From positions 7,985,001 to 8,049,000 of the forward strand of contig NZ_CP051680.1 in the NCBI RefSeq assembly GCF_012849095.1: a stretch of DNA of 64,000 nucleotides, in the 5' to 3' direction. The stretch comes from Cohnella herbarum (GTDB taxonomy: Bacteria; Bacillota; Bacilli; Paenibacillales; Paenibacillaceae). The translations under genes and the position numbers were made by a program. How positions within the stretch are numbered: the first letter of the stretch is position 1; each line of letters opens with the position of its first letter. Shown one piece after another: positions 1 through 64,000 of this stretch. The notes beneath the pieces were generated by a model. It was not told where the DNA came from. It saw nothing but the letters and a program-made list of their open reading frames with translations, and ran no database searches.

Positions 1-1
1 C

Positions 2-526
2 GCGAACGGGGGATTTCAGGGCAAATTACCGCAGATCGTTCTAATGGATTTGATGATGCCGGACATGGATGGGGTCGAGACGACGCGAGCGTTGTTAAGC
101 CAGTATCCGGATTTTCGAATCATCATCTTGACCAGCTTCTTGGAAGACGGGAAAGTCGTCGAAGCTATTGAAGCGGGAGCGGTCAGCTATGTGCTAAAAA
201 CCGTATCGGCCGACGAATTGATCTACGCGATGCAAGGAGCGATCAAGAACATGCCCGTCATGAGCACGGACGTGTCCCAGGCTCTTACCCGCGGACTTCG
301 CAAGCGTTCCGTCAGCAATGACGTCGAGGGGTTAACGGAGCGGGAACGCGAAGTTCTGCTTCTTATTGCGGAAGGACGGAATAATAAAGATATCGGCGAC
401 GAGCTGCATATCAGCATCAAAACCGTCAAAACCCATGTCAGTAACTTGCTGATGAAATGCGAACTGGAAGATCGAACGCAGCTTGCCATATATGCGCATC
501 GAAAAGGCTGGGTAAAGGAAGCATAA
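2..526 (+). CDS. NarL/LuxR-family response regulator, LiaR/VraR-like (5' partial)
   Basis: The gene enters the window already open, so its start and the first aspartates of the receiver domain are missing. The visible receiver part carries the phosphoacceptor motif LMDLMMPDMDG and the switch threonine and lysine of the fold (LTSF, VLKT). The C-terminal half is a LuxR-type helix-turn-helix beginning LTERERE and including IKTVKTHV, which binds DNA. This domain order and the receiver sequence resemble the cell-envelope stress regulators LiaR and VraR. That name is inferred by family resemblance only; the partner kinase would lie upstream, outside the window. Confidence 0.85.
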   Translation, partial: ANGGFQGKLPQIVLMDLMMPDMDGVETTRALLSQYPDFRIIILTSFLEDGKVVEAIEAGAVSYVLKTVSADELIYAMQGAIKNMPVMSTDVSQALTRGLRKRSVSNDVEGLTEREREVLLLIAEGRNNKDIGDELHISIKTVKTHVSNLLMKCELEDRTQLAIYAHRKGWVKEA

Positions 527-576
527 TTTATTAACCTTGGGATACTCTACTAAGAAAAAAAGGGGGTTCCCTCAAG

Positions 577-990
577 GTGCATGCCCTTCCGTCTGCCCTG
601 ACTTCTAAAGTTCGGGATTACGTCGTATCGAGAGAAGCATTATCGGAGCAAGGATTTACGTTAGGCGGGAATTGGGATTACGATCATGGCTCCTTCGATT
701 GCGCATTGGATGAAGCGAATAAAGTATGGTTGCGTTTGCCGTTCGATGTAACGGTCGGCAATCTAGATGGCGAGTCGGACGACAACGATACCGAAATCCG
801 GTTCGGCCAGCCGTACGTACTTAAACATGTCTATAATGAAGGTTTGGATAGGGAAGCGCAGCCTGGCGTGATGGGGGCCGTCTTGAACCAGTTTTCGGAT
901 CCATTGGATCCCGACGATAAGATCGAATCCGAATGGATAGAGAAAGCCGAGCGGAAGCTGCGCGAAGCGGAAGCCATATATCCAGGTTGA
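577..990 (+). CDS. YugN-like family protein
   Basis: A soluble, acidic protein of 137 residues with no signal peptide or membrane segment. The N-terminal half (GGNWDYDHGSFD and WLRLPF) resembles the YugN-like family of Bacillales, whose function is not established. The start is a GTG preceded by an AAGGGGG ribosome site at about 559-565. It stands alone and is followed directly by a strong hairpin terminator. No catalytic motif is visible. Confidence 0.7.
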   Translation: MHALPSALTSKVRDYVVSREALSEQGFTLGGNWDYDHGSFDCALDEANKVWLRLPFDVTVGNLDGESDDNDTEIRFGQPYVLKHVYNEGLDREAQPGVMGAVLNQFSDPLDPDDKIESEWIEKAERKLREAEAIYPG

Positions 991-997
991 AGAAGCG

Positions 998-1025
998 GAA
1001 ACGGCACGCGAGTGCCGTTTCTTTG
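998..1025 (+). terminator. Rho-independent terminator of the YugN-like gene
   Basis: A perfect 10-bp stem, gaaacggcac paired with gtgccgtttc, with a 4-nt loop and followed by TTTG. It lies 8 nt after the stop codon. Confidence 0.8.
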
Positions 1026-1040
1026 TGGTAATAGAGGTTG

Positions 1041-1148
1041 TCAAAAAGTCCAATTTTGATCACGAAGCCTAACTAGAAGCGTACTCGACATCGAATCTTG
1101 AATTCAACTTCTTTTAACCTTCTCGGTGCTGAAAACCGGACTTTTTGA
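1041..1148. repeat. MITE-like foldback element
   Basis: A 108-bp intergenic segment with a perfect 11-bp terminal inverted repeat, tcaaaaagtcc (1041-1051) and ggactttttga (1138-1148). The pairing continues inward to about 23 bp with four mismatches. More weakly it extends to the centre, where aactagaagc faces acttcttttaacc around a GAATTC. The element has no coding capacity and only one copy was seen in this window. It may be a mobile miniature element or a long hairpin RNA; no target-site duplication was clear. Confidence 0.5.
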
Positions 1149-1288
1149 ACTCGAATTGATAAGGATTTTTCTAGGCTTTTACTTCGTATTCATTTCCGTT
1201 TAAGATAGTTTTAAGGAAACTCGTATAATATACAATCAAGAAGTCTAGAACGGCGTCTGCCTAACGCGGCGCGAGGAGGAAAATGAAA

Positions 1289-2773
1289 ATGGATGATCAG
1301 AACAAAAAACCGGAAGAGCAAGGATTCACATATGAGCCTGAAAAAAGAGACGATCCCTACGCGGATGTCCGGAGAGAGTCGGAGCCGTATACGTTCGGAC
1401 CTTTCGGGACTACTCCTTCTTACGGAGCGAGCGAGCAACCGAATTCCGAACAATCCAGAACGTTGGACGTTACCCCGACTTCTTCGAAGGAGTATCGCCC
1501 CTTCACCGTATCCGGGGGGCCGGCGCGAAATGATTGGGGTGCCAAACCTCCGCGAAGAACTTCGTTCAGGGCGATGTTCGCCTCGTTCCTTGTAGGGGTA
1601 GTAGTGGTCGGAGGATTAATGTTCACCGCCGATCGGCAAAATTGGTTTTCCGACCAAGCGTTCGGGGGTTCGTCGCAAGTACAGGAAACGACGGCGAAGA
1701 CGGTTAATAATCCGGTAAGCAATACGGAAGACGCAGTCCGCCCGAACAATATCGCCAAAATTTTCGAGCAATCTTCCCCGGCAGTCGTTAAGATCGAGAC
1801 GTATGCGGCGGAGCAACAAGGCGGCGGACTGCTGGAAGACGATTTCTTCCGTCAATTTTTCGGTGACGATTTCGGAGGCGGGGACACCGGCGGAAAAGGC
1901 GAATTGCAGCCGAGCGGGATGGGATCCGGGTTTATTTTCGACTCGACGGGATATATCTTGACCAACCAACACGTGGTAGGCGGCGCCAGCGAAATTAAAG
2001 TAACGATCGAAGGCCATGAGAAGCCTTATACGGCCAAACTTCTCGGCTCGAGCTACGAGTTGGATCTGGCGGTATTGAAAATCGAAGGAAATGATTTCCC
2101 GACCTTGAAGCTTGGCGATTCCGGCAGCTTGAATATGGGCGATTGGGTCGTCGCGATCGGAAATCCATACGGTTTCGAACACACGATCACCGTAGGGGTT
2201 CTTAGCTCTAACGAACGTGAAATCAGCATTCCCGATTCCAACGGAACACGGAATTATAAGCACTTGCTGCAGACGGACGCTTCCATTAACCCGGGTAACT
2301 CCGGCGGTCCGTTGCTTAATCTGAAGGGCGAAGTCATCGGGATCAATACCGCGGTGAGCTCCCAAGCGCAAGGGATCGGCTTCGCGATTCCGACGAGCAC
2401 GATTACCGAAGTGTTGGATAATTTGAAGAGCAATACTAAAATTCCGCAAAAGCCGGTACCATTCATTGGAGCGACTCTAATGGACATGACCGCGGATATC
2501 GCTCAACGTCTTGGCATTGACGAGAATATTAAGGGTGCTTTCGTCAGGGAGATCGTGTTTAATACTCCTGCCTATAAAGCCGACTTGCGGCAATACGACG
2601 TTATCACGGCGTTAGACGGCACGACATACAAAAACAAAGAAGAGCTGATTGCCGCGATCCAGAAAAAAGCGGTCGGAGACAAAGTCAAATTGGACGTACT
2701 TCGCGGAGATAAAAAGGTAGAAATCGTCGTCGAGATCGGCGATAAAAACGAGTATAATACTCAACAGCAGTAA
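1289..2773 (+). CDS. htrA: HtrA/DegP-like membrane-anchored serine protease
   Basis: Quality-control protease at the cell surface that degrades misfolded exported proteins. The order is an acidic, Pro/Ser-rich cytoplasmic N-terminus (about 90 residues), one membrane segment (MFASFLVGVVVVGGLMF), a trypsin-like domain and one C-terminal PDZ domain. The catalytic triad is visible as NQHVV (His), ELDLAVL (Asp) and GNSGGPLL (Ser). The ATG at 1289 was preferred over the ATG at 1283 because AGGAGGA ends at 1280, giving proper spacing only to the second. A TATAAT lies at 1224-1229. A two-component system follows, as for secretion-stress proteases, but a terminator-like hairpin lies between them. Confidence 0.93.
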   Translation: MDDQNKKPEEQGFTYEPEKRDDPYADVRRESEPYTFGPFGTTPSYGASEQPNSEQSRTLDVTPTSSKEYRPFTVSGGPARNDWGAKPPRRTSFRAMFASFLVGVVVVGGLMFTADRQNWFSDQAFGGSSQVQETTAKTVNNPVSNTEDAVRPNNIAKIFEQSSPAVVKIETYAAEQQGGGLLEDDFFRQFFGDDFGGGDTGGKGELQPSGMGSGFIFDSTGYILTNQHVVGGASEIKVTIEGHEKPYTAKLLGSSYELDLAVLKIEGNDFPTLKLGDSGSLNMGDWVVAIGNPYGFEHTITVGVLSSNEREISIPDSNGTRNYKHLLQTDASINPGNSGGPLLNLKGEVIGINTAVSSQAQGIGFAIPTSTITEVLDNLKSNTKIPQKPVPFIGATLMDMTADIAQRLGIDENIKGAFVREIVFNTPAYKADLRQYDVITALDGTTYKNKEELIAAIQKKAVGDKVKLDVLRGDKKVEIVVEIGDKNEYNTQQQ

Positions 2774-2808
2774 CGTTATATCGCACTCGCAAGGAATGAG
2801 ACCGAATG

Positions 2809-2845
2809 GAGCGGGAAACCGAAAGAGGGTTGTCCCGCTCTTTGT
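2809..2845 (+). terminator. Terminator-like hairpin between htrA and the two-component system
   Basis: The stem gagcggga (2809-2816) pairs with tcccgctc (2833-2840), and inner aacc/ggtt can also pair. It is followed by TTTGTTG. It separates htrA from the response regulator gene, though read-through is possible. Confidence 0.7.
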
Positions 2846-2866
2846 TGTCAGAGGAGGACGAGCCCT

Positions 2867-3553
2867 ATGAGACCCCATATCGCGGTTATTGACGACGATG
2901 AGAAGATTACGGCCCTGTTAAGGCGCAGCTTGGCATTCGAAGGGTATGAAATCACGACGGCGCCTGACGGAGCGGAAGGATTAAGAGTGCTTGGCCAACG
3001 CCAAGTCGATCTGATTATTTTGGACGTAATGATGCCGAAAATGGACGGCTGGGAAGTATGCCGCCGTTTGCGGGAGGCGGGGATTACTTCGCCTGTCCTT
3101 CTTCTTACGGCAAAAGACGAAGTGTCGGATCGGGTTAAAGGGCTTGACTTAGGCGCGGACGACTACTTGGTCAAACCTTTCGCCCTCGAAGAACTAATGG
3201 CCCGCGTTCGGGCGCTTCTTCGCAGACGCCCCGACAAAACGGAAGAAAGCGGACATTTTCGTTACGAAGATCTGTTGCTTGACGTAGACGGCAGGGAGAC
3301 GCTAAGGGGCGATCGTCGCATCGACCTGACGGCGAAGGAGTTCGATCTGCTTCATCTTTTTATGCAGAATCCGAAACGGGTGCTTTCCAGGGATCTGATC
3401 ATGGAGCGGATATGGGGCTACGATTATAGCGGTGAATCCAACGTGCTTGAGGTATATGTCGCCATGCTCAGGCAGAAGCTGGAGGAGAGCGGGGAGAAGA
3501 GACTGATCCAGACCGTTAGGGGAGCCGGATACGTTCTGAAGGGAGATAGCTGA
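2867..3553 (+). CDS. OmpR-family response regulator
   Basis: Transcription factor of a two-component system, 228 residues. The N-terminal receiver has the acidic pocket (IDDDEK), the phosphoacceptor aspartate (LDVMMPKMDG), the threonine (LLTAKD) and the lysine (LVKPF). The C-terminal half is a winged helix of the OmpR/PhoB type (LTAKEFDLL and VRGAGYVL). A GAGGAGG ribosome site lies 9 nt upstream. The kinase gene begins 4 nt after the stop, so the two are cotranscribed. Targets are unknown; position next to htrA suggests, but does not prove, an envelope-stress role. Confidence 0.93.
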   Translation: MRPHIAVIDDDEKITALLRRSLAFEGYEITTAPDGAEGLRVLGQRQVDLIILDVMMPKMDGWEVCRRLREAGITSPVLLLTAKDEVSDRVKGLDLGADDYLVKPFALEELMARVRALLRRRPDKTEESGHFRYEDLLLDVDGRETLRGDRRIDLTAKEFDLLHLFMQNPKRVLSRDLIMERIWGYDYSGESNVLEVYVAMLRQKLEESGEKRLIQTVRGAGYVLKGDS

Positions 3554-3557
3554 TCAC

Positions 3558-5060
3558 ATGTCCATCCGGCTGCGGTTGACGCTGTGGTATTCGGGACTTC
3601 TTGCGGTGGCGCTGGTCGCGTTTGGGGTCATCATTTACGGTATCGTTCGGAGTAACACGATGTCCGATATTAAGGTTAATATGAAGAGGATTGCGGCCGA
3701 AACGAGAGTGGGGGTCACTTGGAATATTAATTTACGCGTTATTCCTCGCGGGATAGATAACAACATTTATCTTCAATTGATTAACTATAATAAATCGGTT
3801 ATCGGAACCGTGGATGACAAAACAGAAAACATGATGCCGAGTCTGCAGAGGGACGAATTAACATTTCCGTTTCCCAAGCAAAGTGAAATCAAACACGAGA
3901 TCAGGTTCGTTTCGAAAGATGTGAACGGGGCGCCATTCCTAATTCTTGAAGAACCATTGTTAAATGAAGATGATAGCGTCGTTGCCTTATTGCAAGTCGG
4001 CTCATACATTGGGCGGGAAGAGGGGTTCCTTGCCCAGCTAAGAAACATTTTGTGGTTATCGGGCGTTGCGGGCGTAATAGCCGCCTTCTTCCTAGGAATG
4101 TTCTTGTCCCGCAAAGCGCTAATGCCCATCAACCGCGTGACGGAAGCGGCGGAACGGATCCAAAGCGGTTCGGGGCTTGGCTTAAGAATTCCGAGGGAGA
4201 AGCCGAATGATGAGATCGGACGTTTAACCGATACTTTGAACGGAATGCTCTCTGGGCTAGAGCGGGCTTACAAAACCTTGGAGGACTCGAATGCCGCGCA
4301 AAGGCGGTTCGTTTCCGACGCTTCGCATGAATTGCGCACGCCTCTGACGACGATTCGCGGTAACGTGGACCTTCTGGAGAAAATTTGGATTAGCGATAAG
4401 ATGAGCCGTCAGGACGATGGGGACGACGGATACGCCTCGATGGAGCAATCGGCTTTGTCGGCGCTCGACAAACAGCAGATGTCGCTGGAATCGATTCGCG
4501 ATATCGCGGACGAAGCCCGGCGGATGAGCGGTTTGGTTAACGACTTGCTATCGTTGGCTAGAGCGGATGCGGGTTATGCTATGGAAATGGAAGAAATTAC
4601 ATTGCGCGCACTAGCGGAAGAGGCTTCCCGTCGAGCCGCCTTCCTGCCGCGGAAGGCGGAATGGGCCGTCGGTCCTCTAGAAGCGCTTGACGGGGTCGAA
4701 GTTCGGGGGAACCGCGATTATTTGCTCCAGTTGCTATTTATTCTTATCGAGAACGGATTTAAGTACACCCCGAAGGGCGTCGTACGATTATATGCGCAAA
4801 AAAGCGAGGGTTATGTGGGATTGTCCGTGGCCGATACGGGAATCGGAATACATGCCGAAGAAGTCCCACATATTTTCGAACGTTTCTATCGCGTGGACGT
4901 GTCTCGCGGGGAAACGGCCGGCACCGGTCTAGGACTGTCGATAGCCAAATGGATAGCCGACATGCACCATGCCAAATTCGAAGTGCGGACGCAGCCCGGG
5001 GAAGGTACGGTCATCACCTTGTGGCTTCCGATCGCACAGTCCGAATCATCGTTGGAATGA
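3558..5060 (+). CDS. Sensor histidine kinase (HAMP, HisKA, HATPase)
   Basis: Membrane sensor partner of the upstream regulator, 500 residues. An N-terminal membrane helix (about 8-28) and a second (about 168-190) enclose an extracellular sensor of about 140 residues. They are followed by HAMP, a HisKA domain with phosphoacceptor His in DASHELRTPL, and an HATPase domain with ENGFKYTP, ADTGIGI and GTGLGLSI. The HisKA region contains an insertion of about 30 residues (DKMSRQDDGDDGY and onward) between its two helices, as in some Bacillales kinases. The ligand is unknown. A strong terminator follows. Confidence 0.93.
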   Translation: MSIRLRLTLWYSGLLAVALVAFGVIIYGIVRSNTMSDIKVNMKRIAAETRVGVTWNINLRVIPRGIDNNIYLQLINYNKSVIGTVDDKTENMMPSLQRDELTFPFPKQSEIKHEIRFVSKDVNGAPFLILEEPLLNEDDSVVALLQVGSYIGREEGFLAQLRNILWLSGVAGVIAAFFLGMFLSRKALMPINRVTEAAERIQSGSGLGLRIPREKPNDEIGRLTDTLNGMLSGLERAYKTLEDSNAAQRRFVSDASHELRTPLTTIRGNVDLLEKIWISDKMSRQDDGDDGYASMEQSALSALDKQQMSLESIRDIADEARRMSGLVNDLLSLARADAGYAMEMEEITLRALAEEASRRAAFLPRKAEWAVGPLEALDGVEVRGNRDYLLQLLFILIENGFKYTPKGVVRLYAQKSEGYVGLSVADTGIGIHAEEVPHIFERFYRVDVSRGETAGTGLGLSIAKWIADMHHAKFEVRTQPGEGTVITLWLPIAQSESSLE

Positions 5061-5070
5061 CTTATAGGGG

Positions 5071-5116
5071 AAGGCGACGACACCGAATCTTCACGATTAG
5101 GCGTCGTCGCCTTTCG
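5071..5116 (+). terminator. Rho-independent terminator of the two-component operon
   Basis: An 11-bp perfect stem, aaggcgacgac (5071-5081) with gtcgtcgcctt (5103-5113), followed by a short T/C tract. Confidence 0.75.
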
Positions 5117-5226
5117 CCGTTCGTGTCGCCTTTCACCGATACGACTAATAAGCTATAATAGATAAAGAGTCGGTACGCCCATCGCACTCAGAAGAAGTTC
5201 TATTCCGGGCGAGAAAGCAGGCGTTC

Positions 5227-6189
5227 ATGTTGCAAGTCGTAAAAATTTCCCCGAGGGGCTATTGTTACGGAGTCGTGGATGCAATGGTTCTGGCGTTGCA
5301 AACGGCGCGTAACCTTGATCTTCCGCGACCTATCTATATATTGGGAATGATTGTTCATAATAGCCATGTGACCGAAGCGTTTAAGGAAGAAGGAATCATT
5401 ACGCTGGACGGCAACGACCGTCTGGAAATATTGGAGAAGGTCGAGGAGGGCACCGTGATTTTCACGGCGCACGGCGTATCTCCGGAAGTTCGTAGAAGAG
5501 CTAAGGAGAAAGGATTAACCTTAGTGGACGCCACTTGTCCGGATGTAACCAAGACCCACGATTTGATCCGGGAGAAAGTCAGCGAAGGGTACGAGGTTAT
5601 CTATATCGGCAAGAAGAACCACCCAGAACCGGAAGGGGCCATCGGGATTGCTCCGGGTCACGTCCACCTTATCGAACGGGAAGAGGACATTGAGAAGTTA
5701 ACCCTGACGAACGACCGGATTATTATCACGAATCAGACGACGATGTCCCAGTGGGACATTAAACATCTTATGGCACTTCTGCTTGCTGCGTTTCCGACGG
5801 CGGAAATCCATAACGAGATCTGTCTCGCTACGCAGGTTCGTCAAGAAGCAGTAGCCGATCAAGCCGGGGAAGCCCAATTATGCATCGTCGTGGGCGATCC
5901 GCGCAGCAATAACTCCAATCGCTTAGCTCAAGTATCCCAAGAGATCGCCGGAGTACCAGCTTATCGGGTCGCGGACGTTTCCGAGATTAAGCAAGAATGG
6001 TTATTAGGTCTTGAACGGGTTGCGGTTACTTCGGGAGCGTCGACGCCGACGGCTCTTACCAAAGAAGTCATCGCCTACTTGGAACAATTCGATTCCGACA
6101 AACCGGACACCTGGCCCATTCATCGGACAGTTAATCCGAATAAATTATTGCCGAACGTTAAAATTAAGGCGGTAGGAGCGAACGCTTAA
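5227..6189 (+). CDS. ispH: 4-hydroxy-3-methylbut-2-enyl diphosphate reductase
   Basis: Last enzyme of the MEP isoprenoid pathway. It reduces HMBPP to IPP and DMAPP using a 4Fe-4S cluster in the cytoplasm. Three conserved cluster cysteines are visible in [16 protein letters not shown] and NEICLAT. The substrate-binding motifs HGVSP and [10 protein letters not shown] are also present. Length (320) and the N-terminal [11 protein letters not shown] match the Bacillales form. The ribosome site is weak; the ATG was chosen because homology begins at once. It is monocistronic or leads the next gene 50 bp downstream. Confidence 0.96.
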
Positions 6190-6240
6190 AGAGTCTACGG
6201 TGGTAGGTCTGTTTGCGTCACCCAATGGGAGGAGCTATCC

Positions 6241-6732
6241 ATGCATCGACTTCAACAGATACGCCGTTGGTTGAAATACAAATACATGATGTTGATCCGG
6301 GCTAAGGGCGGAGCCTCCATCGTCGCAATGGGTTTCGCTATCGGACTCGCCATTGAGATGTTTACGTTGCCTACGCTAGGTTTTGCTTTCGTTCTCATCT
6401 TTCCGCTATGTTACTTGCTTAAAGGGAATATGCCTGCCGCTTTAATTGGTTTCGTCGTCGGTAAAGTCATATACATCCCGATGATGTATCCCAATTCCAA
6501 AGTCGGAGGGTGGATACTGCCCAAGAATCTAAGTTTCCATCTGGCTATTTTCCCCGAGTGGTTTAATCATCTGTTGCTCACGAATCTGAAGCTTATCGTC
6601 GGCGGCATGGTGGATGGCGCGATCTTGGGAATGATCTGTTATTTCCCGATCAAGATGAGCTTAAACGCGTATAAGTTGAAACGCAAAGATAAGAGGAAGA
6701 TGATCAGAACGAAAGTCGAAGCCAGTTCCTAA
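6241..6732 (+). CDS. DUF2062 family membrane protein
   Basis: A 163-residue membrane protein with about three to four hydrophobic segments (AMGFAIGLAIEMFTLPTLGFAF, a second near 60-85, and one near 130-150) and a basic C-terminal tail. The pattern, with a small N-terminal amphipathic basic region and the GLAIEMFTLPTLG segment, fits DUF2062. Members of this family have no firmly assigned function. A GGGAGGAG ribosome site precedes the ATG and a strong terminator follows. Confidence 0.75.
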   Translation: MHRLQQIRRWLKYKYMMLIRAKGGASIVAMGFAIGLAIEMFTLPTLGFAFVLIFPLCYLLKGNMPAALIGFVVGKVIYIPMMYPNSKVGGWILPKNLSFHLAIFPEWFNHLLLTNLKLIVGGMVDGAILGMICYFPIKMSLNAYKLKRKDKRKMIRTKVEASS

Positions 6733-6743
6733 TAGAAGCGGCG

Positions 6744-6803
6744 AAAATGTCCTTTGATCAACCCGATCGTAATGAAAGGGGGTTGACACGGGACATTTTT
6801 TAA
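6744..6803 (+). terminator. Rho-independent terminator
   Basis: The outer stem aaaatgtcc pairs with ggacatttt (6791-6799) and runs into a six-T tract. An inner stem tcaaccc/gggttga extends the hairpin. Confidence 0.85.
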
Positions 6804-6882
6804 TCTATATTTACTTTAGTGCTTAAAAGCGTATAAGCGTCGAAGCGTATACGCGTTAAATCAACCCAGGAGCGTGAATGCC

Positions 6883-7944
6883 ATGATCGTCATTACTTCC
6901 CCTAATATTGCCGAAGAGCGCATAGCGGAGATCGTCCGTCATATTGAACAAACCGGAGTACAAGCGCACGTCTCGCGCGGAACGGATCGCACGGTCATCG
7001 GAATTATCGGCAAGGCGGAGCCTTCTCTTGCCGAACATATCCGTTCGATGAAAGGCGTAGAGAACGTGATCAAGATTTCCAAGTCGTATAAGCTGGCTAG
7101 CCGCGACTTCCATCCGGACGACACGGTTATCGAAGTGAAGGGCGTCAAGATCGGCGGAGATAATCTTGTAGTCATGGGCGGACCATGCGCCGTAGAAACG
7201 CCGGAGCAAATCGACGAGATCGCGCGCTTAGTCAAAGCGGCAGGCGGACAGGTGTTGCGCGGCGGAGCGTTTAAGCCCCGTACGGGTCCATATAGCTTCC
7301 AAGGGATTGGAGTGGAAGGACTAAAGTGGATGAAGGAAGCAGGCGATAAATACGGCTTGCTGACGATAACCGAAGTCATGGCTCCCGAGTTCGTTGACGT
7401 TTGCGCGGAATACGCAGATATTATGCAGGTAGGTACGCGGAATATGCAGAACTTCGATCTGCTTCGCAAGTTAGGAACGATTAAAAATCCGGTTCTGCTT
7501 AAGCGCGGGTTCAGCTCGACCTACGATGAGTGGTTAAACGCGGCGGAGTACATTCTGGCCGGAGGAAATCCTAACGTTATGTTATGCGAACGCGGAATTC
7601 GTACGTTCGAGACGTACACGCGGAATACGTTCGACTTAACCGCTATTCCGGTCATTCAACAGCTCTCGCATCTTCCTGTTATCGCGGATCCTAGCCACGC
7701 TACCGGACGTCGCGAATTAGTCGAGACGATGACCAAGGCGTCTTTGGCCGCCGGGGCGAACGGCCTTATTATCGAGATGCATACCGATCCCGACAATTCG
7801 GCAACCGGAGACGGCGTTCAATCGCTCTTCCCGGACCAGTTCGCGAATTTGCTTAAGGAGCTTGAGCAGCTTGCGCCATTGCTCGGCAAGAAGTTCGATA
7901 CGGATAAGGCTCCAGCCGAAGCCTTCGAATCTTGGATTAAGTAG
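6883..7944 (+). CDS. aroF: 3-deoxy-7-phosphoheptulonate synthase (type I-beta, ferredoxin-like domain)
   Basis: First enzyme of the shikimate pathway, joining phosphoenolpyruvate and erythrose 4-phosphate to DAHP. The N-terminal 70 residues (MIVITSPNIAEERIAEIV and onward) form the ferredoxin-like regulatory domain seen in Thermotoga-type enzymes, usually the site of Tyr/Phe feedback. The catalytic barrel follows with GGPCAVET, RGGAFKPRTGPYSFQG and DPSHATGRRELV. A GTG at 6874 is possible, but AGGAG at 6868-6872 gives good spacing only to the ATG at 6883. It is flanked by terminators, so it is probably monocistronic. Confidence 0.95.
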   Translation: MIVITSPNIAEERIAEIVRHIEQTGVQAHVSRGTDRTVIGIIGKAEPSLAEHIRSMKGVENVIKISKSYKLASRDFHPDDTVIEVKGVKIGGDNLVVMGGPCAVETPEQIDEIARLVKAAGGQVLRGGAFKPRTGPYSFQGIGVEGLKWMKEAGDKYGLLTITEVMAPEFVDVCAEYADIMQVGTRNMQNFDLLRKLGTIKNPVLLKRGFSSTYDEWLNAAEYILAGGNPNVMLCERGIRTFETYTRNTFDLTAIPVIQQLSHLPVIADPSHATGRRELVETMTKASLAAGANGLIIEMHTDPDNSATGDGVQSLFPDQFANLLKELEQLAPLLGKKFDTDKAPAEAFESWIK

Positions 7945-7975
7945 TAGCCGGCCGTAATCCACATTCCAATTAAAC

Positions 7976-8024
7976 CGCACCGTTCGTTTATCGGATAGCC
8001 GATGATCGAACGGTGCGTTTTTTT
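7976..8024 (+). terminator. Rho-independent terminator of aroF
   Basis: An 11-bp perfect stem, cgcaccgttcg (7976-7986) with cgaacggtgcg (8007-8017), followed by seven T residues. Confidence 0.9.
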
Positions 8025-8379
8025 AACTTTATGACGATCGATCAGTCGATTACTCGAACCGTACCGCTGTCAAAAACGGATGCATCGGCTTAGCGGACCT
8101 GGTCCTGTGCCGTTATCCCTTCCACAAATGAGATTCTTACTCGAATAACGGAAGAGAATGCCATGATCTTATCTCTCGGTGACAGTTGGGAGTTGGGGTG
8201 CTTGAGTGGCTATTCGTTCGGAAACCAAGTATATTTCAAAATCATCTTTCATGTCAGGTTTTGCCTTGAAAATCTCGAAAGCGCATACAAAACATCTGCT
8301 ATCGATACGGCGAATTTGGTAGGGATGGAAGATATAAGAGGGGAGGCTAGAGGAGTTGTAGAAAAACATTTGAATAAGT

Positions 8380-8396
8380 TGTGAGCAATGCTCACA
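8380..8396. promoter_or_regulatory. GlnR/TnrA-type operator upstream of glnA
   Basis: TGTGAGCAATGCTCACA matches the GlnR/TnrA consensus TGTNAN7TNACA at every fixed position and is a near-perfect palindrome. It lies 28 bp upstream of the -35 element. A weak half-site (TTACA at 8414-8418) lies about two helical turns downstream. The rest of the 8.03-8.53 kb interval holds no convincing gene. Confidence 0.75.
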
Positions 8397-8424
8397 CAAG
8401 CGCAAAAAATACCTTACATAAGTA

Positions 8425-8453
8425 TTGACGCTCTTAGGGCAGAGTTTTATAAT
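8425..8453 (+). promoter_or_regulatory. SigA-type promoter of glnA
   Basis: TTGACG (8425-8430), a 17-bp spacer and a perfect TATAAT (8448-8453). The start codon is 80 bp downstream. The GlnR-type box lies just upstream. Confidence 0.75.
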
Positions 8454-8532
8454 AACTTCATAAGTTCGGTGAAAACTTGAACAATAGATCGGTTTCACAC
8501 ACTTAATGTTCGGAAATGGGGAGGAAATTCAA

Positions 8533-9957
8533 ATGTCAGTTCAACAAGTCTTAGATTTAATCAAGGAAAAAAACATCGAGTTCGTAGATTTCCGTTTTAT
8601 TGACCTTGCAGGTCGCGCTCATCACATTACATTGCCAGCTACCGAAGTTGATGCGGAAACGTTCGTTAACGGGGTAGCATTCGACGGTTCCTCTATCACG
8701 GGTTTCCGTGGTATCGAAGAGTCCGATATGGTTATGATGCCGGATACGAATTCCGTATACGTGGATCCTTTCACCGCCCATTCGACATTAATCGTAATTT
8801 GTAACATCCATACGCCAGACGGCGCGCGTTACGAGCGTGATCCTCGCTCTATCGCACATAAAGCCGAGGAATTCCTTCAAAAGTCCGGCGTAGGCACGAC
8901 AGCATTTTTCGCGCCTGAATCCGAATTTTTCATTTTCGACGACGTTCGTTATGAGTCCACAATGAATTCCTCTTCTTTCTTCGTAGACTCCGAAGAAGCG
9001 GCTTGGAACACGAACCGCAAAGAAGAAGGCGGAAACCTTGGTTTCAAAATCGGCGTCAAAGGCGGATACGTTCCGGTTGCTCCCGTTGATTCCCAACAAG
9101 ATATCCGTAGCGAAATGGTACGTCTGATGCAAGAAGCTGGTCTTCGCATCGAACGTCATCACCACGAAGTAGCGACAGCCGGCCAAGCGGAGATCAACTT
9201 CCGTTTCGACACGCTGACAACGACTGCAGACAATTTGATGAAATACAAATATATTGTTCACAACGTAGCTCGCCAATACGGCAAAGTCGCAACGTTCATG
9301 CCTAAGCCATTGTTCGGAGATAACGGTAGCGGAATGCACGTTCACTCGTCTATCTTCAACGGCAGCGAGCCTTTGTTCTACGAAAAAGGCGCTTACGCTA
9401 ATCTGAGCGAATTGGCATTGCATTACATCGGCGGTATTCTCCACCATGCGCCTGCTTTGATCGCAATCACGAACCCGTCCACGAACTCGTTCAAACGTCT
9501 CGTTCCTGGTTACGAAGCGCCGGTTAATCTCGTTTACTCCAAAGGTAACCGTTCCGCGGCAGTTCGTATTCCGGTTGCGGCTGTTACGCCTAAGGGCTGC
9601 CGTATCGAGTTCCGTACGCCGGATTCCACGGCTAACCCATACCTTGCTTTCGCGGCGATGTTGATGGCGGGATTGGACGGAATCAAACGCAAAATCGATC
9701 CATCCGCTCTTGGTTATGGACCTTTCGACACGAACATCTACGAATTGTCCGACGAGCAAAAGAAAGAAATCCGCAGCGTTCCAGGTACACTGGACGAGGC
9801 GCTTGACGCTCTGGAAGCCGACAGCGAGTTCTTGACTGAAGGCGGCGTGTTCACGAAAGAATTCATCGAGAACTACGTTAACGTTAAACGTGCCGAAGCG
9901 AAAGCGGTAGCCATCCGCATTCATCCTCATGAGTATGGCCTCTACTTCGATTGCTAA
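8533..9957 (+). CDS. glnA: Glutamine synthetase, GSI-beta-like
   Basis: Makes glutamine from glutamate, ammonia and ATP. Length is 474 residues from the ATG at 8533, which has GGGGAGG 8 nt upstream. Motifs visible are FDGSSITGF, the ATP-site region KPLFGDNGSGMHVH, NRSAAVRIP and the glutamate-binding NPSTNSFKRLVPG. Bacillales usually carry a GSI-alpha enzyme of about 444 residues next to glnR. This one instead has the longer C-terminus of GSI-beta enzymes, including NIYELSDEQ with Tyr403 at the position of the enterobacterial adenylylation tyrosine. No glnR lies beside it. The GlnR-type box upstream suggests nitrogen control. Confidence 0.95.
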   Translation: MSVQQVLDLIKEKNIEFVDFRFIDLAGRAHHITLPATEVDAETFVNGVAFDGSSITGFRGIEESDMVMMPDTNSVYVDPFTAHSTLIVICNIHTPDGARYERDPRSIAHKAEEFLQKSGVGTTAFFAPESEFFIFDDVRYESTMNSSSFFVDSEEAAWNTNRKEEGGNLGFKIGVKGGYVPVAPVDSQQDIRSEMVRLMQEAGLRIERHHHEVATAGQAEINFRFDTLTTTADNLMKYKYIVHNVARQYGKVATFMPKPLFGDNGSGMHVHSSIFNGSEPLFYEKGAYANLSELALHYIGGILHHAPALIAITNPSTNSFKRLVPGYEAPVNLVYSKGNRSAAVRIPVAAVTPKGCRIEFRTPDSTANPYLAFAAMLMAGLDGIKRKIDPSALGYGPFDTNIYELSDEQKKEIRSVPGTLDEALDALEADSEFLTEGGVFTKEFIENYVNVKRAEAKAVAIRIHPHEYGLYFDC

Positions 9958-9983
9958 TTCATTAAGCATAATGCTTGTTACGG

Positions 9984-10018
9984 TGCAGCCTTCATCCATC
10001 CGGATGGGGCTGCATTTT
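9984..10018 (+). terminator. Rho-independent terminator of glnA
   Basis: tgcagcc (9984-9990) pairs with ggctgca (10008-10014) around an inner ccatcc/ggatgg, followed by TTTT. The remaining 200 bp before serC shows no gene. Confidence 0.75.
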
Positions 10019-10218
10019 CGTTGCGCTGAGTTGATAAAGCGAGATTTCCATATTCGTGATGTGCTAAAGTTAAAAGCCGAAAATTCCAATGCAATGATAC
10101 CGCTTTCGTTCGGAAATAAGACATATTATTGATGTTTTTGCACGGATAATTGTTGCTCTTCAACCTAAAGCTTTGTTATGATAAGCCTATTATGAATTTT
10201 AAATAAGGTGGGGACAAG

Positions 10219-11307
10219 ATGGCTAACCGCGCTTATAATTTCAACGCAGGTCCTGCTGCATTGCCGCTAGAGGTTCTGCAGAAGGTTCAAGAACAATTTG
10301 TCGATTTCGAGAATAGCGGAATGTCCTTGATGGAGATGTCCCATAGAGGCGCTATTTACGAGAAGGTTCACTTCGAAGCCGAGGCGCTGCTACGCGAGCT
10401 TCTTTCGATCCCCGAAGGTTACAAAGTATTGTTCGTACAAGGCGGAGCTAGCACGCAATTCGCCATGATTCCGATGAATTTGCTTCGTCCGGGCACGACG
10501 GCTGCTTTCGTAGCAACGGGCAGTTGGGCGACGAAGGCGATTCAAGAGGCGAAGCTGTTCGGAGAAATCGCGATCGCCGCTTCTTCGGAGGCGGATTCGT
10601 ATAAGCGGATTCCTGCGATCGGCGAACTGAACTACGCCTCCGATGCGGCCTACCTTCACTTGACTTCGAACGAGACGATCGAGGGTACCCAGTGGGCGGA
10701 ATTTCCGGATACCGGCGATGTTACTTTGATCGGGGATATGTCGAGCGATATTTTGTGCCGTCCAGTCGATGTGTCGAAATTCGGCGTCATCTATGCGGGA
10801 GCTCAGAAAAACCTTGGACCATCCGGCGTAACTATCGTGATTATTCGAGAGGATCTTATCTCGAAACCATCTGCTCCCGTTCCAACGATGCTTCGTTTCG
10901 ATACCCATGCCAAAGCCGATTCCTTGTACAACACCCCTCCAACGTTCGCGATCTATATGATGAACGAAGTGCTGAAATGGATTAAAGCAAACGGCGGAGC
11001 GGCGGGTATGGAAGCGCGCAATAGCGAGAAAGCGGGCTTGATCTACGATGCGATCGACGGAAGCAATGGGTTCTACCGAGGTTTCGCGGAGGCGGGCAGC
11101 CGTTCGTTGATGAACGTAACGTTCACGCTGGCGAACGAAGAGCTGGAAAAGAAATTCGTTAAGGAATCAGAAGCGAATGGCTTCGTCGGCTTGAAAGGGC
11201 ACCGCAGCGTAGGAGGTTTACGGGCGTCGATCTACAATGCGGTTCCTGTCGAAAGCGTAAAGGCTCTTGTAGAGTTCATGCGCGACTTTCAGAGCCGTAA
11301 CGGTTAA
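10219..11307 (+). CDS. serC: Phosphoserine aminotransferase
   Basis: PLP enzyme of serine synthesis, converting 3-phosphohydroxypyruvate and glutamate to phosphoserine; it also serves pyridoxal synthesis in some bacteria. The class-V fold motifs are visible: NFNAGPAALP at the start, the family motif SHRG, and the PLP lysine in YAGAQKNLGPSG. The C-terminal GHRSVGGLRASIYNA is typical. The length of 362 matches the family. AAGGTGGGG precedes the ATG. A terminator follows. Confidence 0.97.
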   Translation: MANRAYNFNAGPAALPLEVLQKVQEQFVDFENSGMSLMEMSHRGAIYEKVHFEAEALLRELLSIPEGYKVLFVQGGASTQFAMIPMNLLRPGTTAAFVATGSWATKAIQEAKLFGEIAIAASSEADSYKRIPAIGELNYASDAAYLHLTSNETIEGTQWAEFPDTGDVTLIGDMSSDILCRPVDVSKFGVIYAGAQKNLGPSGVTIVIIREDLISKPSAPVPTMLRFDTHAKADSLYNTPPTFAIYMMNEVLKWIKANGGAAGMEARNSEKAGLIYDAIDGSNGFYRGFAEAGSRSLMNVTFTLANEELEKKFVKESEANGFVGLKGHRSVGGLRASIYNAVPVESVKALVEFMRDFQSRNG

Positions 11308-11339
11308 TTCGCTCGTCGTATACGCACGATAACATGAAG

Positions 11340-11366
11340 AATAGCGGTAATCTGCCGCTATTTTTC
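11340..11366 (+). terminator. Rho-independent terminator of serC
   Basis: aatagcgg (11340-11347) pairs with ccgctatt (11355-11362), followed by a T tract. Confidence 0.8.
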
Positions 11367-11401
11367 GATTTTCACCGATCTGAAGTGAGGAGGGATTTGC
11401 C

Positions 11402-11863
11402 GTGGCATTCCATATTGTGCTCGTAAATCCGGAAATACCCGCGAATACGGGAAACATCGCAAGAACGTGCGCAGCCACCGGTACTCATCTTCATCTTGTC
11501 CGGCCGCTAGGCTTCTCGACGGATGACCGGGTGTTGAAAAGGGCGGGATTGGATTATTGGCATGCCGTAAACATCACCTATTACGATTCGTTCGAGGAAG
11601 TCGAAGCCGCGAATGCCGGAGCGAGGTTTTTTTTCGCGAGTACCCGGGTTAAAAATAGGTATACGGATTTTCAGTTTCGCGACGGAGATTTTTTCGTCTT
11701 CGGGAAAGAAACGGCCGGATTGCCGCAAAGTTTGCTGGATGCCCATACGGAGACGTGCATGACGATCCCGATGACGGATAAAGTCCGCTCGTTGAACTTA
11801 GCGAACTCGGCAGCGATAGTCGTATTCGAGGCTTTAAGGCAAAATGATTTTCCTTTAAAGTAA
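11402..11863 (+). CDS. trmL: tRNA (cytidine(34)-2'-O)-methyltransferase
   Basis: SPOUT-class enzyme that methylates the ribose of the wobble nucleotide in tRNA-Leu isoacceptors. Typical motifs are NPEIPANTGNIARTC at the N-terminus, FGKETAGLP, and the SAM-knot IPMTDKVRSLNLANSAAIV. At 153 residues the length matches TrmL/YibK/CspR. The start is GTG with GAGGAGG upstream. It is monocistronic. Confidence 0.95.
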   Translation: MAFHIVLVNPEIPANTGNIARTCAATGTHLHLVRPLGFSTDDRVLKRAGLDYWHAVNITYYDSFEEVEAANAGARFFFASTRVKNRYTDFQFRDGDFFVFGKETAGLPQSLLDAHTETCMTIPMTDKVRSLNLANSAAIVVFEALRQNDFPLK

Positions 11864-12035
11864 TTACAAAGTTCGACAAAATCTGTTTTAATACGATTTA
11901 TTATGTCGAATTATTGCACTATTTTAAGCAAATTGAAATTGGGGAAGGTTATTTGCTTTCCGTATAGAACGCTATAGAGTGGCTAAAAGGTTTCGTGATA
12001 ACTAGCTAGAATAGCGTATGAATGGAGGAACTGCA

Positions 12036-12278
12036 TTGAAACCTGCAGGCGTGGTTCGTAAAGTGGATCAATTAGGAAGAATCGTATTACCGAAATCGTT
12101 GCGTAAACGATACCAAATGAATGAAGGGGATCCTGTAGAAATACTGGTCCAAGGCGATCATATCATTCTGGAACGTTATCGGCCTCGTTGCGTGTTCTGT
12201 TCTTCGATGGAAGGCGTCGGAGAATTCAAGGAGCGTTATGTGTGCGCTTCTTGCGTGAAGGATATGCACGGGCTGTAA
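12036..12278 (+). CDS. AbrB/SpoVT-family transition regulator with Cys4 C-terminal tail
   Basis: Small DNA-binding protein of 80 residues. Residues 1-50 form the swapped-hairpin AbrB domain (GVVRKVDQLGRIVLPKSLRKR and GDPVEIL). Instead of the AbrB multimerisation tail, the C-terminus is a CxxC (CVFC) and a second CxxC (CASC) about 15 residues later, a probable zinc ribbon. The start is TTG at 12036 with GGAGG about 8 nt upstream; homology begins right there. An ATG at 12018 is in frame but lies before the ribosome site. Targets are unknown; the family often controls stationary-phase and sporulation genes. Confidence 0.88.
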   Translation: MKPAGVVRKVDQLGRIVLPKSLRKRYQMNEGDPVEILVQGDHIILERYRPRCVFCSSMEGVGEFKERYVCASCVKDMHGL

Positions 12279-12287
12279 ACATAACCG

Positions 12288-12326
12288 CACAAAGAAACCG
12301 CCCCTCAGAGGGGCGGTTTCTTTGTG
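12288..12326 (+). terminator. Strong terminator of the AbrB-like gene
   Basis: An 18-bp stem (12288-12305 with 12309-12326) around a 3-nt loop, with a core of ccgcccct/aggggcgg and flanking aaagaaa/tttcttt. It is symmetrical and so could work in both directions. Confidence 0.9.
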
Positions 12327-12345
12327 GTAGGGTGCATTTAAACGA

Positions 12346-12387
12346 AAAAGCCGGACCCATCTCCGTTAGGATGCGAGTCCGGCTTTT
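12346..12387 (-). terminator. Terminator of the small minus-strand membrane gene
   Basis: aaaagccggac (12346-12356) pairs with gtccggctttt (12377-12387). On the minus strand the stem runs into TTTTTCG, just after the stop of the small gene at 12396. Confidence 0.75.
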
Positions 12388-12395
12388 GGATTGGC

Positions 12396-12548
12396 TTACA
12401 GCCCTTTGGTTTTATCTTCGTTATAAGAAGACGTAAGGATCGCCGTGAGGAACAGAACCAGAACGAGGATAATAATCCAGAACCGGTTGGTCATTCCAAA
12501 CAACTGAAATTGCTCGGCTGCTTTTGCAGCTGTTTCCGCTAGAAACAT
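12396..12548 (-). CDS. Small single-pass membrane protein
   Basis: A 50-residue protein with a hydrophobic helix (WIIILVLVLFLTAIL, about 24-38), a short amphipathic N-terminus rich in Ala and Glu, and an acidic/basic tail. A GGAGGT ribosome site lies 7 nt before the ATG at 12548, which decides this start over longer in-frame options. It has its own terminator, so it is probably real. I do not recognise the family; size and topology resemble spore-formation small membrane proteins, which is only a guess. Confidence 0.65.
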   Translation of the reverse strand: MFLAETAAKAAEQFQLFGMTNRFWIIILVLVLFLTAILTSSYNEDKTKGL

Positions 12549-12700
12549 GTTCCACACCTCCAATTCACTCTCCATATTATAACCAACCCTTAGGAAAAAG
12601 AAAACGCAAAATGTTGTGAACAAAGTGAATCATGGGTTGTCCATCCCGAAACGGGCATATAAATGAACCATGGCCAACATCGTCATGGGAGGGGAACGCC

Positions 12701-13831
12701 TTGAGCTTGATCATTAACTGGATGGGCGGATGGCCTAAGGAAGGCTTGGTCTCTTCGTCGGACTGGGAAGAGCGCGTAGAAGAAGCGGCTACAATTGTCG
12801 CGACTCAGCAACTAGGGGGTGTGGAAAGCAAAACGGATCCTTTTGGGTCGGAGAAGCTTAGGGACCAATTGGCGAATGGATTGTTAAAGGGAAAGACGGG
12901 GGGCAATCCTAACCGGATTATGGTGACGCGAGGTGCGGATGGCGCTCTTGCTTGGATATTGGAACGGAAGTTAGTACCCGGAGATACGATATTGACAGAA
13001 AGGCTGACATCGCGCTCCGCATTGCAAGCCTTTCGCAAAGCCGGGTTAAAGGTTGAAGCGGTCGATGGCGATCGTAGAGGGATGGATCCCGAAGCATTAA
13101 CGACGGCGTTATTCCGGTATCGTCCGAAAATGGTTTACGTCTCGCCCTCCTGTACGGATCCGGAAGGCGGGTGCTGGAGCGCGGACAATCGTACGGCGGT
13201 CCAGATTCGTTGCAAGGAAGCAGGCGTATTGCTGGTAATGGACGATCGGCAAGAAATGTTGCTCTACGAGCCAACCGGTTATCCGTCGTCCAAGAGGCTC
13301 GAGCCTGGCGTTCTCTCCATCGGGCAGCTTCCTCCGGGTTTGGTCGCGGGTTCGAGGATCGGATGGATCGCGGGGACGTCGGAGCAGCTAAGCTCCATAA
13401 GGAACGGATATGAATCCCGAAATGAAAAGTTGGCTAATCCGGTCGAGCAAAAGGCTTTGTCTCGGCTTATCGACGAACAGCCGTTAGAACCGTTGTTTGA
13501 AATGCTCCGAATACAGTGCGGAGAACGAATGAGAGTGATGACGGAGCTATTGGCGCGTAAAGAAATCGAAGGATTGAGTTGGGTAGAGCCCAAGGGAGGG
13601 CTTCACCTCTGGGTCGTACTGCCTTCGGGACTGGATGGCGAAGCCTTGCTGCGCGGAGCATGGCTGAAGGGGCTGATCTTCCAGCCTGGCAGCCCTTACT
13701 TCGTGAAGGACGCCCGGATCAATACGCTAAGAATGACGCACGCGTTCGCGGATGAACGTCAAATGAGGCAAGGTATTGCAAGGCTTGCGGAGAGTATTGA
13801 AGAGTTCACGGGGCGATGGTCGAGAAGTTGA
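12701..13831 (+). CDS. Aminotransferase-fold protein lacking the PLP lysine
   Basis: A 376-residue fold-type I aminotransferase relative, closest in layout to class I/II enzymes and the C-terminal part of MocR regulators, but with no helix-turn-helix. Aligned by eye, the usual Schiff-base motif (SFSK followed by LxPGxRxG) reads IGQLPPGLVAGSRIGW here, so the catalytic lysine is a proline (Pro212). The Tyr of EDDY is Arg (MDDRQ), and the NPTG Asn is Asp (TDPEG). The phosphate-binding Arg is kept. The open frame is intact, so this looks like a retained, non-catalytic paralogue. The start is TTG with GGGAGGGG upstream. Confidence 0.7.
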   Translation: MSLIINWMGGWPKEGLVSSSDWEERVEEAATIVATQQLGGVESKTDPFGSEKLRDQLANGLLKGKTGGNPNRIMVTRGADGALAWILERKLVPGDTILTERLTSRSALQAFRKAGLKVEAVDGDRRGMDPEALTTALFRYRPKMVYVSPSCTDPEGGCWSADNRTAVQIRCKEAGVLLVMDDRQEMLLYEPTGYPSSKRLEPGVLSIGQLPPGLVAGSRIGWIAGTSEQLSSIRNGYESRNEKLANPVEQKALSRLIDEQPLEPLFEMLRIQCGERMRVMTELLARKEIEGLSWVEPKGGLHLWVVLPSGLDGEALLRGAWLKGLIFQPGSPYFVKDARINTLRMTHAFADERQMRQGIARLAESIEEFTGRWSRS

Positions 13832-13848
13832 CGAGGGGCGGTAAGCGA

Positions 13849-14157
13849 TTAGTAATTCTCGCCTACCGCATATAGCCGATCGTCACGCAGGATAACTTTA
13901 CGTTCCATAAGCCGTTCGTCGGAATCGTTTAGGCAAACGCCTGTCTCCGCATGAAATGTCCAGAAATGAAGCGGACAGAAGAGGACATCGTTAAGCGGTC
14001 GAATTTCTCCTCCCGCGTGCGGACAAATAGCCAATAACAGCCGGAATCCCCCTTCGGACGTCCGGACAAGCCAATAAGGGTTATGCTCCAACGTAATTTC
14101 AACCGGCAGTTCCGTAAAGGTATCCACCGGACCGAGTTCGATCTCTTCACCGTTCAT
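13849..14157 (-). CDS. Small Rieske [2Fe-2S] ferredoxin-like protein
   Basis: A 102-residue single-domain Rieske protein. The two cluster half-sites are visible as CPHAGGE and CPLHFWTF (Cys-x-His and Cys-x2-His), about 18 residues apart. It is therefore a probable soluble electron carrier, similar to the NirD/ferredoxin-component type. It is translationally coupled to the DUF2161 gene upstream: that gene's TAA and this ATG share one base. No oxygenase or reductase lies next to it. Confidence 0.85.
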   Translation of the reverse strand: MNGEEIELGPVDTFTELPVEITLEHNPYWLVRTSEGGFRLLLAICPHAGGEIRPLNDVLFCPLHFWTFHAETGVCLNDSDERLMERKVILRDDRLYAVGENY

Positions 14158-15017
14158 TAGGTCGTTACTCCTTCTTCTAGCTCGTTAAGGGAATGCAAGT
14201 AATTCGTTGCCCAGGAAAATCGCGTTGCCCATACCTTCGTAACGTCGGAGTATTGCCGTAAAGCGGCGCGGCCGGATGGAGTCAGCTCGTAAACGCCCTT
14301 TGAGATTCTCTTGAACCAACCGTAATGATTGTCCCTAAGCATCGAGCCGGCGGTTGGACAGTGGGTCCAATCCCTTACCTGCCGGGGAGCGGAAGGGCCG
14401 TGGCACTCGAGCGCCAACGCGCACTGGATCGCTTTCTCCCTAAAAGCGGTTATCAGCTTGCGTTTCGTGCTTCCTCCTACGTTGTAGTCTCCGCTACGGG
14501 CATTAAATTCTTTCAGTAGCTTAGCTGCCTTAGCTTTGCGACGTCCTCCCGTAGAGAGCTGATATGGAGCGGGAGACTCGGCGGCAAGAGCCTGGGGACC
14601 ATGCTTTGCGGCGGCGGGAATAGCTAAGCTAACGGCAGGCTCGCACCATACGTCGATGACGGCGGATTTCGTCTTGTAGAAGGTCACAGTAAGAAAACCG
14701 AGGTTTAATCGGCGACACAACGACGTGATTTCCGCGAACCTCTGGTTGTGGGCGCCTTTTTTCGTACGATTGCGTTCAACGGCCAACCAGACCGTCGCTC
14801 CGGTTTTCTGGCGATCTATGCCTTGAAGCAACAAAGGTAACGTAAAAGTTTTTTTCATCTCGACGATAGTAAGCTCATCTTGATCGGCTCGGCAAGCAAC
14901 GAGGTCGCACCCTCGGACTTCCGCCTTGACCTCGTAACCTCTCTCGGTAAAAAAGCCTTTGACCGGCGGGTAAAGCTCGGTTTCTAATTGGACTGCCACC
15001 GGATTTCCCTCCTGCAT
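14157..15017 (-). CDS. DUF2161 family putative PD-(D/E)XK phosphodiesterase
   Basis: A 286-residue basic protein. The N-terminal half has the spacing of a PD-(D/E)XK nuclease core, with GCDLVACR then TIVEMKK, i.e. Asp and ExK on adjacent strands. A basic linker (GGRRKAKAAKLLKEF) follows, and then a C-terminal winged-helix-like region (GMLRDNHYGWFKRISKGVYELTPSG in part). It matches my recollection of DUF2161, predicted phosphodiesterases with no proven substrate. The coupled Rieske gene begins at its stop codon. Confidence 0.75.
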   Translation of the reverse strand: MQEGNPVAVQLETELYPPVKGFFTERGYEVKAEVRGCDLVACRADQDELTIVEMKKTFTLPLLLQGIDRQKTGATVWLAVERNRTKKGAHNQRFAEITSLCRRLNLGFLTVTFYKTKSAVIDVWCEPAVSLAIPAAAKHGPQALAAESPAPYQLSTGGRRKAKAAKLLKEFNARSGDYNVGGSTKRKLITAFREKAIQCALALECHGPSAPRQVRDWTHCPTAGSMLRDNHYGWFKRISKGVYELTPSGRAALRQYSDVTKVWATRFSWATNYLHSLNELEEGVTT

Positions 15018-15175
15018 GCTAAACGCGTTATTTCTAAATTACCGCAATTATATCACACCGTTTTCAAATGAAATGCGTAATGTAAAAGCAATGTCAGGTC
15101 AAATTCGTCCGTTTCCTCGCATAAGTATGTATTACGTCAGGTCAAGAGTAGAGAAAGTTGCGAGGAGGAAGCGGC

Positions 15176-17071
15176 ATGGACATCTTCAGTCGGATCTCAG
15201 AGTATCGGGCCGAGAGTGAGAAATTAGGCTGGTCGGGCACTTTTCGGGAGTACATCGATCTACTTCGCCGCGATAACACTCCGGCGATGACCGCTCATGC
15301 CCGGGTTTACGATATGATCGTTTCCCACGGCGTCGAGGAGCGGGGCGGTAGTAAAAAATATAATTTTTTTAACTCCGAGATTTTCGGACTGGACCAGACG
15401 ATGGAGAAGCTGGTGGAGGAGTACTTCCATTCCGCTGCAAGACGGCTTGACGTTCGCAAAAGGATATTGTTGTTGATGGGACCGGTAAGCGGAGGAAAGT
15501 CTACTATCGTTACATTACTTAAGAAAGGCTTGGAGCAATATTCGCGTACGGCCCGAGGCGCCGTCTATGCCATTAAGGGCTGTCCGATGCAGGAGGATCC
15601 CCTCCATCTCATTCCGAGCGAGCTTCGCCCGGAAGTAGAGAAAGAGCTAGGCGTGCGAATTGAAGGCGATCTGTGTCCTTCGTGCCAGATGCGCTTGAAG
15701 ACGGAATTCGAGAACGACATCGAGAGAGTACCGATCGAACGGGTTCTGATCTCGGAAAAAAATCGCGTCGGAATCGGAACGTTCAGTCCCTCCGATCCGA
15801 AATCCCAGGATATCGCGGATTTAACCGGAAGCATCGACTTCTCGACGATAACGGAGTACGGTTCGGAATCCGATCCGAGGGCATACCGCTTCGATGGGGA
15901 GCTGAACAAGGCTAACCGAGGGCTGATGGAGTTTCAAGAAATGCTAAAGTGCGACGAGAAGTTTTTGTGGAATCTTCTTTCCCTGACGCAAGAGGGGAAC
16001 TTCAAAGCAGGCCGTTTCGCGTTGATTAGCGCGGACGAATTAATCGTCGCCCATACGAACGAATCGGAGTATAAATCGTTTATCTCGAACAAGAAAAACG
16101 AAGCGCTTCAGTCGCGCATGATCGTCATGCCGATTCCGTATAACCTCAGGGTGTCGGACGAGGAGAAGATCTACACGAAGCTCATCGGTCAATCGGATAT
16201 GAGCCATGTTCATATCGCTCCCCATGCCTTGCGCGCCGCCGCGATTTTCTCGATTCTGACCAGACTGAAGGAATCGAAGAAACAAGGGATGGATCTGGTC
16301 AAGAAAATGCGGATGTACGATGGCGAAGAGGTAGAAGGCTATAAGGAAGCCGATCTGAAGGAGATGCAGAACGAATTTGTCGAGGAGGGCATGGCCGGAA
16401 TCGATCCTCGTTATGTCATCAATCGAATCTCAAGCGCATTGATCAAGCAAGATTTGCCGTGTATTAACGCGCTGGACGTACTCCGCGCGTTAAAAGACGG
16501 GCTCGATCAACATCCTTCGATCACGAGGGAAGAGCGGGAGAAATATCTAAACTTCATCTCCGTAGCGCGCAAGGAATACGACAATCTGGCGAAAAAGGAA
16601 ATTCAGAAGGCGTTCGTCTATTCGTTCGAAGAGTCGGCGCGCACGCTGTTCGAGAATTATCTCGACAATATCGAAGCCTATTGCAACTGGTCGAAGATCA
16701 AAGACCCGCTGACGGGCGAAGAGATGGATCCGGATGAACGCTTAATGCGTTCTATCGAGGAGCAAATCGGCGTCTCCGAGAATGCCAAGAAGGCGTTCCG
16801 CGAGGAAATTCTTATCCGAATCTCGGCTTACTCGCGGAAAGGGAAGAAGTTCGATTACAGCATGCACGATAGACTGCGGGAAGCGATCGAGAAGAAGCTG
16901 TTCACCGATCTGAAGGATATCGTGAAAATCACGACCTCTACGAAGACGCCTGACGAGAGCCAATTGAAGCGAATTAACGAGGTAACCAAGCGGCTTATCG
17001 ACGAGCACAGCTATTGCCCGGTCTGCGCGAACGAGTTGCTGCGGTACGTGGGGAGCTTATTGAATCGGTGA
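15176..17071 (+). CDS. prkA: PrkA family serine protein kinase
   Basis: A 631-residue AAA+ ATPase/kinase. In Bacillus it acts in the forespore coat and sporulation network; in enterobacteria the homologue is YeaG. The N-terminal AAA domain has Walker A GPVSGGKST at residues 102-110. The C-terminal third is the PrkA kinase-like region. A CGAGGAGG site at 15161-15168 decides the ATG at 15176. A Cys pair (CPSC) in the middle and a second (CPVC) near the end are family features. The usual partner yhbH is not next door; spoVR is 17 kb away. Confidence 0.96.
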   Translation: MDIFSRISEYRAESEKLGWSGTFREYIDLLRRDNTPAMTAHARVYDMIVSHGVEERGGSKKYNFFNSEIFGLDQTMEKLVEEYFHSAARRLDVRKRILLLMGPVSGGKSTIVTLLKKGLEQYSRTARGAVYAIKGCPMQEDPLHLIPSELRPEVEKELGVRIEGDLCPSCQMRLKTEFENDIERVPIERVLISEKNRVGIGTFSPSDPKSQDIADLTGSIDFSTITEYGSESDPRAYRFDGELNKANRGLMEFQEMLKCDEKFLWNLLSLTQEGNFKAGRFALISADELIVAHTNESEYKSFISNKKNEALQSRMIVMPIPYNLRVSDEEKIYTKLIGQSDMSHVHIAPHALRAAAIFSILTRLKESKKQGMDLVKKMRMYDGEEVEGYKEADLKEMQNEFVEEGMAGIDPRYVINRISSALIKQDLPCINALDVLRALKDGLDQHPSITREEREKYLNFISVARKEYDNLAKKEIQKAFVYSFEESARTLFENYLDNIEAYCNWSKIKDPLTGEEMDPDERLMRSIEEQIGVSENAKKAFREEILIRISAYSRKGKKFDYSMHDRLREAIEKKLFTDLKDIVKITTSTKTPDESQLKRINEVTKRLIDEHSYCPVCANELLRYVGSLLNR

Positions 17072-17075
17072 ATGA

Positions 17076-17117
17076 AAAAGGGCGGACAGGAAGCCAAGGC
17101 TCCTGCACCGCCCTTTT
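17076..17117. terminator. Bidirectional terminator between prkA and the chitinase gene
   Basis: aaaagggcgg (17076-17085) pairs with ccgccctttt (17108-17117). A-rich and T-rich flanks serve both converging genes. Confidence 0.8.
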
Positions 17118-17162
17118 ATTCGGTTCTGAACGTTGTAAAGCGCGATCAAACATATAGCCATT

Positions 17163-18716
17163 TTACCGTAAGGAGTTCGTAAGCTTATCCAGCAACGTTT
17201 GGTTAAAGTCCTGGCTTAATTCCCACAACATCGCTCCGCCTAGTCCTTTGGATTTGATGTAACCTGCTTTGTAAGCAATCGATTCAGGATCTTCGTAGCT
17301 TACGAACGTACCCGTTGATTTCTTGTATAGCCATGGGACTTTGGCGCTTTCGTTCCAATAGCGGACAAAGCCGTTGCCGTTGATCCAACCCTGCTTCTCC
17401 AAATTTCCGTATTCATGTATACCGTCTGCGATAACGCCCGGGGCAACCCCTTTGCAAGCTTGATATAGCCCTTGATTCGTCTCGCCGCAGCTTGTCCAAC
17501 TCCGTCCGTACATGGGAATGCCTAAGACGAGTTTATTCGCGGGCACTTTAGCGTTCAAATAAGTCGCGACGGTGTCGTTGATGCTGCTTTTGGCATTGTT
17601 CGGATCGGCGGAATCCGCATACAGCGGAGCATTATGATTGCTTCTATTTTCCCAATTGCCATGGTAGTCATAGGTCATGAGATTAATCCAATCCACGGAG
17701 GCCGCTACCTTGGGCATTTCCGTATTGGTCACATAAGCGGGAAAAGCGCCTGCGGCGATCGTTAACAGATAGGTTTTGCCGTCTTGAGTCTGAGCATCGT
17801 TAAGTTTCTGGCGAAGGGTCTGAAGGAGCAACGTGAAATTCGTCTTGTCGACCGCTCTGGCGCGATTCGTCGCCAATCCTCCGGCAACCGGATACTCCCA
17901 ATCCAAATCGATCCCGTCGAAACCGTTGTTGCGCATGAATTGCACGGCGCTGACGGCGAATCTCTTCCGGGCATCGTCGGTTAGGGCAATGTCGGAAAAT
18001 TGTCCCGACCAAGTCCATCCTCCGATGCTAATGAGCGTCTTCAGCTTCGGATTGGCTTGTTTAAGCTGTTTGAGCTGCGGGAAATTCACTTGGTCCGCCC
18101 AATAATCTCCGTTCACGACCACGCCTTCTTTGACGTTAGCGAAAGCATAGTTGATATGCGTCAGGTTAGATGCGGCAATTTGAGAGACTTTGAAGTTTTG
18201 ATAGGTTGCCCAATGCGGGTAATAGGCTACGACTTTGTACGAGTTCGTCGGAGGCGTAGGAGTGACATTATTGCCTGGCTGACCGGTAATCTCTATTGTA
18301 TTGGATGTAGTCGTCCAATTTAGATTTAGTCCCATTAAGGAAGCGACCGGACGCAAAGGCAGAAATAAAGTCGAACCGTCTAAAAGCGGAGCGGCTGCCA
18401 ACGTGACAAGCTTGTTGTTATTCAAATAAGCGGTTTTGCTGTTGACCTGCATATCGATAACGAGATCGGCTTTAGTGAGCTTGAATTTGGTTTTGGTCAC
18501 CCAGTCGACTCGAACGCCGAGCGGTTTCAAAAACGGCCGCGTTTCCACGAAGGTAGTGCCGTTTTTCGCGAATGGCTGCTTCTGGAATTCGATTCTGTTC
18601 TTGTTATATGTAACTTTGATTTCATTGCCGGCATGGCTAGAAGGCATAGGTATGGTAGCGAGGCCCGCTATGATAAACAGAAGGATGATGCGGAGTCGGA
18701 TTGTATAGCTTTTCAT
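17163..18716 (-). CDS. Secreted GH18 chitinase with copper-amine-oxidase N-terminal domain
   Basis: Exported glycoside hydrolase, 517 residues. Residues 1-30 form a signal peptide ending near PSSHAG. About 33-145 is a copper amine oxidase N-terminal-like (stalk) domain with the VRVDW and LPLRPVA pattern, common on Paenibacillus surface proteins. A Thr/Pro linker (TPTPPT) leads to a GH18 barrel. The active-site signature DGIDLDWE with the catalytic Glu is intact, as are YPHWATY and the late MLWELSQD. It should cleave chitin-like or peptidoglycan-like beta-1,4 GlcNAc polymers outside the cell. Stand-alone gene. Confidence 0.93.
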   Translation of the reverse strand: MKSYTIRLRIILLFIIAGLATIPMPSSHAGNEIKVTYNKNRIEFQKQPFAKNGTTFVETRPFLKPLGVRVDWVTKTKFKLTKADLVIDMQVNSKTAYLNNNKLVTLAAAPLLDGSTLFLPLRPVASLMGLNLNWTTTSNTIEITGQPGNNVTPTPPTNSYKVVAYYPHWATYQNFKVSQIAASNLTHINYAFANVKEGVVVNGDYWADQVNFPQLKQLKQANPKLKTLISIGGWTWSGQFSDIALTDDARKRFAVSAVQFMRNNGFDGIDLDWEYPVAGGLATNRARAVDKTNFTLLLQTLRQKLNDAQTQDGKTYLLTIAAGAFPAYVTNTEMPKVAASVDWINLMTYDYHGNWENRSNHNAPLYADSADPNNAKSSINDTVATYLNAKVPANKLVLGIPMYGRSWTSCGETNQGLYQACKGVAPGVIADGIHEYGNLEKQGWINGNGFVRYWNESAKVPWLYKKSTGTFVSYEDPESIAYKAGYIKSKGLGGAMLWELSQDFNQTLLDKLTNSLR

Positions 18717-18731
18717 TCGTCACTCCTCCTA

Positions 18732-18760
18732 CGAGAATAAGGTGTTTCTACTTATTCTCG
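18732..18760 (-). terminator. Hairpin after the AgrC-like kinase gene
   Basis: A perfect 10-bp stem, cgagaataag (18732-18741) with cttattctcg (18751-18760). There is no T tract. It separates the kinase gene from the chitinase gene on the minus strand. Confidence 0.5.
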
Positions 18761-18810
18761 GGGAGCGGTCGATTCTAGTAAACCCAAACAATATGGGAGT
18801 AGAGGAGATA

Positions 18811-20160
18811 TTATGCAGACTGTTTCGGCAAGGAAATTCGGAACTCCGTCGTTTTGATGCTCTCGTCGGAATGGACGTCGAGCTTGCCTCGATAGTGCTT
18901 GACCCGTTCGAGAACGATCGCCAATCCGAGACCGGAGTGGCCTTCTCCCTTGGTCGTGTAACCGGGCACGAATATGCGTTCTTTCTCCTCGGGCAATATC
19001 GTTCGCCCGCTGTTGGTTACTTGGATCTGGATCGTTTTATCGTCCGAGATCAGAATGGATGCGTGGACATGACGTTCGTTCTGAGGAAGAAGTCCCGTTT
19101 CATCGAACGCGTTATCGACGAGATTTCCCATGATTTTAATGATATCGATCATTTTAATGGTCGTATCTTCGGCCTCCCAGTTACCCGGCAATTCATAGGT
19201 GAAAGAGATTCCTTTGCCGACCGCAACGGTAATCTTAGCTTGGACGAACGCAGCCAATGCCGGCGAACAGTGCTGGACGATCTCGCTGACGTCTTGCGTC
19301 TCCTTGACCAAGTCCGCCACGTACGTTTTCAATTGCTCGGTTCTGCCCATTTGAACCATCGTGTGGATGACCTGGACGTGGTTAAGAAAATCATGCCTTT
19401 GACCGCGTATCGACGTAAACATGTCGTTGATTTCCTCCACGTACACCTCTTGCGTCATGCGTGCTGCTTGCTCTCGGGTGCGGATTAGCAGGCGGATGAT
19501 CGAGACTAGGGCTAAGAGGCTTATTAAGATAAGAACGTAAATCAGGATTGTATTGATCAAGGGATGGATATTTTGATTTTTGAACAGAGTGAATTGAAGT
19601 ACTCCCAGAAGCACAAATTGAAAGCAAATGAGGGAAATCACTGAATTTAAGCCTTTTCGTTCGTTTTCTAGGACAATGGAGAAAAAACGCTTCGCCGAAA
19701 AGAGATTTCGCTTACGGATAAACCAAGAAGCAATGACGAGAACGATTAACTCTGGATAGATTATTGTGAGTACTTGAAACAAATGGTCCCTGATCATGTC
19801 GGAATGGGAGTCAATTCCCATTACATATATAGCTATGCTACCTGTTATTAGATCCATAATAATAATGATAATGAGTGAAAAGAGCATTAGATATAATTTT
19901 TTCTTTACGCTGATTTCTTTGAAAATAACAAATAGGAGTATGCATCCTGCTAATATGGAGTTAATGAGATGTAAGTGTAGCGGAATAATCAAAATTAATA
20001 TATCGGTATAGATCGAATGAATAAATGATAGAATGAAAATTCTTTTGAATAATTTTGGCGGAGTAGGGTCTAAGAAAGAAAAACAAAATAACCAAAAAAC
20101 GAACGTTTGAGGTTGGGAGGCGAGGATATTCAGTTTAAGAAAATCGAATACAATATCCAT
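18811..20160 (-). CDS. AgrC-like GHKL sensor histidine kinase
   Basis: Membrane kinase of the peptide-pheromone type, 449 residues. The N-terminal 240 residues hold about six or seven hydrophobic helices, the usual AgrC sensor layout. Then comes a DHp helix with phosphoacceptor His in IRGQRHDFLNHVQ. The GHKL ATPase follows with N box NLVDNAFDE and G box GHSGLGLAIV. It is transcribed divergently from the AgrB/AgrD operon across an AT-rich 178-bp gap. It most likely senses the peptide encoded there. No receiver-type regulator is adjacent, so the phosphate target is unknown. Confidence 0.9.
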   Translation of the reverse strand: MDIVFDFLKLNILASQPQTFVFWLFCFSFLDPTPPKLFKRIFILSFIHSIYTDILILIIPLHLHLINSILAGCILLFVIFKEISVKKKLYLMLFSLIIIIIMDLITGSIAIYVMGIDSHSDMIRDHLFQVLTIIYPELIVLVIASWFIRKRNLFSAKRFFSIVLENERKGLNSVISLICFQFVLLGVLQFTLFKNQNIHPLINTILIYVLILISLLALVSIIRLLIRTREQAARMTQEVYVEEINDMFTSIRGQRHDFLNHVQVIHTMVQMGRTEQLKTYVADLVKETQDVSEIVQHCSPALAAFVQAKITVAVGKGISFTYELPGNWEAEDTTIKMIDIIKIMGNLVDNAFDETGLLPQNERHVHASILISDDKTIQIQVTNSGRTILPEEKERIFVPGYTTKGEGHSGLGLAIVLERVKHYRGKLDVHSDESIKTTEFRISLPKQSA

Positions 20161-20338
20161 ATCGCGTGCGCCTCACCAATATTTTTCAATGTAATACTAC
20201 ATTTATACCACTTTGTTTAGGTCATTTGGTATGTATAATAAATAAATTCGGATATATCATGAAAATATTGATGCGTTTTCTTCAATATTTGATAAAATAA
20301 TGAGAGGTGCTTACTAGTTTAGAGGGGATTTATACCTA

Positions 20339-20998
20339 ATGACTTTTTTCTTATTTATTATATTCTCGACTCTGGAATATTTGTCATCGCTTACATTAAT
20401 GCTCGTACTTTTTAGATTTAATGTGAAAGAACATTTTATTAAGTTTCTTGTTTCATCAATTTTACTCTCTTTTATTTCAAATACACTTATTCAACAAAAT
20501 TTGGATTCTGTATCTCCATTGGTACAACTTCTTGTTTTTATTTTTTTGGTTAACATTATTTTGAGAGTTTCGATTTTTAACTCCATTATTATGGTTTTTA
20601 CCATATATTTTATATTCGGGCTCGTCCAATCCACTTTAGTAACGATTTTAACTCATTTTGGTGTTGTTCAAGAAATTGAAATATACTCGAATACAGCCTT
20701 TCTGGTCCAAGTCTCATCAGCTTTCTACATGTTCTTGTTTGCATTGATCATTTACTTCAAGCACGGCGGTTTTAGTTTTGTGGATCATAGAAGTACCAAT
20801 AGAAAAACGTTGATATTTAACAGATCCAATCGTGTTTTCTTTATTGTACTTGTTGTAGCGCTGATAGTTTTTATATTTGTCAACATGTTGTATTTCATCT
20901 CGGATCATCCTCCTTATTTATTAATCTCTATCATTTTTTTACTTATGTTGCTCACATTGCTCTATCTTGCTTTGAAGAGGGATGATAATCATAATTGA
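20339..20998 (+). CDS. Multi-pass membrane protein of the agr-like locus
   Basis: A 219-residue, very hydrophobic protein with about six membrane helices and few polar loops. It resembles the sensor half of AgrC-like kinases but has no kinase domain. A GAGGGG site precedes the ATG. It overlaps the AgrB gene by 17 nt, so the two are probably made together. I do not recognise a named family. It could be a signal-binding accessory or an immunity or transport protein; this is inference from position only. The gene is clearly AT-rich compared with the flanking genes. Confidence 0.75.
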   Translation: MTFFLFIIFSTLEYLSSLTLMLVLFRFNVKEHFIKFLVSSILLSFISNTLIQQNLDSVSPLVQLLVFIFLVNIILRVSIFNSIIMVFTIYFIFGLVQSTLVTILTHFGVVQEIEIYSNTAFLVQVSSAFYMFLFALIIYFKHGGFSFVDHRSTNRKTLIFNRSNRVFFIVLVVALIVFIFVNMLYFISDHPPYLLISIIFLLMLLTLLYLALKRDDNHN

Positions 20999-21530
20999 TA
21001 AGTGGGCATTAAATGCGGCAACTTGGATTAAACAACAAAATCCAGATCAGACTGCAAGTATAGCAGTATTACAGTTTGCGTTAATTGGAATACTTAACAG
21101 CCTGCTGATTTTTATTATTATTATTTTCATTGGTGCTATTAGCGGACATTTGTGGGATAGTTTTCTGGCTTCACTATTTTTTGTTTTCTTGCACTTTTTT
21201 TCAGGAGGACATCACTTCAAGTCGGCGCTTATGTGTACAATCTTTTCGTCATGCGTGATTATTGTATCTTTTAGTGTTCCTATTAATAATGACGTATTGT
21301 TAGCTATTACAATATTTACTATACTAATATTATTCGTATTTGCACCTTCAAATATCGAAAATCATGCAAGAATTCCTAAATCGTACTTTCCTGTACTGAA
21401 GATGATTTCAATTATTATCGTTATAGCGAATTTATTTTTACTGAATTCAGCAGTGGCGTTGGCATTATTATTTCAATCATTACTTGTTATACCCTATTCA
21501 AAACTGATGTTGAAAAGGGGGTGGAAATGA
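20982..21530 (+). CDS. agrB: AgrB-family signal peptide processing protease
   Basis: Membrane cysteine endopeptidase that trims and cyclises AgrD-type peptides. It has 182 residues with four to six hydrophobic helices. The active pair fits the family: FFSGGHHFKSALMC gives His78 and Cys85, spaced seven apart as in staphylococcal AgrB (His77/Cys84). The N-terminal amphipathic region and late FAPSNIENHARIP are also typical. The peptide gene begins on the next base after the stop. The start is not certain, since AAGAGGG sits very close to the ATG. Confidence 0.92.
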   Translation: MIIIIDKWALNAATWIKQQNPDQTASIAVLQFALIGILNSLLIFIIIIFIGAISGHLWDSFLASLFFVFLHFFSGGHHFKSALMCTIFSSCVIIVSFSVPINNDVLLAITIFTILILFVFAPSNIENHARIPKSYFPVLKMISIIIVIANLFLLNSAVALALLFQSLLVIPYSKLMLKRGWK

Positions 21531-21647
21531 ATGAAGAAGAAAATTGCATTATTCGTCGGGAAAGGTCTAGCGGTATTTGCTGTCATTTTTGTAAGTACGG
21601 CAAGTATGCTTTGGTTTCACCGTCCTGAAATTCCAGAAGAATTGTAG
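21531..21647 (+). CDS. agrD: AgrD-like cyclic lactone autoinducer peptide precursor
   Basis: A 38-residue precursor starting ATG directly after the agrB stop codon, with AAAGGGGGTGG upstream. The layout is that of AgrD: a basic amphipathic leader (MKKKIALFVGKGLAVF), a hydrophobic stretch, a short core ending STASMLWFH and an acidic proline tail RPEIPEEL. There is no cysteine. A serine (Ser25) lies at the usual ring-forming position, so the product is probably a lactone rather than a thiolactone. A five-residue ring SMLWF would fit AgrB cutting, but the exact cut site cannot be read from sequence alone. Confidence 0.8.
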   Translation: MKKKIALFVGKGLAVFAVIFVSTASMLWFHRPEIPEEL

Positions 21648-21683
21648 ATTTGAAAGTATTTATTTGACAGGAGGGATGAAATC

Positions 21684-22073
21684 ATGACTGAACAAATCCG
21701 CTTATTGGACCGTGATGGGAATCCGTGTACCGTGAATATCGAAGATTTGATCGCGATTAAACCGACGGCGGACGGTCCCGAGTTTTATACGAAGGACAGC
21801 ATGTATTTCTATCCCACGACACTCGACGAGCTTCTGCTGTTATTTAAGAACTTGGGTTTTGAGCGTTTGGATCGGACGAATTTGGTCAATCTAAACCACG
21901 TCAAGGCTTTTGATCCAAAGGCTCGAAAGGTTTACTTTGAGCATCCGTGGAGTAAGGACAGCAAGTTTGCTACCGTTTCGGAAGCAAATGTGAGTAAAGT
22001 AGAGCATCTGGCGCAGGAAGAAAGCGCACCGTACAAGGCAATTCCAAGGCCGTCGTTGTTCTGGAAGAAGTGA
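21684..22073 (+). CDS. Stand-alone LytTR DNA-binding protein
   Basis: A 129-residue protein with a LytTR domain (about 5-105; ADGPEFYT, FERLDRTNLVNLNHV and KARKVYF match the fold). It is the DNA-binding type of AgrA. The N-terminal receiver domain of AgrA is missing and no truncated remnant precedes it, since a good AGGAGGG site lies before the ATG. It is the last gene of the agr-like operon and ends at a T-rich terminator. It may be the output of the peptide circuit by some non-phosphoryl route, or a target of a distant regulator. Confidence 0.88.
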   Translation: MTEQIRLLDRDGNPCTVNIEDLIAIKPTADGPEFYTKDSMYFYPTTLDELLLLFKNLGFERLDRTNLVNLNHVKAFDPKARKVYFEHPWSKDSKFATVSEANVSKVEHLAQEESAPYKAIPRPSLFWKK

Positions 22074-22100
22074 ACGTGTAAAGCCATACGGAATACAAGA

Positions 22101-22128
22101 GCCAAGCCGCCGAGGTTTGGTTTTTTTT
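22101..22128 (+). terminator. Terminator of the agr-like operon
   Basis: ccaagcc (22102-22108) pairs with ggtttgg (one G-T pair), followed by eight or more T residues. Confidence 0.8.
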
Positions 22129-22166
22129 GTTTTTTAGGGATTAATAATCGAAATGGATAACTCGTT

Positions 22167-22360
22167 GATGGTGCGATTGTGCTAAAAAGTAATGCTGTTG
22201 CGCTGACTCTGAACAAGGATGGTGCGATAGTGTCAGAAAGTAATGCTACATCGTGGAATCCGAGCACGATTGGTGCGATAGTACTAAAAAGTAACGCTGT
22301 AGCACCGACTTTGACCGCAGACGGGGCAATAATGCCAAAAAGTAACACTAGCCTAAGTGT
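22167..22360. repeat. Tandem 51-bp hairpin repeat array (array 1)
   Basis: Units begin at 22167, 22218, 22269 and 22320, exactly 51 bp apart; the last is shorter. Each shares the core ggtgcgat(a/t)gt followed by aaaagtaa(t/c)gct. In unit 3 ggtgcgatag can pair with ctgtagcacc (8 of 10), closing a loop with tac/gta. A 63-codon open frame spans it only because 51 is a multiple of three; no ribosome site is seen. Confidence 0.75.
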
Positions 22361-22637
22361 AGCCAATTAGTCCGCTAGTAGCGGTTTACGTTCCTGTTAA
22401 CCAACGATGCGTTTCAGGCTCGAATTTTCAAAAGATATTACGCCGCGTAAAACTTTGTTCGATGCTACGGAATCTAGTTCCTGAGCAAAGTACGCATATC
22501 GAATCGGTCATGGGTTGTGCAGATATGTGCAGTTTACTCAGGTAGTCGGAATGAGAGGGGGGTGGAATAACTAATCCGTAAAAATAATCCATGCGGACTT
22601 AATCTTGACGCTACCCTCGAGCTTCTTCCCCCCTTAT

Positions 22638-22790
22638 AAATCTGTACTATTTTTAGCATAGAATCTTCGAAAATATCGCAAAAAGATAAAATCTGTATGT
22701 TTTTTCATACAGATTCATCCGCTTTTCTATTTCCAAGCAAAATCTATATGATTTTTCACATATCATCGTCCGAATCCAACAATCAACCCA
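22638..22790. repeat. Degenerate hairpin repeats of about 51 bp (array 2)
   Basis: Three diverged copies begin aaatct at 22638, 22688 and 22740. The middle one is a perfect stem, aatctgtatg with catacagatt around a T6 loop. The first keeps ctgtacta/tagcatag with G-T pairs; the third keeps atatg/catat. The sequence is different from array 1. The rest of the 22.13-22.91 kb interval shows no gene. Confidence 0.55.
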
Positions 22791-22871
22791 TCTTGAACAT
22801 ATAATCAACTTAATGTGACTCATAAATATGAACTTTTTATTAAATAATGGTCATAATGTATTGATTTATTA

Positions 22872-22900
22872 TTTAATTAGACCTATATTGTAAATATAAT
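22872..22900 (+). promoter_or_regulatory. Probable promoter of the gapB-ppdK cluster
   Basis: TTTAAT (22872-22877), a 17-bp spacer and a perfect TATAAT (22895-22900). The -10 lies 19 bp before the TTG start, so the leader is very short. I could not see a clear CcpN box. Confidence 0.45.
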
Positions 22901-22918
22901 AACTCAGGGGTGAGCATA

Positions 22919-23953
22919 TTGCGCGTAGGATTGAGCGGAACAGGACGTATAGGACGCCTATTACTAAGGAAGGTGTTCTCGACGGAACAGTCGGCAGTCG
23001 AAGTAGGCGTCATAAATTCACTTAGCAGTCCGGAAACGATAGCTCATCTGCTTAAATATGACTCTGTTCATGGGAAATGGGATGGCGAGGCCGAGGTGGA
23101 CGGGAATGATTTGATTCTCAATGGCAGACGAGTCGCGGTTACTTCTCAAGCAGCACCTGAATTGTTGCCATGGCGAGAATACGAAGTCGAGATGGCAATT
23201 GACGCTACGGGTAAGTTTAATGACCGCGATGGCGCCTCTCGTCATCTAAAGGCCGGAGCGGAGAAAGTATTGATTACCGCACCGGGATCGGGCGTTGATT
23301 TGACCGTTGTGATGGGGGTCAACGACAGTCAGTACGACCCGCGCAAGCATCGGATTATTTCCGCGGCATCCTGTACGACGAATTGCCTAGCTCCCGTACT
23401 TCATGTCGTGGATAAAGCTTTCGGCGTGGAACAGGGGTGGATGACCACGATTCATTCCTACACGAACGATCAGAATCATCTCGACAACTCCCATAAGGAT
23501 TTGAGAAGGGCCCGCGCCTGCACAAGTTCCATTATTCCCACGTCTACCGGGGTCGGCAAAGCGTTGAAGGAGGTTATTCCGCACTTATCTTCCGTCATCG
23601 AAGGCATTTCGATGCGAGTACCTACGCAAAATGTCTCCATGCTGGATCTATCCTTGCAGCTTAAACGTAAGGCAACTTTAAATGAGGTCCGGGAGGTTTT
23701 CCTAGAAGCGGTATCCGGACCACAGACGAAGGTAATGGAATACAACGAATTGCCGTTGGTCTCAACGGACTATATCGGGAACGAGAAATCCGCAATTATC
23801 GATGGTCTTAGCACGATGGTGAGAGGCGATCAACTAAAACTCTTCGCTTGGTATGACAATGAGTGGGCATATGCCAGCCGTGTTTACGATTTGGCGATGC
23901 ATGTAAGCAACGCACATCATTCATTAGAAACAAGGAGTGTTGTAAGCGTATGA
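22919..23953 (+). CDS. gapB: Glyceraldehyde-3-phosphate dehydrogenase, GapB-type
   Basis: Interconverts glyceraldehyde 3-phosphate and 1,3-bisphosphoglycerate. The nucleotide fold begins GLSGTGRIGRLLL and the catalytic Cys lies in SAASCTTNCLAP; WYDNEWAYASR is near the end. After the second strand the sequence reads VINSLSSPETIAHLL. The Asp that selects NAD in glycolytic enzymes is absent, as in NADP-preferring GapB. The TTG at 22919 was chosen over the GTG at 22910 because the latter overlaps the AGGGGTG ribosome site. With ppdK and ccpN downstream, a gluconeogenic role is likely. Confidence 0.88.
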   Translation: MRVGLSGTGRIGRLLLRKVFSTEQSAVEVGVINSLSSPETIAHLLKYDSVHGKWDGEAEVDGNDLILNGRRVAVTSQAAPELLPWREYEVEMAIDATGKFNDRDGASRHLKAGAEKVLITAPGSGVDLTVVMGVNDSQYDPRKHRIISAASCTTNCLAPVLHVVDKAFGVEQGWMTTIHSYTNDQNHLDNSHKDLRRARACTSSIIPTSTGVGKALKEVIPHLSSVIEGISMRVPTQNVSMLDLSLQLKRKATLNEVREVFLEAVSGPQTKVMEYNELPLVSTDYIGNEKSAIIDGLSTMVRGDQLKLFAWYDNEWAYASRVYDLAMHVSNAHHSLETRSVVSV

Positions 23954-24129
23954 ACAACGAAACCATTAACGGCGCGCAAGACAACCACATGAACGATCTG
24001 GGGCTCATTATCTGTAAAATATGCTATCAAGTGGTGGGCTCTCTCCCGACGAACGGATACAAGAAAATGTACGTCATCTGCGATAACGAAAACTGCATCG
24101 CCATCAAGGGGGAAATAATAAATGAATAA
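23950..24129 (+). CDS. sr1P: SR1P-like GapA-binding small protein
   Basis: A 59-residue protein whose C-terminal 45 residues (GLIICKICYQVVGSLP, then KKMYVICDNENCIA) fit my recollection of the SR1P family: a CxxC pair, a Lys-x-x-Tyr turn and further cysteines. In Bacillus subtilis SR1P is encoded by the dual-function RNA SR1, binds GapA and favours its pairing with RNase J1. Here it is an ordinary operon gene. Its ATG overlaps the gapB stop (ATGA) with AAGGAG upstream, and its end overlaps ppdK by 8 nt. The assignment is by pattern, not alignment. Confidence 0.72.
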   Translation: MNNETINGAQDNHMNDLGLIICKICYQVVGSLPTNGYKKMYVICDNENCIAIKGEIINE

Positions 24130-26806
24130 CAAACAAGTATTCGATTTTCAAGAAGGAAACGCGGGAATGAAAACCCTTCTCGGGGGTAAAGGAGCGCATC
24201 TTGCGGAGATGACGCGCGCAGGTCTCCCGGTACCTCCGGGGTTCACGATTTCGACCGAAGCTTGTTTATCGTATTTCAAAGCCGACAATCGAATGTCGGA
24301 TGAATTGCAATCCGAAATCGTAGCGGCCCTTCACCGTCTTGAGACGCTGAAAGGCCAGAAGTTCGGTAATCCTGCCGATCCGCTTCTCGTCTCCGTCAGA
24401 TCCGGATCGGTCACGTCGATGCCGGGCATGATGGATACGATCTTAAACCTGGGTCTTAACGACGAGACAGTGGAAGGCTTGGCGGCTAAAACGAATAATG
24501 CTAGGTTTGCGTACGATTGTTACCGGAGGCTGCTGCAGATGTTCGGGAACGTCGTTCTGGATATTGGTGGGCATCACTTCGAGAAAATCGTTCATCGGCT
24601 GAAACAAGAAGAAGGGGTTTCGCAGGATCAGGATCTAACACCGGACGCATTACTTCGTTTGATCGCCGATTTCAAGCACTGTATCCAGTTGCAAGCCGGT
24701 CGTCCTTTTCCGCAAGATGTACGTGAACAGCTCACGTTGGCGGTTGAAGCGGTATTTCAGTCCTGGAACAACTCGAGAGCGAAAATATATCGTAAAATTA
24801 ACCGGATTCCCGATGACCAGGGGACTGCGGTAAATATCCAAAGCATGGTTTTCGGCAATCGGGGCCAGGATTGCGGAACGGGTGTCGTGTTCACGAGAAA
24901 TCCTTCGACCGGCGCTACCGAATTGTTCGGAGAATACTTAATCAATGCCCAAGGCGAAGACGTAGTCGCAGGAACGCGCACGCCGCAGCCGGTAGCTTCG
25001 CTTAGCGACGAAATGCCAGCCGTCTTCGAACAATTGGTTCGTCTAGCGAAACAGCTTGAACAGCATTACCGCGATATGCAGGATATCGAATTCACCGTCG
25101 AACAGGGGCGGTTATATATTCTCCAAACGCGCAACGGAAAGAGAAACGCGCAAGCGGCCGTTACGATTGCGGCGAATTTGGTGAAAGAGGGTACGATCGC
25201 GAAGGAAGACGCGCTTCAACGGATTGAGGTCTCCCATCTCGATAAATTGCTGCATAGAGGAATCGACGAGAGCGTAGCGACCGAAGTGTTTGCGATCGGA
25301 TTGCCTGCTTCCCCGGGAGCGGCGGTCGGGCAGGTCGCGTTCGATGCGGACGTGGCCATGGAATGGAGCCAAGCGGGCAAGAAAGTCATTCTTGCGCGAC
25401 CGGAAACGACGCCCGAAGATATCCAAGGTGTGCTTGTATCCGAGGGAATTATTACTAGCAGAGGCGGGATGACAAGCCACGCCGCGGTTGTCGCCCGGGG
25501 CATGGGCAAGCCGTGCGTATGCGGATGCGAGACCATTAAGATCGATGAAGAACAACGTCAAATGTCCGTTGGCTCACGCCTTGTGCAAGAGGGAGACTGG
25601 ATTACGATAGACGGGGCCAGCGGCAGAGTGATCATTGGAGAGGTTCCGCTGCGTGAAGCGGAGATTACGGAAGAGTTGTCGGAGTTGCTGGAATGGGCCG
25701 ATTCCATTCGTAAGCTTAAAGTCAGAGCGAACGCGGATAATCCTCATGACGCGAGCGTTGCGAAACAATTCGGCGCCGAAGGAATCGGTTTGTGCCGGAC
25801 GGAGCATATGTTTTTCTCGGCTGAACGCCTTCCCGTCGTGCAACGGATGATTTTAGCGGACGATATCGAGGAACGGCACCAGGCTCTGGAGCAGCTTCTA
25901 CCGATGCAACAAGCGGACTTCGAAGCGATGCTTACGAATATGGACGGTCATCCCGTCAATATTCGGTTGTTAGATCCGCCATTACACGAGTTTCTGCCCA
26001 AGGAGAAGGAGCTAAGGAAGAAGCTGGACGATCTCGATCGCGCAGGCGGCGACAACGAGTCGGAGAAGAAGGCCGTTCTATCTTTGATTCGCAAGGTGCA
26101 AGCCCTCGAAGAAGTGAATCCGATGCTTGGGCAACGGGGCTGCAGATTAGGGATCGTTTACCCTGAAATTTACGATATGCAGATTGAAGCGATATTCAGG
26201 GCTGCGTCTCGTTGTATAGATAAGGGAACGAAGGTAACGCTCGAGATCATGGTTCCGCTCGTAGGACATGTGAATGAGCTGGCTATGCTTCGGGAACGGA
26301 TCGATACGATCGGTGAACGAATCTTAGGTCGGGAAATTCTAGAACGCGGCATCTATCAAGTCGGAACGATGATCGAGGTGCCTAGGGCGGCTCTGACTGC
26401 GGCTCAAATCGCTCCGATCGCGGATTTCTTCTCCTTCGGAACGAACGATCTAACGCAAATGACCTTCGGCTATAGCCGAGACGATGCGGAAGGAAAGTTC
26501 CTGTCCCACTACGTGGATCAGAAGATCTTGCCGCATAATCCATTCCAAGTGCTGGACACCGAGGGAGTAGGGCTGCTCATCGAGTGGGCGACGACATCGG
26601 GCAGGTCGATTAAACCGAACTTGAAGACCGGCATTTGCGGAGAACACGGCGGCGACAAGGATTCGATCTTTTTCTGCCATCGCACGGGGTTGGATTATGT
26701 TAGTTGTTCGCCATTCCGGCTGCCTATGGCTCGAATCGCAGCAGCGCAAGCGGCCATTGCTTACGGATACGAGAAAACAATGAAATCATCCTTACCCATA
26801 TCATAG
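24122..26806 (+). CDS. ppdK: Pyruvate, phosphate dikinase
   Basis: Converts pyruvate, ATP and phosphate to phosphoenolpyruvate, AMP and pyrophosphate; 894 residues. The order is an N-terminal ATP-grasp domain (GGKGAHLAEMTRAGLPVPPGF), the swinging phosphohistidine domain with SRGGMTSHAAVVARGMGKPCVCG, and the PEP/pyruvate barrel with the catalytic Cys in KTGICGEHGGD. The Thr-x-His of GGMTSHA is the target of the regulatory protein encoded two genes downstream. Start has AAGGGGG 7 nt upstream. It is cotranscribed with gapB and the SR1P-like gene. Confidence 0.97.
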   Translation: MNNKQVFDFQEGNAGMKTLLGGKGAHLAEMTRAGLPVPPGFTISTEACLSYFKADNRMSDELQSEIVAALHRLETLKGQKFGNPADPLLVSVRSGSVTSMPGMMDTILNLGLNDETVEGLAAKTNNARFAYDCYRRLLQMFGNVVLDIGGHHFEKIVHRLKQEEGVSQDQDLTPDALLRLIADFKHCIQLQAGRPFPQDVREQLTLAVEAVFQSWNNSRAKIYRKINRIPDDQGTAVNIQSMVFGNRGQDCGTGVVFTRNPSTGATELFGEYLINAQGEDVVAGTRTPQPVASLSDEMPAVFEQLVRLAKQLEQHYRDMQDIEFTVEQGRLYILQTRNGKRNAQAAVTIAANLVKEGTIAKEDALQRIEVSHLDKLLHRGIDESVATEVFAIGLPASPGAAVGQVAFDADVAMEWSQAGKKVILARPETTPEDIQGVLVSEGIITSRGGMTSHAAVVARGMGKPCVCGCETIKIDEEQRQMSVGSRLVQEGDWITIDGASGRVIIGEVPLREAEITEELSELLEWADSIRKLKVRANADNPHDASVAKQFGAEGIGLCRTEHMFFSAERLPVVQRMILADDIEERHQALEQLLPMQQADFEAMLTNMDGHPVNIRLLDPPLHEFLPKEKELRKKLDDLDRAGGDNESEKKAVLSLIRKVQALEEVNPMLGQRGCRLGIVYPEIYDMQIEAIFRAASRCIDKGTKVTLEIMVPLVGHVNELAMLRERIDTIGERILGREILERGIYQVGTMIEVPRAALTAAQIAPIADFFSFGTNDLTQMTFGYSRDDAEGKFLSHYVDQKILPHNPFQVLDTEGVGLLIEWATTSGRSIKPNLKTGICGEHGGDKDSIFFCHRTGLDYVSCSPFRLPMARIAAAQAAIAYGYEKTMKSSLPIS

Positions 26807-26855
26807 ATGAAGCGCGTTTGATAAAATGGTGGGATGATAGGTAGACGAGGAGTGG

Positions 26856-27503
26856 ATGACCATCGAACTCACATCCCGCCAGCAAGACATCTTGACGATC
26901 GTGACGAATCAGCAGCCCATATCGGGAGAGTATATCGCGGAGCAGTTAGGGACGACGCGTCCGGCCATTCGATCGGATTTAGCCTTATTAGTCATGCTGA
27001 AATTGCTCGAAGCCAAACCCAAGGTAGGGTATACGTTAAGCAGCGCCTCGAATCAACAAGAGCTGGCATTAGAGCGATTGTTGACGATGCAGGTCAAGGA
27101 GTTTCAATCGGCACCGGTCGTGCTGAGGGAAACGGCGTCCGTGAGCGACGCGGTCGTCGCGATGTTTCTGGACAATGTGGGAAGCTTGATTATCGGCGAC
27201 GCGGACGGTCATCTTGCGGGCATCGTATCGAGGAAAGATTTGCTCAAGGTGACTCTAGGGAATAGCGCGGCTGCTGCTATGCCGGTTAGCTTGATTATGA
27301 CCCGCCATCCGAATATCGTGACGATCACTCCTGAAGAGTCCATCGTCGCGGCAGCGAAAAAAATGATTTCGCATGAGGTGGACAGCTTGCCGGTCGTTCT
27401 GGAATTACGGTCGGAGGATAGTCTGCAGAGGGCAGAGGTCATTGGAAGAATTACGAAGACGGCGATGACGAAGGTGCTGCTGGAATTGGCTTTTGGCCAT
27501 TAG
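26856..27503 (+). CDS. ccpN: CcpN-type repressor with HTH and two CBS domains
   Basis: A 215-residue transcription regulator. The N-terminal winged helix (TSRQQDILTIV, ISGEYIAEQLGTTRPAIRSDL) is followed by two CBS motifs (about 85-140 and 150-205), the layout of CcpN. In Bacillus subtilis CcpN represses gapB, pckA and the SR1 RNA during glycolytic growth and senses adenine nucleotides. Here it lies in the same cluster as gapB, an SR1P-like gene and ppdK, which makes it the probable repressor of this operon. A GAGGAGTGG site precedes the ATG. The YqfL-type gene follows at once. Confidence 0.93.
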   Translation: MTIELTSRQQDILTIVTNQQPISGEYIAEQLGTTRPAIRSDLALLVMLKLLEAKPKVGYTLSSASNQQELALERLLTMQVKEFQSAPVVLRETASVSDAVVAMFLDNVGSLIIGDADGHLAGIVSRKDLLKVTLGNSAAAAMPVSLIMTRHPNIVTITPEESIVAAAKKMISHEVDSLPVVLELRSEDSLQRAEVIGRITKTAMTKVLLELAFGH

Positions 27504-27518
27504 TTGGGGGGAGCAAGC

Positions 27519-28328
27519 TTGAAAGAGAAGGAGCGCACCGTATTTGTTTGCTCCGATTCCGTAGGAGAAACGGCAGAGATGGTCGTACTGGCGACGATTC
27601 GGCAATTTAACGCATACCAAACCGGTATTAGAAGATATTCGCACGTGAAGAGCGAGGAAGAGATAAGCGCATTAATGGAGGAAGCGGCTAGACAGGGTTC
27701 ATTCGTCGCTTATACCTTGGTGCTCCCGGAGCTCAGAGAAATGATCAGACTCGAGGGCATAAGGCTCCAGGTGATCACCGTGGATATTATGGGTCCCGTT
27801 ATGCAGGCCTTTATCGATGTTTTTAATGATTCGCCCAAGAGGAAAGCCGGACTGCTCCATCAATTGGATGATGAATATTATCGTCGGGTGGAAGCGATCG
27901 AATTTACCGTCAAATGCGATGATGGCAAGGACATGAACGCCATGCATCAGGCGGATCTGGTACTGCTGGGAGTGTCCCGAACATCCAAAACGCCCCTAAG
28001 TATTTACTTGGCGCATAAAGGCTTCAAAGTTTGCAATTACCCGATCGTCCCTGAAGTCATGCCGCCCCTGGATATTTTGCTGAAAAATAAAGCGAAGCTG
28101 GTCGGCTTGACGATGGATGCGGGACATTTGGCGAAAATCAGGTTCGAACGTCTGAAAGCGATGGGACTGCCTAACGGAGCGAAGTACGCTTCCATAGAAC
28201 GCGTCGTGCACGAGTTGGAGTTTGCTCTGGAGCTGTACAAAAAGTTAGGCTGTACGGTTATTGACGTTACGGAAAGCGCGATTGAGGAAACAGCCGGGTT
28301 GATTATGGAATCTTGTTTCCGCTCATGA
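27519..28328 (+). CDS. Pyruvate, phosphate dikinase regulatory protein (YqfL/PpsR family)
   Basis: Bifunctional ADP-dependent kinase and phosphate-dependent pyrophosphorylase that switches PPDK (or PEP synthase) off and on by modifying its active-site Thr. Key features are the N-terminal VFVCSDSVGETAEMV and the P-loop GVSRTSKTPLSIYLA. The TTG at 27519 fits GGGGGGAG upstream better than a TTG at 27504. It lies 15 nt after ccpN, as in Bacillus subtilis (ccpN-yqfL), and its likely substrate PPDK is encoded in the same operon. A hairpin follows. Confidence 0.93.
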   Translation: MKEKERTVFVCSDSVGETAEMVVLATIRQFNAYQTGIRRYSHVKSEEEISALMEEAARQGSFVAYTLVLPELREMIRLEGIRLQVITVDIMGPVMQAFIDVFNDSPKRKAGLLHQLDDEYYRRVEAIEFTVKCDDGKDMNAMHQADLVLLGVSRTSKTPLSIYLAHKGFKVCNYPIVPEVMPPLDILLKNKAKLVGLTMDAGHLAKIRFERLKAMGLPNGAKYASIERVVHELEFALELYKKLGCTVIDVTESAIEETAGLIMESCFRS

Positions 28329-28344
28329 ATCGAATGGTTATCGA

Positions 28345-28386
28345 AAGAGGCTGAACCCCTAAGGTGACTTAGGTGTTCAGCCTCTT
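28345..28386 (+). terminator. Terminator of the gluconeogenic cluster
   Basis: aagaggctgaac (28345-28356) pairs with gttcagcctctt (28375-28386), with inner cctaag/cttagg. The T tract is short. Confidence 0.7.
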
Positions 28387-28488
28387 CATAGTCAAATTCT
28401 ATAAAGTACATAGTTTTTATATATTTCAACTATAGCAATGCGTATGATATAACTTAGCTATCATAATCAGTCGAGGAGAGGATCAGAC

Positions 28489-29274
28489 ATGGCTAATCGG
28501 AATAAGGAGCAAAAAATCCATTGGAACGCTAACGGCTACGATGAATCGATGAGTTTCGTTTCCAAGTATGGCGAGGATATCGTGAAGTGGCTTAACCCCA
28601 AACCTGATGAAAGGATAGTTGACTTCGGCTGCGGTACCGGCGATCTGGCCGCTAAGATCGCCGCGCATGGATCGAAGGTAATCGGAGTGGATATTTCCCC
28701 GGAAATGGTCGAAAAGGCACAGGCCAAATATCCCGAAATTCACTTCGAATGCGCGGACGGAATGCGCTGGGAATCCGAACATAAATACGATGCCGTATTT
28801 AGCAATGCGGCTTTGCATTGGATGAGAGAGCCGGAGGGAGCTATTGAAAGTATGACTTCTGCGCTTCGTCCCGGAGGTAGATTAATCGCGGAATTCGGAG
28901 GTTACGGGAACGTAGCAACGATTATATCGGCAGTAAAAGAAACTTTGAAAGGTTGCGGCAAAGAAGAGGTATTCCTCATGCCTTGGTATTTTCCAACGAT
29001 AGGAGAATATTCCATCTTGCTCGAGCGGTATGGTATGGAAGTTTGCAGCGCGAACTTGTTCGACCGTCCGACACGGCTGGAGAATGGACCGGATGGGATG
29101 ACGGTGTGGTTACGGATGTTCGGTACGGCGATGTTTCCGAACGCAAGCGAAGCGGAAGTTGCTCAGTGGATCGACGAATCCGTGCAAATTTTGAAACAAT
29201 CGACGCTCTTCGATCAAGGATCATGGACGGCCGATTATAGAAGATTGCGGATTTCAGCGGTAAAACGCGGATAG
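28489..29274 (+). CDS. Class I SAM-dependent methyltransferase
   Basis: A 261-residue soluble methyltransferase. Motif I VDFGCGTGDLAAKIA and the acidic end of strand 2 (GVDIS) bind SAM. Then come ADGMRWESEHKYDAVFSNAALHWM and the post-motif RPGGRLIAEFGGYGN. This sequence resembles trans-aconitate methyltransferase (Tam) and related small-molecule enzymes, but the substrate cannot be told. CGAGGAGAGG precedes the ATG. Stand-alone gene. Confidence 0.9.
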   Translation: MANRNKEQKIHWNANGYDESMSFVSKYGEDIVKWLNPKPDERIVDFGCGTGDLAAKIAAHGSKVIGVDISPEMVEKAQAKYPEIHFECADGMRWESEHKYDAVFSNAALHWMREPEGAIESMTSALRPGGRLIAEFGGYGNVATIISAVKETLKGCGKEEVFLMPWYFPTIGEYSILLERYGMEVCSANLFDRPTRLENGPDGMTVWLRMFGTAMFPNASEAEVAQWIDESVQILKQSTLFDQGSWTADYRRLRISAVKRG

Positions 29275-29379
29275 AAATTGAGCACAAAGGGATAAAAATA
29301 AAACCTTATCGTTCATTGACTTAAAGATGCTTCTCGGAGAAAATGAGGACATCTTAACAAGCGGGGACGGTTTAACATC

Positions 29380-30726
29380 ATGAAACTTTTCAAAAGCTGG
29401 TATGGCATTCTCATGCTGGCGCTCCCATCCTTATTCGCGTTCGCTACTCAAACGCTAACCGGTACGGTCAACCTGATCTTGGTCGGCGATCTCGGATTTG
29501 TGGTTATAGCCGTTGTCGGCGTATCCAACATTATTATGTATAACGTGTTCGCTATCTTTTCCGGAATCGGCCATTCGGTCAATTACCTCGTCGCGCAGAA
29601 CTTCGGAGCGCAAGAAATGCGCAAAGGGATGCAGAGGACTTATCTCGCCCTGATGGTAAGCTTGGGAGTGGGGATTTTCATTGCCATAGCCGGTTGGTTA
29701 GCGAGCGGTGCGGTCTTAAAGCTGACGGGCGGTTCCGCGGACCTCATCTCAACGGGCGGCGATTATCTGGAGTTACGCTTTTACGCGATGTCGTTCGGAA
29801 TTATAAGCTTCGTGTTTCATGGTTTCTTCCGCGGGGTGGGCGATACTCGTACGTCGATGATTGTATCGATCGTAGCGAACGTCTTGATGGTCGGACTCAC
29901 TTATGGTCTCACCTATGGCCACTGGGGATTGCCGAATATGGGGATTATTGGAGCGGGTTACGCTCTATTAATCGGAGAAGCGGTACAGTTGCTAGTTTGT
30001 TTGATCGTGTTCTGGGGGCCTATGCATAAGCGGTACCAGACAAGGAAGCTGCAACAGCCGGATTGGAAGGAACTGAAGTTGATTTCCCAGGAAAGCGGAA
30101 AGCTTGGGCTGCAGGAATTCTCGATGAGCGTCTCTATGTATATCTTTACGATATTCGTCCTGAAGTTAGGGGATATGGCTGCTGCGGCGAACGAAGTAGC
30201 GCTAAGCGTAATGTCGTTCGGATTCATGCCGGCTTTCGCGTTCGGATCTACGGCGACGATACTCGTCGGACAAGAAATCGGACAGCGAAGACCGGATTTG
30301 GCGAAAAAAGCAGGTACGAACACGGCCATCTTGGGTACGATATTCTTGATCTTGCTAGGAACGGCGGAGCTAATCTGGGCAGAACCGATAGCTCGAATGT
30401 ACAGCGATGATCCGGGTGTATACGAGTTGGCAGCGTATTTGATAACGGTATCCGCCTACTTGCAAATTTTCGACGGATTCTACAATTTCTATGCGGGCGG
30501 GTTAAGAGGAATCGGTGATACGACGTTCTTGATGAGAGCATCGTTCGTGCTAAGCATATTCATGTTCATCCCATTGACTTATCTTTTCGTAATGGTTTTA
30601 GATTGGGGAAGCATCGGCGCTTGGTTGGCGCTGTATTCGTTCCTCGTTGCTCTTGGATCGGCGGTCATGATTCGTTATTACCGGACGGATTTCAACTCGG
30701 TGCAACTAAAAGAAGCACACGGGTAA
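29380..30726 (+). CDS. MATE family efflux transporter
   Basis: A 448-residue membrane protein with twelve predicted helices in two similar halves, each starting from a helix with a Pro turn (LALPSLFAFA, and GLQEFSMSVSMYIF in the second half). The FFRGVGDTRTSM and GLRGIGDTTFLM loops are the paired MATE signatures. Such pumps export cationic drugs or metabolites with Na or H coupling. The substrate is unknown. The ribosome site is weak (GCGGGGA far upstream). Confidence 0.93.
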   Translation: MKLFKSWYGILMLALPSLFAFATQTLTGTVNLILVGDLGFVVIAVVGVSNIIMYNVFAIFSGIGHSVNYLVAQNFGAQEMRKGMQRTYLALMVSLGVGIFIAIAGWLASGAVLKLTGGSADLISTGGDYLELRFYAMSFGIISFVFHGFFRGVGDTRTSMIVSIVANVLMVGLTYGLTYGHWGLPNMGIIGAGYALLIGEAVQLLVCLIVFWGPMHKRYQTRKLQQPDWKELKLISQESGKLGLQEFSMSVSMYIFTIFVLKLGDMAAAANEVALSVMSFGFMPAFAFGSTATILVGQEIGQRRPDLAKKAGTNTAILGTIFLILLGTAELIWAEPIARMYSDDPGVYELAAYLITVSAYLQIFDGFYNFYAGGLRGIGDTTFLMRASFVLSIFMFIPLTYLFVMVLDWGSIGAWLALYSFLVALGSAVMIRYYRTDFNSVQLKEAHG

Positions 30727-30740
30727 ACTTATACAATAAA

Positions 30741-30774
30741 GTCGGGCCGTTCTCCACATGGGGAACGGCCTGAC
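30741..30774. terminator. Convergent hairpin after the MATE gene
   Basis: gtcgggccgttc (30741-30752) pairs with gaacggcctgac (30763-30774) with one mismatch. It lies between two converging genes, with no T tract. Confidence 0.55.
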
Positions 30775-30790
30775 TGCTGCGATGGAGACA

Positions 30791-31690
30791 TTAACCGTTT
30801 ACGATTTCTCCGCCATTGATATGCAGCACTTGTCCAGCCATATAAGACGAATCCTCGCTCGCGAGAAACACATATGCGGGAGCAAGCTCATCGGGTTGTC
30901 CCGCCCGTTTCATAGGGGTGTCCGCTCCGAATTTGGAAACCTTCTGCGCGTCGAAGGTGGACGGAATTAACGGAGTCCATATCGGACCTGGCGCTACGGC
31001 ATTTACGCGAATGCCTTGGCCGACGACGTTCATTGCCAAGGATCGAGTGAACGAAACGATTGCTCCCTTAGTAGAGGAATAATCGAGCAAAGCCGGGCTT
31101 CCGCGATAAGCCGTGATGGAAGCGGTATTGATGATGGTGGAACCCGCGGACAAGCGGGGCATCGCTGCTTGCGACAGATAGAACATGCCGAAGACGTTCG
31201 TGCGGAACGTTCTCTCGAGCTGTTGAGGGGTAATCTGTTCGAGCTTATCTTGCGGATGCTGTTCCGCGGCGTTATTAACGACGATATCCAAGCGCCCTAA
31301 ATTCGAGACCGTCTGTTCAACCGCTTGTTTGCAGAAGGCAGGATCACCGATATCGCCTCGGATAAGAATGCATCGTCGACCTTCGGCTTCGATCTGCCTT
31401 TTGGTTTCCTCGGCATCTGCATCTTCGTTTAAGTAAAGAACGGCTACGTCGGCGCCTTCCTTGGCATAGACGATCGATACCGAGCGCCCGATGCCGCTAT
31501 CTCCCCCGCTAACGATGGCGACTTTGCCCATCAATTTGCCCGCCGGACGATAAACGGGTGACTCGGCTTCGGGAAGGGGGTTCATATTCTGCTGAATGCC
31601 TGGCTGTTGATTCTGATGCTGCGGGGGAAAAGAAGTCGGACGTTGCGGCGTACCGTTGTCGGTTTGCGTTCCCGATAATGAGGTCATCAT
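30791..31690 (-). CDS. SDR family oxidoreductase (YhdF/YhxD-like)
   Basis: NAD(P)-dependent short-chain dehydrogenase of 299 residues. A Gln/Pro-rich N-terminal tail of about 45 residues precedes the Rossmann core. GGDSGIGRSVS binds the cofactor and NNAAEQ, Ser of NTASITAY and YSSTKGA are the catalytic set. This tail-plus-core form is typical of stress-induced Bacillales enzymes such as YhdF and YhxD. AAGGAGAG precedes the ATG on the minus strand. Confidence 0.93.
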   Translation of the reverse strand: MMTSLSGTQTDNGTPQRPTSFPPQHQNQQPGIQQNMNPLPEAESPVYRPAGKLMGKVAIVSGGDSGIGRSVSIVYAKEGADVAVLYLNEDADAEETKRQIEAEGRRCILIRGDIGDPAFCKQAVEQTVSNLGRLDIVVNNAAEQHPQDKLEQITPQQLERTFRTNVFGMFYLSQAAMPRLSAGSTIINTASITAYRGSPALLDYSSTKGAIVSFTRSLAMNVVGQGIRVNAVAPGPIWTPLIPSTFDAQKVSKFGADTPMKRAGQPDELAPAYVFLASEDSSYMAGQVLHINGGEIVNG

Positions 31691-31885
31691 GTTATCTCTC
31701 CTTAGCTTGTGCGAAAGGATTTTAATCCGATCGACAGTCGTTATAAGGATAGGTTAAACAAAATCATCGGTTTTTAAGCTATTAAAAGCAATTATTCATT
31801 TTCTTTACATACCGTATGGGGTTTATTCACATTAACTGGTATTTTGTCGATATAAGTCGTATCGCTTAAGGTGGAGGGTCATCCA

Positions 31886-33997
31886 ATGATAAAAAGAAAA
31901 ATGAAATTTTCGCTGACTATTAAATTCGTGGCGTTGCTAATCGTGATTCTATGTTGCGTATTCGCGATTATGGTCCAACTGAATCTCAATAATCTAAAAA
32001 GCATCAGCGTCTCCAAAGGCGAGTATGAAGCGAAATACGTCGGCCAAGAGTTCGGAAACGACTTCGAAAAAAAGCTGTCGGCGCTAAAAGCGGAGCTTGA
32101 TATGCTTGCTTTAGTTTTGTTTAATGCCAAGGATACGAACTCCTTTACGCGCGAGCAAGTCGTAACGCTATTACAGGAAACGCTTAAGGCAAATCCGGAT
32201 ATTATCGGCACGTACACGTTATGGGAACCGAATGCTTTCGACGGGAAAGATGCGGCTTATGCGGGCAAGTCGCTTTATGACGATCAAACCGGACGGTTGA
32301 TTCCTTACGCGGTGCGAAACGGCGAAGACGTCCTGGTTGAACCCCTCAAGAACTATGAAACCCAAGGGGACGGGGATTATTATCAAATTCCTAAGACAAC
32401 CAAGAAAGTAACCTTAATGGAGCCGTATGCATACGAAGTTGCCGGAAAATCCGTGCAGATGACGTCTTTAATCGTCCCCATTCTAGATAAGCAGAACCGC
32501 TTCCTCGGGATCGTGGGAATGGATTTTACTTTGGATTCCTTGCAGCAGGAAGCTTCGAAATATGCTCCGCTGGGCGGATATGTAACGATGGTTTCGGGCA
32601 AAGGCAACTACATTGCGAATCCTGTTCATCCTGACTTGATCTCGAAGGCATACGGGAACGATGAAGACAAGGCGGAACTCTTCTCGAAAGTATCGGCTGG
32701 CGAAGTCGCGGAAGGTTATGCGCAAGATGTTTCGGGCGAAAATGTATTGAGGGTATTTCAGCCTATACGCATAACAGGCAGCGATGACGTTATGTACGCG
32801 GAAACCGTAATCCCTAAGAAGAAGATTATGGAGTCTTACAATAAGGGCAAATCCGAAACCCAGTTAATAAGCGGATTGGCATTGTTCGTTCTGTACTTCG
32901 TGCTTGCGGTCGCGATTAGGCTGTTAATTATACGCAATATCCATGTATTCGTCAGAAGCGTGAAAAGAATGGCGGAAGGGGATTTGACTCAGAAGGTTGA
33001 AGTGAAAAGCAAGGATGAGTTCGGACAGCTCGCGGAAGACTTTAACCATATGTCCGACGAGTTGCGTAGAATGTTTATTCTCGTTCAGGATCTCTCGATG
33101 TCCGTCGGGGCAACCTCCGAGCAATTAACGGCAAGCGCCGAACAAACGAGCCTGGCGTCCGAAACGATTACGCGTTCGATCGAGCAAGTGGCTTCGGGTT
33201 CGGAAACTCAAAATCTGTATACGAGAGAAACGGCATTGGCGATGAGCGAGATGTCGGCGGGCATACAGAGAATCGCGGATTCTTCTTCCGCGGTGTCCGC
33301 ATCCTCGCAGGAAGTTCAATCGCAAACCGAATTGGGCAACGAACGGTTGCGCGAAGCCGGCGAACAGATGGCGCGGGTTAAGAGTACGGTCTCCGAAGCC
33401 GAACGTATGATCGAGCAATTAGGCGAACGTTCCAAGGAAATCGGGGGAATCGTAAGTCTGATTTCCCAGATAAGCTATCAAACGAACTTGCTCGCGCTGA
33501 ACGCCTCCATCGAAGCCGCGAGGGCCGGAGAGCATGGCCGCGGATTCGCCGTCGTTGCCGGAGAAGTTCGCAAGCTTGCGGATCAGACCTTCAAAGCTAC
33601 CGAGCAGATTTCGGGGTTAATTGAGACCATTCAGGAAGAAACGGCTAAAGCGTCATCCGCGATGAAGGTTGGAACGACGGAAGTCAATGTCGGAGAACAG
33701 AAAGTAATCGAATGCGCGACGCTATTCGAAGTCGTTGCTAACGAAATGTTAAGGGTAGGCGAACAGATTCAGGAGGTATCCGCGACATCCGAGCAAATGA
33801 ATGCCAGCTCGGAACAAGTAAATGCCTCGATCGAGGAATTGTCTCGTATTGCGGGTGAAGCAGCCGGCAATTCGCAAAGCGTAGCATCGGCCTCGGAGGA
33901 ACAGTTAGCCTCAATGGAGGAAATTTCTTCGGCTTCGGCAGCGCTCAGCCATAACGTTCAAGAGCTTCTTGTGAAGCTATCGTACTTCAAGATTTAA
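31886..33997 (+). CDS. Methyl-accepting chemotaxis protein with dCache sensor
   Basis: Transmembrane chemoreceptor, 703 residues. TM1 (about 10-32) and TM2 (about 330-352) enclose a double-Cache sensor of about 290 residues; [14 protein letters not shown] and [11 protein letters not shown] are typical. A HAMP domain follows ([18 protein letters not shown]). The long coiled-coil signalling domain has the CheA/CheW-binding hairpin tip [32 protein letters not shown] at 31871 overlaps the ribosome site, so ATG at 31886 is preferred. The ligand is unknown, perhaps amino or organic acids as for other dCache receptors. Confidence 0.95.
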
Positions 33998-34000
33998 TAG

Positions 34001-34037
34001 AGAAGGGCAGCACGCGGTTGTGGCGTGCTGCCCTTCT
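34001..34037. terminator. Bidirectional terminator between the MCP gene and spoVR
   Basis: A 14-bp perfect stem, agaagggcagcacg (34001-34014) with cgtgctgcccttct (34024-34037), flanked by A- and T-containing tracts on both sides. Confidence 0.85.
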
Positions 34038-34043
34038 AAATCT

Positions 34044-35453
34044 TTATGCGCTTTTCCGAGTCGTCTTCTTCCCGTCGCAAGTGAACACGATCTTCTTGTC
34101 ATCCGCTACCGTTTCGAGATGGACTTGTTTGCCCCATAGTTGAACTAAATAGGGAAGCGTCCGCTCCACGTACTTGATATCGAGCTCTGTCCCTTCGTAT
34201 CGATGCGTAACGTATAGCTCGCCGCTGCGAAGATAGTCTCCGTCCGTCACTTCCAAGTAGGGGAATCCGCCGTTAACCCGGGAATAGACAAGTTGATCGC
34301 GAATCGTTTCCCACATTTTATCGGTAATTTTCCACTCTTGGCCCTTCTTCTCGAAGATGTACAGATCTAGCTCCTCCGTCAATTCTTTGGTTAAGTAATT
34401 ACGAAGGAAAGAGGGATCGGAGTCGAGCTCGCGCACTTCGAATATTTTTTCTTGCCCGAAGCGTTTCTCGATGTTTTCGAAAATCTTAAGTCCTAGGTAA
34501 TAAGGGTTTAAAGAATGGCGAGACGGTTGGACGACGGCGGAATTAAGCTTGGCATATTCGATCGTCTCCTCGCTCGTAAGCGGGAGCTCGCGCATAATCT
34601 TCTGATGCCAGTAGGAAGCCCAGCCTTCGTTCATGATTTTCGTCTCGATCTGCGGCCAGAAATATAACATTTCTTCGCGTAGAATGCTCATAATATCCCG
34701 TTGCCAGTCCTCTAAGTTCGGGGAAAATTCCTGGATGAACCAAACGATATCCTTCTCCGGATTAACTGGGAATTTGTGAGGGTCGACAGTCTCTTCGGAA
34801 GGGCTTTTCCCCCGATTAGCATCTTCGAAGCTCTCCAGGTCCCATAGATCCGCATAAGGCGATGAGGGGCGTGGAGAACTTCGGTCCTTGAACTTGTCTC
34901 GCCGCTGCTGGGACTCCAAGTAATGTTTCTTGTCTAGTCCGTATGGCTTGTGAATAACGGGGTCGACATGTTCCTGAACGGCCATCACCGCATCCAGAAA
35001 ACGTTCGACTTGAACGGTACCCACTTCGATCTCGTATTGGCTGATTCTCTCCGCGGCGGCGGACATGCTCTCGACCATATTCCGATTGGACCTCGAGAAG
35101 CGCGCGTTATTCTTGAAGAAGTCGCAGTGAGCGAGCACGTGGGCAACGATCAGCTTGTTCTGAACGAGGGAATTACCGTCGAGCAGGAAGGCGTAACAAG
35201 GATTCGAATTGATAACAAGCTCGTAAATTTTGCTTAAGCCGAGATCGTACTGCATCTTCATTCGGTTAAACGTCTTTCCGAAGCTCCAGTGGCTGAAGCG
35301 GGTTGGCATCCCGTAGGCTCCGAAGGTATAGATAATATCCGACGGGCATATCTCGTAGCGCATCGGGTAGAAATCGAGGCCGAAACGCTCCGCGATCTCC
35401 GTAATTTCCGTTATGGCTTCTTCCAACTCCTGTTGTTCCTCTTCGCGCATCAT
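34044..35453 (-). CDS. spoVR: SpoVR family protein
   Basis: A 469-residue cytoplasmic protein needed for normal spore cortex formation in Bacillus; enterobacterial homologue YcgB. Family blocks seen are [42 protein letters not shown] and [18 protein letters not shown]. The C-terminus ([13 protein letters not shown] and RYEGTELDI) is also typical. Its biochemical activity is not known. In other genomes it neighbours prkA and yhbH; here prkA is 17 kb away. It is divergent from the cst operon. Confidence 0.96.
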
Positions 35454-35525
35454 GTTAAGCCAAGCCCCCTGTCCTCAACAAAGATTCCACCACGATATGT
35501 ATATGTGGGAACAAGCGGGAGTGTG

Positions 35526-35554
35526 TTGACAATTTCGGAGTTCCGAAGTAAGAT
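35526..35554 (+). promoter_or_regulatory. Promoter of the cst-type persulfide operon
   Basis: A perfect TTGACA (35526-35531), a 17-bp spacer and TAAGAT (35549-35554). The first operator begins 7 bp after the -10, over the expected transcription start. Confidence 0.7.
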
Positions 35555-35561
35555 GTTTTAC

Positions 35562-35577
35562 ATACCCCATAGGGTAT
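35562..35577. promoter_or_regulatory. CstR/CsoR-type operator 1
   Basis: ATACCCCATAGGGTAT: an inverted repeat ATACCC-N4-GGGTAT, the form bound by CsoR/CstR-family repressors. It overlaps the expected transcription start of the cst operon. Confidence 0.8.
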
Positions 35578-35595
35578 ATTATTTTGGAGTAAAAT

Positions 35596-35611
35596 ATACC
35601 CCATAGGGTAT
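35596..35611. promoter_or_regulatory. CstR/CsoR-type operator 2
   Basis: An identical 16-bp copy of operator 1, 34 bp downstream, between it and the ribosome site (AAAGGAGG) of the first gene. Confidence 0.8.
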
Positions 35612-35636
35612 ATGATAAAAGGAGGAACCATCACTC

Positions 35637-36215
35637 ATGACTCAACGCATCAGCGCGAATCAAGTATTGGACTGCAAAGGGTTAGCTTGCCCGATGCCGA
35701 TCGTCAGAACGAAGAAGTCGATAGATACTTTAATGCCGGGCGAAGTGATCGAAGTGCAGGCGACGGACAAGGGTTCGTTAGCCGACATTCAAGGCTGGGC
35801 CAAAAACACGGGACATCAATATTTAGGCACTTTGCATGAAGGCGAGGTTCTGAGACATTTTGTGCGCAAAGCTTTCTTGGACGAGGAAAAAGAAGATCAG
35901 ACTTATCCGAATACGATAACTAACGAAACCGTAATGAACAAGCTCGACGCTAAGGAATCTCTCGTTATCGTTGACGTACGCGAACCGGCAGAGTATGCGT
36001 TTAACCATATTCCGGGGGCGAAATCGATTCCTTTAGGAGAATTGGATAAGCGCTTGGACGAAATAAGCATGAGCGACGATATTTACGTGATATGCCGAAC
36101 GGGAAGAAGGAGCGGTTATGCATGCCAGCTCCTGAACGAGAAGGGATATCGCGTAACGAACGTTGAACCGGGCATGTCGGAATGGACAGGACCTATGGAG
36201 CAAACAGGTCGCTAA
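35637..36215 (+). CDS. TusA-rhodanese fusion sulfurtransferase (CstA-like)
   Basis: Carries persulfide sulfur in the cytoplasm. The N-terminal 80 residues form a TusA-like domain with the acceptor Cys18 in DCKGLACPMPIV. Residues 95-192 form a rhodanese domain with Cys153 in the loop CRTGRRSG. Staphylococcal CstA also joins these domains and adds a DsrE domain, which here is a separate protein three genes downstream. It is the first gene of the operon, directly after two operators. AAGGAGG precedes the ATG. Confidence 0.88.
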   Translation: MTQRISANQVLDCKGLACPMPIVRTKKSIDTLMPGEVIEVQATDKGSLADIQGWAKNTGHQYLGTLHEGEVLRHFVRKAFLDEEKEDQTYPNTITNETVMNKLDAKESLVIVDVREPAEYAFNHIPGAKSIPLGELDKRLDEISMSDDIYVICRTGRRSGYACQLLNEKGYRVTNVEPGMSEWTGPMEQTGR

Positions 36216-36240
36216 ACATACTTGAGGAGGGAATTACACC

Positions 36241-37392
36241 ATGACGAAAACGACCGAACAACCGATCAATATGACGGCTCAAAAAGTCACGCGAGCAATC
36301 ATCGACCGGCAGCCTTTGTTTATTCTAGACGTTCGCAATACCGCGGATTATGAGGACTGGAAAATCGAAGGCGGCAGCATTGAGGACATGAACGTGCCCT
36401 ATTTCGATCTCCTTGACGGGGTCGATAAGGTACTGCCGCTGCTCCCCGCGAATCGGAAAGTCCTTGTCGTCTGCGCCAAAGAAGGCTCTTCGCAATTCGT
36501 GGCCGAACAGCTCGTCGAAGCAGGCCGTACGGATATTCATTACCTCCAAGGCGGAATGAAAGCATGGAGCGAACACCTCGAACCGGTAAAGATCGGAGGG
36601 CTTCATAACGGCGGAGAGCTGTACCAATTCGTAAGAATGGGCAAAGGCTGTTTATCGTACATGATCCTGTCGGAAGGCGAGGCGGTAGTCGTCGATCCGC
36701 TTCGAATGACGAAGGTGTTCGAGGATTTCGCGCAACAACGCGGCGTTCGAATCCGACATGCGCTGGACACGCATCTTCATGCGGATCATATTTCCGGAGG
36801 GCGAATGCTGGCGGAGAACAATGGAGCGATTTATTGGCTTCCGCCAAAAGATGCAGAGGAAGTGACCTTTGCCTATGAAGCTTTGGAAGAAGGCAAGGAA
36901 ATTAAGATCGGGAACGCCAGGATCAAGATTCAGCCGATATACTCCCCGGGGCATACGATCGGCAGCACCTCGATTATCGTTGACGATCAGTATTTGCTAA
37001 GCGGCGACATCCTATTCGTCGAATCCATCGGACGGCCGGACTTGGCGGGTAGCGCCGGCGATTGGGCGGAAGACTTGCGAAGCACGCTTTACGATAAATA
37101 CTCGATATTGTCCGAGGATCTGATCGTCTTACCCGCTCATTTCGGCAAGATTAATGAGCTTGGGAAGGACGGCAGCGTATCGGCTAGACTAGGAGATCTT
37201 TTCGCTAATAATCCCGGTCTAAACATAGATAACCAAGATACTTTTCGCCAAGCCGTAACGACGAATTTGCCTGCGCAACCTAACGCTTATCAAGAAATCC
37301 GAAAAACGAACATGGGTATCATTCAACCGGACGACGAAGAGAAGCGCGAGATGGAAATCGGACCGAATCGCTGCGCAATCCACGATAAATAA
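36241..37392 (+). CDS. Rhodanese-persulfide dioxygenase fusion (CstB-like)
   Basis: Oxidises low-molecular-weight persulfides, giving sulfite or thiosulfate. Domain order is an N-terminal rhodanese (about 12-115, Cys78 in VVCAKEGSS), then a metallo-beta-lactamase-type persulfide dioxygenase. The MBL iron-site motifs are THLHADH (177-183), SPGHTIGS and LSGDILF. As I recall, staphylococcal CstB has the MBL part first and rhodanese-like domains after it, so the order here is reversed. It lies 25 bp after the CstA-like gene. Confidence 0.88.
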
Positions 37393-37406
37393 GGAGGACA
37401 TACGCA

Positions 37407-37634
37407 ATGAAAATCGATGTTCAAGTTGATACGAAAGGGCTAGCTTGCCCGATGCCGATCGTGAAGGGGAAGAAAGCTTTGGATAATATGCAACCCGGTC
37501 AACTCATGGAACTGCTTTCTACGGACAAGGGGGCGTTGAACGATTTTCAGGCTTGGGTCAAGCAGTCTAAGAACGAATGGGTATCCCACGAGGAAATGAA
37601 CGGCGTACACAGATTTATCATTAGAAAAGGATAA
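37407..37634 (+). CDS. TusA-family sulfur carrier protein
   Basis: A 75-residue protein with the single-domain TusA fold. The sulfur-acceptor Cys14 is in DTKGLACPMPIVK and the usual MQPGQLMELLSTDKG strand follows. It probably passes persulfide sulfur between the rhodanese domains and other acceptors of the operon. AAGGAGG precedes the ATG, which lies 14 nt after the upstream stop. The first 25 residues closely resemble the TusA part of the first gene, suggesting duplication. Confidence 0.92.
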   Translation: MKIDVQVDTKGLACPMPIVKGKKALDNMQPGQLMELLSTDKGALNDFQAWVKQSKNEWVSHEEMNGVHRFIIRKG

Positions 37635-37676
37635 GGAGCAACCAGAGCCCCTCACCTGTATGGAGGTGCAACCGCA

Positions 37677-38462
37677 TTGGATTTGAATATCGGATTATTG
37701 TTGCTGTTATTCGCGATCGGGTTTGTTGGCTCGATGATATCGGGAATGGTGGGCATCGGCGGTTCCATCATTAAGTACCCTATGCTGCTCTATATCCCGC
37801 CAGCGCTTGGTTATGCGGCATATTCCGCTCAGGAGGTATCGGCGATCAGCGCGGTTCAAGTTTTTTTCGCGACTTTCGCGGGAATGTTCGCTTTTCGTAA
37901 AGGCGGTCTCATTAATCGTTCGCTCGTGCTGTACATGGGGATCGCTATCGTCATCGGGAGTTTCGCGGGCGGATACGGCTCAAAGTTTCTGGAGGATTCG
38001 GCGATTAACGTGACTTACGCGGTCTTGGCGTTCATTGCGGCTGTCATGATGTTCCTCCCGAAACGCGGGGATGAAGGAGGAGAGTGCGCTAAGCTTACGT
38101 TTAATAAAACGCTGGCGTTCGCGCTTGCCGCGATAATCGGCGTCGTCTCCGGCATCGTAGGCGCTGCGGGCGCGTTCATTACGGTTCCGGTGATGCTCGT
38201 CATTCTGAAGATTCCGACTAGGGTGGCGATCGCCTCGTCGCTGGCGATTACTTTTATTTCGTCGATCGGCTCGACGGTAGGCAAAGCGATGGGCGGACAC
38301 ATGCTGCTCTATCCCTCGATCGCGATGGTGATCGCAAGCCTGATCGCGGCTCCCCTTGGCGCGATGATCAGCAAGAAAATCAACACCAAAGCGCTTCAAT
38401 GGATTCTGATTGCATTAATCGCGGCGACGGTAGTGAAAATTTGGTCGGATCTTATTTTATAA
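37677..38462 (+). CDS. TauE/SafE-family sulfite or sulfur-anion exporter
   Basis: A 261-residue membrane protein with seven to eight helices and the duplicated TauE/SafE motifs (SGMVGIGGSIIKYPML and SGIVGAAGAFITVPVM). By position in the operon it most likely exports sulfite or a similar anion made by the persulfide dioxygenase. The start is TTG with GGAGGTG 8 nt upstream. Confidence 0.92.
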   Translation: MDLNIGLLLLLFAIGFVGSMISGMVGIGGSIIKYPMLLYIPPALGYAAYSAQEVSAISAVQVFFATFAGMFAFRKGGLINRSLVLYMGIAIVIGSFAGGYGSKFLEDSAINVTYAVLAFIAAVMMFLPKRGDEGGECAKLTFNKTLAFALAAIIGVVSGIVGAAGAFITVPVMLVILKIPTRVAIASSLAITFISSIGSTVGKAMGGHMLLYPSIAMVIASLIAAPLGAMISKKINTKALQWILIALIAATVVKIWSDLIL

Positions 38463-38482
38463 ACAAGGGAGGCTCGTAAAGA

Positions 38483-38959
38483 ATGGAAAAAGAAAAAACA
38501 ACGATCGTACTGTTCAGCGGAGATTTGGATAAAGCCATTGCGGCTTTTATTATTGCCAATGGCGCCGCCGCATACGACCATGACGTTACGATATTTTTCA
38601 CGTTCTGGGGTTTGAATACGATGCGCAAGGATGAAGTCGTCAAGACGAATAAAGGCTTGCTGGAGAAAGCGTTCGGCTGGATGATGCCGCGCGGCGCGAA
38701 CAAACTAGGGTTGTCCAAAATGAATATGCTAGGCATGGGGCCGAAAATGATCAAACACGTCATTAAGAAGCACAACGCGCTAACCCTGCCTCAGCTGATC
38801 GAGTTGGCTCAAGAGCAAGGAGTTAAGCTTGTGGCTTGCACGATGACGATGGACTTGCTAGGATTGCAAGAAAAGGAGTTAATCGATGGGATGGAATATG
38901 CCGGAGTTGCGGCCTATCTCGGGGATGCGACGAATGCCAGAGTGAACTTGTTCATTTAA
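38483..38959 (+). CDS. DsrE/DsrF-like family protein
   Basis: A 158-residue soluble protein of the DsrE2 type, with TTIVLFSGDLDKAIAAFIIANGAAA at the N-terminus and the conserved Cys119 in KLVACTMTMDLLG. Relatives act as sulfur carriers with rhodanese and TusA partners. It corresponds to the DsrE part that is fused in staphylococcal CstA. GGGAGG precedes the ATG. Confidence 0.9.
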   Translation: MEKEKTTIVLFSGDLDKAIAAFIIANGAAAYDHDVTIFFTFWGLNTMRKDEVVKTNKGLLEKAFGWMMPRGANKLGLSKMNMLGMGPKMIKHVIKKHNALTLPQLIELAQEQGVKLVACTMTMDLLGLQEKELIDGMEYAGVAAYLGDATNARVNLFI

Positions 38960-39000
38960 TCGAGCTTGATCGGGAAGTGGAACGGCTTTATTTTTTGGAC

Positions 39001-39022
39001 TATAATATACCCGTACAGGTAT
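39001..39022. promoter_or_regulatory. cstR promoter -10 and CstR/CsoR-type operator 3
   Basis: TATAAT (39001-39006) is followed at once by ATACCCGTACAGGTAT (39007-39022), a variant of the two operators at 35.56-35.61 kb. This suggests cstR also has its own autoregulated promoter. Confidence 0.7.
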
Positions 39023-39051
39023 ATCGAACTGAGTCGAGGAGGCATAAAGCT

Positions 39052-39318
39052 ATGGCATACGAATACAACGATGATCTCAAAGTGAGACTGAGACGGCTGG
39101 AGGGGCAGGTTCGCGGAGTTCTTCGCTTGATGGAGGAGAGGAAAAACTGCAAGGATGTCATTACCCAACTGTCGGCCGTGCGCAGCGCGGCGGATAAAGC
39201 GATCGCCACCATCGTCGCCGAAAATTTAGAGCAGTGCATTCTGGAGGAACAAGCGGCGGGCGGAGATACGAAGAAGATCGTGAAGGAAGCGATCGAACTA
39301 TTGGTGAAGAGCCGTTAA
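39052..39318 (+). CDS. cstR: CstR-like persulfide-sensing repressor (CsoR family)
   Basis: An 88-residue all-helical repressor. The CsoR fold is clear (LRRLEGQVRGVLRLMEE). Cysteines are at 33 and 62. The copper-sensing CsoR type needs a His four residues before the second Cys; here it is Asn58 (ENLEQC). This pattern fits CstR, which senses persulfides by di- to tetrasulfide bridges between these cysteines. Its likely sites are the three ATACCC/GGGTAT operators at this locus. CGAGGAGG precedes the ATG. Confidence 0.9.
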   Translation: MAYEYNDDLKVRLRRLEGQVRGVLRLMEERKNCKDVITQLSAVRSAADKAIATIVAENLEQCILEEQAAGGDTKKIVKEAIELLVKSR

Positions 39319-39350
39319 TCGTGGTGATTTTGCGCAGTCATGGATTCGAT

Positions 39351-39383
39351 AAGACCGGGGATTTTCATCCTTGGTCTTTTTTT
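39351..39383 (+). terminator. Terminator of the cst operon
   Basis: aagaccgggga (39351-39361) pairs with tccttggtctt (39368-39378) with G-T pairs, ending in a seven-T tract. Confidence 0.8.
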
Positions 39384-39460
39384 AGTTGAGCCGATTTCTG
39401 TAACGGAATTGGAATAATGAACATCATTTTTGTTTTTTTCACAAAATTATGTAAGTTAAA

Positions 39461-39489
39461 TTGACGTATATATGACGTAAATATATATT
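39461..39489 (+). promoter_or_regulatory. Promoter of the BMP lipoprotein gene
   Basis: TTGACG (39461-39466), a 17-bp spacer and TATATT (39484-39489). A direct repeat TGACGTA (39462 and 39473) lies across the -35 and spacer. Confidence 0.55.
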
Positions 39490-39579
39490 CCATATAAGAA
39501 TAATAGTCGAAATCAGCCCATGATATCGGTTGGGTAGAGCGACGTAGAGAAATCACAAGGATAGAGAGGAGAAATGCAT

Positions 39580-40752
39580 ATGTTAAAAAAGGGTTGGTTA
39601 CTCGTTCTATCTGTATTCATGGTGCTTGCGGTCGCTTGTTCCAATAAGGAGGAGGCTTCACCTTCAGCCAGCTCGAGCGAAGCTGCGTCGAGCGAACCGG
39701 CGGCAAGCAGCGCCTCGGCTTCGCCAGCAGCCTCTCCATCGGCTTCGGCTTCGGAGAAACCGTTGCCGAAGGTCGCGTTCGTCTATATCGGAGTACCCGG
39801 AGACGGGGGTTGGACCTATCAGCACGATCTCGGCCGCTTGGAGATGGAAAAAGAGTTCGGAATTCAATCGACGGTCGTGGAGAACGTTCCCGAAGGGCCG
39901 GATGCGGAGCGGGTTTTCGAGAATCTGGCTCAAGAGAACGACATTATTATCGGGACCAGCTTCGGCTATATGGATTCGATGGTCGCCGTTGCCGCGAAGC
40001 ACCCGAATAAAATTTTCCTCCATAATACCGGGTACAAGACCGCCGATAATTTAGGCACCTACATGGGGCGCGAGTATCAGAGCGGATACCTTGTCGGCAT
40101 GACCGCGGGGAAAATGACGAAGAACAAAAAAATCGGTTACGTCGCGGCATTCCCGATTCCGGAAGTGATCTACACGATAAATGCATTTACATTGGGCGCG
40201 CAAAGCGTAAACCCTGATATCGAGGTGTCCGTCGTTTGGAGCAACACTTGGTATGATCCGGCGGTAGAACGCCAAGCGGCCGTAAGCTTGCTGGATAAAG
40301 GCGTTGACGTGTTAGCCGCTTACCAGGATTCGCCCGCTAGCATCCAAGCCGCAGGAGAGAAGAACGTATGGGGAATCGGAAACGATTCGGACATGAGCAA
40401 ATACGCGCCGGAGACGTATTTAACGAACCCGGTTTGGGATTGGGGTCCTTATTACATCGATACGGTTAAGAAGTATATGGACGGGACATGGAAAAGCGAA
40501 GCATACTGGGGCCATATGAACACGGGAATTACCGATATCGCTCCGTTCGGCAAGAACGTTCCGCAGGACGTTCGCGATCTGGTCGAAGCGAAGAAGAAGG
40601 AAATCGTCGACGGAACGTTCGAAGTGTTCACTGGACCGATTACCGATCAAGCCGGCAAAGTCCACGGAGAAGCGGGCAAACCGCTCGCGGATGAAGAGGT
40701 TCTCTCGACGAACTGGTTCGTGAAGGGCGTTACCGGTACGATTCCGCAATAA
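39580..40752 (+). CDS. BMP family ABC transporter substrate-binding lipoprotein
   Basis: Exported solute-binding lipoprotein of 390 residues. The signal peptide ends in the lipobox LAVAC, then a low-complexity Ser/Ala/Pro spacer of about 40 residues leads to the binding domain. VAFVYIGVPGDGGWTYQHD and NDIIIGTSFGYMDSM are BMP/PnrA-type motifs; such proteins bind nucleosides or related compounds. No permease or ATPase gene is nearby. The ATG at 39580 was preferred to 39574, because AGGAGA ends at 39572. The Rieske oxygenase gene follows after 16 nt. Confidence 0.9.
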   Translation: MLKKGWLLVLSVFMVLAVACSNKEEASPSASSSEAASSEPAASSASASPAASPSASASEKPLPKVAFVYIGVPGDGGWTYQHDLGRLEMEKEFGIQSTVVENVPEGPDAERVFENLAQENDIIIGTSFGYMDSMVAVAAKHPNKIFLHNTGYKTADNLGTYMGREYQSGYLVGMTAGKMTKNKKIGYVAAFPIPEVIYTINAFTLGAQSVNPDIEVSVVWSNTWYDPAVERQAAVSLLDKGVDVLAAYQDSPASIQAAGEKNVWGIGNDSDMSKYAPETYLTNPVWDWGPYYIDTVKKYMDGTWKSEAYWGHMNTGITDIAPFGKNVPQDVRDLVEAKKKEIVDGTFEVFTGPITDQAGKVHGEAGKPLADEEVLSTNWFVKGVTGTIPQ

Positions 40753-40768
40753 CGAAAGGAAGATCGCG

Positions 40769-41755
40769 ATGATAGACGATTTGTCTCCCGAATTGCTGGA
40801 CGAATGGTATCCGGCCTTACTTTCTACTGAACTGCTAGACAAACCGGTTCCGGCTACGCTGCTCGGGAAACAAATCGTTTTCTTCAGAACGAGCGCGGGC
40901 GTGCATGCTTTCAAGGATCTATGCATTCATCGGGGAGTTCCGCTTTCCTTGGGCCGAGTGGAGAACGATGAACTGATATGCGCCTATCACGGGTGGAGGT
41001 ATGACGGATGCGGGAATTGCGTGAGGATTCCTTCCCTGCCGGCGGAACGAGCAATTCCCGACAAGGCCAAAGCTAACGCTTACGCGTGCATCGAACGGTA
41101 CGGACTCGTTTGGGTAAGCTTGGGGACTCCTAAGGGAAGCGAGCCTTTCTTTTTCCGGAATTTACGTCAACAAGATAACAAAGTCGTCCTTATGGGGCCA
41201 TACGAGCTTGCCGCGGCAGGTCCGCGCATCGTGGAAAACTTCCTGGACGTCTCGCATCTGATGTTCGTTCATGAAGGGCTGCTCGGAGACAGCCGGTTTC
41301 CGGAAATTCCGGACTACAGGGTTAACGAGGACGATCAAGGTCATCTTCGCACCGACGAGATCGTCGTATTCCAGCCGGATGCGGACGGTCGGGGCACGAG
41401 CATGGATAGTCATTATATCTATGAAGTATACGGGCCGTTCACGGCTGCTCTGATCAAGAGCAATCCGGATAACGGCGAGAGATTTCATCTGTTCTTGATG
41501 GTGCAGCCGATTACGGAACAGGGAAGCAGGGCATACATGCTTAAGGCGAGGAATTACGATATAGAAGCTCCCGACGATGCTTTTATTGCCTTTCAGAATA
41601 CTTTGATCGAGCAGGATCGGGTGATGGTGGAAAATCAGAAACCCGAACTGTTGCCGCTTGATCTGCAGGCGGAGCTGCATCTGAAATGCGATCGGATGAG
41701 CATCGCATATCGGCAAAGGCTGAAATTTTGGGGAGTTACGTTCGGAACGGCATAA
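40769..41755 (+). CDS. Rieske non-heme iron oxygenase, alpha subunit type
   Basis: A 328-residue oxygenase. The Rieske cluster ligands are in CIHRGVPL and CAYHGWRYD. The catalytic iron triad lies in NFLDVSHLMFVHEG (Asp, His, His). The size and motifs suggest the vanillate O-demethylase / N-demethylase group. No reductase gene is adjacent. The substrate is unknown; tight linkage to the BMP binding protein suggests the two act on one imported compound. AAAGGAAG precedes the ATG and a strong terminator follows. Confidence 0.9.
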   Translation: MIDDLSPELLDEWYPALLSTELLDKPVPATLLGKQIVFFRTSAGVHAFKDLCIHRGVPLSLGRVENDELICAYHGWRYDGCGNCVRIPSLPAERAIPDKAKANAYACIERYGLVWVSLGTPKGSEPFFFRNLRQQDNKVVLMGPYELAAAGPRIVENFLDVSHLMFVHEGLLGDSRFPEIPDYRVNEDDQGHLRTDEIVVFQPDADGRGTSMDSHYIYEVYGPFTAALIKSNPDNGERFHLFLMVQPITEQGSRAYMLKARNYDIEAPDDAFIAFQNTLIEQDRVMVENQKPELLPLDLQAELHLKCDRMSIAYRQRLKFWGVTFGTA

Positions 41756-41772
41756 TGGTCGGCGCTAGACAG

Positions 41773-41815
41773 AAATGGCGACGTTGGGGAGTTTATCCCC
41801 GCGTCGCCATTTTTC
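41773..41815 (+). terminator. Terminator of the BMP-oxygenase operon
   Basis: aaatggcgacg (41773-41783) pairs with cgtcgccattt (41802-41812), with inner gggga/tcccc, then a T tract. Confidence 0.85.
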
Positions 41816-41998
41816 GATTCCGGTCATTCGCCTCATTTTCAAACGGATGGGCGGGGGAAAACCTCCCGACTTAACTTGCGGGACATCCTCATTTCTATGT
41901 AACGAATCGGTAAGCGATTTTTCCGATGTAAGGTTGCACTCGGTTGATGAGCGTGATACAACATAGAATACGAAGGTTTTACTTGGGAGTTGAGGAAT

Positions 41999-44356
41999 GT
42001 GGTAAACGAGCCGAATTCGCCTCGCGACGAGGAAGAGAAGCGGTTGTTGGTCGTGCTGGAGCAGGTGAGCAGGCGGATGCGCAAGGAGCTGGCGCTGCTC
42101 GGAGACCGGCGCGAAGACGTTGTCGGAATACGCCAAGAGTTCTGGGACGACGTAAGAATGAACTTCTCCGATTCGACCGAAGTCGGCGAGACTTGGAGCA
42201 GTATCGTTCAGCAAGCCGAACTGCTAGCGGAACGGGAACGTAGCCATAGGGTAGCTTCGGAAGCCGTCGAACGGTTGACGAAGCAGTTCGATTCGCCGTA
42301 TTTCGCGCGAATCGATTTTGCTGAGAAGGGTTACGATGCCGAAGTCATCTATATCGGGCGCGCGTCTCTCGTAGGGGAAGACGGGGAGACTTTCTACGTT
42401 TACGATTGGCGTGCGCCCGTGTCCAGTTTATTTTACGATCATGAGCCAGGTCCCGCTACTTACCGGGTTCCGGATGGGGAAATGATCGGAGAATTGCTGC
42501 TCAAGCGACAGTTCGTCATTCGCGGCGGTCAGATGAAGTTCATGTTCGACACGTCCGAGACGGTCGGAGACGAAATTTTGCAGGCCGTACTGTCGGAAGG
42601 CTCGGATACGTCGATGAAGAGCATCGTTGCCACCATTCAGAAGGAGCAAAACGGGATTATTAGGGACGAGAAGCACAAATTGCTTGTCGTTCAGGGTGCC
42701 GCAGGCAGCGGAAAGACGTCCGCGGCTTTGCAGAGAATCGCGTATTTGCTGTATCGGTACCGGGAGTCGCTTGCTCCGGATCAGATCATTTTATTTTCCC
42801 CGAATCCGGTATTCAAGGGGTACATCTCTCGCGTATTGCCGGACTTGGGTGAAGCGAATATGCGGCAGATGACGTTCAGGGAATTGATCGAAGCCCGGTT
42901 AGGTCGCAGGTTCGAGGTGGAAGATCTGTTCTCGCAGACGGAAGCGTTGGCGGCGGACGATGGAAGCCCGGCCGGTGAGAGCAGGGAGCGATCGGTAAGA
43001 TATAAGGGTTCGGAGCATTTTTTCGTCACGGTAGAAAATTATTTGAAACGGTTGGAGCAAGAGGGCGTCCGTTTCCATCCTCTAAGATTTCGCAGCATGA
43101 CGATCGCGTCGGCGGAAGAGATGTCCGAGCGATTTTACGGCATTCAAGCTTCCGACGGATTCGGCACCCGCGCGGCGGGCGTTCGGCGGTGGTTGCTTGA
43201 ACGGCTCCAATCCTGGGTGGATTCCCAGATGGATGAGGCTTGGGTGGAGGAGGCGGCCGAATCGGCCAGCTCCGAGGATATACAGCGCGCTTACGTCGAG
43301 GTTCGCCGGAGCGGCGGGTTTCATGACGAGGCTTTCGAAGACGAGGACCATATGAGCGCCATTATTCGAAGGCGCGTCGCGGAGAATGCCGTTGCTCCGC
43401 TGGTGAAAGCGGTTCGGAACTATCGCTTCCTGGATGCCGTCGCGACATATCGGGAACTGTTCGAGAGCCGTTCGCTGTTTGCGGCGTGCGCCCCCGACGG
43501 CAAGCTGCCGCTCGGTTGGGAATGGATGCTGCAACGCGCGGAGGAGACGTTCGGGCGCAAGCTCGTCGATCATGAAGACGCGACTCCGCTCATGTACGTT
43601 TCGGAAGCTTTGGAAGGTTTTCGGAGAGTGGAAGGCGATATTCTTCACGTGTTCGTGGACGAAGCGCAGGATTATTCCCCTTTCCAAGCGGCCTATCTTC
43701 GTAGGCGTTACCCGCGCGCTCGAATGACCGTGCTTGGGGACTTTAACCAAGCGATCTACCTTCAGTCGCAGGATAGCGGCGGGTTCGGCGGATGGATTCG
43801 GTTGATGTCGCCGGAAGTTACATCCGTGCTAAGATTGACGACCAGCTATCGATCCACGGAACAGATCGTGGATTTTACCAAAGCCATTCTGACAGCCGAA
43901 GACGCCAAGGGCATTACTCCTTTTAACCGAAAGGGAGAACCGCCGAAGGTTGTTGCCTGTAAAGACGGCGGACAGTTAGGGGAAAAGATCGCGGCGGACA
44001 TCGAAGATTTGCTGGGGAAAGGCTATGGAACGATCGGCGTCATCACGAAGACGGCGCACGAAACCGGCAACGCGTCGGCAGTTCTGAAGGAGCTTCTGCC
44101 GAACGACGTTTCGATTGCGCTCGTCACGGGCGGTTCCGCGGAGCTTCCTAGAGGCGTGTCGGTGTTGCCGTCCTATTTGGCCAAAGGCATCGAGTTCGAC
44201 GCCGTCCTCGTATGGGATGCTTCGGACGATCTTTACGGCAAGGATAAGGATCGGAAGCTGCTTTATACGGTTTGTACCCGCGCGCTTCATGTTCTGCACG
44301 TTTATCATACCGGAGAAGCTTCACCTTGGCTTCCGAGACAGGGAGGCCGAAAATGA
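41999..44356 (+). CDS. helD: HelD-like superfamily 1 helicase
   Basis: UvrD/Rep-like ATPase of 785 residues. In Bacillus HelD binds RNA polymerase and clears stalled complexes. The N-terminal coiled coil (about 5-95) is the part that enters the polymerase. Walker A QGAAGSGKTSAALQRIAYLLY and Walker B VFVDEAQDYSP are clear. The motifs GDFNQAIY, TTSYRSTEQI and YTVCTRALHVL also fit superfamily 1. The GTG at 41999 suits the GGGAG upstream better than the TTG at 41990. It overlaps recQ by ATGA, so the two are cotranslated. Confidence 0.92.
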   Translation: MVNEPNSPRDEEEKRLLVVLEQVSRRMRKELALLGDRREDVVGIRQEFWDDVRMNFSDSTEVGETWSSIVQQAELLAERERSHRVASEAVERLTKQFDSPYFARIDFAEKGYDAEVIYIGRASLVGEDGETFYVYDWRAPVSSLFYDHEPGPATYRVPDGEMIGELLLKRQFVIRGGQMKFMFDTSETVGDEILQAVLSEGSDTSMKSIVATIQKEQNGIIRDEKHKLLVVQGAAGSGKTSAALQRIAYLLYRYRESLAPDQIILFSPNPVFKGYISRVLPDLGEANMRQMTFRELIEARLGRRFEVEDLFSQTEALAADDGSPAGESRERSVRYKGSEHFFVTVENYLKRLEQEGVRFHPLRFRSMTIASAEEMSERFYGIQASDGFGTRAAGVRRWLLERLQSWVDSQMDEAWVEEAAESASSEDIQRAYVEVRRSGGFHDEAFEDEDHMSAIIRRRVAENAVAPLVKAVRNYRFLDAVATYRELFESRSLFAACAPDGKLPLGWEWMLQRAEETFGRKLVDHEDATPLMYVSEALEGFRRVEGDILHVFVDEAQDYSPFQAAYLRRRYPRARMTVLGDFNQAIYLQSQDSGGFGGWIRLMSPEVTSVLRLTTSYRSTEQIVDFTKAILTAEDAKGITPFNRKGEPPKVVACKDGGQLGEKIAADIEDLLGKGYGTIGVITKTAHETGNASAVLKELLPNDVSIALVTGGSAELPRGVSVLPSYLAKGIEFDAVLVWDASDDLYGKDKDRKLLYTVCTRALHVLHVYHTGEASPWLPRQGGRK

Positions 44357-46173
44357 ATCCAGCGGCAATTGATGCATTACGAACGTACTACGGGTATGAC
44401 CGCTTTCGCGCGGGACAGTCGACGTTGATCGAAGCCATATTGGACGGCAAAGACGTGCTCGGCATTATGCCGACGGGAGCGGGAAAGTCGATCTGTTATC
44501 AGATACCGGCGATCTTGCTTCCGGGGGTGACGTTGGTCATTTCCCCGTTGATTTCCCTCATGAAGGATCAAGTCGATTCTTTGAACACGGCGGGCATCGA
44601 AGCTACTTATATCAATAGCTCGCTCTCCGTGAAAGAGACGAACGAGAGAATGCGGGACGTGGCGGCCGGTCATTACAAGCTGCTGTACGTAGCGCCGGAA
44701 AGGTTGGAATCCGAGTATTTCCGGGAGCTTATCCGAGGGTTGGAAGTGCCGCTGATCGCGGTGGACGAGGCGCACTGCGTATCCCAGTGGGGACATGATT
44801 TCCGTCCGAGCTATATGACGATCGTGCGGTTGCTGCGGGATATCGAGCCGCGCCCGGTAATGGCGGCGTTCACGGCGACCGCGACGGACGTCGTCAAGGA
44901 AGATATCGTGGAGCGGCTTAAACTGCGCGAACCGGCAAGGGTGACGACGGGTTACGCCCGGAGCAATCTGGCGATGTCGGTCGTCCGCAATGCGGACAAG
45001 CGGGATTATGTCGCTAGATACGTGAAGGAGCATTCGGACCAAGCCGGGATTATTTATGCCTCGACCCGTCGAGAGGTGGAGAGCGTCTACTCGTTCGTTC
45101 ATTCGCTAGGCGTACCGGTCGGCAAATATCATGCCGGACTAAGCGAAGAGGACCGCGCGCGTACTCAGGATGCTTTTCAGCGGGACGATGTGCAAATTAT
45201 CGTGGCGACGAACGCTTTCGGCATGGGGATCGACAAGTCGAACGTTCGCTTCGTTATCCATAACAATATGCCGAAAAACTTGGAAGCCTATTATCAGGAA
45301 GCGGGGCGCGCCGGACGCGACGGCGATCCGGGAGAGTGCGTGTTGTTATTTTCGCCTCAGGACGTCGTGACTCAAAAGTTTTTTATCGATCAAAGCGAGG
45401 CAAGCGATGAGAGAAAACGGAACGATTATCGTTTGTTGAACGATATGGTGCAATATTCGCATACGGGAGATTGCCTACAGCTGACGATCGTCCGATATTT
45501 CGGCGAGGAGAACGGGGAACCATGCGGGACTTGCGCCAATTGCACCGATACGCGTGAACAGAAAGACGTGACCGAGGATGCGAAGATGATTTTCGCCTGC
45601 ATCTCGGAGATGAAGCAACGCTTCGGCGTTACGCTAACGGCCAAGGTGCTTCGGGGAGCTAACGACGCGAAGATCAGGCAGTTCAACTTCGATCGCCTAA
45701 GATCTTACGGCAGATTAAAGCATATGGCAGAGAAACCGCTCGTGCAGCTCATTCACGCGCTTGTGGCCGACGGATATTTGCGAATGTCGGATACCGCTTA
45801 TCCGGTCGTTCAGTTAATGGAGCCTGTCCTAGAAGTCATGCGAGGAGAGTCTCGCGTGTATCACAAGGCAGAACCGGAAGCGCCTCCGGTATCGCGGACA
45901 AGCGGAAGATCCGGTTCTTCCCGCAGCGGCGGCTCTTCGGCGCCGGTGGCGAACGCGGAGTTGTTCAACGCCTTGCGCCAGCTTCGTAAGCGGATCGCCG
46001 ATGGGGAAGGGCTGCCGCCTTTCGTTATTTTCCACGATGCGACCCTTCGGGAGATGTGCGAGGCGATGCCTGCAAACGAGAGAGCGATGCGTTCGGTTAA
46101 AGGCGTCGGAGCGGCTAAATACGAGAAGTATGGACAAGCGTTTTTGGATCTCATTAGACATCATTCGGATTGA
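44353..46173 (+). CDS. recQ: ATP-dependent DNA helicase RecQ
   Basis: A 3'-5' DNA helicase for recombination and fork repair, 606 residues. Helicase core: MPTGAGKSICYQIPA (Walker A), VDEAHCVSQWGHDFRPSY (DEAH), AFTATAT and QEAGRAGRDG. The RecQ-C-terminal zinc site has CGTCANC with an upstream Cys, and the C-terminus is an HRDC domain (FNALRQLRKRIADGEGLPPFVIF). A Ser/Gly/Arg-rich linker joins the two. The ATG at 44353 shares bases with the helD stop and has GGGAGG six nt upstream. Confidence 0.97.
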   Translation: MNPAAIDALRTYYGYDRFRAGQSTLIEAILDGKDVLGIMPTGAGKSICYQIPAILLPGVTLVISPLISLMKDQVDSLNTAGIEATYINSSLSVKETNERMRDVAAGHYKLLYVAPERLESEYFRELIRGLEVPLIAVDEAHCVSQWGHDFRPSYMTIVRLLRDIEPRPVMAAFTATATDVVKEDIVERLKLREPARVTTGYARSNLAMSVVRNADKRDYVARYVKEHSDQAGIIYASTRREVESVYSFVHSLGVPVGKYHAGLSEEDRARTQDAFQRDDVQIIVATNAFGMGIDKSNVRFVIHNNMPKNLEAYYQEAGRAGRDGDPGECVLLFSPQDVVTQKFFIDQSEASDERKRNDYRLLNDMVQYSHTGDCLQLTIVRYFGEENGEPCGTCANCTDTREQKDVTEDAKMIFACISEMKQRFGVTLTAKVLRGANDAKIRQFNFDRLRSYGRLKHMAEKPLVQLIHALVADGYLRMSDTAYPVVQLMEPVLEVMRGESRVYHKAEPEAPPVSRTSGRSGSSRSGGSSAPVANAELFNALRQLRKRIADGEGLPPFVIFHDATLREMCEAMPANERAMRSVKGVGAAKYEKYGQAFLDLIRHHSD

Positions 46174-46317
46174 TAACGGGGGCAGTCTATCGGTGTATTT
46201 CGCTTGGGCTTGGGCCGCTAAAAGTACGGATCCCCTATCAAAGTACCTCTTGGTTCGTCGATTGGGCTTATAGTGCCAGAATATGATACTATGATGCCTC
46301 CATCGATTAACCAAACC

Positions 46318-46615
46318 TGCTCTCATAGTCGGAAAAAGCGACTATGGCGAGGCAAAACTACCCAACCCTGCTCTCATAGTTGGAAAAAGCGACTATGGCG
46401 AGGCAAAACTACCCAACCCTGCTCTCATAGTCGGAAAAAGCGACTATGGCAAGGCAAAACTACCCAAACCTGCTCTCATAGTCGGAAAAAGCGACTATGG
46501 GAGGCAACCAACCCCACCCTGCTCTCATAGTCGGAAAAAGCGACGATGGCGAGGCAAACCCACCCAATCCCGCTTTCATTGTCGCAAAACGTGACAATAA
46601 GAGCGGGATTGGGTG
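46318..46615. repeat. Tandem 51-bp hairpin repeat array (array 3)
   Basis: Units begin at 46318, 46369, 46420, 46471, 46520 and a diverged one at 46571, spaced 51 bp except one of 49. Each holds catagtcg-loop-cgactatg, a perfect 8-bp stem with a purine-rich loop, and the spacer cgaggcaaaactacccaacc. The last unit becomes a larger hairpin (46561-46615): cacccaatcccgc pairs with gcgggattgggtg around a second stem. An 85-codon frame across it is a by-product of the period. The rest of the 46.18-46.70 kb gap holds no gene. Confidence 0.85.
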
Positions 46616-46705
46616 TGCGGGTCTCTAAATCCGCCCGGAGAGCCGAATTGGTTCTTTTCGCGGATTCCCGCCTATTTATGTATCCATGCTCCATTGCCCT
46701 CGCTG

Positions 46706-47314
46706 CTATGCGTACTTGATCTCGATCGGTACGAGACTCGCCTGCTCGGGACGCCACTTGGGCATGCCGAATTTCTTCATGTAACCGAGCACGTTCAGAT
46801 CGTTTTCCACGCTTTGCTCCGCGTTCATTCTCTCAAGCAGCTTCCAGCAGGCGATGACATCGTTAAGGGAACGATGCGCGCCTTCCAAGACGATGCCGTA
46901 GCGATCGCACATTTCTTTCAGGTTATGCGGATATGTATGACGTGCCCGGGATATCGTGAGCGTGTCCAGAAATGAATTGTTGAACGACCGTTTCGCGAAG
47001 CGATGCAACGCGTGATGGAGGAAGCTCAAGTCGAACATGGCGTTATGGGCGACGAGAATACTATCTCCGATAATTCGGTTGAGGATGCGAAAGGCCGTTT
47101 CCTCGTCCATCCCATGTACCAAATCCGCGGACGTAATCCCGGTAATCTCCGTAATTTTCGGCGGCAGCGCGCCTTCGAACCGGACCAGCGTCTGAAATTG
47201 GCTAACGATTTCTCCACCATAGCAACGGATAGCCGCTATTTCGATGACGCGGTCGCGGGCCGGGTCCAGTCCGCTGGTCTCGAAGTCCAGCACGGTAATA
47301 TTGTCCAGCTTCAT
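46706..47314 (-). CDS. DEDDh 3'-5' exonuclease (DnaQ/PolC-epsilon-like)
   Basis: A 202-residue exonuclease. The DEDDh catalytic set is visible: Asp/Glu in LDFETSGLD, Asp in HNAMFDLSFL, and His/Asp in GAHRSLNDV. It matches the stand-alone proofreading-type exonuclease family, often involved in DNA repair or RNA trimming. The C-terminus (YMKKFGMPKWRPEQ) is a family tail. The upstream TIGR03943 gene ends 20 bp before it, so the three minus-strand genes may form one operon. Confidence 0.92.
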   Translation of the reverse strand: MKLDNITVLDFETSGLDPARDRVIEIAAIRCYGGEIVSQFQTLVRFEGALPPKITEITGITSADLVHGMDEETAFRILNRIIGDSILVAHNAMFDLSFLHHALHRFAKRSFNNSFLDTLTISRARHTYPHNLKEMCDRYGIVLEGAHRSLNDVIACWKLLERMNAEQSVENDLNVLGYMKKFGMPKWRPEQASLVPIEIKYA

Positions 47315-47334
47315 GCCTGTTTCTCCTTCGATAG

Positions 47335-48315
47335 TTAGTAGATTCGATAAACGTAAGGGTCTTCGGGTGCAGGTATCGGCTTCCAGGAAGTAACCTTTAG
47401 CACGGGAATCTTCTGTTTGAACGGTTGATAGAGCTCAGATGTCAGTGTGCCGGTCACGTGTACCCAATCGTCGTTTTCCAGATCCGTCCCTTTCGGAAAA
47501 TCGACCAGCATCCCGAACACGCCAGAATCAGCCGCGCAGTGGATGAAGCCGAATCGGAAAACGAAGTAATGATCCCCGTCCACTTGCTCGCCTTTGTAAG
47601 CGAAACCGTTGAACGATATCTTTCTCCCCATGAAGTTGCCGGGGAAATTATAGATGACTTCCATTCCTTTCATGTACGTTTGATCGTTCAACTCGATCTC
47701 GCGAAGGTTTAGGAAATCAGCAAGTTCTTTATTCTTAATCGTTTCATACCCTTCTTTGCCATAGAAGACGCTGGAATCCGGTTTAAGGAATTGATGCTGG
47801 CCCGGATTTTTGTCCGACATCGTGCCTTCCGCCGAAGGAAAGGAGAAGCCTTTGGCTTTCACGAAGCTCGAGTCGAGCGTCTGTACCGGCAGGAAGATCC
47901 CCGTGAATATCGGGAAACTCAGGATCAAATATCCGATCGTCCGTTTCCATCGAGAAGGCGATTCGTGGGTGTGGCCGAAAGGGCTGTCATGCGCATGCTC
48001 GTGCTCGTGGGTGTGTCCATGATCGGGATGCTCTTCATTGTGATCATGATTGTGATCATGATCGTGCGTATGTCCGGATTCGAGATCATGCCGTTCCTGT
48101 TCAAGCTTCCGCTCGGCGGCTTCCGTTCTTCTTTTCTCCGCTTGCTCCAGCCGATACATTCTCGCTACCTCGACAATGCAGAGCAACGATAGAATAACGA
48201 TCGCGGTGATGGAGAGGTAAGCGTACTTCGTATTTATGTATTTGTTGAGCTGATCTTGGTAGTGTATGAGCGAGAACATGAACGCGAAGCCGAACAGAAT
48301 ATAAAAGCGAATCAT
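47335..48315 (-). CDS. TIGR03943 family protein with His-rich linker
   Basis: Partner of the DUF318 permease encoded upstream (YcgQ-YcgR type pair). It has 326 residues with two N-terminal helices, a cytoplasmic or external linker and a third helix. A globular domain follows (FNGFAYKGEQVDG to the end, OB-like). The linker, about residues 80-120, holds around fifteen His mixed with Asp and Glu (HTHDHDHNHDHN and more), a probable metal-binding loop. The ATG at 48315 shares one base with the upstream stop. The pair is thought to act in metal transport; the metal is not known. Confidence 0.85.
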   Translation of the reverse strand: MIRFYILFGFAFMFSLIHYQDQLNKYINTKYAYLSITAIVILSLLCIVEVARMYRLEQAEKRRTEAAERKLEQERHDLESGHTHDHDHNHDHNEEHPDHGHTHEHEHAHDSPFGHTHESPSRWKRTIGYLILSFPIFTGIFLPVQTLDSSFVKAKGFSFPSAEGTMSDKNPGQHQFLKPDSSVFYGKEGYETIKNKELADFLNLREIELNDQTYMKGMEVIYNFPGNFMGRKISFNGFAYKGEQVDGDHYFVFRFGFIHCAADSGVFGMLVDFPKGTDLENDDWVHVTGTLTSELYQPFKQKIPVLKVTSWKPIPAPEDPYVYRIY

Positions 48316-49217
48316 CAAATAATCCTCCCTACGATCAAGGATCCGGTCAGCGTAAATACGGAGACTAGCGCAATGAGCGCGAGAACGAACTTACCCCGGA
48401 ACGTTCCTAGCAGCATTAAGGTATTTTTGATATCGATCATCGGACCGAAGACGAGAAATGCGGACAAAGCGCCCATCGAGAAGGTGCTTCGGAAAGAAGA
48501 AGCGATGAAAGCATCCGCTTCGGAGCAGAGCGACATCGTAAAGGCAAGTCCCATCATGACCAGGGAAGCCGTCAGCGGATTGTTGCCTAACTGAAGCAAA
48601 GACGATGTCGGGATGAACGTTTGCATGCATGCCGCGATGAAAGCTCCGAGCACCAAATATTTGCCAACGGAGAAAAATTCGTCTACGGCATGAGAGAGCA
48701 CGTGGCCGATTCGCGGGAAGATCGGCTGCTTGACGGATTTGACTAACGGTTGCTCCGATGTGGCGGCGACTTGTTGCCCGTAATTCTTAAGCGGCATCAC
48801 CGGAAATAATAGCGCAATGGTCATCGAAACGGCCAATGCCACCGCGAAAGCCATGCCTGCGCGGATGGCCACGACTCTCCAATCGTTGCCGAACGCGATA
48901 TATGTAGAGAATAGGACGATCGGATTAATGATCGGTCCCGTAAGCATGAAGGCGATTCCCGCGTTAAGCGGAACGCCTTTGCCCAACAGTCGGCGAGTGA
49001 TAGGCACGATCCCGCATTCGCATGACGGAAACAGAATTCCGACGCTGCAGCCGAATAAGGAAGCAAGGAAACGATTTCGGGGCATAATCCGGGCAATCCA
49101 ACGTTCGGTGATAAAGGATTGGATGAGCCCAGAGATTAACACGCCGATGAGAACGAACGGGATCGCTTCCATGATCATGCTTAAGAATATGGTGTTCATT
49201 TGTAAAAATGTCGTCAA
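48315..49217 (-). CDS. DUF318 family permease (YcgR/YraQ-like)
   Basis: A 300-residue membrane protein with about eight helices. The signature GCSVGILFPSCECGIVPITRRLLGKGVP holds the Cys-x-Cys pair that marks this permease family, and AFMLTGPIINPIV and MSLCSEADAFIASSF follow. It forms a coupled pair with the downstream His-rich TIGR03943 protein, consistent with metal-ion movement. The start is TTG with GAAGGTG upstream. Confidence 0.88.
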   Translation of the reverse strand: MTTFLQMNTIFLSMIMEAIPFVLIGVLISGLIQSFITERWIARIMPRNRFLASLFGCSVGILFPSCECGIVPITRRLLGKGVPLNAGIAFMLTGPIINPIVLFSTYIAFGNDWRVVAIRAGMAFAVALAVSMTIALLFPVMPLKNYGQQVAATSEQPLVKSVKQPIFPRIGHVLSHAVDEFFSVGKYLVLGAFIAACMQTFIPTSSLLQLGNNPLTASLVMMGLAFTMSLCSEADAFIASSFRSTFSMGALSAFLVFGPMIDIKNTLMLLGTFRGKFVLALIALVSVFTLTGSLIVGRII

Positions 49218-49335
49218 GGTACACCTTCTGAATATAATAGAGTAGTAGCGATGAACCTAGATTAACATATCGCGTCTATGAAAACCTTAATTTTTTGATG
49301 CGATTCCTATAGAACAGAACTGCCGCAGCATAAAG

Positions 49336-49381
49336 AAAACTCCCGCAAGCGAACGAAGTCGTTCGCTTGCGGGAGTTTCTT
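49336..49381 (-). terminator. Terminator of the NCS2 permease gene
   Basis: A stem of about 19 bp, aaactcccgcaagcgaacg with cgttcgcttgcgggagttt. On the minus strand it ends in TTTTCTTTA. Confidence 0.88.
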
Positions 49382-49399
49382 TACGTTTGAGCAGCATGT

Positions 49400-50701
49400 T
49401 TATTTCTTAGGTTCAGCGTCTTCCTTGTCGTTGGACAGCCGCGTGATCTCGAACAGCTTGAACAACAGACTGAATACGATCGCGACGACGGTGGCGAGAG
49501 CCATACCCGACATCTCGAAATTGCCCGACGAGATTTTGACTCCGCTCAGGCCCGTAACGAGTACGATCGTGGTCAGGAACAGGTTCGTCGGCTTGCCGTA
49601 ATCGACTTTAGATTCTACGAGCATCCGCAAGCCGGAAGCCGCGATGACGCCGAATAGCAGTAACGAGATACCGCCCATGACCGGAACCGGAATATGGGAG
49701 ACGAGAGACGAGAATTTGCCGAGGAACGACAGCAAGATCGCGAATACGGCGGCGCCGCCGATGACGAACGTCGAGTACACGCGTGTGATCGCGAGCACGC
49801 CGATATTCTCGCCGTAGGTCGTATTCGGCGTGGAACCGACGAAACCGGAGATCATCGTCGAGATGCCGTTGCCGAGCAAGGAACGATGAAGACCGGGATC
49901 CTTGGACAAATCTTTATCCACGATATTGCCTGTGACGATGAGATGCCCGATATGCTCAACGATAACGACGAGCGCTGCCGGAACGATGACCAAGATAGCC
50001 GTCCATTCGAATGCGGGAGTCGTAAACGTCGGAGTGTCGAACCAATCCACTTGATCCAGGAACCCGAATTTGATCATTCCCATCAGATAAGCGAGCACGT
50101 AACCGAAAATGATTCCGATCAGAATCGGAATGATCCGCATAAATCCGCGGAATAGCACGTTGCCCAATATCGTAACGAGCATCGTCGAGATCGACAGAAT
50201 GACCGTATTCGTATCCATTTTCCAGTCGGCGACGTCACCCGGGTTAATCCAACCTGCCATTCGCGCCGCAACCGGAATGAGCTCGAGGCCGATAACGGCA
50301 ACGATTGCGCCCATGGCCGCGGGAGGGAAGACGACGTTAATCCAGCCGGTGCCGGCGTATTGGATGATAATCGCAAGCAAGGTGAAGATCAATCCCGCGA
50401 TAATGAAGCCTCCGAGCGCGGCGGCATAGCCGTCTCCGTCGGAGGCATACGTGCCGATTACCGCGCCGGCCGGAGCGATGAAGGCGAAGCTGGAGCCGAG
50501 GTAGGCGGGTATTTTTCCTTTGCAAATCCAGAGATAGAGCAGCGTGCCGATCCCGTTCATGAGCAAGCAAACGGCAGGATCGACGTGAAGCAGGTTCGGT
50601 ACGAGCACCGTCGAGCCGAACATGGCGAACAAATGCTGCAGGCTTAGCGTAAGGCTAAGTCCAAGGGGGGGTCTCTCGTGTACCCCGATTTCACGTCTCA
50701 T
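49400..50701 (-). CDS. uraA: NCS2 family uracil permease
   Basis: Proton-coupled nucleobase importer, 433 residues, with twelve to fourteen helices. Typical motifs are SLQHLFAMFGSTVLVPNLL, YLGSSFAFIAPAGAV, VIVEHIGHL and GSTPNTTYGENIGVLA, which fit the uracil branch. A longer frame to 50818 exists, but GGAGGAAAAAG lies just before the ATG at 50701 and homology starts there. No PyrR-type leader was recognised. A possible cre site lies upstream. Confidence 0.93.
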   Translation of the reverse strand: MRREIGVHERPPLGLSLTLSLQHLFAMFGSTVLVPNLLHVDPAVCLLMNGIGTLLYLWICKGKIPAYLGSSFAFIAPAGAVIGTYASDGDGYAAALGGFIIAGLIFTLLAIIIQYAGTGWINVVFPPAAMGAIVAVIGLELIPVAARMAGWINPGDVADWKMDTNTVILSISTMLVTILGNVLFRGFMRIIPILIGIIFGYVLAYLMGMIKFGFLDQVDWFDTPTFTTPAFEWTAILVIVPAALVVIVEHIGHLIVTGNIVDKDLSKDPGLHRSLLGNGISTMISGFVGSTPNTTYGENIGVLAITRVYSTFVIGGAAVFAILLSFLGKFSSLVSHIPVPVMGGISLLLFGVIAASGLRMLVESKVDYGKPTNLFLTTIVLVTGLSGVKISSGNFEMSGMALATVVAIVFSLLFKLFEITRLSNDKEDAEPKK

Positions 50702-50779
50702 AGCTTCTTTTTCCTCCACAAAGTCATTGATCTTGTACGACAATTTCCTTGTTGATTCTACAAAGGAGTTCATGGTTTT

Positions 50780-50793
50780 GGCAAGCGCTTTCT
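50780..50793. promoter_or_regulatory. Possible cre (CcpA) site upstream of uraA
   Basis: ggcaagcgctttct, which on the minus strand reads AGAAAGCGCTTGCC. It keeps the GAAAGCGCTT core of cre sites but lacks the outer T and A. It lies about 80 bp upstream of the uraA start. Confidence 0.35.
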
Positions 50794-50912
50794 CAGAAAA
50801 AAGAAATATTGACTCCAAGCTCGCATGATGATACAGTTGCTACTGCTCTTTCGCTCGTTATGGGATATAATAAGGGACAGCGAGCTTTTTATAGTCATGA
50901 GGAGGATTTACC

Positions 50913-51554
50913 TTGAACCAAACGATTACGATCAATAAAAAAGACGTGGCGGTCACCTTCACCAACTATTACGATTCCGAGTTGGGCGAGTTTTTGTTCA
51001 AACAGGTGATGTGCGACGTGTATATGCCGGGCAACGAAGTGGTTCCTATCGATATCGAGAAGCAGCAGATCAAGCGCGTGATCGAGGGCTTCAAGAAGCG
51101 CAAAGAACTATACGACGAGATTCCCAAGGAAAATATCAAAGGTAAATCCTACTATATTATTAATTCGAGAATGCGCTACGATCTCGACTGGATGAAGGGC
51201 AATAAGCCCGAGAGACCGATGTCGCTGAAGGAAGCCGAACAGTTGAAGGCGGACGAAGCCCGGGGAATCAAACGTCCCGCGAAAATCGAGCCCGAGGAAG
51301 CGCCGGAACCGGTTGAGTCGATCGTCGCGGAACCTAAAGCGCCGGAGTATAAGGACAGTCGCCGGAAATTTCTGCTGTCCAAAGGATTCAAGATCAACCT
51401 CGTTACGAACAATTGGGAGATTAAAGATATCCGATTCCCCGATTCCAAGATCGATAAATCTCCTTCGGACGCGGAGTTCGAGGAAGGCATGAACCGTTTG
51501 CTGGAAGCTTCGTATCAGAATCATCTGAAACGGAGATCCAAGCCTAAAGCCTAA
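50913..51554 (+). CDS. Hypothetical protein with central Pro/Glu linker
   Basis: A 213-residue soluble, charged protein; I do not recognise a family. Two parts are visible: an N-terminal region (about 1-95) with a beta-rich start (TITINKKDVAVTFTNYYDSE) and a C-terminal part (about 145-213), separated by a low-complexity acidic Pro/Glu/Ala linker. There is no signal peptide or membrane segment. The TTG start has GAGGAGG 8 nt upstream. Stand-alone, ending at a terminator. Confidence 0.7.
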   Translation: MNQTITINKKDVAVTFTNYYDSELGEFLFKQVMCDVYMPGNEVVPIDIEKQQIKRVIEGFKKRKELYDEIPKENIKGKSYYIINSRMRYDLDWMKGNKPERPMSLKEAEQLKADEARGIKRPAKIEPEEAPEPVESIVAEPKAPEYKDSRRKFLLSKGFKINLVTNNWEIKDIRFPDSKIDKSPSDAEFEEGMNRLLEASYQNHLKRRSKPKA

Positions 51555-51592
51555 TCCTAACGCTAATCCCGATAGGACCGTAAACAGGAATG

Positions 51593-51630
51593 AACCGTTT
51601 CTCTTAGCCGACTAAGAGCAGCGGTTTTTA
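51593..51630 (+). terminator. Terminator of the hypothetical gene
   Basis: Outer aaccg/cggtt and inner ctcttag/ctaagag stems, followed by a T-rich tract. Confidence 0.8.
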
Positions 51631-51752
51631 TTTTTTCCTATTGGCGCAAGGAACTCAAGGACACAAGGGACATCCTGGCAGGGTAGACGCCTCCGGCGAT
51701 TCAAGGTATCATCAACAAGTGCGCTTGAGCAATCGCAGAAGGAGTTTCGAAC

Positions 51753-53174
51753 ATGTTGCAACGATTAAAAACGACTTGGTTTTCAAACATAAGAGCGGAC
51801 GTATTGGCCGGGATTACGACGGTTCTGGCATTGATTCCGGATTCGCTTGCTTTCGCATTCATTGCGGGCGTTAATCCGATGGTAAGCATTTATTCGACGA
51901 TATGCATTCTTGTTCTCATCTCGATATTCGGAGGCAGACCGGCAATGGTCTCGTCCACGGCCGGATCGATGGCGGTATTGATGACCGCGCTCGTCGCCCA
52001 GCATGGGGTGGAGTACCTATTCGCGGCAACGATTCTCACGGGAATTATTCAGCTCGCGATGGGGCTGTTCAAGCTAGGCAGATGGATGAGTTTCGTGCCG
52101 CATTCGGTCATAACGGGATTCATTAATTCCCTGGCGATCCTCATTTTTATTTCGCAGCTTCGATATTTCGAAGGCCAATCGTGGCTGATGTATGCGATGG
52201 TTCTCGCGACGCTGGCAATCATCTATATTTTGCCTAAATTTACTAAGGCGATACCTTCTCCCCTCGTAGCGGTTGGCTTCATGACCCTTATCGTCGTTTT
52301 CATGCATATGAACCTGAATACGGTTGGAGACTTGGCGACCATAGAGCCGACGATTCCGTTCCTGCATATCCCGAGCATCCCGTTTACGTTGGAGACGTTG
52401 TGGATTTTGTTGCCGACCGCATTCTCGCTAGCAATCGTGGGCTACTCGGAAACGCTTCTTACCCAAACGATCATCGACGAGCTGACGGAAGAGAAGACGA
52501 GCAAGGACAAGGAAATGAAGGGACAGGGGATCGCGAACACGGTTACGGGTTTCTTCGGAGGCATGGCGGGGTGCGCGCTGATCGCGGAATCGGCGATCAA
52601 CGTCAAGGTCGGAGGAAGAGGAAGATTATCTACGTTAGTCGCCGGTATCGTTCTGTTCGTGCTCGTGTTCGTGCTGGACGACGTGCTGAACAGCATTCCG
52701 ATCGCGGCGCTTGTAGGCGTCATGATGATGGTGTGCATCGAAATATTCGATTGGAGTTACTTCCGCGATATTCGCGGTAAGCCGCTCGCGCATACGCTAA
52801 TCATGCTTACGACCGTAGCGATCGTACTCGTTACGCACGATCTGGCCATCGGCGTCATCGCCGGCGTCGTTCTAAGCGTTCTTGTATACGCCTATCGATC
52901 GGCAACCCAGCTTCACGTTCACGAAGAAACGAACGGGGACGAAAAAATATATCGCGTGCGGGGGCAACTGTTCTTCGTCTCGAGCGATACGTTGCTCGAC
53001 CGAATCGACTTTAACGACGCTTCGGAGAACGTATGCCTCGATCTTACCGCTGCCCACGTATGGGATCATACGGCTGCGAAAACACTGGACAAGATCGTCG
53101 TACGGTTACAGGGCAAAGGGAAATCAGTGCGCGTATTGCGACAAGCCGGCGAGCCGTCATCGAAGACGGCTTAA
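51753..53174 (+). CDS. SulP family anion transporter with STAS domain
   Basis: A 473-residue membrane transporter for sulfate, bicarbonate or a similar anion. The N-terminal SulP core is clear: VLAGITTVLALIPDSLAFAFIAGVNP, then TGFFGGMAGCALIAESAINVKVGGRGRLS. The last 80 residues form a short cytoplasmic STAS domain (FFVSSDTLLDRIDF). The form without a long extension resembles the YbaR/BicA-like group of Bacillales. AAGGAG precedes the ATG. The substrate cannot be decided. Confidence 0.92.
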   Translation: MLQRLKTTWFSNIRADVLAGITTVLALIPDSLAFAFIAGVNPMVSIYSTICILVLISIFGGRPAMVSSTAGSMAVLMTALVAQHGVEYLFAATILTGIIQLAMGLFKLGRWMSFVPHSVITGFINSLAILIFISQLRYFEGQSWLMYAMVLATLAIIYILPKFTKAIPSPLVAVGFMTLIVVFMHMNLNTVGDLATIEPTIPFLHIPSIPFTLETLWILLPTAFSLAIVGYSETLLTQTIIDELTEEKTSKDKEMKGQGIANTVTGFFGGMAGCALIAESAINVKVGGRGRLSTLVAGIVLFVLVFVLDDVLNSIPIAALVGVMMMVCIEIFDWSYFRDIRGKPLAHTLIMLTTVAIVLVTHDLAIGVIAGVVLSVLVYAYRSATQLHVHEETNGDEKIYRVRGQLFFVSSDTLLDRIDFNDASENVCLDLTAAHVWDHTAAKTLDKIVVRLQGKGKSVRVLRQAGEPSSKTA

Positions 53175-53187
53175 TCCATGCCCTCTA

Positions 53188-54030
53188 CTATGTTCGATAC
53201 CGTGCTTGAATGCGGTATTCCGTCGGGCTGCAGCTGCTTTCCTTGCGGAATGCTTTGGCGAAATGAGTCGTATCCGGATACCCGACCCGTTCCGCGACTT
53301 CTTTAACCGTAAGCGAAGTCGAGCCGAGCAGCTCCTTCGCTTTTTGCATTCTTTTGCGATTCAAGTATTTAAGCGGCGATACGCCGAAATGCTTGTTGAA
53401 ATAACGGACGACGTAATTCGGATGAAGATGAATCGATTTGGCGATCTGCTCCAGCGTAACGGGCTCGGACAGATGATCTCCGACGAATTGTTCGATCCGG
53501 TTTAATCGTTCCATATCCGCGAGCCGTCCCGTCACGACGCGGATGTTGCCCTCCGCTTCCGTAAGGAAGACGGCAATGATCTCGAGCAGCACGGCTTTCT
53601 CGCGAATGCGCGAGATGAAAGCCTCGCTCATATGCAGCTCCGCGAGTTCTTGAAATAATCCCGTTAGCTGCTCGTTATTCCGGATATCGACGCAATAAGG
53701 GACGTCCAGCCATTGGAACAAATCCAACTCCCCCACCGAAGCGGTAAAATGGCACCAATATTTACGATAAGTGTTATCGTTGACGACGGAATAGGATTGT
53801 TCGACGTGAGCGGGCATTAAGCAAAGTTGACCGGGAAGAGGAGAATATTCCTTGCCGTTAATTTTTAACCAGCCTTCGCCTTCGCGGATCCAGTAAAACT
53901 TGTTGTAAGCCGGTATGTAATCGAGTTCTTTCCATTCCGGCAAGCAGTGTGTGAAATGGGCTTCCACCGGATGAACTTGTAAGTTTAACAGCAGGTTGCT
54001 TATGAAAGCCGAGCCAGGATTAGGCTGCAA
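53188..54030 (-). CDS. AraC family transcription regulator
   Basis: A 280-residue regulator. The N-terminal cupin-type sensor (about 15-145; WIREGEGWLKINGKEYSPLPGQLCLMP) probably binds a sugar or similar small molecule. The C-terminal 100 residues hold two helix-turn-helices (LEQIAKSIHLHPNYVVRYFNKHFGVSP and VKEVAERVGYPDTTHFAKAFRKE). The start is TTG with GAGGTG seven nt upstream. It converges with the SulP gene and is divergent from feo; its target is not evident. Confidence 0.93.
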   Translation of the reverse strand: MQPNPGSAFISNLLLNLQVHPVEAHFTHCLPEWKELDYIPAYNKFYWIREGEGWLKINGKEYSPLPGQLCLMPAHVEQSYSVVNDNTYRKYWCHFTASVGELDLFQWLDVPYCVDIRNNEQLTGLFQELAELHMSEAFISRIREKAVLLEIIAVFLTEAEGNIRVVTGRLADMERLNRIEQFVGDHLSEPVTLEQIAKSIHLHPNYVVRYFNKHFGVSPLKYLNRKRMQKAKELLGSTSLTVKEVAERVGYPDTTHFAKAFRKESSCSPTEYRIQARYRT

Positions 54031-54206
54031 CGCGATTCACCTCAACAAAGTTGACTTTATCCTTAAGCAAGCTATTGCTTGCCATTTGATTATAGCAAAT
54101 GGTTGCCGGAATCGGATATCGTAATAGATGTAACAATTGCTTTCGCTTGAACCGGGTCTCGTAGTCATCATCTTCGTTTTTCTTGCGATCATAATCAGTC
54201 CTCCTG

Positions 54207-54228
54207 AATCTTTCCCTAGGGAAAGATT
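54207..54228. promoter_or_regulatory. 22-bp perfect palindrome upstream of the feo promoter
   Basis: A perfect dyad with arms AATCTTTCCCT and AGGGAAAGATT meeting with no spacer. It ends four bp before the -35 of feoA. A second, weaker relative (CTAAGGAAAGAA) lies 19 bp further on, inside the promoter. It resembles MntR/DtxR-type operators in shape, but not the classical Fur box. The rest of the 54.03-54.35 kb gap holds no gene. Confidence 0.6.
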
Positions 54229-54231
54229 TTG

Positions 54232-54260
54232 TTGCTAAGGAAAGAAACCTGACCTATACT
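54232..54260 (+). promoter_or_regulatory. Promoter of the feo operon
   Basis: TTGCTA (54232-54237), a 17-bp spacer and TATACT (54255-54260), directly downstream of the palindrome. Confidence 0.6.
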
Positions 54261-54352
54261 AATGCATAGAATATATACGGATGAGGCTCATTATTGCCTC
54301 GAAAGTTGCCCAAGGTAAACACTGTGTCTCTAGCGAAAGTGAGGGAACTCTG

Positions 54353-54607
54353 ATGTCTATAGCTGAAAAACAGCTGTCCCAAGCCAAGACCGGAAGCGTC
54401 ATCCGGCTAAGCCGAATTGAAGTTCAAGGCGTGTTGCGCAGAAGATTGCTCGATTTGGGCTTTGTGCCCGGAAATATCGTTGAAGTGCTGCAGACAAGTC
54501 CGCTGGGCGATCCGGTCGCATTCCGGGTAAATCATACTACGATTGCTTTGCGTAGGGAGGAAAGTTCCATGATATACGGGATTGATGAGGGAGGCCAAAT
54601 GAAATGA
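54353..54607 (+). CDS. feoA: FeoA-family ferrous iron transport protein
   Basis: An 84-residue SH3-like protein that assists FeoB at the membrane. It shows the usual LSQAKTGSVIRLSRIE start, RRRLLDLGFVPGNIVEVLQTSPLGDPVAFRV, and ALRREESSMI. GAGGGA sits six nt before the ATG at 54353, which fits the family start; an in-frame ATG at 54281 lies too far out. The gene overlaps the FeoB G-domain gene by ATGA. Confidence 0.93.
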   Translation: MSIAEKQLSQAKTGSVIRLSRIEVQGVLRRRLLDLGFVPGNIVEVLQTSPLGDPVAFRVNHTTIALRREESSMIYGIDEGGQMK

Positions 54608-55338
54608 AGCGATATACGGTCGCTTTGGCGGGCAATCCCAATACCGGGAAAAGCACGTTGTTCAATACGCTGACAGGGATGCGTCAGCATACGGGCAATT
54701 GGGCCGGCAAGACGGTGGATATGGCCGAGGGGGAGCTTGTGCACAAAGGCTCGATTTTTCGGATGATCGACTTGCCCGGAACGTATTCGTTGTATTCGAA
54801 TTCTGCCGACGAGGAAGTGGCCAGAGATTATATCGTTTTTGAGCAGCCGGATGTTTCCATCGTTGTATTGGATGCAACCTCGCTGGAACGAAATTTGAAT
54901 CTCGCGTTGCAGGTGCTGGAAATAACGAGCCGCGTCGTGGTGTGCATCAATCTGATCGATGAGGCTAACCGGCTCGGCATTGTAATCGACACTGCCCTGT
55001 TGAGCCAGAAGCTTGGCGTTCCTGTGGTAGCGATCTCCGCTCGCAGCAAGGTCGGAATCGATGATTTGCTCAATCAAATGGAGCAAATAGCCCACGGCTT
55101 CACAGAAACGAAGCCGCTGCAAATTGCATACGGCGACAGCATCGAGCGTAAAATTACCGAGCTTGAACCGCTTATTCGCGAACAACTGGGCGTCCGTTTC
55201 CCCACAAGATGGCTTGCGCTGCGGCTGCTGGACGGAGATCAAGGCTTGCTGGAATCGATCAAGGCAAGATTAAACGGGACAACTGGAGCCAAACCTAGAC
55301 AGGAGGTCGTCGACTATGGCCGTACCGCTTGCCACTAA
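54604..55338 (+). CDS. feoB: FeoB N-terminal part: G domain and GDI-like spacer
   Basis: A 244-residue protein corresponding to the cytoplasmic GTPase of FeoB, which gates Fe(II) uptake. G motifs are G1 GNPNTGKST, G3 DLPGTYSLY and G4 NLID; TGNWAGKTV holds the switch threonine. The GDI-like helical region follows. The protein then stops, where classical FeoB enters its membrane part. The next gene carries that part in the +1 frame, overlapping by 23 nt, with its own ribosome site. The G4 motif NLID differs from the common NMxD. Confidence 0.92.
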   Translation: MKRYTVALAGNPNTGKSTLFNTLTGMRQHTGNWAGKTVDMAEGELVHKGSIFRMIDLPGTYSLYSNSADEEVARDYIVFEQPDVSIVVLDATSLERNLNLALQVLEITSRVVVCINLIDEANRLGIVIDTALLSQKLGVPVVAISARSKVGIDDLLNQMEQIAHGFTETKPLQIAYGDSIERKITELEPLIREQLGVRFPTRWLALRLLDGDQGLLESIKARLNGTTGAKPRQEVVDYGRTACH

Positions 55339-56722
55339 TTCGCCGGACCCGCTGAATACACTGCTTAGCGCAGCCCAAAAAGCTGCAGACGGTCACAATA
55401 TCCGCGACGGGATCGTTAGCGACATTTACCGCACAACGCGGGATATTTGTAATGCTGCCGTTCATTATGAGGATAAGCGCAAGCTGGCCGAGACCTACAG
55501 TCTGGACAAAATAGCTACTTCTAAAGTATGGGGCTTCCCGATCATGCTAGGGATTTTGGGCGTGGTGTTCTGGATTACGATCGCGGGGGCAAACTACCCT
55601 TCCGGCTGGCTCGCCAGCTTGTTCGGTATGGTTGAAAGTTATCTCACCGACGCCTTTCAAGCTATGCACGCGCCCGTTTGGCTGCACGGAGTGCTGGTTC
55701 TCGGTTTTTTTCGCGGTACCGCCTGGGTCGTCAGCGTTATGCTTCCACCGATGGCTATTTTCTTTCCTGTTTTCGCTTTGCTGGAAAACTTCGGGTATTT
55801 GCCGCGGGTTGCTTTCAATATGGATCGATTGTTCAAAAAATCGGGCGGTCATGGCAAGCAGGCGCTAACGATGTCCATGGGCTTCGGTTGCAATGCCGCT
55901 GCGATTTTGTCGACGCGGATAATTGAATCGCCTCGGGAACGAATGCTCGCGATTTTGACGAATAACTTCGTGCCGTGCAACGGCCGTTGGCCAACGTTAA
56001 TTTTGCTCTCGACCCTGTTCATGGCAGTCGGTGCATCCGGCGGACTGCAAACTATCTCTACTGCGCTTGTCGTTATGGGTATGGTGTTATTCGGTATTGT
56101 GATCACTCTGATTGTGTCCTGGACGCTGTCCAAAACGGCGCTACGCGGCGTCCCGACTCACTATACGTTGGAGCTGCCGCCATACCGTCGCCCGCAAATC
56201 TGGAAAACGATTCTGCTTTCTTCGCGGGACAAATCGTTAAACGTGCTCACCCGCGCGGTGTTGATCGCTGCTCCGGCAGGAATCATCACCTGGATATTGG
56301 GCAATATTTTTGTTGGCGGCGACAGCGTATTGAATCATATGGCCGCCTTTTTTGACCCCTTCGCTCACCTAATCGGGCTGGACGGATTTATTTTGATGGC
56401 CTTCATTTTGGGGCTGCCGGCCAACGAGATCGTGCTGCCTATTTTATTGATGGGCTACTTGTCTTCCGGTGCACTGGTGGATGCGGCTGGACTTGACAAT
56501 ATTAAAGATGTCCTCCTGCAGCACGGCTGGACTTGGTTGACAGCTCTTAATATGATGCTGTTTTCGCTGCTGCATTACCCGTGTGGAACAACGCTTTTCA
56601 ACATTTACAAGGAGACCAAGAGCTTGAAATGGGCCTTCCTTTCAGCCGCGATCCCACTGGCGATAGCATTAGCCGTCACTTTTGCGGTTGCGCAAGCGGC
56701 ACGGGCGTTCGGCTGGGTATGA
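55316..56722 (+). CDS. feoB: FeoB C-terminal part: membrane (nucleoside-recognition/gate) domain
   Basis: A 468-residue membrane protein matching the permease part of FeoB, with about eight to ten helices. Family motifs seen are RTTRDICNAAVHYEDKRK and the LPRVAFNMDRLFKKSGGHGKQALT gate with GFGCNAAA and RIIESPRERMLAILTNNFVPCNGR. AGGAGG lies 9 nt before the ATG, so it is translated on its own rather than by frameshift. It should work with the separate G-domain protein. A hairpin follows the gene. Confidence 0.92.
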   Translation: MAVPLATNSPDPLNTLLSAAQKAADGHNIRDGIVSDIYRTTRDICNAAVHYEDKRKLAETYSLDKIATSKVWGFPIMLGILGVVFWITIAGANYPSGWLASLFGMVESYLTDAFQAMHAPVWLHGVLVLGFFRGTAWVVSVMLPPMAIFFPVFALLENFGYLPRVAFNMDRLFKKSGGHGKQALTMSMGFGCNAAAILSTRIIESPRERMLAILTNNFVPCNGRWPTLILLSTLFMAVGASGGLQTISTALVVMGMVLFGIVITLIVSWTLSKTALRGVPTHYTLELPPYRRPQIWKTILLSSRDKSLNVLTRAVLIAAPAGIITWILGNIFVGGDSVLNHMAAFFDPFAHLIGLDGFILMAFILGLPANEIVLPILLMGYLSSGALVDAAGLDNIKDVLLQHGWTWLTALNMMLFSLLHYPCGTTLFNIYKETKSLKWAFLSAAIPLAIALAVTFAVAQAARAFGWV

Positions 56723-56777
56723 GTTGGCTGAAGTCATAGCGAACACCAAATGCGACGAAATATCAAAGACAACAAGT

Positions 56778-56822
56778 AAGAAGGAGTTATCCCGCTTTGT
56801 TCAGGGGAAAGCTCCTTCTTTT
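56778..56822 (+). terminator. Terminator of the feo operon
   Basis: aagaaggag (56778-56786) pairs with ctccttctt (56812-56820), then TT. The remaining 230 bp before the toxin gene holds no gene; it is AT-rich near 56930-56975, which is likely promoter DNA. Confidence 0.7.
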
Positions 56823-57055
56823 GCTGCTGCTTCGATTACGAGACTACGACTGAACCCATCCTTTTCCCGACGGCACAATGAAAAATTCCCGAGGAATTCC
56901 CGACATGATCAGGAAATATTCCCTTGTTAGAGGGATAAAAGGGATATTACGATAATATAAGGAATTTTATACCAATTTGAGCAGGGGGTTACAGAGTCGC
57001 TCCGATATGAAATCGCCATAACAGCATACAGGCTTGTAGCAAAGGAGGACGATTA

Positions 57056-59095
57056 ATGAAAACAAACGAAGACTCAAACAAGGATAAGAGCCAAAATACA
57101 GTAGCCGCTCCGTCGATTTCGCTTCCCAAAGGGGGCGGGGCGATCCGAGGCATCGGCGAGAAATTTGCCGCCAACCCGGTGACCGGCACCGGGTCCTTAA
57201 CCGTACCGTTAGCCGTAAGTCCAAGCCGTAATCATTTTGGCCCGAAGCTTGCCCTAAGCTACGATTCCGGTACGGGCAACGGGCCGTTCGGGTTCGGATG
57301 GAACTTGTCTCTTCCAGCCATCGTCCGGAAGACGGACAAAGGATTGCCGCAATACCGCGACGCGGAGGAATCCGACGTCTATATGATTTCGGGTGCCGAG
57401 GATCTTGTTCCGGTATCCGGGACGGACGGCAACGGCACGACTTCCAAGAACAATGCGGCAACGACGGCATACCGGATCGATCGTTATCGGCCGAGAAACG
57501 AAGGGGCGTTCGCGCGCATCGAACGTTGGACCGACCAAGCTACGGGAATGATCCATTGGCGCTCCATTTCCCGGGACAACGTTACGTCCTTTTACGGCAA
57601 GACGGAACAGAGCCGAATCGCCGATCCGCGCGACCCCGCCCGGCGCGTATATTCGTGGCTGATCTGCGAAAGCTTCGACGACAAAGGCAACGCCATCGTA
57701 TACGAATACGCGGAGGAGAACGGCCAGAACGTCGATGAGACGATGGCAAGCGAACGAAGTCGGGAGCGGGTCGCCAATCGTTACGTGAAACGAATCAAAT
57801 ACGGCAACCGCGTATCGCGATTGACCGAGCCCGATCTGACCCGTGCGGAGTGGATGTTCGAAGCGGTGTTCGATTACGACGAAGGTCATTGCGAAGCGTT
57901 CGATCCCCAGCCGCATTTGCCGGAGTCCGACAAGCACAAATATGTTCGGGCTGCAATCGAGGAAGGACGCGTTTGGTCGAAACGGATCGACCCGTTCTCC
58001 TCCTATCGGGCCGGATTCGAGGTGCGTACTTACCGGCGTTGCCGCCGTTTGCTCATGTTCCACCGTTTCGCCGAGCTTGGAAGCCGGCCTTGTCTCGTTC
58101 GTTCTACCGAGTTTACTTATGGAGATTTTGATTATACCGAACCTTATCGCGTCGAGAACGAGCTCTCTCATCGGGGCAGCAGCCGAATGGCTTCGTTTAT
58201 CCAAACCGTCACGCAGTCGGGGTACGTTCGGCAGCCGCAATTGGAGCAGGCCGGGGACCGGAGCTGCGTATATATGCAAAAGTCTCTGCCGCCGCTGGAA
58301 TTTACGTACAGCAAAGCGGGTATCCAGGAAGAAATCCGCGAGTTGGATTTCGATACGTTAGCCAACTTGCCCGTCGGGTTGGACGGATCGGCGTATCGGT
58401 GGGTCGATCTGGAGGGCGAAGGGCTTTCGGGCATCTTGACGGAACAGGGTGGAGCCTGGTTTTACAAGCCTAACTTGGGAAGCGGAACGTTCGGAACGTT
58501 GAAGACGGTCACCGGCAAACCTTCCATGGCCACGTTGGGCGGAAGAAACGAGCAACTGTTTGATCTCGACGGGGACGGCCGTCTCGAATGGGTAAGCTTG
58601 TCCGGCGCTTATTCGGGATATGCCGCGCATGACGGGGACGGGCAGTGGGGGCCTTATCAAACGTTTAGCCAAATGCCGAACGTGGCATGGGACGATCCCC
58701 ATTTGCGGTTTATCGATTTGAACGGCGACGGACAGGCCGATGCGTTGATTACTGCCGATGACGTCTTCACGTGGTATCCGTCGCTCGGCGCAGAGGGCTT
58801 CGGTTCCGCTCACCAAGTCGACCAGCCCGCCGACGAGGAGAACGGCCCGAGCTGGTTTTGGACGATGGGACGTTATCGGTTTACGTCGCGGACATGTCCG
58901 GCGATGGTCTCGCGGATCTTGTGCGAATCCGCAACGGCGAAATTTGTTATTGGCCTAACTTGGGCTTTGGCCGTTTCGGAGCCAAGGTCGTCATGGACGA
59001 CGCCCCGAGCTTCGATCATCCCGATCAGTATAACGAACGGCAGCTGCTGCTTGCCGACCTCGACGGATCCGGGGTTACCGACATCGTCTACATGA
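57056..59095 (+). CDS. Tc-toxin B/SpvB-type N-terminal part (frameshifted)
   Basis: First part of a large insecticidal Tc-complex B/C-type protein. Residues about 25-330 form the SpvB domain (SLPKGGGAIRGIGEKFAANPVTGTG, GPFGFGWNLSLPAI), followed by FG-GAP/VCBS-like repeats (DLDGDGRLEWVSL, DLNGDGQADALI). After about residue 597 (58849) the frame loses homology and runs on to an unrelated tail and a stop at 59095. Homology continues in the -1 frame. One missing C in a CCC run at 58846-58848 would explain it. It may be a true mutation or a sequence error. AAAGGAGG precedes the ATG. Confidence 0.85.
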   Translation: MKTNEDSNKDKSQNTVAAPSISLPKGGGAIRGIGEKFAANPVTGTGSLTVPLAVSPSRNHFGPKLALSYDSGTGNGPFGFGWNLSLPAIVRKTDKGLPQYRDAEESDVYMISGAEDLVPVSGTDGNGTTSKNNAATTAYRIDRYRPRNEGAFARIERWTDQATGMIHWRSISRDNVTSFYGKTEQSRIADPRDPARRVYSWLICESFDDKGNAIVYEYAEENGQNVDETMASERSRERVANRYVKRIKYGNRVSRLTEPDLTRAEWMFEAVFDYDEGHCEAFDPQPHLPESDKHKYVRAAIEEGRVWSKRIDPFSSYRAGFEVRTYRRCRRLLMFHRFAELGSRPCLVRSTEFTYGDFDYTEPYRVENELSHRGSSRMASFIQTVTQSGYVRQPQLEQAGDRSCVYMQKSLPPLEFTYSKAGIQEEIRELDFDTLANLPVGLDGSAYRWVDLEGEGLSGILTEQGGAWFYKPNLGSGTFGTLKTVTGKPSMATLGGRNEQLFDLDGDGRLEWVSLSGAYSGYAAHDGDGQWGPYQTFSQMPNVAWDDPHLRFIDLNGDGQADALITADDVFTWYPSLGAEGFGSAHQVDQPADEENGPSWFWTMGRYRFTSRTCPAMVSRILCESATAKFVIGLTWALAVSEPRSSWTTPRASIIPISITNGSCCLPTSTDPGLPTSST

Positions 59096-62000
59096 GCCGG
59101 GACGGCGCTGCCTTGTATTTCAATCAGTCCGGTAACCGCTGGAGCAAACCTCGCCGGATTTCAAACTTTCCGCAAGTCGACAGATCAGCTTCGTTCACGG
59201 CCGTCGATCTGCTGGGTAACGGAACGGCTTGTTTGGTGTGGTCTTCTCCGCTCGCCGGCTCCGCGCACAGTCCGCTTCGTTACATGGACCTGATGGGCGG
59301 ACAGAAACCGAATTTGCTGATCGGCTCCGTCAACAACCTAGGGGCGGAAACGAAAGTTCATTATGCGCCTTCTACGAAATTTTATTTGGCGGACAAGAGC
59401 GCGGGCAATCCTTGGCATACGAAGCTTCCGTTTCCCGTTCACGTCGTCGAACGCGTCGAAACGTACGATCGGATCAGCGGCAACCGTTTCGTAAACCGGT
59501 ATGCGTATCATCACGGATATTACGACGGTCAGGAGCGCGAATTTCGCGGCTTCGGCCTTGTAGAGCAGTGGGATACGGAGACGCTCGCTTCGTTAGGAGC
59601 GAACGGCGCGTTTCCTGCCGGGACGAACGTCGACGAGCATTCTCATGTTCCTCCGGCACTGACGCGAACATGGTACTATACCGGTGCCGAATCGGATGGC
59701 CAGTCTTTGCAGATGCTGGACGATACCGCTATACCGGCGGAGTGGACGGAGGAAGAGCGGCGGGAAGGCTACCGCGCGCTCCGAGGTTCCATGCTTCGCC
59801 AGGCAGTATACGCCCTCGACGGGACGGAAAAGCAATTTCGCCCGTATGCGGTATCCGAACAGAACTTCACGATCCGCATGCTGCAGCCGAAGGGCGGCAA
59901 CCGCCACGGCGTGTTTCTCGCCCACGTTCGCGAATCGATCGCCAGTCAAGACGAACGCGAAGGGGGCGAGCCGCGAATATCTCATTCGTTGACGCTCGCC
60001 GCGGATCTTTACGGCAACGTCTTGAAATCCGCTGCCATTGCTTACGGGCGTCGCGCTCCGGACCCCGAGCTTTCACTGCGAGACCAGGAGAAGCAAAGCA
60101 AGCTCAATTTCGTTTATACGGAAAACGACTATACGAACCCGATATCAAACGACGATGATTATCGCACGCCCCTTCCGTTCCAAACACGAAATTACGAAGT
60201 GAGCGGATTGTCGCTTGGCCAAGGTCGGGATCGCCTGAAATTTTACGAAGCGGAGGAAGCGTGCGTCGCAGCCTCGGCTATCGCTTATGAGTGCAGCCCG
60301 ACCGCAGGCATAGTGCAGAAACGGCTCATCGGGCATGAACGAACGCGCTATCGCCGCGACGACCTGAGCGGGCCGTTGGCGTTCGGGTTTGCGGAAGCGC
60401 TGGCTTTGCCTTACGAGAGCTATAAGCTCGCTATAACGCCCGGACTGCTGGAGCAAACATACGGCGAACGGTTGACGGAACGGGTGATCGTCGAGGAAGG
60501 GCGGTACATCCGCTTCGAAGCCGGGGGAGATTGGTGGATTCCTTCCGGGACGATGTTCTATTCTCCAGGCGGGCAAGATACGCCAACCGAGGAACGGGCG
60601 GCCGCAAGAGCCCATTTCTATTTGCCGAGACGTTATCGAAGCCCGTTTCATGCCGATTCGGCTAAAGCGGAAACGCACGTCGCATACGACAAATACGATC
60701 TGATCGTCGTCGAGACATGCGACGCGCTCGGCAACCGAATCGCGGTCCAAGACAACGATTACCGCGTCGTTCAGCCTACGCTCGTGTCCGAGCCAAACGG
60801 TAACCGGTCGGCGGTCGTCTTCGACGCGCTCGGTATGGCCGCAGCCACCGCTATTATGGGCAAGACCGGTGAAGCGCTTAAGCGCGGCGATTCCCTCGAC
60901 GGGTTCGTACCGGACTTGACCGAAAATCAAATCATCGGCTATATGAGCCAGCCGCTCGCGGAGCCGCACGTCTTGTTGGCGCGGGCGACGACTCGCCTCA
61001 TCTACGATCCGTTCGCTTACTATCGGACGAGAAACGAACCGACGCCGCAGCCCGCCGTCGTCTCTACGTTGGCGCGTGAAACGCACGACGCCGATCTCGC
61101 GCCGGGAGGGCGCGCGGACGTCCGGCAAAGCTTTATGTATTCAGACGGCTTCGGACGCGAAATTCAGGCGAAGGTGCAGGCGGAGCCCGGACCGGTGCCG
61201 ATGCGGGATGCTACTACCGGACGAATCATCGTTACAGACGGGCAGCCGGTCATGACGGATGGCGCTGCGGCGCGTTGGTCTGGCAGCAGTTGGACGATAT
61301 TTAACAACAAGGGCAACCCGGTTCGGAAGTACGAACCGTTCTTTACCGATACGCATCGGTTCGAATCCGACGCGCGGATCGGCATCAGTCCGGTGCTGAT
61401 CTACGATCCGATCGGGCGCGTTGTCGCCACTCTTCATCCAAACCATACTTGGGAGAAGGTCCAGTTCGATGCTTGGCGGCAGCGAACGTGGAATGCAAAT
61501 GACACTGTTCTGATCGCCGATCCTAGGCTTGATGCCGATGTCGGAGGTTTCTTCCGCCGGCTGACGGACGACTTGTACATGCCGTCATGGTACGAGCGGC
61601 GAATCGGCGGCGGCATGGGCCTTTACGAGCAGGATGCCGCGCGCAAAGCGGCCGAGCACGCCGATACGCCGTCGACCGTTTATTTCGATTCGCTTGGCCG
61701 CTCGTATCTCGCGGTCGCTTGCAACAAGTACAAGAGAAGCGACGCTCCGGCAGAGGAGCCGCCGATAGAAGTTTATTACCGGACGCGCAACGTATACGAC
61801 ATTGAAGGAAACAGACGCGAAGCGATCGACGCTGAGGATCGGATCGTCATGCGTTGCACTTATGATTTGCTAGGCACTGCCTTATATCAGGACAACATGG
61901 AGTCCGGAGAGCGCTGGACGCTATACGACATCGCCGGTAAACCGGTCCGGTCGTGGAACGTCCGAGGATACGAAAGCCGTAACGTCTACGATGCGCTGCA

Positions 62001-64000
62001 GAGGCCTATCGCAACTTACGTGCGCGAGGGGGATAGTTCCGAGAAGTTGGTCGGACGTACCGTATACGGGGAGTCTTGGCCCAATGCCGCGTTGCGTAAT
62101 TTGCTCGGGAAGACGGTGCAAACGTACGATCAGGCGGGCGTCGTCACGAGCGACGAGTATGACTTTAAGGGGAACTCCCTCAGCAGCAGACGCCAGCTTG
62201 CGCAAGAATACAAGGCGACGCTGAATTGGTCCGGCGACGTCCCGTTGGAAGAACGCATTCATGCGAGCCATACGGTTTACGATGCACTTAACCGTCCGAC
62301 GGAGTTGACGTCGCCGGATTCCAGCGTCATTCGGCTCGGCTATAACGAAGCGAGCTTACTCGAAGCCGTAAAAGCGAACGTGCGGGGCGAACGAACGGCG
62401 GACGGCCAACCGGTCTGGACTTCGTTCGTAGACCGAATCGATTACGATGCGAAAGGGCAGCGGACGAAAATTGAATACGGCAACGGAACGGTCACGACTT
62501 ACGGATACGATCGATGGACGTACCGCTTGTCTCATATGGCGACCCGAAGAGAGACGACGCGCTTTCCGGAAGATTGTCCGCAGCTTCCCCCGCCCGGCTG
62601 GCCGGGATGCGGCTTGCAAAATTTGCGATACACCTATGACGCTGCGGGTAACGTTACCCATATTCAGGACGATGCGCAACAGACGGTGTATTTCCGCAAC
62701 AAAAGGGTGGAGCCGGGCGCGGATTACACGTATGACGCGCTAGGCCGACTGATCGAGGCGTCGGGGAGGGAGCATCTGGGACAAACGCAAGACCAGCAGA
62801 ATTCGCCTGCGGCGCCCGATGCTTTCGGCGATTTTCATTCCCGCCTGGCGCAAGCGGGCAACGGCAACGCGATGGGGACGTACATCGAGCGTTACGCATA
62901 CGATGCCGCCGGCAATCTTCTGACGATGCAGCATCGCGGCAATGATCCGGCCAGCCCGGGTTGGACCCGCCACGGCGCGTACGCTGACGACAGCAACAAA
63001 TTGCTGAGCGCAGGCCAATTTCTCGATCAGGAGCATTACGAATACGACGTTCATGGCAATATGACGCGGATGTCGCATCTTTCCGCTATGCAATGGGACT
63101 TTCGCGACCAGCTTCAAGCGACGGCAAGGCAAGCGGTAGGCGGCGGGGGAACGCCGGAGACGACGTGGTACGTCTACGATGCCGCAGGTATTCGCGTTCG
63201 TAAAGTGACCGAACGGCATGCCGCAGCCGGCGTAGCCTCGACTCGAATGAAGGAAAGAGTTTATCTCGGCATTTTCGAGATTTACCGGGAATACGGCGGG
63301 GACGGCCGGACGATCGATCTGGAGCGGGAGACGCTGCACATCCAGGATGATCGCAAGCGAATCGCGCTTGTGGAGACGAGAACGCTAGGAACCGATCGCG
63401 CTCCGCAGCAGCTTGTTCGGTTCCAGTTCGGCAACCATTTGGGTTCCGCCAGTCTGGATCTGGATCAAGAGGGGCAAATAATCTCTTACGAGGAATATTA
63501 TCCATACGGTAGCACTTCGTATCAGGCGGTTCGGTCGCAGACGGAAACGCCGAAGCGGTACCGCTATTCGGGCAAGGAGCGGGACGAAGAGAACGGGATG
63601 TATTACAACGGTGCCCGGTATTACAGTCCTCAGCTATGCCGCTGGATTAACCCCGATCCGGCCGGTATTCAAGACGGGATGAATCAGTATGTCGCTTTCC
63701 ATAACAACCCGGTTCTATATGTCGACCCTTCGGGTCTTACGGCGGAACCCACTAATATCATTGCAGAAGTCTTGGATCTAAAAACCGGATATCAACATAT
63801 GAAAACTTTGGGGCAGTACACGGAAAAAGAGATCGGATTAGCGCTGGATCTTAAAACCAACAGACTGCTGTTATTAGAAGGGGGGGATTCAATTAACTTT
63901 GGAAATTTTGTTCAATTAGGTCATACGCATACATCTCTGGGCGATTTGAATGCCAATCCATCAAATGCCGACATTTTACAAATGCAGAGTAGAAACATAT
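58852..64000 (+). CDS. Tc-toxin B/C continuation with RHS core and toxin tip (3' partial)
   Basis: An uninterrupted frame of more than 1,710 codons that runs off the window, continuing the upstream part after a -1 shift. It starts LVLDDGTLSVYVADMSGDGLADLVRIRNG in style, the TcdB middle region, with the beta-propeller-like part to about 60.1 kb. YD/RHS repeats follow (YDAAGNV, YDALGRL, YDVHGNM). The RHS core at 63.5-63.74 kb has RYRYSGKERDEENGMYYNGARYYSP and DPAGIQDGMNQYVAFHNNP, ending DPSGL. The remaining 85 residues are a variable toxin tip with GHTHTSLGDLNANPSNAD, which fits a JAMM metal site. Confidence 0.85.
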   Translation, partial: MVLDDGTLSVYVADMSGDGLADLVRIRNGEICYWPNLGFGRFGAKVVMDDAPSFDHPDQYNERQLLLADLDGSGVTDIVYMSRDGAALYFNQSGNRWSKPRRISNFPQVDRSASFTAVDLLGNGTACLVWSSPLAGSAHSPLRYMDLMGGQKPNLLIGSVNNLGAETKVHYAPSTKFYLADKSAGNPWHTKLPFPVHVVERVETYDRISGNRFVNRYAYHHGYYDGQEREFRGFGLVEQWDTETLASLGANGAFPAGTNVDEHSHVPPALTRTWYYTGAESDGQSLQMLDDTAIPAEWTEEERREGYRALRGSMLRQAVYALDGTEKQFRPYAVSEQNFTIRMLQPKGGNRHGVFLAHVRESIASQDEREGGEPRISHSLTLAADLYGNVLKSAAIAYGRRAPDPELSLRDQEKQSKLNFVYTENDYTNPISNDDDYRTPLPFQTRNYEVSGLSLGQGRDRLKFYEAEEACVAASAIAYECSPTAGIVQKRLIGHERTRYRRDDLSGPLAFGFAEALALPYESYKLAITPGLLEQTYGERLTERVIVEEGRYIRFEAGGDWWIPSGTMFYSPGGQDTPTEERAAARAHFYLPRRYRSPFHADSAKAETHVAYDKYDLIVVETCDALGNRIAVQDNDYRVVQPTLVSEPNGNRSAVVFDALGMAAATAIMGKTGEALKRGDSLDGFVPDLTENQIIGYMSQPLAEPHVLLARATTRLIYDPFAYYRTRNEPTPQPAVVSTLARETHDADLAPGGRADVRQSFMYSDGFGREIQAKVQAEPGPVPMRDATTGRIIVTDGQPVMTDGAAARWSGSSWTIFNNKGNPVRKYEPFFTDTHRFESDARIGISPVLIYDPIGRVVATLHPNHTWEKVQFDAWRQRTWNANDTVLIADPRLDADVGGFFRRLTDDLYMPSWYERRIGGGMGLYEQDAARKAAEHADTPSTVYFDSLGRSYLAVACNKYKRSDAPAEEPPIEVYYRTRNVYDIEGNRREAIDAEDRIVMRCTYDLLGTALYQDNMESGERWTLYDIAGKPVRSWNVRGYESRNVYDALQRPIATYVREGDSSEKLVGRTVYGESWPNAALRNLLGKTVQTYDQAGVVTSDEYDFKGNSLSSRRQLAQEYKATLNWSGDVPLEERIHASHTVYDALNRPTELTSPDSSVIRLGYNEASLLEAVKANVRGERTADGQPVWTSFVDRIDYDAKGQRTKIEYGNGTVTTYGYDRWTYRLSHMATRRETTRFPEDCPQLPPPGWPGCGLQNLRYTYDAAGNVTHIQDDAQQTVYFRNKRVEPGADYTYDALGRLIEASGREHLGQTQDQQNSPAAPDAFGDFHSRLAQAGNGNAMGTYIERYAYDAAGNLLTMQHRGNDPASPGWTRHGAYADDSNKLLSAGQFLDQEHYEYDVHGNMTRMSHLSAMQWDFRDQLQATARQAVGGGGTPETTWYVYDAAGIRVRKVTERHAAAGVASTRMKERVYLGIFEIYREYGGDGRTIDLERETLHIQDDRKRIALVETRTLGTDRAPQQLVRFQFGNHLGSASLDLDQEGQIISYEEYYPYGSTSYQAVRSQTETPKRYRYSGKERDEENGMYYNGARYYSPQLCRWINPDPAGIQDGMNQYVAFHNNPVLYVDPSGLTAEPTNIIAEVLDLKTGYQHMKTLGQYTEKEIGLALDLKTNRLLLLEGGDSINFGNFVQLGHTHTSLGDLNANPSNADILQMQSRNI

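What the first reader, a model, noticed from the sequence alone, without database searches (positions are those of the whole stretch)
22919..28328. CcpN regulon packed into one cluster, with an SR1P-like gene between gapB and ppdK
Seen: gapB-type GAPDH (no NAD-selecting Asp), a 59-residue Cys-rich protein that overlaps both neighbours, ppdK, ccpN and the PPDK regulator, all on one strand with overlaps or short gaps. Known: in B. subtilis CcpN represses gapB and the SR1 RNA, and SR1P binds GapA. Inference: this cluster unites the gluconeogenic dehydrogenase, a PEP-forming enzyme, its modifying enzyme, their repressor and a protein that could act on the glycolytic GapA. It would turn a dual-function sRNA into a plain operon gene.
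Basis: partly seen in the sequence, partly recalled or inferred. Interest (0 to 1): 0.7.

Follow-up and report, generated by a model that had tools for sequence, protein, structure and literature searches.

The report
Gluconeogenic operon with an SR1P-like gene
A tiny protein that in Bacillus subtilis is made from a small regulatory RNA appears here as an ordinary gene inside a cluster for sugar-making metabolism, which hints at what this little-understood protein is for.

Summary
In detail: five same-strand genes at 22,910-28,328 are gapB, a 59-aa Cys-rich ORF, ppdK, ccpN and the PPDK regulator. The small ORF misses Pfam SR1P directly but is a diverged SR1P homologue. Searches with it and with PF13790 share 46 places in relatives, 32 over Pfam's cut-off; profile-profile comparison with SR1P of other Bacilli gives 97.0%, E 1.1e-10. 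The layout recurs: 64 of 80 places in the window's order have gapB, ppdK, pckA or ccpN next to it, against 0 of 80 in other Bacilli. All 62 gapB genomes among 148 (own included) have an SR1P-like hit, against 19 of 86 without gapB. One genome each has an in-frame SR1P-PPDK and SR1P-PckA fusion. A palindrome TRTGASTCAYA lies upstream here and in close relatives. Best reading: an SR1P-family protein co-made with gluconeogenic enzymes under a cluster CcpN, probably acting on GapA as in B. subtilis; the partner is inferred. My paper searches found no description of this layout, but the key 2012 paper was not available. New variant of a known kind.

The parts
22814..22824 (.). operator-like palindrome TGTGACTCATA, putative CcpN site 1
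   Evidence: TRTGASTCAYA recurs upstream of the cluster in close relatives; WTRTGASTCAYAW occurs at 3 places in the 8.5-Mb genome, control 1
22845..22855 (.). second, weaker operator-like site (TAATGGTCATA), just upstream of the putative -35
   Evidence: TATGACCATTA on the minus strand; some relatives have a similar second site
22861..22889 (+). putative promoter TTGATT-17-TATATT
   Evidence: a consensus match only; such matches are no more frequent in the region (8) than in shuffles (7.6)
22910..23953 (+). gapB, NADP-type glyceraldehyde-3-phosphate dehydrogenase (start GTG 22910 or, more likely, TTG 22919)
23950..24129 (+). 59-aa SR1P-family protein (CxxC...CxxxxC); overlaps gapB by 4 nt and ppdK by 8 nt
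24122..26806 (+). ppdK, pyruvate phosphate dikinase
   Evidence: TIGR01828, 1329.9 bits
26856..27503 (+). ccpN-type repressor (HTH_11 + 2 CBS), cluster copy
27504..28328 (+). PPDK regulator (Kinase-PPPase, PDRP); start may be TTG 27519
   Evidence: PF03618; NF003742 286.9 bits, cut-off 225
28348..28384 (+). inverted repeat after the last gene, possible end of the transcript (no run of T)
   Evidence: read from the sequence; not listed by the terminator scan

Best explanation
The cluster is a gluconeogenic operon under its own CcpN-type repressor. On glucose, CcpN bound at the palindromes at 22.81-22.86 kb keeps it off. Without sugar it is derepressed and yields, from one mRNA, GapB (1,3-BPG to G3P), PPDK (pyruvate to PEP; no ATP-type pckA was found in this genome), the enzyme that switches PPDK, the repressor, and a small, probably zinc-binding SR1P-family protein. 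By analogy with B. subtilis, that protein most likely docks on the glycolytic GapA that remains in the cell and reassigns it (to RNase J1 in B. subtilis). Shown here: homology, conserved synteny, co-occurrence with gapB, recurrent operator-like sites. Inferred: co-transcription, CcpN control, metal binding, binding to GapA.
For: Homology: 46 places found by both the small protein and PF13790, 32 over Pfam's cut-off; hhalign 97.0%, E 1.1e-10, CxxC pair and third Cys aligned. Synteny: 64 of 80 places against 0 of 80 controls; 34 of 36 named loci. Co-occurrence: 62 of 62 gapB genomes (own included) against 19 of 86 without; in 398 Bacilli, 142 of 144 SR1P genomes have two or more GAPDHs against 113 of 254 without a Pfam SR1P hit. 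Regulation: TRTGASTCAYA in the window promoter and exact in the cluster promoters of four close relatives; the recalled CcpN consensus TRTGHYATAYW is exact in 15 of 36 gapB-first promoters, 1.15 expected. Partner: GapA is the main SR1P partner in B. subtilis, with Lys332 decisive (PMC8152036). With my recalled numbering this is the Lys of the C-terminal SKGL, kept in this genome's GapA and in 19 of 20 other GapA, and Ala in the window GapB. Nine genomes keep an SR1P hit with no gapB, ppdK or ATP-type pckA detected.
Against: The window protein itself is not matched by Pfam SR1P, and its middle (LPTNGYKK) departs from the FEDEKVT stretch. The Lys test is weak: 10 of 10 GapA from SR1P-less genomes also keep it, 9 of 33 relatives' GapB have Lys in that column, and G104, which carries SR1P, has Arg in GapA and Lys in GapB. 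The fusions to PPDK and PckA point to another partner. The window promoter has no match within one mismatch of the recalled CcpN consensus, and I could not confirm that consensus in a paper. No transcript or binding data.
Confidence: 0.54

Rival explanations
1. The SR1P protein of this order acts on the gluconeogenic side: it binds GapB and/or the PEP-forming enzyme (PPDK or PckA) encoded next to it, as a regulatory subunit or tether.
For: It is directly followed by ppdK or pckA in 48 of 80 places and directly preceded by gapB in 35 of 80. Two different in-frame fusions exist: SR1P-PPDK in G088 and SR1P-PckA in G135. All 62 gapB genomes have an SR1P-like hit.
Against: Nine genomes have an SR1P hit with none of gapB, ppdK or ATP-type pckA detected; other PEP-forming enzymes were not searched for. 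In B. subtilis the main partner is GapA (PMC8152036). Each fusion was seen in one genome and could come from loss of a stop codon or an assembly error.
Confidence: 0.26
2. The small gene is in the operon only for shared CcpN control; its function is exactly that of B. subtilis SR1P and its neighbours do not matter to it (this overlaps with the main reading).
For: SR1 is CcpN-controlled in B. subtilis (PMC8152036, PMC7430163). SR1P is unlinked in 16 of 80 places of the window's order.
Against: It does not explain the in-frame fusions or the placing beside gapB and a PEP-forming enzyme.
Confidence: 0.38
3. The ORF is unrelated to SR1P, and the similarity is a convergent CxxC zinc knuckle.
For: No direct Pfam SR1P hit; only a sub-threshold Zn_ribbon_10 match.
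Against: Shared places, profile-profile E 1.1e-10, and syntenic relatives over Pfam's own cut-off.
Confidence: 0.05

Closest known systems
[quoted passage not shown]
   Same: Core GxI(V/I)C(K/Q)xC...Y..C, small size, gluconeogenic setting, a CcpN-type repressor.
   Different: Here a gene overlapping gapB and ppdK, with a 16-aa N-terminal extension and a different central stretch; not matched by Pfam. In 80 of 80 places read from other Bacilli, SR1P has no gapB, ppdK, pckA or ccpN neighbour.
CcpN regulon (gapB, pckA, SR1 in B. subtilis; ppdK, ccpN, fbp predicted in Lactobacillales: PMC3616900, one passage seen)
   Same: The same repressor type and the same kinds of target.
   Different: Targets and repressor are joined in one cluster; the operator-like palindrome is TRTGASTCAYA; no ATP-type pckA in the genome and a second ccpN-regulator pair elsewhere.
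ccpN - PPDK regulator - ppdK neighbourhood of Enterococcus faecalis (EF1024-1026: PMC7028823, passages seen)
   Same: ccpN next to the regulator and ppdK.
   Different: ppdK is divergent there; no gapB or SR1P gene is mentioned beside it in the passages seen.

Membership tests
SR1P protein family (PF13790) | direct match over the Pfam cut-off (26 bits) | tested here: not met
   no SR1P match for the window protein or anywhere in its genome
SR1P protein family (PF13790) | homology through intermediates and profile-profile comparison | tested here: met
   46 shared places, 32 over the cut-off; hhalign 97.0%, E 1.1e-10
SR1P protein family (PF13790) | binds GapA and promotes its pairing with RNase J1 | not testable with these tools
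   the likely binding Lys is kept in this genome's GapA, but this does not discriminate; no binding data
SR1 dual-function sRNA | peptide carried on its own CcpN-controlled sRNA, apart from the gluconeogenic genes | tested here: not met
   the ORF overlaps gapB and ppdK; 0 of 80 places in other Bacilli share this layout; no Rfam match at gathering score in the window
CcpN | N-terminal HTH and two CBS domains | tested here: met
CcpN | NCBIfam equivalog cut-off (NF053704, 260 bits) | tested here: not met
   248.6 bits, just below
CcpN | represses the gluconeogenic genes on glucose | not testable with these tools
   recurrent operator-like palindrome only
GapB-type GAPDH | type I GAPDH without the NAD-selecting Asp | tested here: met
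   TIGR01534 394.1 bits; INSLSS against INDLTD in GapA
GapB-type GAPDH | NCBIfam NF005830 (PRK07729) cut-off, 546 bits | tested here: not met
   445.1 bits, still the best-scoring NCBIfam model
PPDK | TIGR01828 over the cut-off | tested here: met
   1329.9 against 843.45
PPDK regulator (PDRP) | PF03618 / NF003742 over the cut-offs | tested here: met
   306.1 against 23.5; 286.9 against 225

The most novel reading that the evidence does not exclude
In this order the SR1P family is a core part of gluconeogenesis rather than an sRNA by-product. The small protein physically couples GAPDH and the PEP-forming enzyme (PPDK or PckA), to which it is fused in two genomes, and the sRNA-borne GapA partner of B. 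subtilis is a detached descendant of this operon gene.
Probability: 0.18. Interest if true: 0.8.

Novelty: new variant of a known kind. Interest (0 to 1): 0.57.

Why it matters
SR1P is described from Bacillus as a peptide of a dual-function sRNA that binds the glycolytic GapA when the cell runs gluconeogenesis. Here the gene is tied to gapB, to the PEP-forming enzyme and to their repressor, across many genomes of an order, which says its job belongs to the switch between glycolysis and gluconeogenesis. The natural fusions and the genomes without gapB give material with which the competing partners (GapA, GapB, PPDK/PckA) can be told apart.

Tried and rejected
Direct Pfam and NCBIfam scans of the small protein gave only sub-threshold matches (Zn_ribbon_10; a viral and a transposase model). 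The large protein search found one close relative only, so I turned to whole-genome searches. De novo 8-mer counting in gapB-first promoters gave AT-rich words, not a clear operator; the palindrome was seen by reading promoters and then counted, so those counts are partly post hoc. A paper search for the recalled CcpN consensus did not confirm it (15 of 929 listed). AlphaFold2 of the small protein gave a modest model (pLDDT 70.5) and Foldseek found nothing at E 0.001 or better. No convincing solved relative of SR1P (best E 0.012, Fur-type proteins). The two other genomic matches of the palindrome lie in a small ORF (L297) and on contig 2 near a resolvase-like gene (L299), with no metabolic enzyme that I recognised beside them. 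A scan of viral contigs with the PPDK regulator gave nothing. Rejected: a chance ORF (seven invariant residues in 22 homologues).

Full report
What is there. gapB and the 59-aa ORF overlap by 4 nt, the small ORF and ppdK by 8 nt; ppdK and ccpN are 49 nt apart; ccpN and the longest frame of the PPDK regulator abut. Family scans support GAPDH, PPDK, an HTH-CBS-CBS regulator and Kinase-PPPase. The window is C1:7,985,001-8,049,000 of an 8.5-Mb genome. The same genome holds a cggR-like/gapA/pgk/tpiA/pgm run at 6.04 Mb (gene names recognised by eye), a second ccpN-regulator pair at 0.67 Mb, one ppdK at E 1e-100 and no ATP-type pckA at E 1e-50.

Is the small protein SR1P? Taken alone it is not found by Pfam SR1P, and PF13790 finds nothing in its genome. 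Searching 148 genomes (own included) with the protein gave matches in 62 at E 0.01 (66 places besides the window). Searching the same genomes with PF13790 gave 65 genomes and 69 places, 49 genomes over the cut-off. 46 places are common, and 32 of these are over Pfam's cut-off. An alignment of the window protein with 21 relatives keeps G18, C22, C25, P33, T34, C44 and C49 invariant. Its profile against 33 SR1P proteins of other Bacilli gives hhalign probability 97.0 and E 1.1e-10 over the SR1P core. I therefore call it a diverged SR1P homologue by intermediates, and not a member by Pfam's threshold. It is not an SR1-type dual-function sRNA.

Genomic setting. The union of both searches is 89 places. 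I fetched 80 of them with several kb of flank. Counting a same-strand neighbour directly up- or downstream, 64 of 80 have gapB, ppdK, pckA or ccpN: SR1P-ppdK 22, gapB-SR1P-ppdK 19, gapB-SR1P 10, SR1P-ccpN 5, gapB-SR1P-pckA 5, SR1P-pckA 2, gapB-SR1P-ccpN 1; 16 are unlinked (62 of 80 before pckA was added). Of the 16, G052:C24:943731 has an internal stop and looks spurious and G135:C39 lies at a contig end. The nine places not fetched at that length (G005, G034, G058, G096, G107, G124, G133, G143, G147) are also linked, judging by the coordinates; three of them were read. As a control, 80 SR1P places from genomes of the same class outside the order (one search lists 144 such genomes; I chose for spread over families) gave 0 of 80; the only match within about 5 kb was a 27% piece to ppdK on the other strand in L218. 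Many of those have a gene of about 490 aa on the opposite strand downstream; I did not identify it. A scan of named genomes gave 36 loci of Cohnella and Paenibacillus: 34 of 36 have gapB and/or ppdK beside the gene, and eight have the full window order (P. phytorum, P. plantarum, P. alginolyticus, P. pasadenensis and four strains without species name; in one, L260, ccpN matches in two pieces). These named genomes overlap the 148 in part, so the sets are not independent.

Co-occurrence. With gapB defined as a match of at least 385 bits (my threshold, at the gap between 385.5 and 365.3 bits), all 62 gapB genomes (own included) have an SR1P hit against 19 of 86 without gapB; ppdK 64 of 68 against 17 of 80 (three genomes with only partial, weaker ppdK matches, G042, G072 and G082, counted as without); ppdK or pckA 71 of 77 against 10 of 71. 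The P-values ignore relatedness. Nine genomes have an SR1P hit but no detected gapB, ppdK or ATP-type pckA. In 398 Bacilli, 144 have a PF13790 match, and 142 of these have at least two GAPDHs at E 1e-112, against 113 of 254 without (tallied by hand from the listings). So outside the order many genomes with two GAPDHs lack SR1P.

Fusions. In G088 the SR1P frame runs without a stop into PPDK (944-aa frame). In G135 it runs into PckA (570-aa frame). Each is one genome. They could be stop-codon losses or assembly errors, but both tether the domain to the PEP-forming enzyme.

Regulation. In the window TGTGACTCATA lies at 22,814-22,824 and a weaker relative at 22,845-22,855, upstream of TTGATT-17-TATATT. 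Of 80 promoters (79 of the 80 fetched places and the window; the contig-end place was dropped), grouped by the linkage, TRTGASTCAYA is exact in 5 of 36 gapB-first, 5 of 29 SR1P-first linked and 0 of 15 unlinked, and within one mismatch in 6, 14 and 0. With the earlier grouping (36, 27, 17) shuffles gave at most 1, 0 and 1 exact. It is exact in the four relatives whose cluster CcpN groups with the window's (G031:C16, G023, G020, G016), where SR1P is the first gene. Because I read the motif off some of these promoters, the counts are partly circular. It is absent from most gapB-first promoters, where the recalled CcpN consensus TRTGHYATAYW is exact in 15 of 36 (1.15 expected, at most 5 in 60 shuffles); the window has no match to that within one mismatch. 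Genome-wide the palindrome with its flanking A/T occurs 3 times, control 1. In a FastTree of 54 CcpN proteins the window copy groups with the cluster copies of those four relatives (support 1.0), and 17 of 19 second copies fetched from two-copy genomes form another clade (support 0.80); 15 cluster copies from more distant genomes fall on that clade's side of the midpoint root, and two second copies fall among cluster copies. So the genus has two CcpN lineages, but cluster CcpN is not one clade in the whole order.

Mechanism. In B. subtilis SR1P, made under gluconeogenic conditions, binds GapA and raises GapA-RNase J1 pairing; helix 1 and helix 14 form the pocket, with Lys332 decisive (PMC8152036, section 4.2 read; PMC7430163, passages). 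Using recalled B. subtilis GapA numbering, I map Lys332 to the Lys of the C-terminal SKGL. That column is Lys in this genome's GapA and in 19 of 20 other GapA (Arg in G104), Ala in the window GapB, and Lys in 9 of 33 relatives' GapB; the C-terminal KGL end itself is seen in none of the 33. 10 of 10 GapA from SR1P-less genomes keep the Lys. This is consistency for the window, not proof. The AlphaFold2 model (pLDDT 70.5) has three strands and a C-terminal helix; a zinc ribbon is likely from the Cys pattern but unproven.

Known or new. Searches for SR1P with GapA, CcpN/gapB/PPDK, SR1P with Paenibacillus (none), CcpN with operator/pckA, Paenibacillus/gapB/ppdK/CcpN and GapA-binding peptide or SR1P listed no paper whose title or abstract start describes SR1P in a gapB/ppdK/pckA operon; I read passages or one section of four papers only (PMC8152036, PMC7430163, PMC3616900, PMC7028823). 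The first of these states that 23 homologues had an identical genomic location, and that 139 were known by 2021, unpublished. The 2012 paper itself was not held, nor the CcpN paper tried, nor a 2016 SR1P paper, so prior notice there cannot be excluded. Public annotation may already label some of these genes SR1P; I did not check. I rate it a new variant of a known kind.

Noticed in passing
window 24097-24129: The tail of the window's small protein (IAIKGEIINE) differs from the QGGN-type tails of its nearest relatives (P0001, L002, L003) as if read in another frame; the conserved core is unaffected.
   Followed up: partly
window 18811-22073: Sensor kinase, membrane protein, AgrB-like protein and LytTR-like small protein: looks like an agr-type quorum-sensing locus (from the ORF translations only).
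   Followed up: no
window 22179-22370: A short ORF made of degenerate repeats (GAIV.KSNA.AP.L..D).
   Followed up: no
L277:4703-6171: Second ccpN-PPDK regulator pair of the same genome, after a transaldolase-like gene; the genome shows only one ppdK.
   Followed up: partly
L218, L219, L220: One Bacilli genome (G308) has three separate SR1P matches; G044 and G074 have two each (L112/L115, L113/L114).
   Followed up: no
L081: G146 has pckA-gapB-SR1P-ccpN-regulator in one run by coordinates, with ppdK elsewhere on the contig in pieces: an alternative packing with the other PEP-forming enzyme.
   Followed up: partly
L307 and L096 (G104): In G104 the presumed SR1P-binding Lys column is Arg in GapA and Lys in GapB, the reverse of the usual pattern; a possible partner swap worth a look.
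   Followed up: no
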